Assembly (NCBI RefSeq): GCF_964355755.1
Contig: NC_092676.1
Location: 23,728,288-23,792,287, forward strand
Source of the DNA: Antedon mediterranea
Lineage: Eukaryota; Echinodermata; Crinoidea; Comatulida; Antedonidae
Length of the DNA: 64,000 nt
Direction of reading: 5' to 3'
Below are positions 1 to 64,000 of the stretch, piece after piece (position 1 is the stretch's first letter; each line of letters starts with the position of its first letter). The position numbers were made by a program, and so were the translations under genes. The notes beneath the pieces were generated by a model. The model had not been told where the DNA came from. It ran no database searches and worked only from the letters and a program-made list of their open reading frames with translations.

Positions 1-193
1 CATTTGATATTTATTACTTTAGCAGCTGAAGTTAGGGTGTTCAAAATATTAAATATAGATTTTCAATTTTAATTGACACAGGAAATGGATAAATGGAAGA
101 GGCTTAGAATATTATTATTTGTCAATTTACAGCTGTGATACAATTTTAATTTTTCCCCTGGCTATGGTACTATAGTAGTTAGTTCTTAAGCCG

Positions 194-533
194 AATTTTC
201 CACTAGGCAAATTTGTTGTTGAATCCAACATTTCGTAGAGAAAAAAAATCGCCTACTTTTTCCACTACAAGAACGAATTGTTGAGATTATCATGTTCAAC
301 GTGTGTCTGCTAAGCCTTTGATTCGCATGAGTGCACATGGCCGCGTCATAGCTTTTTTTCTAAGTTCTGATTGGTTGCGAAATTGTTTGCTTCGCAAAAA
401 GTAGAAACGATTCGAATATTAATTTCACTGAAGCGAAGAACCTAACTAGAGGGATTTGAAATATGGAAACATGAATACGCATGCATATAAGCCGATGCTT
501 TCGATTCGCATGAACAAATTTGCCTAGTGGAAT
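194..533. mobile_element. Miniature inverted-repeat element (copy 1)
   Basis: Left CCACTAGGCAAATTTGTT (200-217) and right AACAAATTTGCCTAGTGG (513-530) are exact reverse complements. The interior shares GATTGGTTGCG and GTAGAAACGATT-type words with the copy at 37226-37450. Open frames inside are accidental. Confidence 0.75.
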
Positions 534-3446
534 ATATGCTTTATATTGGTGTACAAAAATGCATTTGGTCAAGTTTAATAATCAACAGAAAAGGTGAAAG
601 CTAAGAATTAATCCTCAATGGAAAAAAGATTCCCTTTGAGGTATTGAAGGTGACAAAAGATTAAGAAAGCAGACATTCACACTAACAATGTAATCTGGCT
701 TGGCACCACCATCCCTGAGGATGTGGCCACATGCTTAGGAGGAAAATGACCACTAGGCCTGACCAGAGGGTATGACCCATAACCAATAAAGATATCAGTT
801 GACCTCAACATCAGGGTCAGTAAACTTTAGTTGCACTCTTATATCAACAATAGAAGATAATAGAGAGGAAACAATTAATTTAAGCAATTTGATAAAGAAA
901 AGTATGATTATCCAGTTATATAGCACTTGAATTAAAGGATTTATATAAATAAGCCCTGTTCTTTGAGTATGAAAAACATGTTATTTAACATTTGGTGTGT
1001 TTAGGAAACTGAAAACTTCTTATTCCACATACAAATCGATCATTAATCATTCCATAACTACTTTGTGCAAAAATTTAAACTATTAATATTTAGTGTTCAG
1101 GTTTTATTATCAGCTGATGTTCCAGTTCTTTGATTCCAGAAAAATGTTCTGGGGTGATTCTGTACACACAGCCAGCCAAGGGTAAGCAAACTGGCACCAT
1201 TTTATGTTCAGCCTACAAACCACACAACCTGGATAAACTCCCTGTGGAATAATACCACTTGTTGGAAAGACAAGGCAATGCATAAATCTGTCAATTTAAC
1301 TGATGAACTAATTTCATTAATTTTCCCCCTGAAAATTCTCTTTAAAATTGAATTGCCTAATGGGGATTATGTTAATTAGGATGATGGGTAAACCACTAAA
1401 AACTATTAAAGAACTCTAAATTTATGGTTCTTGTGGTATTCTTAAGATAGTGACAAAAGACTGATAACTATGTTCTAGACAAATTAATTAACTAAAGAAT
1501 GTGTGTACTAATTTTCTATTATGGTGACTTAATCTATAATTTAAAATATTTTCTGTTTTATCTGAGTATTATCTGTTTTAATCTAGTCTATCTTTATTTT
1601 GATACTCATATATTTTTATATTGTATGTTTAATTGTTTTAAGGATGCACCATTATTATGTGTGCCGCTGTTCAAAAAGCGTTTTCCAAATAAATTATTAT
1701 TATTATTATTATTATAGAGGGTGCTATTTCATCATGACAGAAACAGGGCTCTGAAAGCTGTTGATGAAACAATGGAATTCAAACAACTTGTTTCTTATAA
1801 TATAAACAAATCATTTGAAACTTTGATGTAGAACCATTTTAGTACAAGGACTGACTACTAGCAAAGGCATTCAAATGATTGCCAAAAATTGTTAAGAAAT
1901 TAAGTCATGAGTTTTGTATACCATAACCTATAATCCAGACACATAAATCTTAATGGCAATATAATATTCCACATTTGTTTATACCTTAAAACATTCATTT
2001 GATATCAAATAACCTAATTAATGTTTCAAAATTCCATTATGTTTTTTTTTAAGAAATGACAAAAAAAATAATAGTTTTAACATCACATAAAAAAAATGAA
2101 ACAAATCAATTTCTTACAGTACAGTATAGCTAGCAACTACTGCATAGTGCATTTAAATGGAAACAAATTTAAGGGGACACTTTTCTGTTAAATACTATGG
2201 TCAAACCCCTATTTGGGGGTTGTGGGGGAGGGGGTCGTACTAGAGTATAAGGGGAAATACTATTCTTCCTGGAAGTTGTTCACTAGGGGTTCGACTGCTC
2301 TATAAACACAAAATTGACAACAATGAGCATGATGGTGACGAAACACCCCTGTCAAACTTAAATACTAGCAGAAGGGACCTTTGACCTAATACGCTTTGAC
2401 ATCTAGACAATATGACTAGATAGTGAACCCTAGAAATTCTCAGTGGGCAGGTGAATAATAAAATTGGAAGATGTGGAGACCTTGAGGGAAGTAAGAAAAC
2501 ACTGAGATGGAATACCAGGATATGGTGAAGACCTTCCATAGGGAATTCTTTCAATTTGAGGTAAAAAAAAAGTTGGTTTGTTGTTTACAACCTAGGTTCA
2601 ATGACTTGTATGTTGTCCACCTACTTTTTATAGGTAATGTGTAACGCTTTTGTCATTTTTTTCTGCTAAAAAAAGTTTTTTTTTTTAAATGACAGTAATT
2701 TGTAACTTATGTCAAAAGACAAATTACCATGACTTTTCCAAATTTGTGGATTATAGCTATAATTGAATATATTGTTTTAAAACATTTTAGCATCGACATG
2801 TCACAAATTGCATCTGGCGCAGTATTAGTATATATACTCCATCTAGGTGCAGTATTTATTGGCCATTCAAAGTTTTAACCAAAGAAAAATCTTTTTTTCT
2901 CATCTTGAAATGTAACGAACCCCTTTTAAAGGCCATTTTCAACATAATCTTATTATGATTTTGCCTACAGCATATTATACCAGTAATGGGATTTTAAAAC
3001 ACTTTTTAAATATCTGTCTGAAATGTCAGACATATTTAGTGTATAGTTACATTGTTAAATGTTGTGTTGTATGTATAAAAATACTTTGGAGACATTATCA
3101 ACACTTTTGTATGTAACTTTAGTTATTTATTAGTTCACTTCTGATAAATCATTGTAAAGGTGGAATGTGTTAACAATTTCCTTATTTTGTTACATTTATG
3201 AATTGTTAAGTCATGAATTACCTATTAAGGAATGTAAAAACATGTACCAAAACTGAAAGAGCAATTAAATGTGTTGACAACAAGTGATTTATTAAAATAT
3301 TATTACCTTTTTATAATGTAGAATTCTTAATATGGTACCTTTTATACAGTATTACAATTTTTAACACTATTACTTAATCGTTTTGTTATATATATATATA
3401 TATATAAACACAAGAGGCAAAGAACATTATATATATAAATCCAAAG
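534..3446. other. Non-coding AT-rich stretch
   Basis: No exon supported. At 1640-1716 there is a LINE-like 3' end finishing in (TTA)n on the plus strand. Around 2170-2300 are G-runs and GGGGACACTTTT words resembling the repeat unit of the caprin intron. (TA)n lies at 3388-3408. Confidence 0.5.
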
Positions 3447-3607
3447 GTAAATTACTGAAAAAATGACAATGCTGTGGGTATCAGTGGCTGGATCTCAATG
3501 GAGATAAAAAAATAAAAAGCAAAAAGCTAAATCAAAACTATAAAGTAAACAGCCAGAAAAGTTAGCAGAGCTTTCGGGCAACACTAGCTCTTCATCAGTG
3601 CAAGTGA
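3447..3607 (-). mobile_element. Repeat element with hammerhead-like core (copy 1)
   Basis: Shares ATTACTG, TGACAATGCTGTGGGT, CTGGATCTCA, ACTATAAA and GCTTTCGGG with the copy at 13229-13385. On the minus strand, 3565-3600 reads CTGATGA, then a stem-loop GAGC/TAGTGTT/GCCC, then GAAA, the order of a hammerhead ribozyme core. Penelope-like retroelements are known to carry hammerheads, so this may be a fragment of one. It is flanked by (TA)n on the right. Confidence 0.55.
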
Positions 3608-3889
3608 TATATATATATATATATATATATATAAATCATACTGTAAATTATAGAAACAGAGGTATTTATACATAAATAGTACAAACAGAAGGCAACATAT
3701 TAAAAAATGTGCCTGTAGGAAACAAAATATAAGGTTTACAAACTAAAAAATAATAAATTATGGTAAGAAGTCTGACAAATACTGCACTGTATATTTAAAA
3801 TGAATTAACAAAAACTTTTTTTCTAGAATTTTGATGATGGAACACCTCCACTCCCCTTGAGCCTGGTTCTGCCAACTATATAAAGTTAT

Positions 3890-3965
3890 ATAATAAATAA
3901 TAATAATATCCTAGATTTATAGTGCCTAATGTTTTGAAACCTCTAAGCGATGAACATTATTACCC
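3890..3965 (-). mobile_element. CR1/L2-like LINE or SINE 3' tail
   Basis: The minus strand reads CGCTTAGAGG, then TTAGGCACTATAAATC, then (TTA)n. This is the common 3' end of CR1/L2-like elements (CGCTTTGAG with GGCGCTATATAA). A short relic. Confidence 0.5.
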
Positions 3966-4252
3966 CCAGTCATAATTTTGGATCAAACATGTATGGAAAC
4001 ATACTCCCATAAAATATTTAATAATCATAGAAAATATTGAAAAAAAAAAAAAAACACTGGATATTTAATAACAAGTATTTTTATGTGATTGGAATCAAAG
4101 TTGTTAACCTCAATTACCCTTTGTGGTTATTATTTCCAAGGACAGAAAAAAAAGAACCATCAATCTTAAAAGAAAAGGATATAACTTGACCAAAGGCAAT
4201 GTTATAACAGCATAGGAAATTGTATTCCATCGGAGAAAACAATTCTATGGAT

Positions 4253-4352
4253 GTCTAGAAAACTCAGATCTAGAAAACTCAGATCTCAGATATATCTGAG
4301 TTTTCTAGCTAGAAAACTCAGATCTGAGTTTTCTAGATCTGAGATTTCTAGA
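4253..4352. repeat. 100-bp nested palindrome
   Basis: Built from GTCTAGAAAACTCAGATC and its reverse complement repeated and nested; the outer ends GTCTAGAAA and TTTCTAGAC are also inverted. Capable of long hairpins or a cruciform. Confidence 0.85.
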
Positions 4353-4539
4353 CACACCAATTCTAGTAGTTATAGTTGTTGAATGCTAAATTTCTTAGTA
4401 ATGTCTTGTTTATGATTTTTTCTTGATGTTATAATATGTTTTTTAATGTTTGATTAATGTATTTAATTAATTATTTTAATGTAAATTAATTTTAAAATGT
4501 TTATATCTGTAAAATTGTACTCATTTCAGCCTTTGACTG

Positions 4540-4585
4540 CCTGTACGATTTCTTTGGATGAATGAATAAATATACCTTGAATACT
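4540..4585 (+). mobile_element. LINE-like 3' end
   Basis: GATGAATGAATAAATATACC followed by TTGAA; the same AATAAATATACCTTGAA word recurs at 29896-29912. Probably the tails of related retroelement copies. Confidence 0.4.
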
Positions 4586-5058
4586 GTTCTATCTTTGCTC
4601 TCTCTACAAAACCTACCCAAATGATTCTGGATGGATGCAGATGAGTAATTAATGTCAATTTATTCTACTTTTAATTTAAAAGGAGATTGGGATGGCAGAC
4701 ACTCCCTAATTTCAATATCAATTCATGATTTTAAGTGTCTTATTTTGAAGGATCTGGGTGGCATCATTAACAATGGTTCCTCCTTGTGGGAGCTCAGCAG
4801 CCTCACGTAACTCAACAAAATTAAAATTATAAAAAAAAAAAATTCATTTTCTTTTCTTTACTCGTTTAATCAATTTCGTTTGCTGGACAGTTAACATACT
4901 ATGCCAAACATCACAAGCGTACCAATAAAAATAAGTGTCTAAATGTAAGTAACATACATCAAAAAGGTCACCACTACGGGCGTTAATTTTCTTTCTATCA
5001 ATTGCAACCCTTTTCTGTAACCAAATAAAAAGGGGACTGGGCAGTATTCATGTAGATC

Positions 5059-5822
5059 TATGGGCGCGTTTATACAACACGCTATTACACGCATATTCTA
5101 CACGCCTACGAAAAGTGTGTTGTATAACAACAAAGAGATTCCGTGTAATGAGATTTTAATTGCAAAAAAGGCTACTTGGCTGAATCCTAAAATTTGGTGG
5201 ATTCCCGGTCGCCGTTACCGTGTTGGAAGTGTCCTCAGGGTATATTTTGACCTCTCGTTAAAACAGGTCGTAATATCAATCATGTCATGCGACATTGCTA
5301 ACAAGATTGGGCCCATTTATTGCTGCTTCGCTGCCAGCAATCATCCTCCTACCACGTCTTACGCCTAGCCTAGTGGGGCCAACTCGTAGTGGTAGTAGGC
5401 ATCTATCGTTTCCCACTCCAAACAGAATAAAAAAAATAACATCGCAAAAATGGCATCTTCTTCCATAGTGTATAGATGAAACAATGAAACCCTTAAAATA
5501 ACTTTTATTAATTTAAATGAACCGAGAACAAAATAAACAACAATGCAAACGTGAACGAATACAATATAATGAAAATGGTAAAAACCGCGCGAATCGACAG
5601 CGAGGAGGCGACGATGATTGTTGACAACTCAGCCAATTCAAGCGCGATCAACGATTTGACCTTTTATCCTAGCATGCACTGCGTGTTGATGAAACTTCCG
5701 GTATAACACGGTATCGTGATTTCTAGTATAACAGCAAACGTTAAGGTGGGTTGACCTCGGTCCGAACAACACGCTAAAAATTAAAGCCGTGTTCAAATTT
5801 AGGGTGTTGTATAAACACGACC
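5059..5822. mobile_element. Possible non-autonomous DNA transposon, 764 bp
   Basis: The left end GGGCGCGTTTATACAACAC and the right end GTGTTGTATAAACACGACC are inverted copies with a perfect 12-bp core. Further CACGC and GTGTTGTATAA words lie just inside both ends. The 102-codon and 92-codon open frames within resemble no known protein. Confidence 0.55.
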
Positions 5823-8223
5823 TATTAATAGGTAGGCTACCTTGTAATCTAGAACTAGAGTGGTCAAAACTATTAGAAAATTCCTCAACAGCTGGACAAG
5901 GTATGCTACACAGCAATTAAGAAAGATAACATGCATCTCAACTTGCAAGTAATTACTGTCAAGAACACTATCTAATCTACATGGACGCTATATTAACACA
6001 GTTATTGAAATCAGTTAGTATGCTGGCCTCATTTAAAACTCAATTCAGATTGTTAAAGAATATCCTTAGTCTTGAGTGGTCTATTTTTTTATCATTTAGA
6101 GTATCATATATTGGAGACATTTGGTAGGATTGGTAGTGTATAATTTGAGCTTAATTATAGGCGGATAAAGACGAAAAAAATAACCATCTTGGATACATAC
6201 CATCTCACAGATATTTCACAAGACATGCGACATCAAATAGATTTCAATATACTGTAGAATAACTGTACCCAACTTCTCTAAGTTAACTTTGAATATGATA
6301 TTTTCATTTGTGACAGATTTGGTTCATAAATAATCAAACAATTCTGTTCTGTCTATTAAAATAAAATATATTGCCCTAATATTTTCAACTAGGTCATCAT
6401 TAGGTATATTATTAATATATTTTTGTAATAAATCTAATGTCTACCTAGATAATTGGTTTCTGAATCTTCAATAAACGAACTGAAAATAATCAGTTAAGTG
6501 ACATACCAAAAAGCTTCAATTTTCAATTATTTCAAATATTAAAATAAAAAATAAAAGCATATCATACTATTGGTTTCAATATTTCTTCTATTTCTAAACT
6601 CATATTTTATTTTATCGTTTTTTAAATAATGTAACTGACGAGCTCTATGCTGAAAATATTTTTCATTACCCAAAAGTCAAATATTACTTTACACTTACAG
6701 CAAAGTTATTGAAATTTAAAATAAACTTAACCTTATAAAAGGTCATAAATCCTAGTGAAAAGATTTTAAATACACAAACAATATTGTTGAAAATACAAAC
6801 AAGCAAATATGAGAACAGAAAAACTATAAATGACTTTAAAAATAAACTTTATGTACAATAGTACAAAAAGTTTAAAGCAATGAAGCATATTAAGATAATA
6901 TCATTTTGATTCCACTAATATTTACAGATCCTCCTCCCTTTACTAAATATGTGAAACCAAGCGTTAAAATAGACAATTTCCGATTCAATACTTTAGGTTT
7001 AGTTTACATCGAATACTTTGTTTAGAATATAAAAAGTATTGATTCAAGAGAACAAGTGGCGGCATTAAATATCTTATAGACATATTTGCACCATTAAAAC
7101 CAATATTTTTATGTTTTACTGTCTCTAAAATGACACCCAATTTTAGGTAGTGTATCTAAATTGCTCATCACATGTATTTCATCATAGTATTATAATAACC
7201 ATATCATAGTACTTAACATACAGTAACATTAGCATTATGATGCTGTATTAAGGAATCTTCCTATGATTCTTGGGAAATATTGTCGTGTGTGGAGATACAG
7301 CACCGAGAATCTGGTAAAAAAGAAGCTATAAATAAGGCTTTGTAGCTGGCCCTTTACAGTATTATAAGATGATGGATCATTTGCGATATTAAATGTACTG
7401 TTTATAATTCCTGGAGAAAATTTATTTCCAACATTTTTCTCTATGGATGTATATCATTGGTGGTAGACAAACATTTTATCATTTAATTAGTAAGCCATAA
7501 ACAATTCACACCTGATACAACCTCAGACATAAACATTAACTGGTTTAGCTTAAATACAAAAAGGATTTTAAAGCTTTTAACCTGGCAACTCCATAACGAG
7601 AAAACTATCTCCATCCAAAAGCTATCCAGATTTAAAAGATCTAGCAATTAACCCAGAAAAATGCCACAGATCGCCGGCAGATTGGCTCCTATGAATGAAC
7701 AATGAATATATTAAACTTTATTTTTAAACAGATGGTAGAAATGATTATTATCTTTTAATTTAAAACATTATCTAAAAATAGAATTTAAAATTATATTCAT
7801 GTGCTTGTTCATTAAGATATTATTTGATTACCAAAGTTGTGAGGTATTAAATTCAAACTATCTCCTAAACTACCCAGCAGATTAGAAAGACAGACTCTAA
7901 ATCAAAATCACAAGATGAGTTTAAAATGAGTGCAGGAAGACTAGACTATAGTTTCTAGTCTGTGTCTAGTGCTCTACCCACTTCCTACCACAACAAACTA
8001 CTCTTTTGGTTTCACATCACAAGTGATGTACTGACGTACTGTACCCATACTTTTATTTGGCAGATACTGTATAGTACTGAAAAACATGTGTGGATTGGGG
8101 AAGGTGGGTGGGAGTGAGAGTGGGTGGTACTCAATCAGGTAAAGGTAAAGTACTGTATCCCCTTTTTAAATCAATATGGAATGTTTTTTGGCAAATGGAT
8201 AAATCAAAATGAAAATGTAAAAA
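5823..8223. other. Non-coding AT-rich stretch
   Basis: No exon, RNA gene or clear repeat seen. Confidence 0.4.
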
Positions 8224-8330
8224 GGCCAATTTACACAGACGAGCGGTAATGGTAAGCAGAAAACCATGTAGCGTGTCTAGCATAGAATCTGTCTCTTAAA
8301 TCCTGAACGAGTTTCCGCTCAAACGGCAAT
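8224..8330. mobile_element. Relative of the 40796-40935 miniature element
   Basis: TTTACACAGACGAGCGGTAA near the left end and ATAGAATCTG inside match the caprin-intron copy; the right end is degraded. Confidence 0.4.
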
Positions 8331-8829
8331 CTATTCACTAATCAGACTGTATCCTTATATTAAAAAACATGCTGCAATTTTGTAGTTCTTAAATATGAAA
8401 ATGTAAACACGAGTCGCATACAAAGTAAGACATTTTGAAAGAGAGTATAACACACAATTCATAGCATTATTTTAACTATAAATCTGCATGTCAAAATTTT
8501 TGTAAATAAATTACAACACACCACCTACTACTGTACTTCCACAATTGTGAGAAAAGTATTAAAATACATTGCCACAGGGCTTCCTTATCCTCCTAATGGA
8601 ATGGCATGCTACCAAAGGTGATGGCTTAAGATATAGTAATTTATGACAATATCATTATTTAATCTCAAGGTCATCGCAGACACTCATTCTCATTTATCTT
8701 ACTTGTTAATCTGAATATTTTATACAATGATCAACCAACAAATATATATTTTTCAGATAAACGAAACAATGTACACTTATTATAATATAAAGTCAAGAAA
8801 GTCAACATATCAGGATGATATTGGTGGTT

Positions 8830-8932
8830 TGTGGACCATACCATTTTTGGAGAGGAGTGTCTAATGAATTCTCCACTTTGAGGAGAATAAGGCACTTTTC
8901 GATTTATCCAGGTAAGCTAGGCACGAAGTAGA
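8830..8932 (+). repeat. Dispersed repeat, copy 1
   Basis: ACCATACCATTTTTGGAGAG, GAGGAGAATAAGGCA and TTATCCAGGTAAGCTAGGCA followed by CGAAGTAGACC. One of about eight related copies (others near 14941, 20396, 23355, 23770, 26331, 26768 inverted and 26941). Confidence 0.7.
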
Positions 8933-11400
8933 CCAAGAAAGCCAATATATCATGATGATGAATTTTAGTAACTGTGAAGTAGCTAAACGCATTAGATGTA
9001 TTGCCCTACTCTAGGCTAATATCATTTTGAAATTTAAATTTTTTAGTGTAGTATAGTATAACAGGATAACTGGAACCACTCCTATTCACAGGGCACCCAT
9101 TTTAATTTTTTAATTTCCCAATGTAATTTACAATGGGTTTATATGTAACACTTTGGCCAACAATTTAATTATCAAACAGCATTTTAGAGTATCCACTTAC
9201 TGATTTATCATCATTGTACAGTTTTCATTTCAACCATAAAATATTAAGTTAATATTAACTCATTTCCTCCATGATACAAACAATAATTTCTAAAGATAAC
9301 TTTGACATAACTTTGCTAACACAATTTAAACAGTAGCATTCCAAACAGGTTTTTAATTTCTCCCTGATGAAACAAGATAGCAGATGTTAACATATCTTGG
9401 AATTATCCACACTGGTTTTTTGAGTGACCTTGTAGGATTTAATGGATGCCTGCTGAAAGGTAGTGTTGATAAATTGTCCTCCAAATAAATGTTAAATGTC
9501 CATAGATGGATTCAAGGGGGAGCCCCTAAATTGTGCAAATTGTAATGCAAAAGATAGGGCACTAATTTCAGTTAGGCACCTAAAATTTGCAATTTTTAGT
9601 CTCTTGCCGAGACCACACACCCTCCACGGATTTTAAATCATGGATCCATCACTATTGTCTCTATGTTGAAGTTCATTAACAATCCAAATTCAACCAAGCT
9701 TTTTAAAAATGCATAGGAATAACATACATTGTACTTGGTTTGGATACAGATTTACTAATACTACAGGTTTTTTTTTAGATGAGCCAGTCTTTTAAGTGTC
9801 ACCCATAAACAAGGCCAAGTTTACGGTAAATGTAACGCTTCAAAAACAGGCTCATCTCAAAACAAAATTGACTCATCATATTAATACCATGTGCATCATC
9901 AGTTGTTATGGTAACCGCATCATTACTCAACATGGTAAACAACCTTACACATGTGCACAGCAGGTAGGCTGATGAATGACTACAATATTTGAAAAAAAAG
10001 TATTAAAAAATGTATTGATTAATATTAAAGATTGATGTGTTTAGTGTAAACAGTATCACCTGTTACATACTAGTTTTATTTTGCCCAACTAGACCAATTC
10101 CAACTAACCCCACCCCAACCTTATCAATAGATTTAAATCTAAAAAGCCCCCAGTACAGTTGGTAAGGTTTCAACATGACCATTTTTCACATATCCCTTTG
10201 ATAACCAAGTACTAGTAGCTTGAACAGAGATAATTGTTTCTTTTCCTTGAGAAAACTGGACCACTTTATTTCTTGTCGCTACATTACTTCACCCCTATGA
10301 TTGTAAATACTTTTGAAAAATTGTTTGTCAATAAATATTTCGTTTACATTTTCTGGTACAATTGGAATTTAATTATAACCATGCATTCTTCGCGAATTAT
10401 TATTTTTTAACCTAAATCCAGTCATTTGAAACGAACTGTATACAAACAGTATCATTATAGGTATCTTTAATAGAAATTCATCATATAGGGCTAAAACTGG
10501 AGCTTTGTTCTTCTTCAAAGGGGTGGTTTTAATAGTACACTTCAAATAACGTTGTTGACTCCCTATTTAGGACTATAATGGGAATAATATTTAACCCATT
10601 AACATGGATGGATGGACACCTTGAATACAGGGGGATCAATGTAGCATGTAAACTTATGAAATTAAATACAACTTGTATTTGTTGTTTTTGGATGTATACC
10701 AACATTTGCATCTAAATATAACTAAATCCAATATAGTATATAGAGCTCCCTGACGGAGTCGCATTAGGTATAAACACTTTTAAGGGTTAAATAAATCTTT
10801 AAAACATATAATATTAACGTACATGCCCATGATGTCTGATATAAAAGGTCAATATATTTTGTGAAAATATCTGAATGAGTTTAAATGTTTAATTTCAAAT
10901 AAAATATATCACATACACAAGTACTCTGATGAAACACAAATATGTAATTCTATAATTTTCTTGATTTTCAGATAAATTAAAAGCAAAAGCGCACCTTTGA
11001 TGACTCCTTCACAAATAGCATAGATGCAGATCAACATATAAATATGGTATTATGTCTAACGACAATAAATAGCCAGCAGTATCGTGTCTGTCAAGTGTAA
11101 CTGGACCATACCATAGCACACTACTACAGTATCCAATAGGATGAAGATTGATACTGTAGCATTTTATTTTCAAGACATTATAGTGTTCGTGTATCAGGTA
11201 TTTTTTCTATGAAAGAAAATTACATTTATTCCAAATTATATGTGACTTAGTGTACTATAATCTTTTTTGGTATGACAGATCAACGGCTTAACATCCCATT
11301 TGAAGGATGCAGCAAAGTGAAGCTTAAGGAGCAAACAAGACATGATGCATACATTATATATCAAAACAATATTTAATTAGAAAAGGTTGCATTAAAAATA
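8933..11400. other. Non-coding stretch
   Basis: No exon supported. A fragment ACTCCTATTCACAGGGCACC at about 9078 resembles the caprin-intron minisatellite unit. Confidence 0.35.
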
Positions 11401-11540
11401 CTATAGTTTGACAAAAAAATGTGTGATACTCCCAAATATGGTAGTGATACAGTATGTCCAAACATGGTAGTGTTATAACATCATCATGTCCATATATGGG
11501 CACATCACATTTTTTTGTCACATAAAGTTTGATAGTGTAG
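11401..11540. mobile_element. TACACTATCAAACT palindromic MITE, copy 1
   Basis: Left CTATAGTTTGACAAAAAAAT, right AAGTTTGATAGTGTAG, interior ATGGTAGTG twice and GACC-free ACATCATCATGTCCATA. Both halves contain the GTGTGAT or CACATCAC box in inverted orientation. Confidence 0.75.
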
Positions 11541-13228
11541 AAAAAAATAAAGGACATTTTAATTTAAAACATTACACTAGTACTGTAATGTATGTTAATC
11601 TTTTTATAATAAACTTGAATATTTTACCATTGAGCAAAAAAACCCCTTTGGCCAAAACAGATTCATAAATACACTGTATATTACTTTATTATGATGGGAA
11701 TTCATAATTGATATATCATTTATGAGAATGTACATTGACAATTCAATTTAAAATGTTGACCTTTCAGATAGAAATTTACAATAATATTTTTTTAGTTAGC
11801 CTGAAAAAAGTAACCTCGCGCAATTTGATACAACGACTTTAATTTCATTTGCGGTCTAAATAAATGGCGGATAATGAATAAAACCAGGAAAATTTATTAG
11901 TGAAAATTTATCAAATTAGTAACAACATTGCCTCCGGCAATCAAGCTACCAGTCCTAAGAATTTTAAATGAAAGTATTTAATTTCGTGCTAAAGAAAATC
12001 CAAAACATATTCGGTTTATTGTTGGGGGCAGGATGAATCCGGCTTCCGGAGGAATATTCTGCACCGGAGAACATTACAATTCCTTGTGGATTAATAGTTA
12101 AAGGCGATTACAAACCATGTCTCGGCGCTGTACAAACAACACTTAATTTGCCGGCCATGTTGGAGATCTGATGATTCACGTACAATTCAGGATGTAAATA
12201 GTTTTTTCCTAGAAAAATACTTCTCGACATGGTTGCTCAATTATTCTTTTAGTGCTTTTTTTTAAAAAGTATTTGCATAAAGACTTATGGAGTATAAATT
12301 GACTTATACCAACAGCCAAGTTACTAAAATATCAAGATTGTAAAAATGATTTGTTTAATTTGTGTGAAGTTAAATAATGAACCAAATTTTAAAGTAGGTT
12401 TTAGATTCAAATGATTATCTTCAATGCTTAGGATCTTATGGTGAAAAATGCTTTCCTGTGTCTTTGAAGATAAAACCCATAACTTAGACATTTGCAGAGA
12501 TAGGGTCAATCGATGGTGAAAAGTAAGCTGACTGGAAAGCCTTAAAAATTAACATAAGTGGACATGAATTATGGTTTGACATATCACTATCTATCTCACT
12601 ACCCTAAACTACCACATACAGTACATCCAAGCCACCATTACTACAGTACATCCAAACATTTTATACAAGAATTCAATTTTCAAGAATTTCAGAAATAAAA
12701 GTTTGTCATCAATTCCTTTAGGTCACATTGTTCTCTTCTTTAAAACTTTACATACATCAATTGAATACAAGAACACATGACTGCTTTCTGTTTTATACTT
12801 TCATGCCTAATTTGTTGTCTATTCGCATGTACTCAAGACAATTTTCAATTTACCAGAATAGGTTATTAACCATTTGAACTATTCATAATAGATTATTATT
12901 ATCATGCTCAGGAGCATTTGCCTGGATGGTCTGTTTCCCCTTATAAATAATAGCTGACCAAGATATGAACTATGATATAACCACAGCTTAAGTGCAGCTT
13001 ACAACACAGAGTATGAGATAGAATCTACATCTAACAAACAGTGAATAATGCATCATTCTAAACAAACATGCCCAAAAATTATAAAATGAAAAAAATTTTC
13101 AATTTTTTCAAATTCAAAACATTTATTTCTCTTTACTTTTCTATATACTGTACAAAGTGTGTGATAAAATAATTATGATAGGAATAATATGTTTACATAT
13201 TAACTTTATAATGTTATACTAATCAAAA
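11541..13228. other. Non-coding stretch
   Basis: Nothing coding supported. A slightly GC-richer pocket at 12030-12180 has no convincing exon. Confidence 0.35.
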
Positions 13229-13385
13229 TGCAAATTACTGAAAGATGACAATGCTGTGGGTGTCAGTAACTGGATCTCAGGTAGAAATGTCAATTAAAAA
13301 TAAGCAAAAAACTATAAAATCTAAACAATAAAGTGAAACAGTCATAAAGAAAATGCAGTGCTTTCGGGTAACACTAACCGTACTG
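13229..13385 (-). mobile_element. Repeat element with hammerhead-like core (copy 2, degraded)
   Basis: Same order of words as the copy at 3447-3607. On the minus strand GGT/TAGTGTT/ACC then CGAAAGC keeps stem II and the GAAA box, while the CTGATGA box has decayed to CAGTAC-like sequence. Confidence 0.5.
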
Positions 13386-14940
13386 TGATACTGTAAAATA
13401 CTTTGTACTGTTTTTGTCAGTATCTATATGTATTTATCTGGTGTGAAAAGATTGTTATCCCTTCTACATCCGGCCAGCACAACTACTTATTGTTATAAGA
13501 AATTTGAGTACTTGCTAATTTGAATATGCTAATTTATGAATACAAAATATAGCTTAAAAGAACAGAAAATAAAAATATTGTAATGACGTAGTATCAGATT
13601 TCAAAGTGTCAAAAATATTTGCTAACCCAACAACCGATTCATAAACTTTCTCTTTTGATAACCAAACAGCTGACGAGACGATTCGGATGAGCGCAGATCA
13701 GAGAACAAGCCGCTAATTGTTTAATTAACTAGATCAATCGGCGAAGCTAAACTGTAACAGAATAACATGATTACGTTGTCAAACTTCGCACTTTACAACC
13801 ATTGTTCACAAATTTAAATCTTTTGAGAGATGAAATTGAGAATTCTAATTCAACAGACAATCTATTTAGGAATCATGTCAAAATTATTCTAATGCAGTTA
13901 CTGCAGTAATTACTTTATTTTTACTGCAAAAAGATCTTAGTTTGTTTCAGTGTTGAAGTTTATTAAACATTAAACAATGTGTATGATCACCCAGAAAAAA
14001 CTTTCTAAATAATTGCAGTAAACAGGTTTACACAGTACAGTAAAGAAAATATAGTTACGACGATAGTAACTACAGTAACATCATTTTTACATGATCCCTT
14101 TGTACTGCACATCAGAGATGAATAAACAAAAATTGTTATAGTTTCGTTTTACGATCCAGTCAGAATAAAAGAGGTAGTCCCACTGTAGGATCATGTCTGA
14201 GAGTACTTTTTATTTAGGTGGCCAAAGACAATCATAGAGATCATGTTTGGAAGATGTTTACTTTTTCAACAATGAACAGACTAGACGCCTGAGATAAAAA
14301 CAAAATTGAAACATCTAACATTAAAAAGTATCACTTTAATATTTACAAAGGCCTTAAACAAGGAACCCTACACTGAAAATCATTAGTGGCCAAGTTTGAC
14401 AAAACATTGAAAATGAAAATTCTCTCAAGGTCTTTGTAAAGAGACAACAGTAACAATAGTTAAAGTATAAACAAAGCTACGCTACGGAACACCCATGCTC
14501 CAGTGTTGTGCTCGACACCAAACGTGACAACTTTACACGATTTCCAATCCCTTTAGTTTAGCATCGGTGACTCCAAGGTGTTGGTCGAAGATTTAGGAAA
14601 TCATATACCAAAAGGAAAAGTTCCAATTTCATTTGAGAACTGCAAGATTGAAATAAGACCGTATATGTATTTTCTACCATAAACAATTTTCCAATTTTTA
14701 TGGCATATGGTGTCTGGATTTAGTTACGATAATTTTTGGGGAGATATGGAATCATGCTGGTTAACTAGATTTGCGGTTCAAGCTTCTGTTTGTGGTGTCA
14801 AAGCAAAACTAAATTTTATTAGTAAGAATTAGCATATAAATATTAAACGAATAAACATAATATGCCACATTGTAAATTTGACATACACCACATTCAAATC
14901 AAATGTTGTATGCACTGTGACTATATGAAACACATGAGGG
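13386..14940. other. Non-coding stretch
   Basis: No exon or repeat family recognised. Confidence 0.35.
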
Positions 14941-15060
14941 TCGGTGTGGCTCACTGATGATACCACTGATTTGAAGGGGTGTAGAAAGTCAATGCTGTAT
15001 GTTCTTTTCTTGAAGGGAAAAGGCCTATGTCAGTTTATTCAGGCACAAAATAGACACATT
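14941..15060 (+). repeat. Dispersed repeat, copy 2 (diverged)
   Basis: GGGAAAAGGCCTATGTCAGT, TTATTCAGGCAC and AAAATAGACAC keep the family order, with an upstream GATACCACTGATTTGAAGGG counterpart of the longer version. Confidence 0.5.
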
Positions 15061-15217
15061 ATAGAAATAAATTGTAAAGTTTACAGGCATTATTGAGTCG
15101 TCCTGCACCATAAAAAAGTTATTAGTTATTCCCAAGACTTCCACCTACGCTTTCAGTGGGTGTATCCCAAAACACTACAGTAATTAACATAAGCTATAGG
15201 CCCACAGATCAACACAT

Positions 15218-15379
15218 TTAAATAATATAGTTATTATCTGGGTCGGCCTGTACTAGTTCATTCTCGCTAATATCATCAAGCTTGCCTCTAAGCACCTCCT
15301 CATCATGTGATAGCATGACATTTACTTCATTAAGATAGTGTTCCATTGCCTTTAATTTCTCTGATAATGTTTCCAGATG
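15218..15379 (-). CDS. Possible last exon, acidic coiled-coil C-terminus
   Basis: Begins after an AG and reads HLETLSEKLKAMEHYLNEVN, continues with EEVLRGKLDDISENELVQ and ends DPDNNYII and TAA. It has a heptad-like leucine pattern, is acidic, and has better codon composition than its surroundings. The frame is closed by TGA three codons upstream of the exon start, which supports an exon boundary. The acceptor pyrimidine tract is poor. I do not recognise the protein and found no partner exon. Confidence 0.35.
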   Translation of the reverse strand, partial: HLETLSEKLKAMEHYLNEVNVMLSHDEEVLRGKLDDISENELVQADPDNNYII

Positions 15380-16041
15380 CTCGTATCACATAGGTATATA
15401 ATAATGGATTTTAAAGTTTGTTAAATCAAATTGTCAAAAAAAAAGAACAATATAAATGCTAACCATATGTTTGAATCATTACGGTGAAATTGGTAGAGGA
15501 GTTGACTTTAATTACATATAAAAATCGCATCCATTTAAAATCATCAACTTCCCTTTTACTGTTATTTAAAATAAATACATTTAGATTAACTACTATCTTT
15601 TCTTATGTTTTTCTATATGGTGAGAAAGAAAATAGATGGGCGTCTTCAAAATCAAAGGAAAAGCAAAAGTGGAGAACAACAATTATGAAAACACAACACC
15701 TGTAAATCGATGTACAAGAAAACATAGGAAATGGGAAAACTTCTATGAAATATTTTCCTGAATTATTTTGTATTTAGATGATAAATTAGAAGGGAAGGGA
15801 AGAATTTCCTGCCAACACAAAACAAGGCAGTGGAGAAAACAGAAAGGTGGAGATAGACAATAAACAGGTAGAAGAATAATGCACCATTCAGCAATACACA
15901 GAAAAGAACACATGTCCAGAGAAAACTTCTTGCTCCAGGTGTCAAATACTCAAAGTGGAAATCAGGAAGCTTCACGCATATGGAATTAAAAATGGTCACA
16001 TATTGTATGAATTGGAAAAATGGAGATTGCACTAAAAGAAA

Positions 16042-16188
16042 TGCAAAAGAGAAACTCCATGTCTAGAAGAGAAATGCCATGTCTAGAAAAGAAACGCCAT
16101 GTCTAGAAAAGAAACGCCATGTCTAGAAAAGAAACGCCATGTCTAGAAAAGAAACGCCATGTCTAGAAACGAAACTACATGTCTATTG
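16042..16188. repeat. 20-bp tandem repeat, ~7 copies
   Basis: The unit is GAAACGCCATGTCTAGAAAA; the first and last copies are diverged. Confidence 0.93.
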
Positions 16189-16876
16189 CCCACTATGTCG
16201 ACATAGTTACAAATTATTTATTAAAAAAAAGGGTTTTTCTTGATTAACTTTTTAGTTATAAGTCTAAAAATATCCAGAAGAAAATTCTGAACATGGCATT
16301 TCAAGTTAATACGTAACCATTTTTTGCGGGGTTTTTTAATTGAAATAACTGATATTTTTTATAAACTTTGTGCTTAGAAATCTGCAATTAAACTCCAGAA
16401 AAAATTCAAAGCATGGCATTTCATACGTCATTCACTTTACTACCTTATCAGCTAAATAACTATAAAAACTTTGAACCTAAACTCTTTAATAAACTTCACA
16501 AGCTTAGCTTGTTACTGTTTGACAGACGTCATGGATATGAATGCTTTTATCATAGCCTAGTTTACATACCCTTTACATTTCTATGAATACACTTGTTTAT
16601 GCATTCATTGTAGATTGGTTATGCAAACTTTCAATAACAAAAAAGCAAAACAATGAAATGTATTCACAAGCGGAAGAAACAGAATTGCATAGGATAGAAA
16701 TAAATTACAGTATGACAGGGGATACATACTACAGATTGAATATGTTCGAAAAGTTGTTACAAATCGATTTATGCAGTTAGTATTAAGTATCATATGGCCA
16801 ACATTTGGTTGGATCTCAAGAAGAAGAAACTAACCCTATACAAAACAAGTTAAAAATGAGTCTGAACAGACTTCTA

Positions 16877-17035
16877 AAGCCTTGTCTACACTATTAAACT
16901 TTATGCGACAAAAATGTGATGTGCCCATATATGGACATGATGATGTCATACCACTGCCATATTTGGGTATATCGCTACCATATTTGGGCACATCACACTT
17001 TTATTGTCAAACTAATTTGATGTAGACAGAGCTTT
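16877..17035. mobile_element. TACACTATCAAACT palindromic MITE, copy 2
   Basis: Left TTGTCTACACTATTAAACTT, right TTTGATGTAGACAGAGCTT. The interior holds GATGTGCCCATATATGGACA and its inverted counterpart ATATTTGGGCACATCAC. It directly abuts the TTAA-flanked element to its right. Confidence 0.8.
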
Positions 17036-17037
17036 AA

Positions 17038-17356
17038 GCCTTGTTCGCTCTGGACTTGAAAAATGGTAAATTTAACCACAGTTAGCTTTACCCAATGTCA
17101 TCGCAAGTGCGAATATATTTCGCACTTGGATATTTTCACGCAGATATTTTTACTGCAATTTTACTAAAATTTAACCATGATGTTAAAAACAATAATTGAC
17201 TCACTGTGCAGGCAGTGATCGGTAAATGTAAACTATTGGACTTGGTTAATTTAACCCTGTGAGAATTATAGCCAGTGTTTGGAATGTACTTTTCTTGGTA
17301 ACTTCAGCCAGCGAATCGGTAAATTTGACTAAATTTAAGTTGAGTGCGATCGAGGC
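17038..17356. mobile_element. TTAA-flanked miniature element (piggyBac-like)
   Basis: TTAA at 17034-17037 and at 17357-17360. Imperfect inverted ends: GCCTTGTTCGCTCTGGACTT at the left and AAGTTGAGTGCGATCGAGGC at the right, followed by TAAATTT-type words at both sub-termini. The interior has a hairpin CAAGTGCGAA/TTCGCACTTG at 17104-17128. TTAA targets are the hallmark of piggyBac elements. Confidence 0.65.
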
Positions 17357-17360
17357 TTAA

Positions 17361-20300
17361 CAAAATGGATATTCCATAGTTTTTACACTCTTGATTTGTT
17401 TATTTTTCCAAACTGTAAAACACAAGTTCCCAACTCTGCATAAACGACTTCTGTTCATGTGGACGGTGTAAACAAAAACATAAATATGATTTGCCTCGTC
17501 GCCTTTTCCGTTGACTTTTAATCTTGCCATTGATATATTCTTTTGTGTATTTAGTGCAAATGTTTTCACTGATCACATCCGATCAGGTGTGAAAACACTT
17601 ACGCTATCAATTTAAATCGGGTAATCAAAAATCAATAAATACGTTAGTAGTATGCCAAATCATGATATTAACAAGCTGGTAATAAAAGCCTTTCAAAGGG
17701 TCTCATTTGTGTATGTAAGTTGAATGCAGTAGAAACCGTTTTTAAGGGGACATCTTCAGGACCCAACAAAGTGTCACCCGTAAGTGTATTGTCCCCCAAA
17801 AAAACATGAAAAATAAAGATTAATAAAGACTTTTAATAGGCCATTTCAAAATTTTAATATAAGTCAATCATTTCGTAAAAAAAAAATAATGTTTATATTT
17901 ATAAAAAGACAAAATAAACAGTTCAACCAAAAAAATACTGACATCCAGTCAATTTGATGATTGTTTCCTCTTTTTTTTCAAGTAATTTTGTTTTTTTTTT
18001 ATCAAATTTTTGTTTTAAAGTGAATATCTATCATGTGACATAAAAATGTTTAACAAAAACATTGAATAAATAATAAAAATAATATAATTATATTTGAAAC
18101 AATAATGTAATGAATTTAATTAGGTCATCATTAATGTTATTTCAGGTCATTAACTGTGGTAAGTGCTACAAAGTCATACCCAATATTAATTTCACACTGG
18201 GAAAATAGTTCATATTCCATTGACGTACTTTTTAATTTAAATTTAAACGTTATTAGATAATGGCTGAGTAATCTTTACACGGTAGTCTAGATCAAAGGGA
18301 ACCTGCCGTCTGCGAGTGCATTTAAGGACAATGGCATTGTCAAAACTTAATAAATGTATACCGATGACAATATTAAATTGTATTCCTACACTACCATTGT
18401 TGCGTTCCCCATTCTGTATGGAATGAATGGATAGGCGGGAAGAACAAAGAATATTTTTCTCTGGGCAATCTGCCATCAAACAATGGAAAGAAAACCCCAC
18501 TTTATTATCATGCCAGATGACAAGAGTTTAGGGTAGAACACGACTGATCACAACTTTTTTAACACTTATTAATAATTTGTAAAAAAACTTAAGAGTACAA
18601 GTAGTAGAGTAGAAAATGAACGGTGATGAGCTCATGTACATATTTTCGTGGTACGAACGACATCCCAGAATTATCAGCCAATTTTCTTGTCTTGAAATGA
18701 ACCAGCAACAAAAAAATTCCAAATTAATTATTTTTTAGGGAGGCAATATATTTCAATAAATTACTGGAATATTTTAATTTGGTATTAATTGTACCTAATT
18801 ACATTTAATCATTGGTTTAAAACCTGTTACTCCATTAACTGTAGTAAGAATGTGGGTGGCATATTTACAGCATATTGGATTCCAAATAAAAACACATATA
18901 TCACACAGCCATTTAAATAGAAGATAAGAAAGTTTAACCAGACTTGTTTTTAGGCCACAGAAGAAGAAACATGTTGATAAGGAGAGCTAACCTGGGCCCA
19001 ATTATGAACCATATGGTTAATATCAAAGTCAAGGGCAGAGAAAAACAATGATCCAACCCTTCCCTGTTGGATATATGCATGTTTCCATGGTGATTGTTAT
19101 TAAGAATGAGTTCACCATTTTTAACAGAGTTTTTAATTTTAGCTATATTAAACATTGATGAATGATTCATCATTCATAACATAATTGTGTTAAATTTAAA
19201 ATCGGTGGCAGATATAACTGGGGTTGAATAAGTGTGACCCTACCAATAGAAATAAACAACAGCCAACAAGTATATTTTCTTAGAATTTACTAGGGCTACA
19301 ATAACAAAACATGTTCTATTATTGTAGCCCTACTACACCCCTTCCCAACATTCTATTTTCAATGAGCCTGTCACAAAGGTGGTAATGGTCACTAACCATG
19401 CAAATGGAAGTTCAGTCAATCTGGCCAAATATGTCTGGTTTTTTTAATGGTAATAATGAATTTTTTGGAACCTTTTGGACTTTGAGAAAAGTCTCCGTTT
19501 GGGGGAGTTTCTGGTTTTCAGAGAGTCCGGTATTGACTGTACCACAAAAAGAAACCTCCGAATCGCATAATTTTTTTAGGCATGGCCAAGATGTAGGCGT
19601 ACACTAATAATACTGTACAACATGAAAACTAATGTAATTTTATAAACTGGGCGCTAAAAACCAAATTAATCTAAAATTGAATGAAAACACAATGCACTAA
19701 ATACAAGGAATGATATCAGGTCAGCATCAAAACCAGCAATTAAAATTTGGACATGAGATATCCCTACAGCAAAACAAACCTGTCATACTAAATTACTTTT
19801 GGAATGTCTCCAGCTATAGTAATGTTTTCAGAATGCTATGCACCAATATATAAACTCTCACCTTTGAACATTCTACCACTTTAAGAGTTGTACCTATTAA
19901 AATTATGTATGACATTAGGTCAGAGAATAAAATTACACTAAATGTGATTTATGTATTCAGAGTGTTTAGCAAGTAGAGTAGTTAAAGATCATGCATGTTA
20001 TAGTACAAACACAACAAGTGAATGTTTATTTTTAGTTTACCATCAACTGTGAAGACAGAAAATAAAGTAAGCCTTTACCCAGTGTTTATACTAAACAAAA
20101 TATATAGTAATTTTGTATTCAGAAACATTACTAAAATCAGGAGGTATTCATTCATTTATAGGTATGACCTATGACCCAAATAGTTACATTAATTTGTACC
20201 TACAGTAACAGGTAAATCTAAATGCAGATAGAAGACAAGCTTAGTGCCCAATCAGGTTTAAGTTATTTACAAATTAATTAATTAACTAACTAACTGTAAT

Positions 20301-20395
20301 TTAGCGATAATTAAATTAGTCCATTAAAAACCAACATAACATAATATTTCTTAAACAGACTTTTCTGTGCTATTTATGTTTAGTAAATATACTGT
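17361..20395. other. Non-coding stretch
   Basis: Only scattered fragments: AAGGGGACATCTTCAGGAC at about 17736, related to 27055-27080. No exon supported. Confidence 0.35.
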
Positions 20396-20467
20396 AAGCC
20401 CTCCATCTGGAGAGCACAGGCCATTGTCAGTTTATCCAAGTACATTACGCTAGGCGCGAAACAGACC
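20396..20467 (+). repeat. Dispersed repeat, copy 3
   Basis: CCCTCCATCTGGAGAGCACA, CCATTGTCAGTTTATCCAAG and GCTAGGCGCGAAACAGACC. Confidence 0.65.
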
Positions 20468-21379
20468 ATGTTTATGTTTTTTTTTAAATTCTTATTGATA
20501 CACAGCATACATAGTAGTACACAAACATCAGTTAATTATACCAATAATCGCATTACCACAAGAATGTATATAATCTTATTAGTAATTGGCAAATATATCT
20601 ACACAAATTAGCAAACAATCGTAATTGATATTCTAACAATATGGCCTTCTACAGTAACTAACATCTGTCCTCTTACATGTATGTCAAAATTAAAGAAGAA
20701 AAGAGAAACAATTATGAAAAAAAGAAAAGAATAAAAGTATTGTTATTTTTATCCGGTTTAATAATCTCGCTCAAAATAGACATATCATTATGGAACACTG
20801 AAACTTTCGTCAATCAAAGTATTAATTGAATTTGTCCTTGACCTAGATAATAGCGCGTCATATTTTAAATCATAACTACAAACATAACCACGTTATTCTA
20901 TACATTATTGAATTATGACAAAAGAGTCACTCTGTGACAATGTGTGTTATGATTATGAAATGATCTAAAGAACCTTTGCCATATGTCATGATCTGAAACA
21001 TTTATAGAGAAGTTCTGAGCTTTTGGTACAGTACAACTTACTAGTAGTGGTAAACAAGTAATAGAATTCTTTCTAAATCGATAACAAGTATGTGTGTACA
21101 AAATTATCATCACAAAAAGTTTTAAATATTAATATCACTAAAAAAGAGGATAGTTTATGCTAAAAAAATTCAGATGCAGTGGGAGGTACAGTACTGCTTT
21201 GCTCCTAATTATTTTTTAGAATTTGGAAAAAACATTCCGATTATTGTAATGTATTATTTAGTTGGGATTATTGGGAAAGCAAATTTCGGCCTAATATTGC
21301 TATTGATTTTTTTTTCACTATCGTGCCTTTTCTTGTTTAAAGACTATGGTTCGACAAGCTCTCATATGAGTGCTTCAAA

Positions 21380-21530
21380 GTGCAGGAAAACTGAGCGGTT
21401 TAAATGGTTCCTTTGGTTTTTTTATATTTTTGGTTATCTTTCATATTTTATGAATCATTTTTGTGTGTAAAGCGCTTTAGAAAAATTGTATTATTAGGCA
21501 CTATATAAGACAACCTTTATTATTATTTTG
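21380..21530 (+). mobile_element. CR1/L2-like LINE or SINE 3' end
   Basis: TGTAAAGCGCTTTAGA, then TTATTAGGCACTATATAAGA and (TTA)n. This is the same tail class seen inverted at 3890-3965. The 98-codon frame upstream is part of this relic and not a recognised protein. Confidence 0.6.
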
Positions 21531-23354
21531 CTTTTCGAAATTTTAAATCAATCAATTGACGTTTTTTCACAATATTTCAAAATTAAGACCTCTGAAAATG
21601 TACACTGTATAATGTGTACTACAGTACTGTAAATTATCTAATTATTTGTAACCTTGTAGTAGTATATAAACTATGACCTGTGAGTTAATGGATTTCCATA
21701 TATGGAATAACTGCAGGTATTGTGCTCATCAATTAGAAGTTATCTACTGTAATTAAAACACTTCAATTTATCTTGATTAAATTTCAAAGTTTGTGATTAC
21801 CTCCCAGAAGAATAATCAACAATTATTTCAAGTTAATTAAGTACTATTTAAATAGACAATCATTATTATACTGTAGAAATATCATTTTTTTTCAGAGCGT
21901 AAATAGTAGTCTAGTCTCCGAGATCAGAAAAAAATTTGGGAGTTATGTTTGGAAATGCGACTTGAAGAAGTTTAATAATATTCTATTATACTGTTTTTTT
22001 CTTAAAGAAGAGAATGTCACTTTATTATCCATGTGTAATGGGCTGGTTATGTAAATTAGAAGATAAAAGTTATACTTTTTTTTGGTTAAAATATAGAAAG
22101 ATTTAAAATATATAAGCATGAAATAAGCCATATAATGTTTACTATGGATTTGAAATTTGGTTTGTAAAAAAACCTAAAGTTACCACTATAAAATGTATCA
22201 CTTTTCCTAAAAATACAAATACAATGCTCATCTATAACAAATGTTCACTGACACTTGCTGCAAACCTGACCAAAAGCAGATAAATTGATGGCAGAGAGCA
22301 TGCCTGTTATTGCTACAAAATGCAATGTTTTTCTCTTGTACATTTCAAGGGATTTCAAGGGCTTTACTGAAGATGGCCATTTAGTTCAAGATGAGTCACT
22401 AATTTGCATATTCTGCTCAGCAACACATTCGAATATACATGATTAAATGCTATCAAGGCCTTGGAAACATATTAGATTTATTTTAATTGTGCATTTTATA
22501 TTTTTGTTTATACCCTTTGTGGAAAAAAACAATATACTATTAGTATTTTTTCAGTATATTTTACAGTTTATTTTCAACACATACTTACAAAAACCTGTAT
22601 AAAACTTGTGGTCATTTTCGAAATTCAAAATTAATTCATTTTCAAAGGCACAGTGTTCGTGAAGTAAAGCTTAAAGTTTCCAAAACAGGTCCGTTATAAC
22701 CAAAAATCCAATTTGACATACAAATATAGAGAAAACCAATAAAAAGTATTTAATAAAAAGTTGCAAACAAGCATGCAAGATGCATGTGTAGTCATCATCA
22801 AATCAAATTAATCTTTACAAACAACAACCTCAAGCATATCACTAAATTGTCAAAAGAAACTGGTAAAGCAAAACAAAGAATTTAACTTTTCTTTGCATCG
22901 GACCAAACCAGCTAGCTAAGCCCCTGTACGTTGCTGGAGGCGCCAACTGGTGTATGCAAGATTGTCAACAAGTTAGAAAGGATGTTTGAATTGCTGCTTT
23001 TAAGAATCTTGACAAACAATATTTAAACCCCGGTATGAAGTGCTGTAGAAAGTTAGCAAAGTGCAGTTTAAAGCAATAAAGGAGAAAAGTGAAATGTCAT
23101 ATTGAATGATTTCATTTTTAGTGAGCTTTTCGATTTTTTGAGACCGACGACGTATGCTTTTATGTTTTGTCGGTGGTCGTCAAGAAGGAATAAATTTTTG
23201 AAACACGTCCTACATGCAAAAACTTAATTCACATGACCTAACTTTTTCTAGGTTATCGAAAATTGAAAACTCCTTATTTTAACTCCTATCTTTAATTCTT
23301 CTATGAATACTGTATATAATAATAATATTTAAAGATGCATAATTGATATACAAA
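21531..23354. other. Non-coding stretch
   Basis: Nothing recognised; a GC-richer pocket at 22890-22960 has no usable frame. Confidence 0.35.
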
Positions 23355-23480
23355 TGGACTGTACCATTTATGAAGAGGGGTGTTCAATTAATTTTATTTC
23401 GAGTATATCTCGCTCTTCGTGGAGAATATGGCATTGCCATTTATCAGTTTATCCATGTATGTTAGGCACGAAATAGACTA
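23355..23480 (+). repeat. Dispersed repeat, copy 4 (long version)
   Basis: GGACTGTACCATTTATGAAG, TCTCGCTCTTCGTGGAGAAT, TTATCAGTTTATCC and GTTAGGCACGAAATAGACTA. A shorter copy follows at about 23770-23830 (CAATATTGGTTTATCCGGGT and CACAAATAGAC). Confidence 0.7.
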
Positions 23481-23830
23481 TATATTCTCTGTACGTAATC
23501 AGCAACTTATAATTTTTTATTTTTTTAAATAAATATCATTCTTTATGGCATCCTGTCTATTTTGTATCCAATTAAAGCTAAAATGATTCTGTCAAGGTGG
23601 ACAGAAGAATGCATAAATAAAAAATAATATTATATCTCAAAAGAAATGAAGAAATGATGCCAATAATGTCTCAAAAACGTAGATATGGAGATAACTGTAT
23701 CAGTATGTTTGGACATCACCAACTTCAGAGCAGAGTTTAAAGATACAGTATAATGAATAATAAAATAAATCTCCCTTTTACAGTATAACGCCAATATTGG
23801 TTTATCCGGGTATGTTTGTCACAAATAGAC

Positions 23831-26330
23831 TAAATAACTTCATGATTTATTTACACAGTACATCAATATGAATTATTACTTCTTGATAGGTATGTCATAT
23901 TTTAGGGAAAAACAAAACCAAATAGTGAGCGTATTAAATGTACTGTATCATGATTTATAATGCTGACAAACATGAATGTTTTGAAGTGCATCAACCGTGT
24001 GTAGAATGGATAAAGACGAGGCACTGAAGGGTACTTTTACCTACTTAGTTTTGAATAAACAATAATTGATTTTTATATAGCTTTCTGGTTCGGTATCAAA
24101 TATCACATAGGGTTGTTTAACTGTATTTAATGACGGACAATGCACGCTTTGAAGATATGACCAGGATGTTTACAGCGAAATACAACCTTCTTTTCGTCCT
24201 TTTAAAATTTAAATAGAAACTTTTGATAGCTGTAGGTTCACAATATAATTATCTAAGAAAACAACATTTTTTTTTTTTTTTTTTTTTTTATTTCGAAAAC
24301 AAAACAAAAAGAAAATTGCTAATAACAGGATGGTTAATATATTTAGTTAATAATGCATAAAATTGCCCATGAGAACAAATTCTGGGAATCATAAAAATTA
24401 ATAAATATAAAAATAAGAAAACACTGTTTAAAGATAAACAGTAACACATTCTAAAACTTAACGCAAAAACATTAAAAATAATTTTACTGTGTTCTTATAA
24501 AATATAAATAACCTCCCATCTCATTAAAAAAAACAGTTCTGTCACAATGACAATCTTATCAATATCAGCAGACGACTAAAACTTCATTAATAAATGGATA
24601 ATAGTTTTAACTTTAATGAAAGACTAGACAATACCAAAACCCATCATTTATCTCATTAATTATACTATAGTGTAGTTGGCAAGAAAAAAATGCCATGGTT
24701 AATAAATGACAACTTAAAAAATTAGGACCCAGGCCCACTTACCTGGTAAACAGAAGTGGTTTAAAAACAACATCCTAAAGGGAAAATCCCCATCTAATCA
24801 CCATTTACAGTACTAGTTGTGAATATAAAACAAAGGCTGTATTTCTCTTCTTTATTATTGATGATACTGACCTTTTTTAACCTTCCTCAAATACTAAATA
24901 TTAAGCATAAATAACATCAATTTTAGATCGCACAAATGCATTTTTGAATCATTAAAAATGACATTACATTTAACAAAAAAAAATTGCATTTTTGAATTAT
25001 TGAAAATAATGTTCAATATATGGTCAAGATGGTATTATTAAATACACTAACTTTGTCAAAATTGATTCATTAGGTATGAAATAATTAATGGGTACATAAC
25101 ATCTAAAATTCTAAGCCAAAATTTATAATATTTAACAGCAACAAAATCAATTTACTATGCTGATGATTTATCTGGTCATTTTCTGGTTTGTTAACCTTCT
25201 GAAAAATAAAAAAAGTGTGAAAGCTATTTCATTGGGGAACAATTGAGAAAGATCTTATGATTATAGAGGAAGCTAGAAATAGATTTCAATACAGTTGTTC
25301 ACATTTTGAACTAATTCCTCTTAGTTTCTCCGGGGAACGGAATATGCAGGTGAACATGAGTGTACTGGTCCACAGATGGTACCACACACACAGATGAGGG
25401 ACAATGACTTATTTATATCAAAAAAATTACTATTTTAAACAATGGATACAAATGTAAGGGTTGATATTTAGATGTTAGAAGGGATATTGTGCAAACCTCC
25501 TCCAAACCACTTTTCATTTCATTTTATAAATAAAAGCATAGCTTGTAATGAATAGACAACTTAAAATTGTAGATCACAACTAGAACTATAAAAGGAGACA
25601 AATTATGGGTGAAAAAAGAAATTGAATTGCTTTATTAGTTTGCCTATTAATTATGGGATGGAAAACTTTAATTTTTGGGAAATTATCTAGTATTGTACTA
25701 CTTACAGTATACTGTATGTACAATACAGTACTGTATACCTATACAGTAGTATGCAGTCTAGCTCTTTTTAACTGTACCTAACAATAATTTAAAATTTAAT
25801 CTGTTAATAATACAGTAGCTTATAATCAAGATTAATATACATGTCTAATGTAAAGGAAGAATTTAATCCAAGTCTAAGAAATCAGTCTCATTTCAGTGAA
25901 CATTTCTTAACACTGATGTTTTGAGACAAGATGCGTGGGAAGAGTGATAACAGCTCTAGCTGTTTTATCTGAACATTAAATTCTGGAAAAAAACATCCGG
26001 TTGTTTTTTTTTTTTATGAATATCAATCGAGAGAAAATGCCAAGAAAAATGTAGTACAATAATGATGTTTGTAGATGGAACATTCTGTAGTAGAGTAAAA
26101 GAAAGAATTTTAAAGAAGACAAAGATACTGTACTGTACAAAAAACACTTATTATTTTAAAACAGAAACAAATTCTGCATGGAAAACTGAGAGAGGGATGA
26201 ACAAAGTATTGTTATTGGTAATAATTATAATTTTAATTTAAAATTTAAATTATGATTGAACAATGTAAGTACAGTACAAATTCATGAATTGTACGAGTTC
26301 TCATTGTGTTAATGAAAGTTTCTAATTTTT
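23831..26330. other. Non-coding stretch
   Basis: A run of about 22 T at 24268-24289 and AT-rich sequence; no exon supported. Confidence 0.35.
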
Positions 26331-26404
26331 GAGTTATATCTCTCTCTTCGAGGAGAAAGGCTATTGTCGGTTTATCCAGATAAGCTAGGCACGAAATGGA
26401 CTAC
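26331..26404 (+). repeat. Dispersed repeat, copy 6
   Basis: TCTCTCTTCGAGGAGAAAGG, CTATTGTCGGTTTATCCAGA and TAAGCTAGGCACGAAATGGA. Confidence 0.75.
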
Positions 26405-26940
26405 AAATTATTTCATAAATTTGTATTAAAAAATACTTGAAACAAAGCATTATGGAAAGTATGTATTGAATAATAAATATAAAGAAATCTTTCAGCCAAA
26501 CAATTTTTTTTTACTCCCCTTTCTACCAATAAAATGTAGTTGTTTACTTTCACAGATATTGTAAGCATGTACCTGGCACTTATTGTAGGCATAGGGCACA
26601 AGATCAAATTTATTTATGGTAAACATTTAGCTTTCTCAACACCCTGTCAGGTCAAGAAACTACTCAACTGGACAGATATCATTCCATCATTCACTAATGA
26701 GGAACGCAAGATAAATAAACAAATTCCATTTCAATCAAAATTACACAAACCAATAGTGGTGTTAGTAGTCTATTTCGTGCCTACATGTAGCAAAGTTCCT
26801 AGAACACTCCTGGACCATAGTGAACTAGTCTGCAACCACGCCCTCATGTGGGAACGTTCCAACGTACCACCGTCATTATTTGTTTTTGTAACGACGTTAT
26901 GACATGAAAGAATTTATTAGGATCTAAGAACTTTAACATA

Positions 26941-27011
26941 TCTAAGCCCTCCCTCTGGAGAGTATGGGCTATTGTCGGTTTATCCAGGTAAGCTAGGCAC
27001 GAAAAAGACTA
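26941..27011 (+). repeat. Dispersed repeat, copy 8
   Basis: TAAGCCCTCCCTCTGGAGAG, GGCTATTGTCGGTTTATCCA and GTAAGCTAGGCACGAAAAAG. An inverted fragment (GTCTATTTCGTGCCTACATG) is at 26768-26787. Confidence 0.75.
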
Positions 27012-30000
27012 CAATGCTTAGATTAGTATTACTATGTACATTAGAACTCTATTAAGGAGACACCTTCAGGACTCCTTTGAAGTAGTTTCACCGAATACTG
27101 TGGGGGTTGGCCATAGTGAACATACAGTATTAGTAATTACTATCATACCCCTTGTATGTTACACAGTGTCCCCATAATATGAGTTGGCCATGTTATGTTG
27201 TCCTTTGTTAGTATCACCAGAAATTGACAGAATATTTATTTTATGCACAGCTACTAGGCCTACTAGTACTACTATAACGGTGAAATAGAAATATGGAATT
27301 TAATATTGATTTGATGTGTAAATAATTGAGAGTTACAATTATAATATGATGCATCACAATGCCCAGCAGATTGCTAACGACATCAATCGTTTCGTGAAAA
27401 TCTTGATTAATTCATCAATCAAATAAATAGCTAATCCATCTCTTTGCAGTAAAAAACTATGTTACCTCATAAAACGTACTGAACCAAAAATGGATCTGCA
27501 CGCTTTTTTTTAACGACACGATTAAGTTTTTATGAGTATGGACATTAATTTATGTAAGTAAATCGTTCCTTAATGGGATTGCATACCATGTGATTGTGAA
27601 GTTAGGAAATCTGATAAGAACGTCCTTGTATGTCTCAATGTTTTAAGAATGTTTTTGACTTTTTCATTTACAGTATAATTTTGAATTCTACATATTACAG
27701 TAATGGTAAGATCTTTTAAACTATCAGAAAAAAACTGTCGACACAATATTTTATATAATTATTATAAAAAAGTTGGGATGGCCTACTGGTATTTTATCAA
27801 ACTTGTTATCTACTTGTACTAAGTTACAGTACAGGTAAATATCAGCTGCAGGCACACATACGTATTAAAATAATGATATCTTAATTTGTAAACTATTTGA
27901 TTGGTCAGTTTTAACGATCATCATACAGTAAGGTAAGGTAACAGTGGTATCTATTAAAAAATTCCAAAGTACCTGTAGAAAAGTGGAATGAAGAAATTGT
28001 ACCATATGCTTGGTGTGATCAAAACATTTTAACCAGGACATTAACTGACCTACAACATTGAATAGCCTTGATGGTACAATGACATCATGATTTCTGTTCT
28101 CTGGAGATGGACTTGAAATTTGTAGCTATTTTGGAAGCTTTAGTTTCTTAATCTTTTTATCATATTCGACTTTAAATAATAATCAAGTCAGGCTTATGCT
28201 TTCAAGGTGGTCCTTGAGAAGAAAAAAAAGTTTTAAATATTTGAAACTAACAGGTCAGAGAATGGACTTAATTTGGACATGAATTATTTCATGTTATTTA
28301 ATATTTTTATGGTATCATTTTCAGTGATGTACCACAAGATATAATAAAATGGTGCGGTTTTAAAAAAAGAAAGGGAACAATCTCTGTTCAATCCATTGGG
28401 TTGTCAAAGGCTTGTGTAGAGTGGTCAGGTTGGAACCTTACCAATCGTACTGGTGATGGCTACACGGCCATGATTTTAGTGTTGTTTAAAAAAATGTCCT
28501 TAATTAATTTTACATGAATAACATACACAAATGTTACCTGTATGTACCTGATACACATCATACACAAAATTCTGGTTACCTTCTAAAAATGAAATCCAAG
28601 AATGTTGTTATAGAAAATCAAATTGAGTTTAAAATGTGGGTTGGTTCATTAACCCACTGTGTGACTAAATTGTTTATGAAATGTATTTAGAAGTCGTACA
28701 CATAAATCAATTGCATTAAGTGTTAGAGGTACAGTAGCGTGCGATATCTGAAAAAATATGTACACTAAAAAAAAACCATACACATCAAAATATCATTAAA
28801 ATTAATCTTTGAAAAAACTTGATGTTACGGAATCTGATATATATTACAATTGGTAAATTAGCCGAGGTGTTCTATAACAATTTCAACAGCGAATGCAAAT
28901 ATGAGAACAGATGTTAGATGAACATTTTCCGTCAATATGTGGAAAATACTGCTTATAGCAAAGAGGTTAATAACCTCAACAATTTTCTAATCTTTGTAAT
29001 AGAGATGATGTTTTTTTACAAAGTGAAAATTACAATTTAATTTGAGCAAATAACTTACAAAGTTCGAAAAATCCAAATTTCCTCAGTTACATTTAAATTT
29101 TTATTTAATTTGGTAAATAACCATTCTTAAATTATAATAAAGGAGTATCAAAATAAAAAAAATAAACTATAATTATTTTAAAACATTTATTTAATATCCT
29201 ATAAAAAGTAATTTTTTCTTTTTTTTTTTTTCAATTTTAGGCATTCTTGGGTAGTACTGTACCAGAGCTCGAAATTTACAGTATTAAACTCAGGTATGAT
29301 ATCTAGCAATTTGCTGCTACTACTTAGCATAATATTTGTCATTAAGTGAAGTTGAAAATTACAAACTAGCTAGCCCGTGTAGGTCATTGAAGAAACATCT
29401 TATTAAATTTCCAATGATTTAATACAAAGATCAAAACTTTAAACACAAAATATATTTTTCTAGCCCTACAGCTATTATTATAATGGATAAAGGTAAAATC
29501 CACTCTCTCTATCAAAAATCATCAGCTTTTTAGCAATGAAATTTAACACTAGTACTGCGGTTTAGTCGTGTAGCCTATTTGATGTTATACCACCAATGTG
29601 GTTATTTTAATGCCAACAGCTATTGTTCGTTTTCATAAATTTTATCCCTAAAGTGGTATTTTTATTTCATCTTGCTCTTGATCCCAATTAAACGTGATTA
29701 TAGGCGGAGTAGAAACACAAGTGAAAGTTGATACTGTGGGGTTAACACAATTAATTTGTGGTTGATGTTAACAAGTTTTTAAAAACATAATCATCAAGTT
29801 TTATAATGAGAAATATTTAAATTACAGTCTGATACCATTGGTTAAATTGTTGGATGATACTGTAAACAGTATGATTCCTAAATAATTTAATTATTGAATA
29901 AATATACCTTGAACATTAATATAAAAACCTGTAATAATATTCCATTATTGGATGAAACAGAAACAAAAATTCACTTTTATTTTCTGGAATTATGAAGGTA

Positions 30001-30849
30001 CTGTATTTTAGGTTGGGTAAACTTTTCCATCCAAACTAGCTGAAAATTTATTTTAAGGGGTTTTTTAAAACTTCGAAACCTACTTTAACTCTATCATCTT
30101 TTCCTTTTTACTGTACTGTAAGTAATATGTTTTATTTTGCATTCTTAATTTTTCATCACTACTGTACCTGTATTGTATGGTACTGTACACTGAATAATTA
30201 GAAGATCTTAGAATTTAAGTAGGTTTTGTATTATAGTTACTCTTCTTTACAGTACCCTTGCAGGTTCTGCTAACTACACTACAGCCTGTCCTTGAAGCTA
30301 TAGGGCAAGTTGGTGGGTATGTGTGATATTCCTTGAATCACCAATGTGAATCTTAACACCTGGCTAAAACTTTCACTAAGTGGGCATTTCTTTACAATTT
30401 TTTATGCCTAACAATAACTATTACGCTTTTTTTTATTTTCTTAGAGCTCATTAGCGAGTAGGAACATTGAATGTCATTTCGCTAGTTAAACCATGCGACC
30501 GCACAGCGCAACGCTGAAAATGTCAAGTAAAAGTCAAACAACAATACATGACAAGAACCACCCAGAAACGAAATGCACTATATATAATTAATTTGAACTT
30601 TAATATGGGACGTTCTTTTTAATGTGAAATGAACTTTGAAGGCCAATTTTAACAAGTTCAAAAGTTTTACACAACACCAATTTTAAATATTTAGTAATAA
30701 TTTATTAATTGTTTCTAAATTTTCTATGCAGCTACAACTGTACATAATATTTTATTTTAAATTTTAGAAAATTATGTACATTACTCTACACAAAGTACTA
30801 AAAGGGATATAGCATTGGTGCAAATTGGCGTTTTAGGATATTGTAGGTT
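27012..30849. other. Non-coding stretch
   Basis: No exon firmly supported. An inverted-repeat-like GGAGACACCTTCAGGACTCC and GTGTCCCCATAATA pair spans 27055-27185. A LINE-like tail AATAAATATACCTTGAA is at 29896-29912. Confidence 0.35.
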
Positions 30850-30857
30850 GGTTGCAA

Positions 30858-30900
30858 CAGGGAGTTGTAAAATAATATAATAATATTTTACAACTCCCTG
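30858..30900. mobile_element. 43-bp palindromic hAT-like micro-element
   Basis: Arms CAGGGAGTTGTAAAATA (30858-30874) and TATTTTACAACTCCCTG (30884-30900) are perfect inverted repeats. They are flanked by GTTGCAA on both sides (30851-30857 and 30901-30907). CAGGG ends with a 7-8 bp duplication are typical of hAT transposons. Confidence 0.65.
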
Positions 30901-31059
30901 GTTGCAATATCTTGTTAATTTCTTGGTGAAATTGTTTCTCTTTTGTTTTTTGTATGATTTGTATATGGATGTTCTATCCGAAATAAAGAAAATGAAGGAA
31001 TGATATCTTGCTTATTGTATGGTTTATGCCGTTGGGCTCAATGGCCAGAACAACCATGT

Positions 31060-31105
31060 GTTGATCTGGGTCTCCATGGTTAAATAAAGTTGAATTGAAT
31101 TTTGC
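31060..31105 (+). mobile_element. LINE-like 3' end
   Basis: TGGGTCTCCATGGTTAAATA and AAGTTGAATTGAATT, a common terminus of invertebrate non-LTR elements. Confidence 0.4.
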
Positions 31106-32345
31106 AGCAGAATTCAATGCCGTTTGCTTTGCTCCTCTTTGCTTTAATTTTTGTGCCCAACTTTTGTCTGACCTGGATAAAATCTTATTGCTAATTCACA
31201 AAAGGAACATTTCTTCATGAGAATATAGGAAATGAACTTCAGTAAAACATAACTGTAATCAAAGATTAAGGTAATCTTCTTTATTTTATTGATTTATAAT
31301 TGTGAGAAGACAACCCATTGTAAGACACAATATATAGAGGTCAACATTGTGTCTTCTTAATCACATCAGTTCATTGTTCACTAAAATCTTTATTTTGATC
31401 ATTGGACAAGTTCATTACAAGACTCATTTCCAAGTCTTTAAAAAGGTTTACCTTTAAAAATAGGTCTTGTTGTCATTATAAGGCGTGGCTAATCATTACT
31501 AAGTACAGTATACACTTACAGAATGTTCACTTATTATTAAGTATACTGTACTATTGTGTGAAAGGGTAAGGCTTTTATATTTGATAATACAGTAGCAAGA
31601 CAGTGAAACGTAGGCCTATCCTAATTTCAAAACTTTTCTTAGTATCTCTTCTGCTTACTGGTAGTAAAAATGTGTGCAAAATATTTTTTGGCAGGCAAAA
31701 AAAGGGGAAAAATTTGGGGTATTGACAACTGGGACAACAATACAGTATATCACAGCACAGTACAGAATAAAAGATTACCTTAACTTTTTTTTAGTTGAGG
31801 ATTCTATATATAGAATTATGCGTGCGCCATTTGTGTGTTTAAAAAACCCTGGTATGTTTTTATTGGTACTGTATTATGTAATACACATGTGACATTTGTC
31901 ATGAAACTGTCAAAAGTCCAGTGTTGCTGGTATGACAAGCATGAATGACTGAGTAAGATGTGTTCAATTATTGGAAAAATAGTCAAAAAGGACAATTGAG
32001 ATAAGGCCAACAAAATAAATTATTGTGTTGGCCTAATGGAATATCTAGATCCATCCATTCTTGCGAAAACATGGCGTATTGAGCTTCCCACATTACAATC
32101 GGAAAAAAATCCATCATACTTCACTATTCTTTCTGCAATATCCAGTCTAACTAGTTCTAACTGTGAAACATGTATTACTATGTCACATTTAGTTAAATAG
32201 GTAAATATATAATGGGCAACACGACACAGGTAGGAACATTCCTCCACCTCATCAACAACACTCAACAACAACAAAAAGTTCTTAATTATTTCGTCTTATT
32301 CTTAATCTTAGCACATGCTTGAGTAAACTGATTATTAAAACCTAC

Positions 32346-32454
32346 CTGGATAATATTCTAGCACTGATGATGAAGTGTAGCGGAAAATAAGTCCTAAAAC
32401 AACAAATGTAAGCCATGGTGACAGGGAATACCCCATCGCCATACCAACAAACAT
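32346..32454 (-). CDS. Possible first coding exon of an unidentified membrane protein
   Basis: From ATG 32454, 36 codons read MFVGMAMGYSLSPWLTFVVL, then GLIFRYTSSSVLEYYP, and end at a strong donor CCAG/gtaggt (phase 1). One hydrophobic helix is followed by Arg. An upstream in-frame TAG closes the frame on the 5' side; CCAAT-type boxes (GCCAATCACAGCG on plus) and GC-rich sequence at 32700-32830 may be its promoter. The helix-Arg pattern is loosely like the start of ER glycosyltransferases of the ALG6 group, but that is weak. No second exon was identified. Confidence 0.35.
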
Positions 32455-32829
32455 CAAGTTTTGACAATTCACTCCCGGGGAAAGTTCACACTGCAGCAGA
32501 CGGTTACCACTCCAGTTAATCCATACATGGGCCTAAGCACCGACAAACTTTTAGCCTAAGTACGTACTGGAAATATACCACAACACGTAATTAAAACTAT
32601 TCCGACGACGTGTATTTTTCCTATAGTCAGACGACACAGCTATATTTAAATTCAGGTTCAATGGGAAATAAGTTATTCTACCCAAACTCTATTATCCTCA
32701 CGTTGAGTCGGGCTCCTGTGATTCTTCCACCGTGTTTGAGAACGGCCTTGTAATCTAAATAGCGCGCTGGGCCATAGCCAATCACAGCGTGGGAGGCGTT
32801 GCTTAATATAAAGTTCCAGTGACCAACGT

Positions 32830-35800
32830 CCTTGTTAGGCTGTCAAAAGTTTAATACAGAAAAAAGAAGTTTAGAATAAACAGAAATTAGGATGAAATTA
32901 AGACAGGGGTGGTTGGATGGGATGGCATTTGTATCTTTTGTTTCACTCAATTCTACTATCTATTCGCGTCTACTAAAGAAATTTATTCATAGTTGTATGC
33001 CATTGAATCAACAGCGGTGGATTTAGCCTACTTTTTGCGCGCGAGGGTGAACATTCTCATTTTGTTTCCTACGATCGATCATTTAATGGTTATGCTTCTC
33101 ATCACAAAATACGCAGTTAACATCCAGTGAGAGTATACAATTAGTATTGGGTTAAATTGAGTGCATGGTAAAAGCGATGATTATTCCTCCTCGACATCTG
33201 TTATTCATTTTTCTATATATATATTCTTGACATTGTGCGCTACTTATTTCGATGGTAGGTCATTTAATTTCGACGTGTTTGATTTGAGTGACATTATTGG
33301 TCTATTGACAGCAATTAAATGTGTCAGGTAGATCTTAGGGTAGATGTACATTGAATGGCTCCCACGCTCTCGGACGTGTCAACACAGGATATCTAAAAAC
33401 TATCCGCGATGTTCATGTTGAAACAATATCTAATTTATAAAGACAGAATTTATTTTTTTTAAATTATTTTATTGATCTGACACGGGTTTGTTCGACATCC
33501 ATGGTTCGACTCCCGAACATCTCTGGTTTAAACACTCAACACAGCTGACTGTCTGACTTAAAAACCACAATTTACTTTATATTAGTACCGTTTATCTTGT
33601 TAAATTGATACGAGTAATTGAACAATTCCTCTTCGACCGCTAAAACCACAAGACAACTAATATACAGTCAATGTACTGCCAATATATTACAGTCCAGTTA
33701 GATGGCGCTACAACGTACAAGACGATTACTAATTTTACGTATAGCCAAAGTTCTTATAGTATAGCGCGTATAAAGTATAGAGGGCGGAAGACTGATTTAA
33801 TTAAATACCTGTATCAGATTTATAGAGAATTATAGAGGACGCCAGACCGATATTTTTAATTATCAGATTATTTTCTTGCATTTTATCTAGTTGAAACAGA
33901 GGACAAGCAGACAAGTTGACATTTTAAGTACGAATGTGTCTATTATGGACGCATTGTTTAATCTGCCATTTAATTACAGTACAAAACAGAAGAATATGAG
34001 TTGATGAACAGAGTAAACACAACAAAACCCAAAAAATTAACTCTCTATCAAAAGGAATGATTGAAGTTAAAAAAATGTTTAGCTTTTTTTCAATGAAAAA
34101 AAAAATTATATGTCCTCTAAAAAAAAAATGCGTATAATTTAATAAAAAATAGCTAATAATAACAATAATTTACATTACATTCGATTACGGTACAGATTTC
34201 AGAAAGTTTTCTAGACATGAATACAAATTAGTGAACAATACCTATTAATGTTAGCAAACAAGGTTAGAACAATAATTTCAGAATTGATTTTCATTTTAAT
34301 TTAAAGCAGAAAGTAAAAAAAAAACCAGTTTTCCCATGATGCTCTAACAAATAAGTGGAATACAACCCTCAAAAGTGATAATGATTTAAGAATTCCAAAC
34401 TTCGTGGTATAATTTTTTTTTTTCTTTTTTCTTTTTCTGGTACATAAAAAAGGCAAAGATATAGAATATTCTGGTACCATATATAATAAACTCAAAAGCT
34501 CCCTAAGAAAAATGTTGTTTTCTAAATTAAAGTTCATAATAATCTATGGGAAGTGAGAAAGTGATACATTATATTGCTCAGGTGAGACTGAATTAATAAA
34601 CAAGTGTACAATAAATTTAGTGAGAACACCCCTAAACAATAATAGAACAGTCATTTCTAAAATCATACACACCCTCTCATTCACAAAAAGAATGAAATTA
34701 TCAAGTGTGAGACGATCCATTCATATTTTTAGGGGTGCTCAAAAAGTGAGTTGACAAACACATGGTACAGTATACACTAACTATCTGGGTTGTTTCACAT
34801 AATCGATAAAAAAACTTTAGCAAATAATATTGGCATTACTGATTGTTTCTGTCTAGCTGGAAGTATTTTTTTCTACAAATACATATATTAAACATTGGAA
34901 GATAACTGAAACAATAGCGGCAAAACAATGACAGCACCTCCATACAATTAAAGAAAGCGTACAAAGATAGCATTGCAAAATTCAGGAGTTATTCATTAGT
35001 TGTTCTAAATATTACCATAGCAAATCTGAATAAATAAATATGTCTGGCCTAGATTGCATACTTGGGAATAACATATGCAAATAGCATTTTCACCTGTATG
35101 TAAATATATTGTTGAGTACATAATAAATTTGCATTTTAAGCCACATGCAAACAAAGTAAAATAAACAGAATTGTATATTTTTAAAGACATCATTTTACAA
35201 TACACGCATTTCATTATTCAACTGTATGTGAAATAACTTTCAAATCAAAACCGTGTAAACATATCTACATAGTTATTTTGTTTAATCGTGTATAAACAAG
35301 ATTAACAAAGGTGTGTGTGTTAATAGCCTTACAAATATGCTTACATATTGATAAAGACCTCATCTATGAATGAAAACACATTGTGTTATAAAAACCTTTA
35401 CAATAACAGTAAATTATGCAAAACATTAATCTTAGGAACACCTTGTAGTTGCATACGGTTTGAGGTTCATTAATATCAGTACAGTAATATTTGTAAATAA
35501 AAACTTGTGTACAAAAATTAGTCCTGACAATGGTTGTAACAAAAAAAAGATTATTTTACCTAGACCTTCTTAAACATGCATCAAGTAAATTTTTTATATC
35601 ATTATCACTGGTAGGAGAGCCAAATAACGTAGATTCATTGATTGTATTTGCATAACACGAGACGAGAGAACAAAACAATTTGGATATTACGATCCTCTAC
35701 AGGACATTCCGCGTAAAGAGAGTTTTCAATCGCATCCACAAAACACAAATTTTGATTGTATGCCTTTATGCACATATGATATAACGATCTATTATAATAT

Positions 35801-36339
35801 TGTCAAGTTTTGCAATCAAAAATTCCCAATATATACAAATCACCATAGATTTTTAAATTTATGGATGCTTTTTGTATTCCATTATTCAAAATTACTTTAA
35901 TAAAATGATTAGAGGAGGGATGTTTATTAAATTCTTAATAAGCTGACATCGTATACAAATTATTACAGAAATGGTTTTTAAATTGCCTACCAACTGATAG
36001 CTCGTTCGAAAAGGAACCAGAACCAACCTGGGTACATTTTTTGGCATGAAATAATGTGTACATGCTGCCTTAATACAGTAGCACAATTGTAGTTGTATTG
36101 CATCGAAAGTTTGGAGTATTTAATTCTAGTTTACAAAACAAATTTCTTGATAGTTGTTTTGTATGTTATCTTCTTAATCATGTTTGGTTAATAGTCGACT
36201 AGTATTACTACTGTACTACTAACTAGAAAACAGTTGCTTTCATTGGCTTTGTAATCAAATTATTATTTGAATTTATGTGGTAATACCACTTGAAATGCTA
36301 CTGTACTGTGTTTTCTAAAGTCATCTAATTTAGAATTGA
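32830..36339. other. Intergenic between the 32.4 kb exon and caprin
   Basis: AT-rich; no exon, RNA gene or known repeat recognised. It probably contains the distal caprin 3' flank. Confidence 0.35.
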
Positions 36340-36661
36340 TCACTCCATGGTTTTTTTTTTCCAAATAGCCTAGGGTATTATTAAATCTAGTGTTGAATCA
36401 AACTACGTGTGTTGCCTGTCCAGTTTTGTATTTGAGGTTGTGTTCTTTGTTACGTGACCTAAAATAATCTAATCTATAGTGTTAAACAATACCTTCTGCG
36501 ATACCTTCTTGCCTGTCGTGCGAGGTTGTGCTTTTTTGCTAAATAGCCTACGATATTCTTAAATCTACAGTGTAAAACCACTAGAAGATGCCTGTCCAGT
36601 CTTGTACGTGAGGTTGTGTTTTTTTGCTACCTTGCCTAGCTGTCATGACCTATTCTCCCAT
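36340..36661 (-). repeat. Degenerate repeats in the region just 3' of caprin
   Basis: Immediately past the caprin stop, which puts it probably in the 3' UTR, are about three imperfect copies of a block of roughly 100 bp. It contains TGCCTGTCCAG, GAGGTTGTG, a T-run and AAATAGCCTA on the plus strand. Copies start near 36350, 36470 and 36540. No clear polyadenylation signal was fixed; an AATAAA on the minus strand lies near 35923. Confidence 0.5.
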
Positions 36662-39600
36662 TTATGCTGTTAGCTGTTGGGTCTTGGTAAACCCTCCTCT
36701 TCCACGATTATTGTATCCTGGACGGGGCCCTTGACCACGACCTTAAACGACAAACAAAATATATATTGAAGGTTTGCATGACGAAAATAAATATGTTGAT
36801 ATAAAGTTTGCTGTACACCACAAATCTAGTTCTGAAAAGAACTGTTGAGTTTCTCAATGTTTTAATCAATATACTTTGATAATCGACATTGAAAGAAATG
36901 TTGAGAAATTCAACAGACAAAATATATATTGATTGATAGTGTAGAAAGAATTTCCGTATAAACCCAAATTTACGGTCAGGTTTACCTCCTCTAGAGTTCC
37001 CACCACGTGGCATATTTGTACGTCTGTCAAACGACTGGTAGCCATTATCCGGCATTGATCTGTACGTATTCGGGTACGAACTGGATGAGTGCATAGAGGT
37101 ACCGGCTCCATTCCCTGCGCTGAATGTTACGTCAGATGCCCGAGGTTGAAATGTGCTTGCTATGTAGTTTTGTCGGTTAAATCCTGAAAAAAAAAAGAAG
37201 AAGAAATCACGAGTAATGTTTTAAGTTGATTTTACTAGGTGAATTTGTTCACGGGAATCCATCTTGACAGGGAAAAAAGTCGCACTGTCCTTTACACTAC
37301 AACAGTCTCCTGAAATTTGCTCATAAATGCATCATAGCTTATTGCTTATTGCTTGCGATTGGTTGCGCAATAGTTGCTTCGCTTCACAAAAAGTTGAAAC
37401 AATTTGAACTACCACTATGCGCTAACAAATTCGTCTAGTGGAAAATTGGCTTTATTGTGCAGTATTTTAGTAACGTAGAAATTGGGTACTTAAAAATATA
37501 AATAATGGGAAATTTCGACCATTTGACACAACTAGTTATATTTTCAGCCTCACCCCTATTATTTTGGGATCCATCACTATACCGAGTATTACCCCTATTA
37601 TGTTGCTGTCCGCCTCCTCTGTTGTTGCGGTAACTAGCGTTCTGCACACTACCACGATTACCCCGGTTACCACGGTTGTTACGATAGCCACCTTGCTGCT
37701 GGTACTGCTGGTAGCCCGAACCTGTAAACAATTTTGTTTGATTTGTATTTGTACAATTTCATTATCAATTTGTATCTGTTCACTGCTTGTCATGTTATAT
37801 TCCATCTCATTATATGAGGTTCAAGTTTGTCATATATATGTATGCATAGACCCATTTACGATTGACGATAAATTAATAAATATGCATTTTTTCTATATAA
37901 AACAAAAGAAATCCAAACAGTTTTCAACATAGAACTATATAATATTTTCACACGTCCAATCAAATGACGTCATGATTAGTAAGAGCAATAATATTGAGAC
38001 GATACGATGAAGTTATTGTTCTTATTGATCATGACATTATTTGATTGGATTTAAAAAAATAATATTTTTATCAAAGACAGAATAAATGGTTATTCTATAG
38101 TTTTAGAATAAAAACTGTTCAAATTCATGTAAGAAAAATGTAAGTTTATCCATTTATCCTCGATCATTATCATCCTAGTGCTGCAGCCCTTTGCTATTTT
38201 GACTAGAATGCTCGGCGCTAAAATGACTTACCAGATACATCTGAACTTGCCGATGACAGATCCGGTGTTCGGCTGGCCGATCCATACGATTCTGAGCCAG
38301 AGCTCTGGTACGCATCTTGTCCTTGCGTCACTGCCGTTGCGACCGGGGGCGAGGACTGCATCTGATACGATATGCTAGATTGAAAAGGAGGTGCGCTTGC
38401 GTTCATTGTTGATTTTGGTATGCTTGCACTAGATGGCGTTGTGACCTGTGTGCTGATCTGGGATTCATCGGTGGGCATAGCGATCATCTGCGGATCTTGC
38501 ATGGACATAGCACCACTGGACAGCTGACCTTGTGTTAATGGTTCTTGTTGGAAAGCTGAATCTGCGATCTGGTCTAATGAAACATGAAATTCAGAGTATA
38601 ATTTCTTATTCAAAATAAATGCTTAGCTGTGCATTTACATAGAATTTCACAACAAATTAAAAAAAACAAGCCAGTTATGTGGCAAATATAATCATCATAC
38701 TCACTTGAATATTGCGAGGAGTTGCCCAGTTGTTGGGAGTAATCGGAAGCAGTGGTCAGTCTTGAGTTACTATACTGGTCTGCAGATTGACTATACTGGT
38801 CAGTGGATGCATTGTACTGGTCAGCCCCTGAAGCATAGTGGTCACTGGTACTATATTGGTCAGTTGCCAGACTAGACTGGTTGTATGAGGAGCTAGTGTG
38901 GGTTGATGTATTGCTTTGGAGTACTGAATCCTTGTCCTAAAGGGTAGACAAAAAATACACATGTATATAGTCAGAGGATCGAGTTATATACAATTAGAAA
39001 GAAATGGGTTTTAAAACCTTTTTCTCATTTTTATGTCGGCATTTCTTTGTTTACATTATCAAACTTTATGTGATAAAGAAATGCAATGTGCCCAACACTA
39101 TTGCGTCAACACAATTGTTAGAATCTCCTTTGGCTTACCACGTTATAGCTTTGTTCTGTAGACGATTGCGAAGGAATTGACGGTGAACCTTGAAGGTGGT
39201 GTTGGTCCAGTACCTGTCCTTGCTGCAGTGTTTGTTGTGTATGTTCCATCATGGACGGGTCTGTAGACAATTACAGCAAATTAAAATCACATTGTAATTA
39301 AGGGTTTTGAGCAGCAAGGGCTATGAGCGCTCACTGACTAAACCAATAGCTTAAGGGGCTCCAGAGCATAAGCAACCACAATGCAACTACCCAACATTGG
39401 AGGGCTATTTAGGAGTGCTAAACTCAGAGCTATAGGGGCCACAGGGTATGAGCAGCCCCAATGCAACTACCCAGAGTTGGAGGGCTCCAATTGCTAAACC
39501 AGAGGCCTTTGCCCCCTGTATGTAATTGGTTTGGAACAGCATCAAGTCAAAATATTACTGCAATTTGTAATTGGGAAAAAGATTAAAATTTACCTGATGA

Positions 39601-42600
39601 TCCGTAGCTCAGCTGTTGAGAACGAAAAGATTTTGAATGTTGAGAAACAGAGACGACAGCGGGATCCACTAGATGCGGTGCTGAAGAAAGAAATCAACAT
39701 CAACGTTATACAAGTTTTTCTAATAATTTTATTGTTATTTATGTGGATTTTATTGATCCCCATGTTTGATTTTTTTTGCTTGTTTTTCAATTAAAATTTT
39801 TTCATGTGGATTTTGTCGTTTTTCGTGTTGATTTTGTTGTTTTTTGTGTTGATTTTGTTGTTTTGTCCTATGGAATTTGTTGTTGTTTATATATTTTTTT
39901 TTTTTCATTTGATTTTGATATCTTTTTATGTCAATTTTGTCATTTATATATCTCTTCACTCACATTCAAAGTCGATAGGATCCTGGACAAAACTGAAACT
40001 GCCTTGCACCGATTTTAAGACCTCATCCAAATTGCGAGTCTTTGTCTCGACTGGGAAATCAATAGGTTCAGAAGGTGCAGCTGTTTCTGGGTGTACTGGC
40101 AACGACTCAACTTCTGCTTTAATTGTGATTTCTGGCTGTAGTGAGGTTGGTATCTATGTACAAAATGAACATTGTATATCAACTATCTCATTAATTTTTC
40201 AATAGTATTAAGTCAGTTGTCAATTATTAATTGGCTGTACTTTTAAATAATTGCTATTCTACATTTATTATTATTATCATCATTGTAAATAACAACAATA
40301 AATAATCACTGTACATTTTATAATATTGTTTTATTGTGTAAATGATGGTTAGTTCTGTACTCCACGTTAATATGGTTATCATTATTATAATTTAAAAAAT
40401 TGTGATTGATTGTTCAAATAAAATTAGCCCAGTTAACACATCTGCAGTGGGTCTATTGTTGTAAGACTAATATTAGTACAAAATCAGTGACAGTCAAAGA
40501 CAGTGAAAACCGAAGATTTTGACTATGGAGTAATTAGTGTCATATATTAGTATGTGCCTTATTCATAGCTTCAAATTGAATAATTATTTAAAGAAAATAA
40601 AGAGCAAAACAATTCCGAGTCAACTTACTTCCGATGCGTCTTGAGATGGAAGCGTCTCCGTGTTGGTCAAGTATTCGTCAGTTTTCAAGTCTGTTTCTAA
40701 ATTTCAAAAAATGATTAAAACATATAATAAAACTACTAAGCATAACAAAAAACCCTAGCTTTGACCTGAGAGTTTCCATGCAAGTTTAATAATAATACAG
40801 ACGAGCGGTAACAGTAATAAAAATATAGAATCTATGTTATTCCTTATGACCACTAGTGCAAAACGGACGGCGGTTTCAACTCATGATATACATATGCTAC
40901 GTGGTTTTTCCGTCTGCCGTCTGTGTAAATTGGCTTAAATTGTAGCCTCATATAGCACCTTAAACAATGTTTCTAAGCACTTTACACACAAAAATGATCC
41001 ACAAAATATCCTACGATAACCAAAAAATTAAGAAGCAGGGGAACCATTTACACCACTCCATTCTCCAGCACATTGAAGCCCCAAATGAGATCTCGCAGGC
41101 ACTGTATTCACTGGAGCTTAGTTTACTGTAGATCTTCTATACCATGGTAGTAAGCGCTTACCCAAAATGTTGGTAATTCTCTTATTTTAACATGGCACTC
41201 TACAATCATTCACATCTAATTGTACTCACCCGTTTCTTCTGGTTCCTCTTCCGTGACCTCTGGCATGTTGTCCATGTAGCCGCTATCTTCGATTCTCTGT
41301 ATCAATGCGTTTAATTCTTTGTCTGCAAATTACAGTTAAGGACAGAAAGTAATTTTTTTTCCATCCAGAGGCTTTTTAATAAAGGTAAAGGATATTTATT
41401 CTGGTCCTCAAGCTTAACTATAAACTGAGGAAATTTGGATTAGGCCCTCCACGGACCCATGGCAGTGCAGAGCTTATCAAATCACCACACAGGAAGACGA
41501 TCACCTACTCTTTTCAAATAGTGTAACAAGTTCTTTAACGTGCACTTATGTACAAGTAACAACGTGCTTTATTTTTCGATTCCTAGTGGATTTTAGGTCA
41601 GATGGTATGATACAGTGAGGTTCTAGTTGGCTGAAAATTAAAAGCGCTGTAATATAAAAACTTTTGGCTGTGATAATTAATGTAATCAGTATAACAAAGG
41701 ATACATGTTGTTCCGCAAACTTTGGTCTCGTCTCCTCGTACGTACTTGCCTAAATGTTCACTAGCAGCAACCCTTTTCTTCTCGTAACTAAATGTAAAAA
41801 GATCAAGTTAATTATATTTAATTCACAAACATACATAGCCTGTGTACATTCATTATTCGTAGTCGGTCACATTTACTTGTAGATAGATAGTAATGAAGGG
41901 ATCATGGGCTATGAAATGTCTTCCTCCCAAATTCTGTTGACCCACTTTCCTAGAATGTTTAACTATTAATTGCACCGAGGAAGGATAAGTGTTATCTGTA
42001 AGCTCTGTAATTTCTTTCTAGCTGTTTTACTCTACCATTTTGATTTAGGTTTTTGCTTACTTTATTTTGTATCTCCATTTGGATCTAGCCACTGATACCC
42101 ACAGTATTGTCATTTTATCAGTAATTTGCCTTTTCATTATTATTACTACTTGCCTTTCCTTTGGTATGCTTTCATCCTCCTCTTCTCTTGAAGGACATGC
42201 AAGCTTATAAAACTCATCTAAGTATGTCAGCTCTTTCTCACTCAATACCTACAAAATTCGCAAGGGGTGTAAGTATATATAGGTCTAAAGATTGAAATTC
42301 CTATTATTACCCGGTAGCACCAATCAAATGCTGTTGAACCTGTTGTAGACTTGATATTCTGATTCTATAACATTTATTTGGATAATAATGGTAAAGAAAG
42401 TACAAAGTATGTAAGTATGAATAAAAATAATCTGGGAGTCAGTATAACACCTCCACATTTTGATGTGAAACGAATGAGGAACAATATATGTACCACTAAT
42501 CCCTATTCAGGGCACACCACTATTAGGGGGACACTTTGCTTTAGAACGAATGAGGAACAATATATGTACCACTAATCCCTATTCAGGGCACACCCCTATT

Positions 42601-45600
42601 AATGGGACATTTTGCCATGAAACGAATGAGGAACAATATATGTACGACTAATCCCTATTCAGGGCACACCCCTATTATGGGGACACTTTGCTGTGGAACA
42701 AATGAGGAACAACATATGTACGACTAATCCCTATTCAGGGCACACCCCTATTAATGGGACATTTTGCTGTGGAACAAATGAGGAACAACATATGTACGAC
42801 TAATCCCTATTCAGGGCACACCACTATTAGGGGGACATTTTGCTTTAGAACAAATGAAGAACAATATATGTACCACTAACCCCTATTCAGGGCACACCAC
42901 ACTATTAGGGGGACATTTTGCTTTAGAACAAATGAGGAACAACATATGTACGACTAATCCCTATTCAGGGCACACCCCTATTATGGGGACACTTTGCTGT
43001 GGAACGAATGCGGAACATATGTACGACTAATCCCTATTCAGGGCACACCCCTATTAGGGTGGACATTTTGCTTTAGAACGAATGAGGAACAATATATGTA
43101 CGACTAATCCCTATTCAGGGCACACCCCTATTAGGGTGGACACTTTGCTGTGGAACGAATGAGGAACAATATATGTACGAATAATCCCTATTTAGGGCAC
43201 ACCCCTATTAGGGTGGACACTTTGCTGTGGAACCAATGAGGAACAATATATGTACGACTAATCCCTATTCAGGGCACACCCCTATTAGGGTGGACACTTT
43301 GCTGTGGAACGAATGAGGAACAACATATGTACGACTAATCCCTATTCAGGGCACACCCCTATTAGGGTGGACACTTTGCTGTGGAACGAATGCGTAACAA
43401 TATATGCAGGACTAATCCTTATTCAGGACACAACACTAGTATAGTAGGGGACATATTGTTGTGTCATGAAGGTATTCTAATAGGGGCTCTACTGTGGCCA
43501 CCATATCTCTAAACTTACAATAGCTCCATTTGTTCCTGCCTCAAAATCTGCTCTAACTTGTGGCTGGCCCATGTTGTCCAACACATTCTGTAGCAACAAA
43601 ATTGTCTGTATTGTTTTCTGTTCCTGTTCTTGCCTCAACACCAACTCCCGTTTCACTCTCTTCTTCTCCAATTTTGCATACTGTTAGAAAATAATTCAAT
43701 TAAATTTATCATGAATTAAATTAACTAAATGTAGTAGCAAACTGGAATTCTATCTAAAAACTAGAATAAGACATTTGGAGAATACTAATTTTGGAATGGT
43801 CTGAAAACATCAAGATTATTTCTTTAAGGATGGCCTGCAATAGATCTTCGATCTTTTGGTCTTTCCTACACTACCATCATATTTACAATTTTTTTTAAAT
43901 GATTGATTGTATTTTACAATTTGATTATGAAGGCAAGTAAGGTGAACTTTGACCTGAACAAAACATGTAATGGAAAATTTATTTTTGGAAGCCTAAACAC
44001 AGTAGAATAAAATGCAGTGCATTACAATAGTAAGGCCCTGTTTCTGCTGCCAACTAAATACCGTATATTATACCGTATTTTTTGAATACCGTATATATAC
44101 GGTATATTTTTGGCAGCAGAAACTGCGCTCATAAAAAATATACCGTATTTTGTATACCGTATTTTCCCCACAAAATTTGTGGATAAAATACGGTATTTGC
44201 AAATTTATACCGTATTTTTTGTACCCGTTTCTGCTGCCAATAAAAAATACCGTATTTTTTGACAAAAGGTCAACATTCGTGTTTTTATTTTCTGTCGCTG
44301 TCAGCTGCTTTACACACGTGTATAGATATATTCGGCGAAAATGTGGAGCGAAGACGTCACAGTTTTACTAATTAAATGTGTGTGGGGAAGCTAAAATGTC
44401 TGGCCAACTAATAAAAGGGACAACCACATTTATAAAGACATTTCTAAAAAAATAAAGCAGGAGTATGGAATAGACTTGTCTCCAAAGCAAGTAAACTCAA
44501 AGCTGAAGAGCCTGCGAAAGCAGTACAACATTGCAAAATGCAATAACTCGGGGAGGGAACGAATTAATTGTCCCCATTACGATGTTTTCTGTGCTCTCAC
44601 AACATCTCTATCACTAGGGCTAGGCTGTTGAAAGTGAGACGTAAAACTTCCTTTATTGCGACTTTTAATTATCGATCAAATAATAATGAATGGCAATTTG
44701 GGTAAAAAAGAGGAAATTTAACACGACCACCCAAGAAGTATTATTAGCAGAAACGGGGTACTAAAAAATACGGTATAAAAAATACCGTATTTTATACCGT
44801 ATATTTATACCGTATTTTGAGCAGTTGCAGCAGAAACAGGCCCTTAGACAAGGATTTGGTGGTTATGGTACAGCTACATTAGCCTCATTCACTATGTTAG
44901 GCGATACAAATATTTTGGTGTCGCATCTTTCAGTGTTAGCTAAAATAGACGATTTTCCATGCTACAAAGGCCATCTTGCAGAGATGACAACCAGCTGTGA
45001 CCAGCCGAGCATAAAAACCAATGCAGGTCAAACATTTTTACAGTAATCTTTTTTATGATACGACCCTCCGTTAAGGAGGTACGATTTTGTAATTAACATG
45101 GTGTCATGAAATCCTCTGAAATCGCTGTTAATTTTGTTTTTTTTTTTATGGTCGGCTGGTCACGACCTTTTGTCATTTCGGCAAGATGGCTTCCGTCGTA
45201 GCATCTACGAATTAGTACTGTACAGTAGCTGATGAACGTACATCTGAAGCCATGGACTGAAAGGTCTTGTGAAGTTCTTTAGCAAACTCCAGGTTACCAA
45301 GCACCTCATCGTAATGTTTCAGTGATTGCCGCTGATCATCGTTCAACTCTTTCCCAGATTTTACAAGATCTCTGTAACCCTCGAGTTTACCCTGTGAATT
45401 AAAAAATTTTTTTTAAACATTACCATTAAATATACCTGTGAATTAACAAACGATTATTTATATAGTTTGATCATTTGGAGGTGAGTCACCAGAAAGTCAT
45501 GTTTCCATAAAAAAACATTCAACTCATTATTCATTAAATAAAATCCTGGTTTCTAAAAAGAACACTGTATATAACTAATAGGCCTAATACAAATACATTA

Positions 45601-46032
45601 TGAAACAAATCAACAAATACATATTTCAATCAATAATATTAATTATTATAAATATAGGCCTAGGCCTATTTAAATTCAGTTTATTAACATATTTCTCGAT
45701 TTATCACACAGCAAATGTATACTCCTATATCTGCATAATAGGCCTAGGCTAGAGGATGGCAAAACACCTACCCAAAAGAAAGCAGCGATAGCGCCTAAGT
45801 GACCACAACGGAGAGCCTTGCTAGCCTACAATCTAGGCCTACAGCCTATCATTCTTCCGGTTTCTCAACTTATAATTTTACGAATATTTAAGATATAAAC
45901 TATTTAAAAAAATACCTTCTTTTTCTCTATATTTCTAATTTTCTTTTCCACCACAAGTAGGACCTGTTTCATGTGGTCCTGACTTTCTATGGTGGAAAAT
46001 TGTGTAGCAACTTTATTCGAAGCTGAAGGCAT
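36662..46032 (-). CDS. CAPRIN1: Caprin (caprin-1-like RNA-granule protein), complete 15-exon gene
   Basis: Cytoplasmic RNA-binding protein that works with G3BP in stress granules and mRNA control (family knowledge). Exons I assembled: 45916-46032, 45242-45391, 43519-43680, 42154-42248, 41705-41787, 41230-41322, 40629-40696, 39964-40153, 39594-39680, 39139-39260, 38705-38936, 38232-38573, 37554-37721, 36986-37183, 36662-36741. Every junction keeps frame; the total is 2187 nt, 728 residues (human caprin-1 is 709). Seen: N-terminal MKQVLLVVEKKIRNIEKKK and NLEFAKEL; LVLRQEQEQK and YLDEFYKL in the coiled-coil dimerisation region (about residues 20-240); KVCGTTYKEL; the G3BP-binding motif SFSFVQDPIDFE near 308-319 followed by LVDPAVVS; five D-x-Y repeats in exon 11; NASAPPFQSS in exon 12; an RG/Q-rich tail from about 581 to the end. 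There is no C1q domain, so it is caprin-1-like rather than caprin-2-like. The start was chosen at 46032 because MPSA precedes the conserved block. All introns are GT-AG except the GC-AG intron after exon 4. Family identity is very secure; the exact ends of the transcript are not visible. Confidence 0.95.
37226..37450. mobile_element. Miniature inverted-repeat element in caprin intron 13 (copy 2 of the 194-533 family)
   Basis: Imperfect terminal inverted repeats: ACTAGGTGAATTTGTT at the left and AACAAATTCGTCTAGTGG at the right. The interior GATTGGTTGCG and CAAAAAGTTGAAAC words match those of the copy at 194-533. It is non-coding. Family assignment rests on the shared ends and interior. Confidence 0.6.
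39307..39510. repeat. Two tandem copies of a ~95 bp unit in caprin intron 9
   Basis: The words CAATGCAACTACCCA and TTGGAGGGCT recur about 95 bp apart, with related flanks (GGGGCTCCAGAGCATAAGCA and GGGGCCACAGGGTATGAGCA). It is a short local tandem duplication, non-coding. Confidence 0.6.
39795..39935. repeat. T-rich tandem repeat in caprin intron 8
   Basis: Repeats of a 15-20 bp unit based on GTGTTGATTTTGTTGTTTTT, four to five imperfect copies. Long open frames here are artefacts of this composition. Confidence 0.6.
39964..40153 (-). CDS. CAPRIN1: Caprin exon 8 (carries the G3BP-binding motif)
   Basis: Encodes 63 residues plus one base. Its end reads GSFSFVQDPIDFE and, continued in exon 9, LVDPAVVS. 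Human caprin-1 has the equivalent YNFIQDSMLDFE segment that binds the NTF2-like domain of G3BP1. The Phe and Gln-Asp core is kept here, so the G3BP partnership is probably conserved in this animal. Confidence 0.88.
40796..40935. mobile_element. Miniature inverted-repeat element in caprin intron 6
   Basis: Left end ACAGACGAGCGGTAAC; right end CCGTCTGCCGTCTGTGTAAA, largely inverted relative to each other. A related copy sits at 8224-8330 with the words TTTACACAGACGAGCGGTAA and ATAGAATCT in common. No coding capacity. Confidence 0.5.
42461..43430. repeat. Minisatellite, ~77 bp unit x ~13, in caprin intron 3
   Basis: The unit contains GAATGAGGAACAATATATGT, ACTAATCCCTATTCAGGG, CACACCCCTATTAGGG and GACACTTTGCTGTGG. 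About 13 copies of 75-78 bp run without interruption, with substitutions and 1-2 bp indels, ending in a diverged copy near 43400. The array occupies most of the intron between exon 4 (42248) and exon 3 (43519). Confidence 0.93.
44031..44846 (+). mobile_element. Non-autonomous DNA transposon with Myb/SANT relic, in caprin intron 2
   Basis: Terminal inverted repeats about 20 bp long: left TAAGGCCCTGTTTCTGCTGC, right GCAGAAACAGGCCCTTA. Sub-terminal blocks are packed with TACCGTATTTT in both orientations and with further copies of TTTCTGCTGCCAA. The interior holds a broken reading frame for a Myb/SANT-like DNA-binding domain. Such domains accompany PIF/Harbinger transposases (family knowledge), so Harbinger-like is the likely class. 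A clean target duplication was not found. Confidence 0.75.
44341..44631 (+). pseudogene. Myb/SANT-like DNA-binding protein relic inside transposon
   Basis: One frame of 97 codons begins MWSEDVTVLLIKCVWG and, after a single in-frame TAA at codon 18, continues with YKDISKKIKQEYGIDLSPKQ, SKLKSLRKQYNIAK and CPHYDVFCAL. The Trp-start, the helix pattern and the CP-x-YD ending are typical of the trihelix Myb/SANT-like domain of Harbinger-type elements. No transposase catalytic part is present. It is called a pseudogene because of the premature stop and the small size. Confidence 0.65.
45916..46032 (-). CDS. CAPRIN1: Caprin exon 1 (start codon exon)
   Basis: Encodes the first 39 residues, ending in the basic run EKKIRNIEKKK that matches the start of the caprin homology region. 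The donor is AAG/gtatt, phase 0. The ATG lies about 40 bp downstream of an E-box-like CACGTG near 46075, which may belong to the promoter; that is inference. Confidence 0.9.
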
Positions 46033-47149
46033 AGTTTCCATACAAAGCAGTGCTATTTCACCGCTACAGTTTTCACGTGGGGTATCCCAGCCTTTAATTA
46101 CCCGAATCCAAGAGAGTAAAGAAATATGTCACCCACAATGCATCAAGTAATGATTTATTATTATATATTTGTTTAATATTAAATGGCAATTATTAAACAT
46201 TGCTGATAATTAATTTACGAAAACCATTAATTTTTAAAAAAACAATGAATTTGTTGGTGGAAAAGTAGGATAATATTAGGATATTTTAGGAAATGAGCTT
46301 TCATTTTAAGCATATAAACATATTAAGGTAAATGATGACGTAATCGAACGAATTTCAAAGACCACACACTCGTCCACACCACCACCAGTCAACCAATCCC
46401 AAACCACAACTACGCACCGGTACCCTCAGGTGCACCCCAAAAACTATAATAAGTGGTGTTGATAAAAGTAACTGTTTAACTTTTTTATCATAACCTATTA
46501 TAATAAATGTATTCTACTGAATGTATACACAGAAAGTTAAGGGAATTTTCTAGAACGTAACGACGTTTTACGCAAAGATCTTTGTACATAAAGCATATCT
46601 GTTTGGTGGCGCTATATTTTAAAATGACCATTACTCAAAAGACAAATAAATCACATTGTGAAACTGGTTCATTTCAATTATTTTATTTCAGAAAAAAATA
46701 CTTAAAGGCTACCGTACGACGTATAAAATTATGTAGCATCTTTCAAAGGATTTTCCGGCATTATTTTACGGTGACTATGTAGGCCTACATTTGTATACAA
46801 AATTAAAATAAATACCATTTAATAGGCCTATAGGCCTATGTTCAAGAACACCAGAAGCATAGGGCGATATATTAATCCACCATTTCGTTATGTAATGTCC
46901 TATTCAATTTCAATTAGTAACTAGAGTTAAAGTTGGGCTTTATCATGAGAAATGTGAAATTTTATTTGGAGGGTGATGGCCCGGCGATGGTTTAGATAAA
47001 AAATAGGCGGCCTACTAAATTGTAGGCTATTTTCACAAATTTTTGAAGGTCTGTAATCTGGTAACGTAGGCTATAAGGTGTTTTTTTTTTATAAAGTTGC
47101 GGCGGCCTACTGTTCTGAGGTCTAGGCCTATAGTTTACCCATCAAATAA
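46033..47149. other. Intergenic: caprin upstream region and GPCR1 3' flank
   Basis: Caprin transcription points left from here and GPCR1 also ends here, so the caprin promoter lies between. On the minus strand a CACGTG E-box is near 46075 and GCATTGTGGG near 46138. For GPCR1 an AATAAA on the minus strand is at 46961-46966, about 185 bp past its stop. Nothing else coding was seen. Confidence 0.5.
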
Positions 47150-48693
47150 TTAGAGAGAGGTACTCTGTTCCTGGGTGGTCGAACGATCCACTCGACGCCC
47201 GAGCACAACTCGATCCCGACAACAGAACGTCTTACAGAACCCTTGCTTGTAATCAGGGAATTTGTATGCGTAAACGAACGGATTAGCGACCATATTAAAT
47301 AAATATAAAACTATAGAAACTATTACGTAATAACTTAATTTACCAGATGTTGACACTACTGCTAACGAGAGATACAATAACATTGAAGGGCTCAAACAAA
47401 TTATGTAAATCAAAGTAGTTATCAAAACAGTTATTGTAAAGTTTCGTTCCGTTTGGTTGTTTTGTTTTTGATTTGTTGACGATTCGGCATCCGTTTGTTG
47501 AGTTCTTGTTAACTCTTTCCGCGTTATTAACTGTTCACATAATGCAACATAAACACGATGATAACAATACAACATTATAGAAATAGGAATTATTCCCGTT
47601 CCGAATAATAGTATAACTCCTGTACTTATGGCGATGTTTTTTTCTTCAAACGATATTTTACATTTTCCTTCTTCGTTTATACCCAAAACAATAGCAAAAT
47701 AAAAGCTCGTAAGAAAGGAAGAAACAAATGGAATGCTTAATCGTGGTAGCAAACTTTTATTTTGGTTACCCCTTGCCCAGTATTTAAGTGGGTGGACCAC
47801 TGCAATGTACCTCTCAACAGATATCAAGACAAGATTATGTGACGATGCAAATATGATAAAATAGAAAATTGCACCCGATTTGCAAGCGATTGATGTTTTC
47901 AAATCTACAAATGAAAACACAACGAAGGAACCACATCCTAGCATATCTATCACAGCTTGCTGCAACACTAGAGTATAGGAGAAAGATTTGGAATGTATCT
48001 TGCAGTTGATGAAAACAATAATCACCGTCAGGTTAGCAAGAACTCCAATGATGGCCAAAATTGGTGCAATGACACGTGATGGACCTATCGTTGAAGATGA
48101 TGTTTCCGTTGTATTCATGTCAGAACTGTTGTATCCTTCATCTATATACAAAAAAAAAATGTTTAAAGAATATGTTCAAAATAAGTTAAGGTACAAATGT
48201 CAAAACAAAAGTTACTTGATACGTTGACGAAATGAATCCATCGGATCGGATTCATTTCGTCAACGGAATTATCAATCTGGTAATTTTTTGGATTGAATCT
48301 TTAATTTTGTAAAGATTAATATAAACTATAATCGGTTCTTCAATTACTTTTATTGTAGTATTAAAAGGACAAGTTTTAGAAACTATTCGAAAAATTAAAA
48401 ATGGAGGAAAGGAAAAGGTGTTTAATTTACTTGATTACAATTTGAACTGTTCCTGAAAGATGTACTTTAAACAATGATTGAGTTTATAAAAACATCATGA
48501 CTAATAACAACAATGACTGCATATACAAAGTAGAATCATTTTAGTTATTTTGGATTTGATATAATAGTACAGTAGAAATTACAAACTATAGGCCTATGTC
48601 CCTACCTTGCTCATTCATATTGTTGCTGCTATGGCAAACTGCAACAAAGATGGCGAAAGAACTAAATGTTAACAAAGGAAACCGAATCCGCAT
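47150..48693 (-). CDS. Class A GPCR 1, two exons with signal peptide
   Basis: Seven-transmembrane receptor, plasma membrane, ligand unknown. Exon 2 (47150-48141) holds the whole 7TM body. Its open frame starts right at a polypyrimidine tract plus acceptor (tatag/AT), not at an ATG. Exon 1 (48606-48693) encodes MRIRFPLLTFSSFAIFVAVC, a good signal peptide, then HSSNNMNEQ, ending CAAG/gtaggg. The junction is phase 1 on both sides, giving 359 residues. The extracellular tail has N-glycosylation sites NSS and NTT. Seen: GVLANLTVI (TM1 Asn 66), VIDMLG (TM2 Asp 95), ERY 139-141 for DRY, Cys 116 and Cys 190 for the disulfide, SPSM with the TM6 Pro 281, NPFVY 316-320, and a Cys-rich end GFCKTFCCRD. 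The TM6 CWxP motif is absent. The C-terminal tail nearly matches GPCR2. It could be an orphan chemosensory or peptide receptor. Confidence 0.88.
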
Positions 48694-49490
48694 ACTGACT
48701 TGTCTTCTATAATTATCCGTTTTTATTTACATCTGAAGAAAAATAATTGTAATACTGTGATTAAATGTTACTTGACTGTTGGTTTAATCTACACTGTTAA
48801 CGTTGTAACATCTGACATCAGCTCAGTATTTTAATCATCATAACTTCCTGGACTTATAAAGTTTCACTTTATTCACAATTATTTATTTACATTCCTAAAG
48901 TAGAGTTTGTTTTACATATATGGTCTCCTAAAACTTAGACAAGACCAGTCTTTCCTACGCACACTGTACTAACTGATAGAAGTTGACAGTAAAACAAATT
49001 AAACTAAACAATCATTTCTAAATTACCGTGTACAGTCTGGTGTGACAAAACTATAACTATTTGTATTGTTATACTTACTTGATGTAGAACACGCAGGCCT
49101 ACTGCAATTTTCCATCTAATGATTTAATTGCAAAATGACCATTGCTTATTATTTAACTCTTACAACAGGATTTCAACAACTATTTTAGTATCGCTTTCTA
49201 TACGCAGAACGAGGAAACTGGAAACTACTTCCTTAAAGCTATTCTTAATAGGCCTATCAACCATTCCAGTTTCTCTTTAAATGTAAATAACTGTATGTCT
49301 TTGTAATTATTGGGTTTATTCATCGGAACTAGGCCTGGCCTACTGAACCTAACCATCTTCAAGAATTTTAGCGTGTCTCCCATTGTTTCAACATTATTAA
49401 CATTTTCGTTTTGATGATAAAATAAGAATAAAATTGCAAAACTTACGTTTTTACATGAGCTTTCGCTGGATGGTTAATCGACGACACATC

Positions 49491-49665
49491 TAAAGGGTCT
49501 TTCACACCTGTTCCGTTACGGTTCCGCACGGCGAATCGAACGCCAATGTTTCGTTTTCACGACGCTATGCGCCAATCGATATGCGCGTAGCGGCGTAAAA
49601 ACGAAACGTTGACGTTCGATTTGATTTTCCGGAACCGTATAGGAACAGATGTGAAAGACACTTTA
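49491..49665. mobile_element. Palindromic miniature element between GPCR1 and GPCR2
   Basis: About 175 bp with long inverted arms: left GTCTTTCACACCTGTTCC and TTTCGTTTT; right AAAACGAAACG and GGAACAGATGTGAAAGAC. The centre is GCGCCAATCGATATGCGC. It could fold on itself almost entirely. There is no open frame of note. Confidence 0.65.
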
Positions 49666-50083
49666 ACCAAACGTGGAAGGAGGAGGCCCCCTCGGCAATC
49701 CCTTTTGGATGTTCTAATACAGATGCCGCTATACCAACTACAAGGTTTCATGATAACGTTTTTCAAGTTACATTGACTCACTCATGATTAATACTATATA
49801 CAGAGGTCAACATGAATCTTTTCACTAATGTTTCAACACTGTTTTATTCTCTTTGCTATATAGGCCTAGTGGCTTTTTAAATTGTATATTGCCAGCAATT
49901 TCTCACTGTAAGCCAAGTAAAGAGTGTACTTAGAACCTAAAAAGTAGCTCGTTATTAGCTTAACTATTATCAATATTAGTGTTATACATTAATTGTTATA
50001 CTATTGATATTAATACAATGTATATGAAGCTTTCGATGTTGCAACTGTATTACCGCAACGACGACATTCTGTTGTGTTTTGAA

Positions 50084-50201
50084 ACCGAACTCGGCAAAGA
50101 CCGAACTCGGCAAAGACCGAACTCGGCAAAGACCGAACTCGACAAAGACCGAACTCGAGAAAGACCGAACTCGGCAAAGACCGAACTCGACAAAGACTGT
50201 C
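50084..50201. repeat. 16-bp tandem repeat, ~7 copies
   Basis: The unit is ACCGAACTCGGCAAAG with G/A variants. Sixteen is not a multiple of three, so the open frames through it (both strands) are periodic artefacts. Confidence 0.9.
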
Positions 50202-50375
50202 ACAGAAATCAACGTAATCAGATTTCTTTTACGTTATATTTGTGTCATCGTTATACGCCAAAAGTTCACTGCCTAAACCTATTAATGATAGGTTCATGCA
50301 TAAACTACTAATTGTACCGATACTTTTATACAAATCACTATATTCATCAGAGTTCAATATTACTTACCAAAAGCT

Positions 50376-50487
50376 CCGTATACACACTATCAAACTAGTT
50401 TGATAACAAAACAGTTTGATGTGCCCAATGGTAGTGATAGGACATCATCGTGTCCATATGGGTACATCACATTTTTGTAGACAAGGC
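50376..50487. mobile_element. Copy of the TACACTATCAAACT palindromic MITE (copy 3)
   Basis: Contains ACACTATCAAACTAGTTTGA, GATGTGCCCAATGGTAGTGA, GACATCATCGTGTCCATA and GGTACATCACATTTTTGTAG. It is a shortened member of the family at 11401, 16880, 52517 and 57715. Confidence 0.75.
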
Positions 50488-50799
50488 TCAGATTGAAAAC
50501 TGACCTATGTTCGTTTTCTACTGACTACATTTTTTATTTCTCTATTAAATCTGAAATGCTCCAAACTATCTTTAAAAAGTTAGCATTAATATATATCTAT
50601 TGTGTTGCTATTTTACTAATTTCAGCTAAAAATACCGCAAATTACTGTAAATTAACGAAAAAAGGACCTCTGGATTCACAGAAATGACACTTTTTGTGTT
50701 AAATTATTTCAGCCTTATCAATATTATTTTAAAAACCATTTTCTACATAAATTGCACATGCTAATTGCCTTTTGCATAATGTACAAAACATTTGTGATT

Positions 50800-50840
50800 T
50801 TTTTCCCCATCAAACTTCCGTTACTGTGGTCTGATCTATA
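50800..50840 (-). pseudogene. Relic of the GPCR4-type C-terminal tail behind the GPCR2 stop
   Basis: Minus-strand GATCAGACCACAGTAACGGA, followed by AGTTTGA, corresponds almost base for base to the end of GPCR4 (codons for QTTVMEV and stop), but here it lies past the GPCR2 stop codon. It shows that GPCR2 once ended like GPCR4. The interval 50836-50920 now holds a GPCR1-like tail. Confidence 0.75.
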
Positions 50841-50857
50841 GTTTACCCATTAAATAA

Positions 50858-51781
50858 TTAGATACTCTGTTCCTGGGTGGTCGAACGATCCACTCGACGG
50901 CCCAGTACCACCCGATCCCGACAACAGAACGTCTTACAGAACCCTTGCTTGTAATCGGCGAGTTTATATGCGTAAACGAACGGACTAGCTACCATATTGC
51001 ATAACAATAAAACGCTAAAATTTAGGTAATAGCTTAGGTCATCAGTGGCAACTGCTGCCACCATAAATATTAATATTGATAGAAGATTAAATACTACATA
51101 AATCAGTGTGTTTATAAACATTACAGTTGTGAAGTTTCGTTCAGCTTCGTTTCTCAGTTGCTTTGCATCTGTCGGCGATTCAGCACCTGTTGTCGTTAAC
51201 TCTGTTCGTGTTTTCGACTGTTCACGTAGGGCAACATAAATTCGTCGATAACAGAATAACATTATAAAAATAGGCAGTACTCCACCTAATATTGACAGTA
51301 AAACAGTTGAACCTATCAAAATGCGTCTGTTTTTAACAAAACATTCTCCCATCTCATTTACATCTACAAAAATCGGAACATGAAAAACTGTCAAAAGAGA
51401 AAAAACAAATGGGATGCACAGTCGTGGTAGCAATCTCTTCTTCTCAGTACCCCTCGCCCAGTATTTAAGCGGATGGACCACTGCAATGTACCTCTCAATA
51501 GATATCAGGGCGAGATTATATGCTGATGCAAATAAAATGAAGTAAAATACTGTGACCCCTGTTTTGCAAGCGATGCTACTTTTGTTTCCATTTACACACG
51601 AAAACACGGCGTAACAAAAGCACCCTAGCATATCTGTAACAGCTTGCTGCAACACTAGAGTATAGGCGAAGGATCTTGTATGTATCTTGCAGTTGATAAA
51701 AACAATAATCACCGTCAGGTTAGCAAGAACTCCAATGATGGCCAACATTGTTGCGGCCACAAACAGTATCACAACAATCAT
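50858..51781 (-). CDS. Class A GPCR 2
   Basis: 307-residue 7TM receptor in one coding exon. The ATG lies directly after an acceptor-like atattttatag, so a 5' UTR exon upstream is likely. Seen: GVLANLTVI, AVTDMLG, SIERYIAVVHPLKYWARG, CKTGV paired with GECF for the ECL2 disulfide, and NMVASPFVYAY, in which NPxxY has become SPFVY: the usual Asn is Ser. TM6 reads VVFNLLSILI, without the proline seen in GPCR1, 3 and 5. The body is closest to GPCR4 (both have MGECF, NRRILI, SILGGVLPI), yet the last 20-odd residues (RVVLGRRVDRSTTQEQS) match GPCR1, a sign of gene conversion. The N-terminus is short, without glycosylation sites. Confidence 0.85.
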   Translation of the reverse strand: MIVVILFVAATMLAIIGVLANLTVIIVFINCKIHTRSFAYTLVLQQAVTDMLGCFCYAVFSCVNGNKSSIACKTGVTVFYFILFASAYNLALISIERYIAVVHPLKYWARGTEKKRLLPRLCIPFVFSLLTVFHVPIFVDVNEMGECFVKNRRILIGSTVLLSILGGVLPIFIMLFCYRRIYVALREQSKTRTELTTTGAESPTDAKQLRNEAERNFTTVMFINTLIYVVFNLLSILIFMVAAVATDDLSYYLNFSVLLLCNMVASPFVYAYKLADYKQGFCKTFCCRDRVVLGRRVDRSTTQEQSI

Positions 51782-52516
51782 CTATAAAATATTTAAACAA
51801 ACACTATTGTAATTATTTACATTATAATAATATTACACCAAGGTGAAACCTGTCCAGCTCTATTTCAAGTAGTTACTTAGTTATTTAATTGTAAATAATA
51901 TAACTAAATAAAATAAAACATTAATTTATATAATAAAATAATTTTCTTTAATACTTGCCTTTAACAGCGTTACCCACAGACTCTATAGATGGCTGAACTT
52001 AAGACAAATGAAAGTTATACCTTAAGAGGTAATAATAATAGGACTGAAACTGAAAACTAATTTTTAGTTTCCTTAAAAAAAGACAATACGATACTCTTTT
52101 TAATGAGAAATACTGACGGCCCACGCAATTAATAGTTTTTTTGTGTTTGGCGTATCTGATCGCGGCACTCACTATTATCGTTATCGTTATCATTATTGAC
52201 TAAACTGGTACGGCCATCTAAACTAACTCGCAGATAATACACCTGCAAAACTAGCTCCAGAGGAAGATAACAAGAAATTGAAAAGACCTTTGGAAGACCG
52301 AAGAAAATATGGACATAAATAATAGAGGATGACTTAAAAACAATACTAAATTACACTGTCCCACTTGAGACACACCCTACCCTAACTGCATCTGATTCAC
52401 ACATTTTAAAATAATTACACAAAATGAATGAACAAGATTAAAATCTCTTTTTTTTAAATTAAACGAGTGCGTTTGCATTATTCTGATAACCTAAAAAGTA
52501 CTGAAAAGAGTGGAAA

Positions 52517-52820
52517 GCTCTGTCTTCACTATCAAACTAGTTTGACAAAAAAAAAGTGTGATGTGCCCAAATAGGTGGTGATATGCCTAAATATTATTAA
52601 ATAGATTTATCTGGTTCCAAATATATTAAAGTGGAAAATTATTACTTTTTTGTTGAACAAAAAAAAGAAGCAAAAATGGTATAATTACCTTCCAAACAGT
52701 AGTTTGAAGAAGTCGACAGTATGTCACTAAGGTATTTATATCAATTGTGCCTTATTTGTTTTTAATTCAACAAAAAAGTAATAATTTTCCACTTTATGCC
52801 TAAATATGAGCTTAAGAAGA
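52517..52820. mobile_element. MITE copy 4, disrupted by a second element
   Basis: The left part reads CACTATCAAACTAGTTTGAC and GTGTGATGTGCCCAAATAGG. After TATGCCTAAATAT the copy is interrupted by the 52595-52794 insertion and resumes after a second TATGCCTAAATAT. The right half of the family consensus is missing. Confidence 0.65.
52627..52796. mobile_element. Miniature element with perfect 31-bp terminal inverted repeats
   Basis: Bases 52627-52657 and 52766-52796 are exact reverse complements (starting TAAAGTGGAAAATTATTACT). TA at both outer ends fits a Tc1/mariner-type TA duplication. A 13-bp direct repeat, TATGCCTAAATAT, at 52582-52594 and 52795-52807 could instead mark a larger inserted unit that includes 32 bp of extra sequence on the left. 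Non-coding. Confidence 0.8.
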
Positions 52821-53095
52821 ATATTATAAACGTCCATTTCAAAAACGTTTCCAGCCTAAACATCTACAAGTAATACATTCTATATACTATATACAATAAA
52901 CAAACCTACTGTAAGTCGAAGTTCAACAATCAGCATGTCTAGAACTGGCTTAAATAAAACATTAGGCCTAAACATTTTAGAATATAGATTTAAGATTATT
53001 ATTTTTTATGCTAAATAAAATCAACTTTTTATTCATCAATAACTCTGAAATTATTTACTTTTACACTTTTCTCCGATACAGTGGCAAAGTAGTCT

Positions 53096-54046
53096 TTATT
53101 GCATAGGTATAGTTTGATTTACGTGTTCCATCCGATGATTTCGACAACGGAAAGTCTTACGGAATCCTTTCTTGTAATCGGTGAATGTATATGCGTAAAC
53201 GAACGGATTAGCTACCATATTACATAAAATCAAAGCATTACAAATCATAGCAATGATGATTAAATGCAAGTTAGGCTTATACCATTGAAAAATAAGTATC
53301 CAAAGATTGACTAACATCGATGGGGAAAAAAGTATTATGTAAATTAAAGTGTTTATAAACATTGTACTTGTAAAGTTTCGTTCAGCTTTGTTTCTTAGTT
53401 GCTTTGAATCTGCAGCTGGCGATGTACTACCTGGTTGCTGTATCCTCTGTGGCGTCATTAACTCGGCTCGTGTTCTTGACTTTTGACGTAGTGTAACATA
53501 AACCTGACGATAACAGTGCAACATTATAACAATGGGTAGTAGTATAGCTGATATAGATATTAAAACATTTGAACTTATTAACATTATTTTGTTTTTGAAC
53601 AGACAATATCCAAATTCATTTACATCCAGAACAAGCGGAAGATAAAAGCATGTCAGAAGAGAGGAAACGAATGGAATGCATAGTCGTGGTAGCAATCTTA
53701 TCTTCTGAGTGCCCCTTGCCCAGTATTTAAGTGGATGGACCACTGCAATGTACCTCTCAATAGATATTAGTACGAGATTATGTGACGATGCGAATATGAT
53801 AAAATAGAAGATTACAGAAGATCTGCAAGCGATGGTGTTTCCATTTACAAATGAAAACACAACATTACAACAGCACCCTAGCATATCTATAACAGCTTGC
53901 TGCAACACTAGAGTATAGGCGAAGGATCTTGTATGTATCTTGCAGTTGATGAAAACTATAATCACCGTCAGGTTAGCAAGAACTCCAATGATGGCCAAAG
54001 GTGTCATAATAAACTTTGCAACTAGGATTATTGCCTCAATAGTCAT
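53096..54046 (-). CDS. Class A GPCR 3
   Basis: 316-residue 7TM receptor in a single coding exon. The ATG follows two bases after a strong acceptor (ccgtcttttacag/AT ATG), so a 5' UTR exon probably lies upstream; a good donor GAGAGAAG/gtaaga is at about 54458. Seen: GVLANLTVI, VIDMLGCCC, SIERYIAVVHPLKYWARG, SPSMLV in TM6 and NMVANPFVYAY. The third intracellular loop is somewhat long (TPQRIQQPGSTSPAADSKQ). The tail FRKTFRCRNHRMEHVNQ lacks the paired cysteines of GPCR1, 2 and 4. A minus-strand AATAAA is at 53028-53033, about 65 bp past the stop. Its 3' half and 3' flank are closest to GPCR5, its 5' part and upstream flank to GPCR4. Confidence 0.87.
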   Translation of the reverse strand: MTIEAIILVAKFIMTPLAIIGVLANLTVIIVFINCKIHTRSFAYTLVLQQAVIDMLGCCCNVVFSFVNGNTIACRSSVIFYFIIFASSHNLVLISIERYIAVVHPLKYWARGTQKIRLLPRLCIPFVSSLLTCFYLPLVLDVNEFGYCLFKNKIMLISSNVLISISAILLPIVIMLHCYRQVYVTLRQKSRTRAELMTPQRIQQPGSTSPAADSKQLRNKAERNFTSTMFINTLIYIILFSPSMLVNLWILIFQWYKPNLHLIIIAMICNALILCNMVANPFVYAYTFTDYKKGFRKTFRCRNHRMEHVNQTIPMQ

Positions 54047-54049
54047 ATC

Positions 54050-54350
54050 TGTAAAAGACGGAGAATGTTTTCCTGGTTATAATTCTAGAACAACAAAGTA
54101 CACTAACGTTGATCCATATAAAACAGTTCAATTCACTAATTTTTCTACGGAACATGAATATTAAACAATTTACAATAGACCACCTGTTTGTCTATTATTT
54201 ATCAAAGATACAGTTTTTATGCAAAAGACGATTATATAGAAATGATGACAACATATATGGCGATAAAGGGCCGTGTTATTGGGGTTGCTTTTCGACTGAA
54301 ACGAACCATACGCCATTAATGCAATTTTTTTATGAGAAAATAAGGGTAGA
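54050..54350 (-). other. Conserved 5' flank/intron of GPCR3, near-identical to the GPCR4 flank
   Basis: Aligned by eye with 56735-57035 there are roughly eight or nine mismatches over about 300 bp, higher similarity than much of the coding sequence of the same pair. Contains GGCGATAAAGGGCCGTG and TTTTCGACTGAAACGAACCA. Probably intron or UTR. Confidence 0.7.
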
Positions 54351-54884
54351 AGAAAATTGTGTTGCGATTTATTTATTTGTTAAATATCAGACAGCTAAAT
54401 AACCTTCAATTCTAGTTTTTAAAGTCACTTAATCCTAGAATATTTCAATTAATCTTACCTTCTCTCTAGTACTCCCAGACTCGTTAAACCTCGTTTATCC
54501 TGACGTTTGCAAAAAGTAAAATGAAAAAAATTTGTTTTCATCTTTTATGTTAATAACTGAAACTGCATACTCAAATATATACTTTTAGAATTAGTAGATC
54601 TAGTTTCAAAACGATGTAACAAAGACAAAAGTATCAGGAAGAGCATGGAGGTACCTCCATGGGAAGAGTTACTTTCTTGTGACAACTACATGGCGCCGCC
54701 GGCCAACACGCAATGTGTAGTTTGTAATAGTAGGCCTATCTGGCGTACCTGACTCCCGCAGTCATAGTAGTGTGGAACGTTTCTCAGTATAAACACGTTT
54801 GATCTATTCTATCGAACTTCAATTATTATATTGAAAAAACAAGGCCATATACATGGCTGCATTCGCGTGCTCAAGTTAGTGTTT

Positions 54885-54926
54885 ACCGACCAACCAACCG
54901 ACCGACCGACCGACCAACCGACCAAA
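54885..54926. repeat. (ACCG/ACCA)n microsatellite, first of a pair
   Basis: Follows GTTAGTGTTTACCGACC; about ten 4-bp units. The preceding words CAAGGCCATATACA and GTTAGTGTTTACCGACC recur before the second array at 55205. Confidence 0.8.
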
Positions 54927-55204
54927 ATTGCTGAACATGTTTAAAAATGTTGAAAATGTTAAAAAACATTTATATTTTTTAAATTTACACGTGCGTAGCC
55001 TGTCACTTTGACGTGCTCGTATAACGTAATTTCGAGTTGGAAAGTGAATCAAATATGATAACATTATTAAAGAAAGGTTGTACAACAGAAATCGGGCAAA
55101 AATAGTGCGTATTAACGTTTAACGTTCAGTGCGCGTGCAAAAATCTGCGCACTCATTGCAATTTTTAAACGCTATCAAGACAAGGCCATATACAAGTTAG
55201 TGTT

Positions 55205-55232
55205 TACCGACCGACCGACCAACCGACCGACA
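55205..55232. repeat. (ACCG/ACCA)n microsatellite, second of a pair
   Basis: Six to seven 4-bp units after ACAAGTTAGTGTTTACCGACC-type flank, followed by ATAGTGAGCTCTAGAGTCGC. It probably belongs to the same repeat element as the array at 54885. Confidence 0.75.
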
Positions 55233-55807
55233 TAGTGAGCTCTAGAGTCGCGTTGCACGATTTCAAGAAAATGGCTTACTATGTCAAAATGTTGACTTCA
55301 GCAATTCAAATGGAAAATTAAATGATAGCAAAAAGAATAGGCTTTCATAGAAAAGATAAATATGTAAAAAGACCTTTTTTAGTTACTAAAGAAACATTTA
55401 TTTCAATCAAATTTTGTAATTATGGTATTACGATTTATCAATAATTAAAGATAATGTGCTGCAAAAAAATTTGCAAATTTAGTACATTTTATTGCATTTT
55501 GAACAGATAATCATTATAAGTCGAGAGTAGCAAAAGAACTGATAAGTATATTTAAGTAATGACAGAGGCTAAAAATATTATTAGTTAGGCTATTATTAGT
55601 TTTATTTCATATTTAACAGCTAGATAGGAAGCTTTCGACTTCGATCCACGAGACGGACAGATGCCGTATCCGATCGTCGTTCCTGTTTCAAAACCAAACG
55701 TCACGGATACCAAGATATTGACATTCAATTTCTTTCTTCAAAAATAACATTTAAAATATTTTTGTAAAGTACACACTATTTGATATATATATTTCGTTTA
55801 ATCTTCA

Positions 55808-56728
55808 TCAAACTTCCATTACTGTGGTCTGATCTCGACAACAGAACGTCTTACAGAATCCTTTCTTGTAATCGGTGAACTTGTATGCGTAAACGAATGG
55901 ATTAGCTACCATATTGCATAACAATAAAACGCTAAAAATTACGTAATAGCGTAAATCGTCAGAACGACCTGCTGCAGCTATATGTATTAACATTGATAGA
56001 AAATCAAATATTACATAAATCACAGTGTTTATCAACATTGTAGTTGTGAAGTTTCGTTCAGCTTCGTTTCTGAGTTGCTTTGCATCTGTCGGCGATTCAA
56101 CACCTGATTGCGTTATGCTTCCTTTCGTCGTTAACTCTGTTCGTGTTCTCGACTGTTCACATAGTGTAACATAAACTCGTCGATAACAGAATAACATGAT
56201 CAAAATAGGTAGTACTCCACCTAATATTGACATTAAAACACTCGAAGATATCAAAATGCGTCTGTTTTCAACAAAACATTCTCCCATCTCATTTACATCT
56301 ACAAAAATCGGAACATAACAAACTGTCAGAAGAGAAGAAACAAATGGGATACACAGTCGTGGCAGCAATCTCTTCTTCTGAGTACCTCTTGCCCAGTATT
56401 TAAGTGGATGGACCACTGCAATGTACCTCTCAATAGATATTAAGACGAGATTATATGCGGATGCAAATAAAATGAAGTAAAATATTGTGACACCTGTTTT
56501 GCAAGCGATGCTACTTTTGTTTCCATTTACACACGAAAACACAGCGTAACAGCAGCACCCTAGCATATCTATAACAGCTTGCTGCAGTACTAGAGTATAG
56601 GCGAAGGATCTTGTATGTATCTTGCAGTTGATAAAAACAATAATCACCGTCAGGTTAGCAAGAACTCCAATGATGGCCAAAGGTGTCATAGTACACTTTG
56701 CAACTAGGATTATTGCATCAATAGTCAT
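55808..56728 (-). CDS. Class A GPCR 4
   Basis: 306-residue 7TM receptor in one coding exon; the ATG follows the same cttttacag/AT acceptor as in GPCR3. Positions: TM1 Asn 25, TM2 Asp 54, disulfide Cys 76 and Cys 151, ERY 100-102, NPFVY 276-280, then GFCKTFCCRD and a short tail QTTVMEV. TM6 (VIYVIFDFLSMLIHI) has no proline. The first 60 residues nearly equal GPCR3; the rest is nearest GPCR2. It is transcribed towards GPCR3, like all members of the array. Ligand unknown. Confidence 0.87.
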   Translation of the reverse strand: MTIDAIILVAKCTMTPLAIIGVLANLTVIIVFINCKIHTRSFAYTLVLQQAVIDMLGCCCYAVFSCVNGNKSSIACKTGVTIFYFILFASAYNLVLISIERYIAVVHPLKYWARGTQKKRLLPRLCIPFVSSLLTVCYVPIFVDVNEMGECFVENRRILISSSVLMSILGGVLPILIMLFCYRRVYVTLCEQSRTRTELTTKGSITQSGVESPTDAKQLRNEAERNFTTTMLINTVIYVIFDFLSMLIHIAAAGRSDDLRYYVIFSVLLLCNMVANPFVYAYKFTDYKKGFCKTFCCRDQTTVMEV

Positions 56729-57035
56729 ATCTGTAAAAGACGAAGAATGTTTTCCTGGTTATAATTCTAGAACAACAAAGTACACTAACGTTGATCCATA
56801 GAAAACAGTTCAATTTACTAATTTTTCTACGGTACATGAATATTAAACAATTTACAATAGACCACCTGTTTGTCTATTATTTATCAAAGATACAGTTTTT
56901 ATGCAAAAGACGATTATATAGAAATGATGACAACATATATGGCGATAAAGGGCCGTGCTATTGGGGTTGCTTTTCGACTGAAACGAACCATACGCCATTA
57001 ATGCAATTTTGTTATAAGAAAATAAGGGTAGATAA

Positions 57036-57714
57036 AATATTTGAACAAACACCATTGTATTCATGTTCATTTGTTTAGAATAATATTACACCAATGTGAA
57101 ATCTATCCAGCTATATTTCAAGTAGTTACTTAATTATTTAATTGTATAATTGTATACATAATATAACTAAACATAAATTTATATAATAAAATAATTTTCT
57201 TTGATACTTGCCTTTAACATTTTTACCCACAGAATATATAGATGGCTTAGAAGTCTGGACTTAAGACAAATGAAAGATATAACTCATTAGATAATATTAA
57301 TAGGCCTGAAACTGAAAAAAAGACAATACGATACTTTTTTTATGAGAAATACTGGCGGCGCACGCAATTAATAGTTTTTTTTATATAACAGTGTGTTTGG
57401 TGTATCTGATTGCGGCACTCAATATGGAACAATACTCAGAATATCATTATCGTTATCATTATCAATATCATTAAGATATAATGGAGAAGACTAAACTGGT
57501 ACGGTCATCTAATGCGACTCCTAGATAACACACCTGCAAAACTAGCTCTAGAGGAAGGATATCAAGAAATTGAAAAGATCTTTTGAAAGACCGAAGAAAA
57601 TATGGACACAAATAATACAGGATGACTTAAAAACAATATTAAATTGTGTTTATTAAACGAGTGCTTTTGCATTATTCTGATAACCTCAAACGTACTGAAG
57701 TGTGTAAAGCTAGT
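57036..57714 (-). other. GPCR4 upstream region, duplicated from (or to) GPCR2 upstream 51782-52516
   Basis: Shared in the same order: AATAATATTACACCAA, ATTTCAAGTAGTTACTTA, ATACTTGCCTTTAAC, AAGACAATACGATACT, GACCGAAGAAAATATGGACA and GAGTGC-TTGCATTATTCTGA. On the minus strand a conserved GTTAAAG/gcaagtat or TCTGTGG/gtaa donor may end a 5' UTR exon in both genes. Confidence 0.65.
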
Positions 57715-57866
57715 CTGTCTACTATCAAACTAGTTTGACAAAAACGGTGTGATGTGCCAAAATAGGCGGAGATATGCCTAAACATGGTAATGATATGACA
57801 TCATCATGTCCATACATGGGCACATACCATTTTTCACATAAAGTTTGATAGTGTAGACAGAGTTTA
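57715..57866. mobile_element. TACACTATCAAACT palindromic MITE, copy 5 (near full length)
   Basis: Left end TCTGTCTACTATCAAACTAG; right end AGTTTGATAGTGTAGACAGA. The interior holds GTGTGATGTGCC, ATGGTAATGATATGACATCA and ATGGGCACATACCATTTTTC. About 150 bp; the two halves are inverted copies. Non-coding. Confidence 0.8.
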
Positions 57867-58196
57867 GAGAAGAATATTATTTTAAAAAATGACTTTCGTG
57901 ATAAAAATACGGTATATTACATGCTAAAGACTGTTTTTTCAACCATAGAGATATAGTGAATCTCTATGATTCAACTTTTTAAAGTTCATATCAATAATAT
58001 TCGTTTGTAACAACTGATTTAACCAATTCATTAGATAATCATTTTTTCAATCAAATAGTACGGTGCACAATCAATAATCGAAAGTATAATGTTTCAAACA
58101 ATCAAAACTATTACGCGTTTATCTATCATTACGACAACGGTATGGTTAGTAATTATTGGTACTAGTTTCTATATGACAATGTACAATAACAGTTAT

Positions 58197-58276
58197 CCGT
58201 CAGTTATCGGTCAGTTATCGGTCAGTTATCGGTCAGTTATCGGTCAGTTATCGGTCAGTTATCGGTCAGTTATCAG
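58197..58276. repeat. 11-bp tandem repeat, ~7 copies
   Basis: The unit is CAGTTATCGGT. The frame through it reads VIGQLSVSYRS in period; not a real protein. Confidence 0.9.
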
Positions 58277-59022
58277 TCATCTATTTATACATTATAATCA
58301 TTTAGCTAGATAACTCAAAATATTAATGGTGGCGATAATAATACAAATGATTAACATTAATTTTCACAAATTATTAGTTTTAAAGAAATGTTTTTGAAGG
58401 AGTACATTTGTTTGCGAAATATACAGATAATAGATTGTACATGTCTTTCACTGCTCGGGTATTCTAAAATTATTCTGTTTCTGCTCTTGCGGTTTTTTTT
58501 TCTTCTTCAGTTACTACCGGGTTTAGCAGATATGTACTTTGTGTGAGAGTTACAAGACGGAAAGTTAAAAGATCATTGTATCACTGTATTATGCTCGAAA
58601 CTGAGCTTAGCCAAAGATCGGCATGAAAATCAACATGTCATACATATATATGTCATACATGTATACGTACAAGGTTATGGTTGTATGCAATCACTCTAAA
58701 GAAAAAGAAGATATAAAACATAAGATATGTTATACATCGTGATCAATTTTGACAGTACATAACGGAAATCGAATACAGTGTCAGATTTATACAAGAGAGG
58801 TCAGTTTTTGGACACTTCATTGGCTTTTTAGGTGATTCTTATCTATCCCGGGTGACTAGGCCTTTCGCTAGGCCCGGTATATTAGGTATTTTACCTTTTC
58901 AACAAAGGGGAACGATACGCTACCCGATCACCTTTCGGATTTCTATTGTTCTATCCTCTCTCTTTTGTTCTTACAAATCGATTGGTTACGTAAGACCTGC
59001 TGAAACTGTAAACAAATCTGCT

Positions 59023-60051
59023 ATGCCTAGTACCGGGAAAATAAAGAAGCCTGACCAACCAGATAAAATCTGCACCTCAGGCTGCCCACTAAAAGGGAAA
59101 CCGCAAGGCGACTCTATAAGGTGTTGTATATGTGGACACTGGTTTCATACAAAATGTTTAAAATTAAGCGATGATGAAGTAACAGGAGTATGGCCTTGTT
59201 ATAACTGTAGATCTATGCCAACTGAAGTCACACGAATTTTGGAGATCGTTGAATCTATGGCTAAAGTAAATGAAAACCAAGTGCAAAAAATAATTGAGTT
59301 AGAAAAAAAGATTGACCACTTAACCCAAATAGTGAAAGACTTAAAACATGAAAATACTGAAAATGATCTGAATGCTGAAGAACAGAAACAAAATGTCGGT
59401 AAACTATTAATTGGCGATTCTCTTATTAAGAATATCGTCACTACAAGTGATTTTATGGAAGTTAAATCCATAAGTGGAGCTGATCTACAAAAAATAAAAG
59501 AGTGCCTAACAACCAAAGAAGCAGTCGAAGAAATAAATATAGTGTGTGGAACGAACGACATAGCATCGGACAAGTCCATCGATGAAATAACTGAGCTCCT
59601 TACCGATGTCATAAAAGTTGCCAAGGAAAAGGCAAATAAAGTGAAGATAGCCAGTATACCACCACGTTTGGACAGAAATCATGACCCTATGAAGCTTGAA
59701 ACAGTTAATAACATAATGAAGACGGTAACGGAAGATAGTAACGTAATCTTCGTTAATAATGACGACAATTTCAAATATAGAGACAACACTTTTGAGAGCA
59801 CTCTTTTATCTTCGGATGGACTTCACTTGTCTGAAACTGGAGTAAAACGACTCTTGAGCAATCTCCAACTTGAGAACTGGACAGAATGCGATACATTCTT
59901 TCGTAGGCAAAATGGAATCGGAAGAGGAAACGAAAGAGGAAACGGAAGAGGATACAGACAAGGATACAGACAAGGAAACAATAGAAGATGCTACAATTGC
60001 GGCCAATCCGGACACATATCGAAGTTCTGTAGAAACAATTATTGGGCTTAA
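59023..60051 (+). CDS. LINE ORF1: PHD finger, coiled coil, esterase, zinc knuckle
   Basis: 342 residues from the first in-frame ATG (MPSTGKIKKPDQ); the open frame extends 171 bp further upstream without an ATG. In order: a PHD-type zinc finger (CTSGCPLKG, CCICGHWFHTKC, CYNC), a coiled coil (about residues 70-120), an SGNH-hydrolase segment (LLIGDSLIKN, INIVCGTNDI, SSDGLHLSETG giving the Ser, Asn and Asp-His blocks), an RG-rich stretch, and a CCHC knuckle CYNCGQSGHISKFC. ORF1 proteins of this layout bind RNA as part of the LINE particle (family knowledge). The frame is intact here. Confidence 0.87.
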   Translation: MPSTGKIKKPDQPDKICTSGCPLKGKPQGDSIRCCICGHWFHTKCLKLSDDEVTGVWPCYNCRSMPTEVTRILEIVESMAKVNENQVQKIIELEKKIDHLTQIVKDLKHENTENDLNAEEQKQNVGKLLIGDSLIKNIVTTSDFMEVKSISGADLQKIKECLTTKEAVEEINIVCGTNDIASDKSIDEITELLTDVIKVAKEKANKVKIASIPPRLDRNHDPMKLETVNNIMKTVTEDSNVIFVNNDDNFKYRDNTFESTLLSSDGLHLSETGVKRLLSNLQLENWTECDTFFRRQNGIGRGNERGNGRGYRQGYRQGNNRRCYNCGQSGHISKFCRNNYWA

Positions 60052-63000
60052 AAATCTGATTGATAAATTATCAAATTGTAAGGGTTTGAAATTAGCTCAT
60101 CTTAATGCCAGAAGTATTATAAATAAGATTGATGAGTTTCGTATAATAGCACTAAAAGCAAAAATTGATGTTTTATAACAGAGAATATGCATTGTTAAAT
60201 GAAAATGTGGTAGATGAAAAAAATCAAAAACAACTATGTAAGAAAAAAAATAAGCTTGTTAATGAAAATGTGTTACAGATAATATGTTTAAAAAGAGGAA
60301 GCTATGTAATCAATGTGATAATATGTAAACAAATGAATAAAACTCTTTAAATAAGTATATGTATACAGATGATTAAACAAACATTGTAAATTTAATGATA
60401 TGTATAGTGTATAGTGAAAAATATATGCAAAGAGAACAGTGGTATGGAAATAAAAGTGGGATGAACCCACATAAGATAAAAAAAAAAAAATTGATGTTTT
60501 ATGTGTATCTGAAACATGGCTACATGAGGGCATCAGTGATGGGTTTGTAGATATAGATGGATACAATATGATCCGTAAAGATCGTTCTGGAAAAAAAGGT
60601 GGTGGTGTTAGCATCTATATTAAGAATACCATATCTTATAAAGAAAGATCTGATTTATATGTAAATGATCTGGAGGCTGTATGGCTGGAGCTATTAGGAC
60701 AAAAAAGTCAAAATATTTTAATATGCTGTTTATACCGCCCTCCAAATGCAAATTATGAATATTTTAACTTAATTATTGATTTACTTGAAAAAGTTAGTAT
60801 GGAAAACACTGAAATTGTACTACTCGGCGATTTTAATATTGATTATGTCTTAAATGAGAACCTCTCGAAAAATCCTATCAATATGATCGAAAACATGTTT
60901 GTTATGACCCAGTTGATTCATGATAAAACAAGAGTTACGTCACACTCATCAAGTTGTATTGATTTGATACTAACAACAATTCCAGATCAGCACTATTTTA
61001 AGTGGTGTTGCTAAAATAGCTTTAAGCGACCATTTTATGGTTTACAGCTGTTTAAAATTTAAGGAAAAAGAAGCTAAACATAAAACAATATATTATAGAG
61101 ATTATAAGAACTTTGATGAAGGGGCATTCTTGCATGATATTTCCCATTCTCAGAAATTACAAAATATTCACAATATTAATAACGTTGACAATGCATGGGG
61201 TACGTTTAAAAATTGCTTTCTAAATTTAAGTAATAAACATGGGCCTATAAAAAATTCAAGAATAAAAAATAGATTCTCTCCCTGGATAACTCCTGAAATT
61301 ATAAAGTTAATGTACAAAAGAGATTATACTAAAAGCAAAGTAAATGTTAATAATCCAGGATTAAAAACTGAGTATAGAAGACTTAGAAATCTGGTTAACA
61401 CTAACATTAAGAAAGCAAAGTATAACTATTTTAATAATGTAAATATAAAATATAAAAATAATCCAAAAAAAATGTGGAACGAGCTAAATAAACTAACTGG
61501 TAAAACGAAATCTAACATTAGTAAAACTATTGATTGCGAACATTTTAATGAATACTTTACCAACATAGGAGTTAAGATGGCGCAGTCATTTGACGATACG
61601 CTGCCAAGTTGGAATAATCCACCTAGTGAATATTCCTTTAATTTTATAAATGTTGATGTAAATACCATTAAAAGGAAGCTTTATAATTTGCCAGAAAAAA
61701 ATTTAGATGTTCTTGATTTTGATAGTAAATTGTTAAGGTTAGCAGCTCCGTACATTGCTTATCCATTGTGTCATATTGTGAATCTCTCTCTCATGTCTGG
61801 TCTTGTCCCAGCTGATTGGAAAGTAGCAAGGACAACTCCTATATATAAAGGAAAGGGTAGTAAAGACAGTATGAGCAACTACAGACCAATATCTGTCGTT
61901 GCTCATATCGCAAAGATTATAGAGAGAGTGGTTCAGGAACAAATCATTTCTTTTCTTAGTTTGTTTGATTTGATTAACATTGATCAATTTGCCTTTTTGA
62001 AAAACCATTCTACTGTAACATGCTTGCACAGAGTAGTTGATGATTGGTTAGAAAGTTTTAATGACTCAGAGGTCGTCGGCGCTTGTTTCTTAGATATATC
62101 CAAGTGCTTTGACACGATAGATCACTCAATTTTGTTATTTAAGCTTTACAAATATGGTTTCCATGAAAATGTTGTTTACTGGTTTAGTAATTACTTAAAA
62201 AACAGAAAACAGTTTGTATACTGTAACAATAACAAATCTACACTTAAAGAAATCAATATTGGTGTTCCACAAGGAAGTGTCCTGGGACCCATCTTGTTTC
62301 TCATTTTCATAAATGATATTTCGCAGTCTATAGTAAATGGAACTTGCAGCGTTTTTGCTGATGATGTTGTGGTTTACACCTCAGGTGATACTGCTAAGAT
62401 AGTAAATGATTCATTACAAATAATTATTGATAACATTGGTAAATGGTATGATGACAACCACCTCTCTATAAATACTGAAAAAACAAAGGTTATGTTACTA
62501 AGAAACAATCATACAGCTGACAGTAATGATTTAAATATACAAATTGGAACCAGTAAATTAGAACAAGTTGATAGTATAAGGTATCTGGGAGTCGTAATCG
62601 ATGAAATGTTAACTTGGAAACAAAATACTCAATGTATTAGTAAAAATATTGGATATAAAATAACAATGCTAGGTAAAATGGCTAGTAGTTTAAGTAAACC
62701 GTTACTTGAAACTCTATATATAAGTACAATTCAGCCTTGTAGTGATTATGCTATAACAGTCTGGGGAAATACGACAGAGTTAAACAAAAATATTTTAAAG
62801 CGACATCAAAAAAGAGCTGCTCGAATTGTAACTAACAACTTCGATTATATTAATGTAAGGGGTGACAACATCATCCAGAACCTATCGTGGCAAACTCTTG
62901 AAGAGAAACGAGATTTCTCCCTAGCATGTCTAATGTATAAATGTGTTTACGGCCTTGCACCAATTAGATTAGTAAATGAAATTGAATTGATTCGCGATAT

Positions 63001-63187
63001 TCACACCCACTTAACACGTGGAGTAGAAAATTTGAATGTAACAATACCTAAATACACCCTTAGTAAAATGAATTCGTCCTTTAAAGTTGCAGGCGCAAAA
63101 ATATGGAACAATTTACCAATTAATATTAAATCGGCACCAACAATTACGTCCTTTAAGGCTAGATACAAATCTCATTTCTTTTCATAA
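59912..63187 (+). pseudogene. LINE ORF2: endonuclease and reverse transcriptase, interrupted
   Basis: Three pieces. 59912-60176 (overlaps ORF1) ends in the endonuclease start AHLNARSIINKIDEF. After the insertion the frame resumes at about 60487 with VSETWLHEGI, and LLGDFNIDYV, ending at a stop at 61012-61014. A +1 frameshift around 60996-61001 moves reading to the frame with ALSDHF and the long 61037-63187 piece. The RT core is whole: KGSKDSMSNYRPIS, DISKCFDTIDH, GVPQGSVLGPILF, FADDVVVY, LSINTEKTKVM and YLGVVID. All endonuclease signature blocks are present (N, E-TW, GDFN, SDH). It is non-functional only because of the two lesions. Confidence 0.88.
60177..60485 (+). mobile_element. Poly(A) retro-insertion nested in the LINE ORF2
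   Basis: Flanked by a 17-bp target duplication AAAAATTGATGTTTTAT (60160-60176 and 60486-60502). About 309 bp, ending in a run of A, with AATAAA at 60449-60454 about 22 bp before the tail. The first 170 bp are open in one frame (NENV appears twice) and end at TAA 60348-60350, followed by about 130 bp of 3'-UTR-like sequence. This looks like a 5'-truncated processed copy of a cellular mRNA, or a SINE. Source gene not recognised. Confidence 0.85.
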
Positions 63188-63614
63188 AAAACTGACATGT
63201 ATTATATTTAATTAAGTTTCTCTTTTGTATATTTTGATTAAGACAGGACCACAATGTAAAACAGATACACTGTTATCTGATTGTTTTATCCTGTATAAAT
63301 ATATTATTTATTATTATTTATTATCAACCTGATCTGTGCCTCTATAATACACTTGCAGCGGCTTTTTTACCGTCACATTGTGCCAACGTCCGAAAGCTTG
63401 CGGCTTAAAACTTCTACGAGTAATAAACACACTACACTATAAACAAACCTACTGTAAGTTGGACTTAAACCATCAACATTATTTAGAACTGGCTTCGTTG
63501 AAACATTAAAACAAGTTAGAATATAGATTTAATATATTATTTTTTACGCTAAATAAAATCAACTTTTTTTCACCAATCACTCTGAAATGATACTAGTTTT
63601 ACTTTCCCATCTTT

Positions 63615-64000
63615 CTACGAGATAGTGGTAGTCTTTATCTCCCTGGTTTGATTTTTTACGTATTCCATTCGACGCTCCCGAAAACAGAAAGTCTTACAGA
63701 ATCCATTCTTGTAATCGGTGAATTTGTATGCGTAAACGAATGGATTAGCTACCGTATTACATAAAAATAAAACTTTAGAAACAATAAGAATAATCGTAGA
63801 ATGCAAGTTATTCCATTCAAAAATTGCCATCAAAAGATGGACTAACATCGATGGAGAAACAAGTATTATGTAAACAAGAGTGTTTATTAACATTGTAGTT
63901 GTAAAGTTTCGTTGAGCTTCGTTTCTACGTTGCGTTGGATCTGCTAGTGATTCGTTTCTTCGTTGCTTTGTCCTCTGTAGCGTTAACAACGCTGTTCCTG
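63615..64000 (-). CDS. Class A GPCR 5, partial (runs off the right edge)
   Basis: Only the last part is inside the window: end of intracellular loop 3 (RRNEAQRNFTTTMLIN), TM6 with SPSMLVHLL, TM7 NTVANPFVYAYKFTDYKNG and the tail FCKTFCFRERRMEYVKNQ. The frame is still open at base 64000, so no start is visible. The 3' flank (about 63430-63600) aligns with the GPCR3 3' flank, including AATAAAATCAACTTTTT on the plus strand, making GPCR3 the nearest relative. The LINE at 58.9-63.3 kb separates it from GPCR4. Confidence 0.85.
   Translation of the reverse strand, partial: GTALLTLQRTKQRRNESLADPTQRRNEAQRNFTTTMLINTLVYIILVSPSMLVHLLMAIFEWNNLHSTIILIVSKVLFLCNTVANPFVYAYKFTDYKNGFCKTFCFRERRMEYVKNQTREIKTTTIS

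Follow-up and report, generated by a model that had tools for sequence, protein, structure and literature searches.

A tandem-array GPCR gene whose tail and stop region group with one paralog and whose body groups with another

Does GPCR2, one of a row of receptor genes in Antedon mediterranea, carry a cytoplasmic tail that its own body did not inherit, and does the sequence behind its stop codon record the tail that it had before? The tail of a GPCR governs desensitization and partner binding, and the transmembrane core binds ligand; a natural recombinant of core and tail with a relic lets one ask if the receptors of an array exchange tails as modules. Sequence that follows a stop may be taken for a tail since lost, or for what gave a neighbor its new tail, and the polarity of tail loss or gain needs an outgroup. 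The window analyzed here is a stretch of 64,000 nucleotides (G000:C7:23728288-23792287) from a genome of 354 Mb in 18 contigs, and its minus strand carries an array of class A GPCR genes, GPCR1-GPCR5, of which a sixth copy, G6, lies outside the window (Table 1). GPCR1-GPCR4, the four genes that are whole in the window, all pass the curated cut-off of the 7tm_1 profile (30.5 bits, vs 85.7 for GPCR2) and are predicted class A (rhodopsin-like) GPCRs. Their nearest relatives outside the array are on contig C11, at 46% protein identity. As a separate observation, GPCR2 has SPFVY at 50972-50986 (minus strand), as opposed to NPFVY in all five other copies; we take this stretch to be the NPxxY motif, its Asn being Ser in GPCR2.

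Table 1. Features of the array and of genes compared with it (window positions unless a contig or locus is named)
Feature	Position	Strand	Basis or remark
GPCR1	47150-48151	minus	ORF and profile match
Element behind GPCR1 stop, AGACCTCAGAACAGTA	47108-47123	minus	resembles G6 tail; relic more weakly
Counterpart of the tract in GPCR1 (possible donor)	47128-47254	minus	alignment, genome search
GPCR2 coding exon, 307 aa, class A 7TM	50858-51781	minus	7tm_1, E 4.9e-24
GPCR4-like body of GPCR2 (89%)	50914-51745	minus	alignment, trees
GPCR1-like tract of GPCR2, largest	50836-50956 (smallest 50947-50836)	minus	just after TM7, tail, stop, 3' UTR start
81 bases in GPCR2, absent from GPCR4	50833-50913	minus	bounded by GATC 50917-50914 and 50836-50833
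Five-codon island R V V L G	50900-50914	minus	codon alignment; silent third-base difference from GPCR1 in each codon
Relic	50808-50837	minus	29/30 bases as in GPCR4 tail; frame open 50836-50810
GPCR3, 3' UTR GPCR5-like	53096-54046	minus	ORF and profile match
GPCR4	55808-56728	minus	ORF and profile match
GPCR4 short tail, codes the element in frame (DQTTVMEV stop)	55808-55834	minus	ORF
GPCR4 5' segment, about 92-100% like GPCR3, inside GPCR2-matching flanks	56681-57032	minus	alignment
GPCR5, 3' part	63615-64000, gene continues beyond window end	minus	tail homologous to GPCR1's
G6, sixth receptor copy, broken pieces, short tail	L001, C7:23794839-23795875		beyond window
B2, body/tail hybrid receptor gene	L008 3190-5415 (C2:6704589 onward)		breakpoint near NPxxY

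Conflict between body and tail in GPCR2

The body of GPCR2 is closest to that of GPCR4, as the preliminary description had held, at 89% over 850 aligned columns vs 75-76% for GPCR1, GPCR3, and GPCR5 (75% for GPCR1). The body tree joins GPCR2 and GPCR4 with a support of 100%, and in a topology test of eleven listed trees (ten distinct, two being the same unrooted tree), both trees tried with GPCR1 and GPCR2 as sisters were rejected (AU 3e-13 and 1e-6). The proportion of 4-fold body sites that differ from GPCR2 is 15/102 in GPCR4, 22/69 in GPCR1, 20/79 in GPCR3, 25/82 in GPCR5, and 18/58 in G6. The first 30 bases of GPCR2 are G6-like and unlike GPCR4 (triplet test, descent 9, 0/4000 permutations), which is consistent with a GPCR2/4/6 group in which the 5' end of GPCR4 was overwritten from GPCR3. 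This test was read on its best 30 rows with one tract per pair; it stopped at the left GATC, and the GPCR1 tail tract is absent among those 30 rows because few informative sites remain in the tail. In a separate site-run test the alignment misplaced the extra segment against the GPCR4 UTR, and its p-value is not relied on.

The tail and stop region of GPCR2, on the other hand, form a tract in common with GPCR1 that the body contradicts. The segment, its stop, and the sequence TAATTATTT-ATGGGTAAACTATAG match GPCR1, as previously noted, and nothing else in the genome at the sensitivity of the search. Within the tract the two genes differ by five silent changes (the other 26 of the 31 tail codons are identical), by one gap of 6 bases, present in GPCR1 before the stop and missing from GPCR2, and by one change in the UTR. 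The best tail tree contains GPCR1+GPCR2, and the three trees that lack this pair gave AU values of 0.012, 0.012, and 0.054; the SH test rejected none of the six trees tried, two of which are the same unrooted tree, in an alignment that kept only the first 38 bases of GPCR4 and G6. Agreement between the tail and body phylogenies, which had been named as an observation that would refute an exchange, was thus not seen, the two being in conflict. A mobile-element origin of the 81 bases absent from GPCR4 was considered and rejected, because copies of them occur in GPCR1 and GPCR2 alone at the search's sensitivity.

When GPCR1, GPCR2, and GPCR4 are compared at the left end of the tract, GPCR2 last agrees with GPCR4 against GPCR1 at 50957; at 50947, 50942, and 50918 it is GPCR1-type, and the bases at 50947 and 50942 set GPCR1 and GPCR2 apart from the four other copies. 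The tract therefore starts 27-37 bases before CGGGATC (50920-50914), in the conserved TM7/helix 8 DNA. At the right end it stops at 50836, and GPCR2 is GPCR4-like from 50835 on; here the homology between GPCR1 and GPCR2 is weak (the AGACC element), and the position of the junction in GPCR1 is not homologous. The segment had been put at about 85 bp with a GATC shared by both breakpoints. The extra sequence relative to GPCR4 amounts to 81 bases (50913-50833), and a GATC does stand at both ends of it, with a third one inside (50890-50887), but the left GATC is not the limit of the tract.

Behind the GPCR2 stop, 29 of 30 bases are identical between 50837-50808 and 55835-55806 (both minus strand), the latter spanning the GPCR4 tail, in keeping with the relic reported there. 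Its old frame is still open and reads D Q T T V T E V stop. A 26-base pattern taken from the relic, with up to 3 mismatches allowed, has 2 matches in the genome, in GPCR2 and GPCR4, vs 0 for the reversed control. Beyond the relic, the 3' UTRs of GPCR2 and GPCR4 gave no alignment above chance (65/500 shuffles; 146/500 for the first 120 bases). The sequence supports the reading that these 30 bases would be the old GPCR2 tail, the sixth copy having a similar short tail in frame. An argument from the youth of the relic (1 difference in 30) was set aside: it fails to separate the two main histories weighed below because the GPCR4 copy codes in both. Both flanks of the tract keep the ancestry of the recipient, with a GPCR4-like body on one side and a GPCR4-like relic on the other, the downstream flank of GPCR1 is unlike that of GPCR2, and the flanks past the relic are not GPCR1-like. 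Since neither side is flanked by GPCR1 sequence, the exchange was non-reciprocal and not a crossover.

The tract is not one uniform young stretch, although conversion in general does not require this. All five codons of the island in Table 1 carry a silent change, vs 0/26 codons elsewhere in the tail (clustering p about 1.1e-4), and the 15 bases of the island are an alignment gap in GPCR3 and GPCR5. Judged from the substitutions, the island looks as old as the GPCR1 and GPCR2 bodies and the bases on either side look young, which implies for the island a divergence older than the GPCR2/GPCR4 split as dated by the 4-fold sites. An older island calls for an older or second donor or for repeated patchy conversion; patchy or repeated exchange would explain it, and a single recent copy from GPCR1 would not.

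Age of the long and the short tail

GPCR4 and G6 both end in a short tail. That of G6 is in frame (TGTCGGGGTAAGACCTCAACAGTAACG), with the TGTCG-AGACC spacing of GPCR4. Its element resembles the relic (0/1000 shuffles; 0/5000 in both mononucleotide and dinucleotide shuffles) and the GPCR4 tail (30/5000 mononucleotide, 0/5000 dinucleotide). The G6 and GPCR4 elements differ by 3 bases in the coding part, which keeps the frame, and by a further base at the stop codon of G6; at the junction GPCR4 has GATC once, and G6 has GGTA at the same place. The placement of G6 with GPCR2/4 has a support of 67% in the DNA body tree and 53% in the protein tree; it reaches 71% in the 5' half of the body, and the grouping is absent from the 3'-half tree. 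Over the whole body, G6 beside GPCR1 (AU 0.40) or beside GPCR3/5 (AU 0.13) was not rejected. The position of G6 would decide between the two main histories, and its support is weak.

A sequence like the relic also stands behind the stop of GPCR1, an observation that the preliminary description had counted as refuting an exchange. This element, at 47123-47108, resembles the relic weakly, and exchange is not refuted by it. In local alignments it scored against G6 with 1/5000 mononucleotide and 6/5000 dinucleotide shuffles, against GPCR4 with 50/5000 and 57/5000, and against GPCR2 with 105/5000 and 121/5000; under global scoring the counts were 34, 24, and 216 of 5000 for G6, GPCR4, and GPCR2, respectively. 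The relic itself gave null results against a longer GPCR1 flank (170/1000 shuffles), GPCR3 (104/1000), and GPCR5 (817/1000). Because of the element behind GPCR1, the relic could be read as ordinary old 3' UTR.

The long tail can be followed beyond GPCR1 and GPCR2. The tails of GPCR1 and GPCR5 are alike at 0/5000 mononucleotide shuffles and at 0 and 1/5000 dinucleotide shuffles, depending on which partner is shuffled, and those of GPCR5 and GPCR3 at 0/5000 in both shuffle types; the tails of GPCR1 and GPCR3 are not alike above chance (1308/5000 and 1677/5000), and GPCR2 vs GPCR5 is weak (369/5000 and 633/5000). Sequence behind the stops of GPCR1 and GPCR2 was not above chance against that of GPCR5 or GPCR3 in any of the four pairs. 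GPCR1 branches outside all other array members in the rooted protein tree (84% for the rest). The two closest outgroup receptors, on C11, have short tails and were judged too distant to align in the tail stretch. The homology of the GPCR1 tail to that of GPCR5 makes the long tail old within the array and not a foreign insert, and it suits GPCR1 as the putative donor. On these alignments it is probably the short tail that is derived, GPCR2 having regained a tail rather than received a new one. The short form would have arisen most simply by a deletion through which 3' UTR became coding. Slippage deletions typically show a direct repeat, here GATC, at both ends of the lost segment, and the one copy of the repeat expected at the junction is found in GPCR4.

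Histories compatible with the shared tail

GPCR1 and GPCR2 have exchanged tail sequence under both of the main histories that we consider. According to the first, which we favor, gene conversion (ectopic, non-reciprocal recombination) between tandem paralogs has made GPCR2 a mosaic. In the ancestral receptor of the array, a long tail would have been followed, within the 3' UTR, by the element; loss of about 81-88 bases in the ancestor of GPCR2, GPCR4, and G6 would have fused the body to that element, giving the short tail; and GPCR2 would then have been repaired, in a single patch or several, with GPCR1 as donor and by way of the TM7/helix 8 homology, regaining the long tail and pushing its short-tail codons back behind the stop, where they would form the relic. 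The expected effect is a receptor that would combine its own transmembrane core with the cytoplasmic tail of GPCR1. One deletion in a common ancestor explains why GPCR4 and G6 have the same junction. Against this account stand the silent island, the weak placement of G6, the short tails of the outgroup, the SH result for the tail, the non-homologous right junction, the lack of a GPCR2/GPCR4 match past the relic, and tail homology that is clear for GPCR1/GPCR5 and GPCR5/GPCR3 alone. We regard a single GPCR2/4/6 deletion followed by regain of the long tail in GPCR2 through conversion with GPCR1 as about evenly poised between right and wrong, and the same holds for the full history of GPCR2 as such a mosaic. 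In the second main history, the long tail of GPCR2 has been there throughout: GATC slippage removed the 81 bases from GPCR4, G6 lost the same piece separately, the relic is ordinary 3' UTR, and the tails of GPCR1 and GPCR2 were homogenized in patches, in either direction, leaving the island as old divergence. The island indeed fits the divergence of the GPCR1 and GPCR2 bodies (22/69) better than the GPCR2/GPCR4 level (15/102), the 81 bases have GATC at both ends as in a slippage deletion, a relic-like element lies behind GPCR1, and the long tail is common to GPCR1 and GPCR5. However, GPCR4 and G6 would each need a deletion of its own, with junctions that agree to within a few bases, and the GPCR4 tail is closer to the GPCR2 relic than to the G6 element, so it was not recently taken from G6. 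We consider this second history a real but distinctly less probable possibility. These weights are judgements, not computed posteriors, and one genome does not settle which type of tail GPCR2 formerly had.

The other explanations fare worse. If the short tail were ancestral, a foreign tail from GPCR1 would have entered GPCR2 by insertion or conversion starting at the GATC, in line with the two short-tailed C11 receptors, with the short tails of GPCR4 and G6, and with a segment found in GPCR1 and GPCR2 alone at the sensitivity of the search; we think this improbable, since the homologous tails of GPCR1 and GPCR5, together with the outermost position of GPCR1 (84%), make long tails an old feature of the array, and the left GATC lies inside the tract rather than at its start. 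The conversion or insertion from GPCR1 put forward in the preliminary description accordingly survives as an exchange of tail sequence between GPCR1 and GPCR2, but not as the arrival of a foreign tail, not with the GATC as its left limit, and not as a single recent copy. Unequal crossing over between GPCR1 and GPCR2 would suit a head-to-tail array and has a parallel in another array, where gene B2 is a body/tail hybrid with the 3' flank of its tail parent; it is nevertheless very unlikely here, as the tract is followed downstream by the GPCR4-like relic and then by DNA that does not match the GPCR1 flank. Similar paralogs can also be mis-joined in an assembly, yet GPCR1 and GPCR2 differ within the tract and the relic occurs at two places in the genome alone, so that an artefact or a chance similarity is the least credible of the explanations and barely worth entertaining.

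Mosaicism in this and other arrays

Conversion between neighboring GPCR paralogs, and mosaics with islands of divergence, are already documented. For example, gene conversion has been described between the neighboring mammalian chemokine-receptor genes CCR2 and CCR5 (PMC8877049, PMC2880985), which, in the parts of these papers available to us, are likewise neighboring class A paralogs (about 76% identity in human) that exchange segments and so form chimeric receptors. The segments discussed there involve extracellular and intracellular domains and extracellular loops, whereas in GPCR2 they comprise the tail, the stop, and the start of the 3' UTR, and an apparent former coding tail survives behind the GPCR2 stop. 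As far as the available excerpts go, the GOT1 paralogs of Tigriopus are similar mosaics in which converted stretches alternate with divergent islands, with conversion making new proteins, although they encode an enzyme rather than a receptor and were studied with population data (PMC3728101). Among fish opsins, medaka RH2B/RH2C are tandem GPCR duplicates in which part of the gene carries a signal of recombination, but the signal concerns introns and coding sequence of visual opsins, and the portion of that report available describes no tail exchange (PMC3514295). For human rhodopsin-type GPCRs, the accessible text argues that recombination moved segments between receptors; those signals are deep and at the protein level, whereas GPCR2 presents an event at the DNA level with visible ends (PMC2684142). 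Among the papers listed by searches on GPCR conversion and on echinoderm and chemosensory GPCRs we found no tail exchange with the old tail kept behind the stop, which is not proof of absence.

Alignments indicate that the array is mosaic throughout. GPCR5 has a GPCR1-like 5' end and a GPCR3-like middle, and GPCR3 and GPCR5 have a 3' UTR in common. Beyond the GPCR3-like 5' segment of GPCR4 the sequence again matches the upstream flank of GPCR2, at 76-81%. This exon/intron segment appears to be a second, younger conversion in the array.

Three further receptor clusters were compared, chosen as visible clusters and not at random. In the 6.70-Mb array of C2, gene B2 resembles B1 at mostly 92-100% as far as roughly the NPxxY codons (one stretch of 60 columns is at 78%); past them it is 91-100% like B3 through the tail and 3' UTR, where B1 falls to 33-69%, and the match between B2 and B3 continues for ~1 kb beyond the tail. 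The 19.72-Mb array of C11 holds three genes with a common tail and 3' UTR, mostly at 98-100% (92-96% in the last stretch), even though two of them match at 69% over part of the body; the 3' end of a fourth gene is unrelated. In the 9.20-Mb array of C2 the body/tail signal was judged weaker. From array A, a non-receptor ORF (662 aa) was dropped, and gene a355 was aligned but kept outside the pairs compared. A clear split between body and tail near the end of TM7 is thus seen in two of these three arrays, a count made over visible clusters. We would only tentatively, and with more doubt than confidence, go on to propose that the TM7 end/helix 8 is a recurrent exchange point of tandem GPCR arrays in this genome, that cores and tails assort as modules, and that in GPCR2 the tail was deleted and then restored from a neighbor, leaving the relic.

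The spacers of the array hold further repeated sequence. Between GPCR4 and GPCR5, a non-LTR retrotransposon-like element occupies 58852-63187, with an ORF that has esterase-like and zinc-knuckle matches followed by reverse transcriptase. Positions 50369-50478 are part of a dispersed repeat with at least 45 further matches in the genome (78-89%), and the self-complementary spacer stretches at 49491-49665, 52627-52796, and 44040-44255 are perhaps small inverted-repeat elements.
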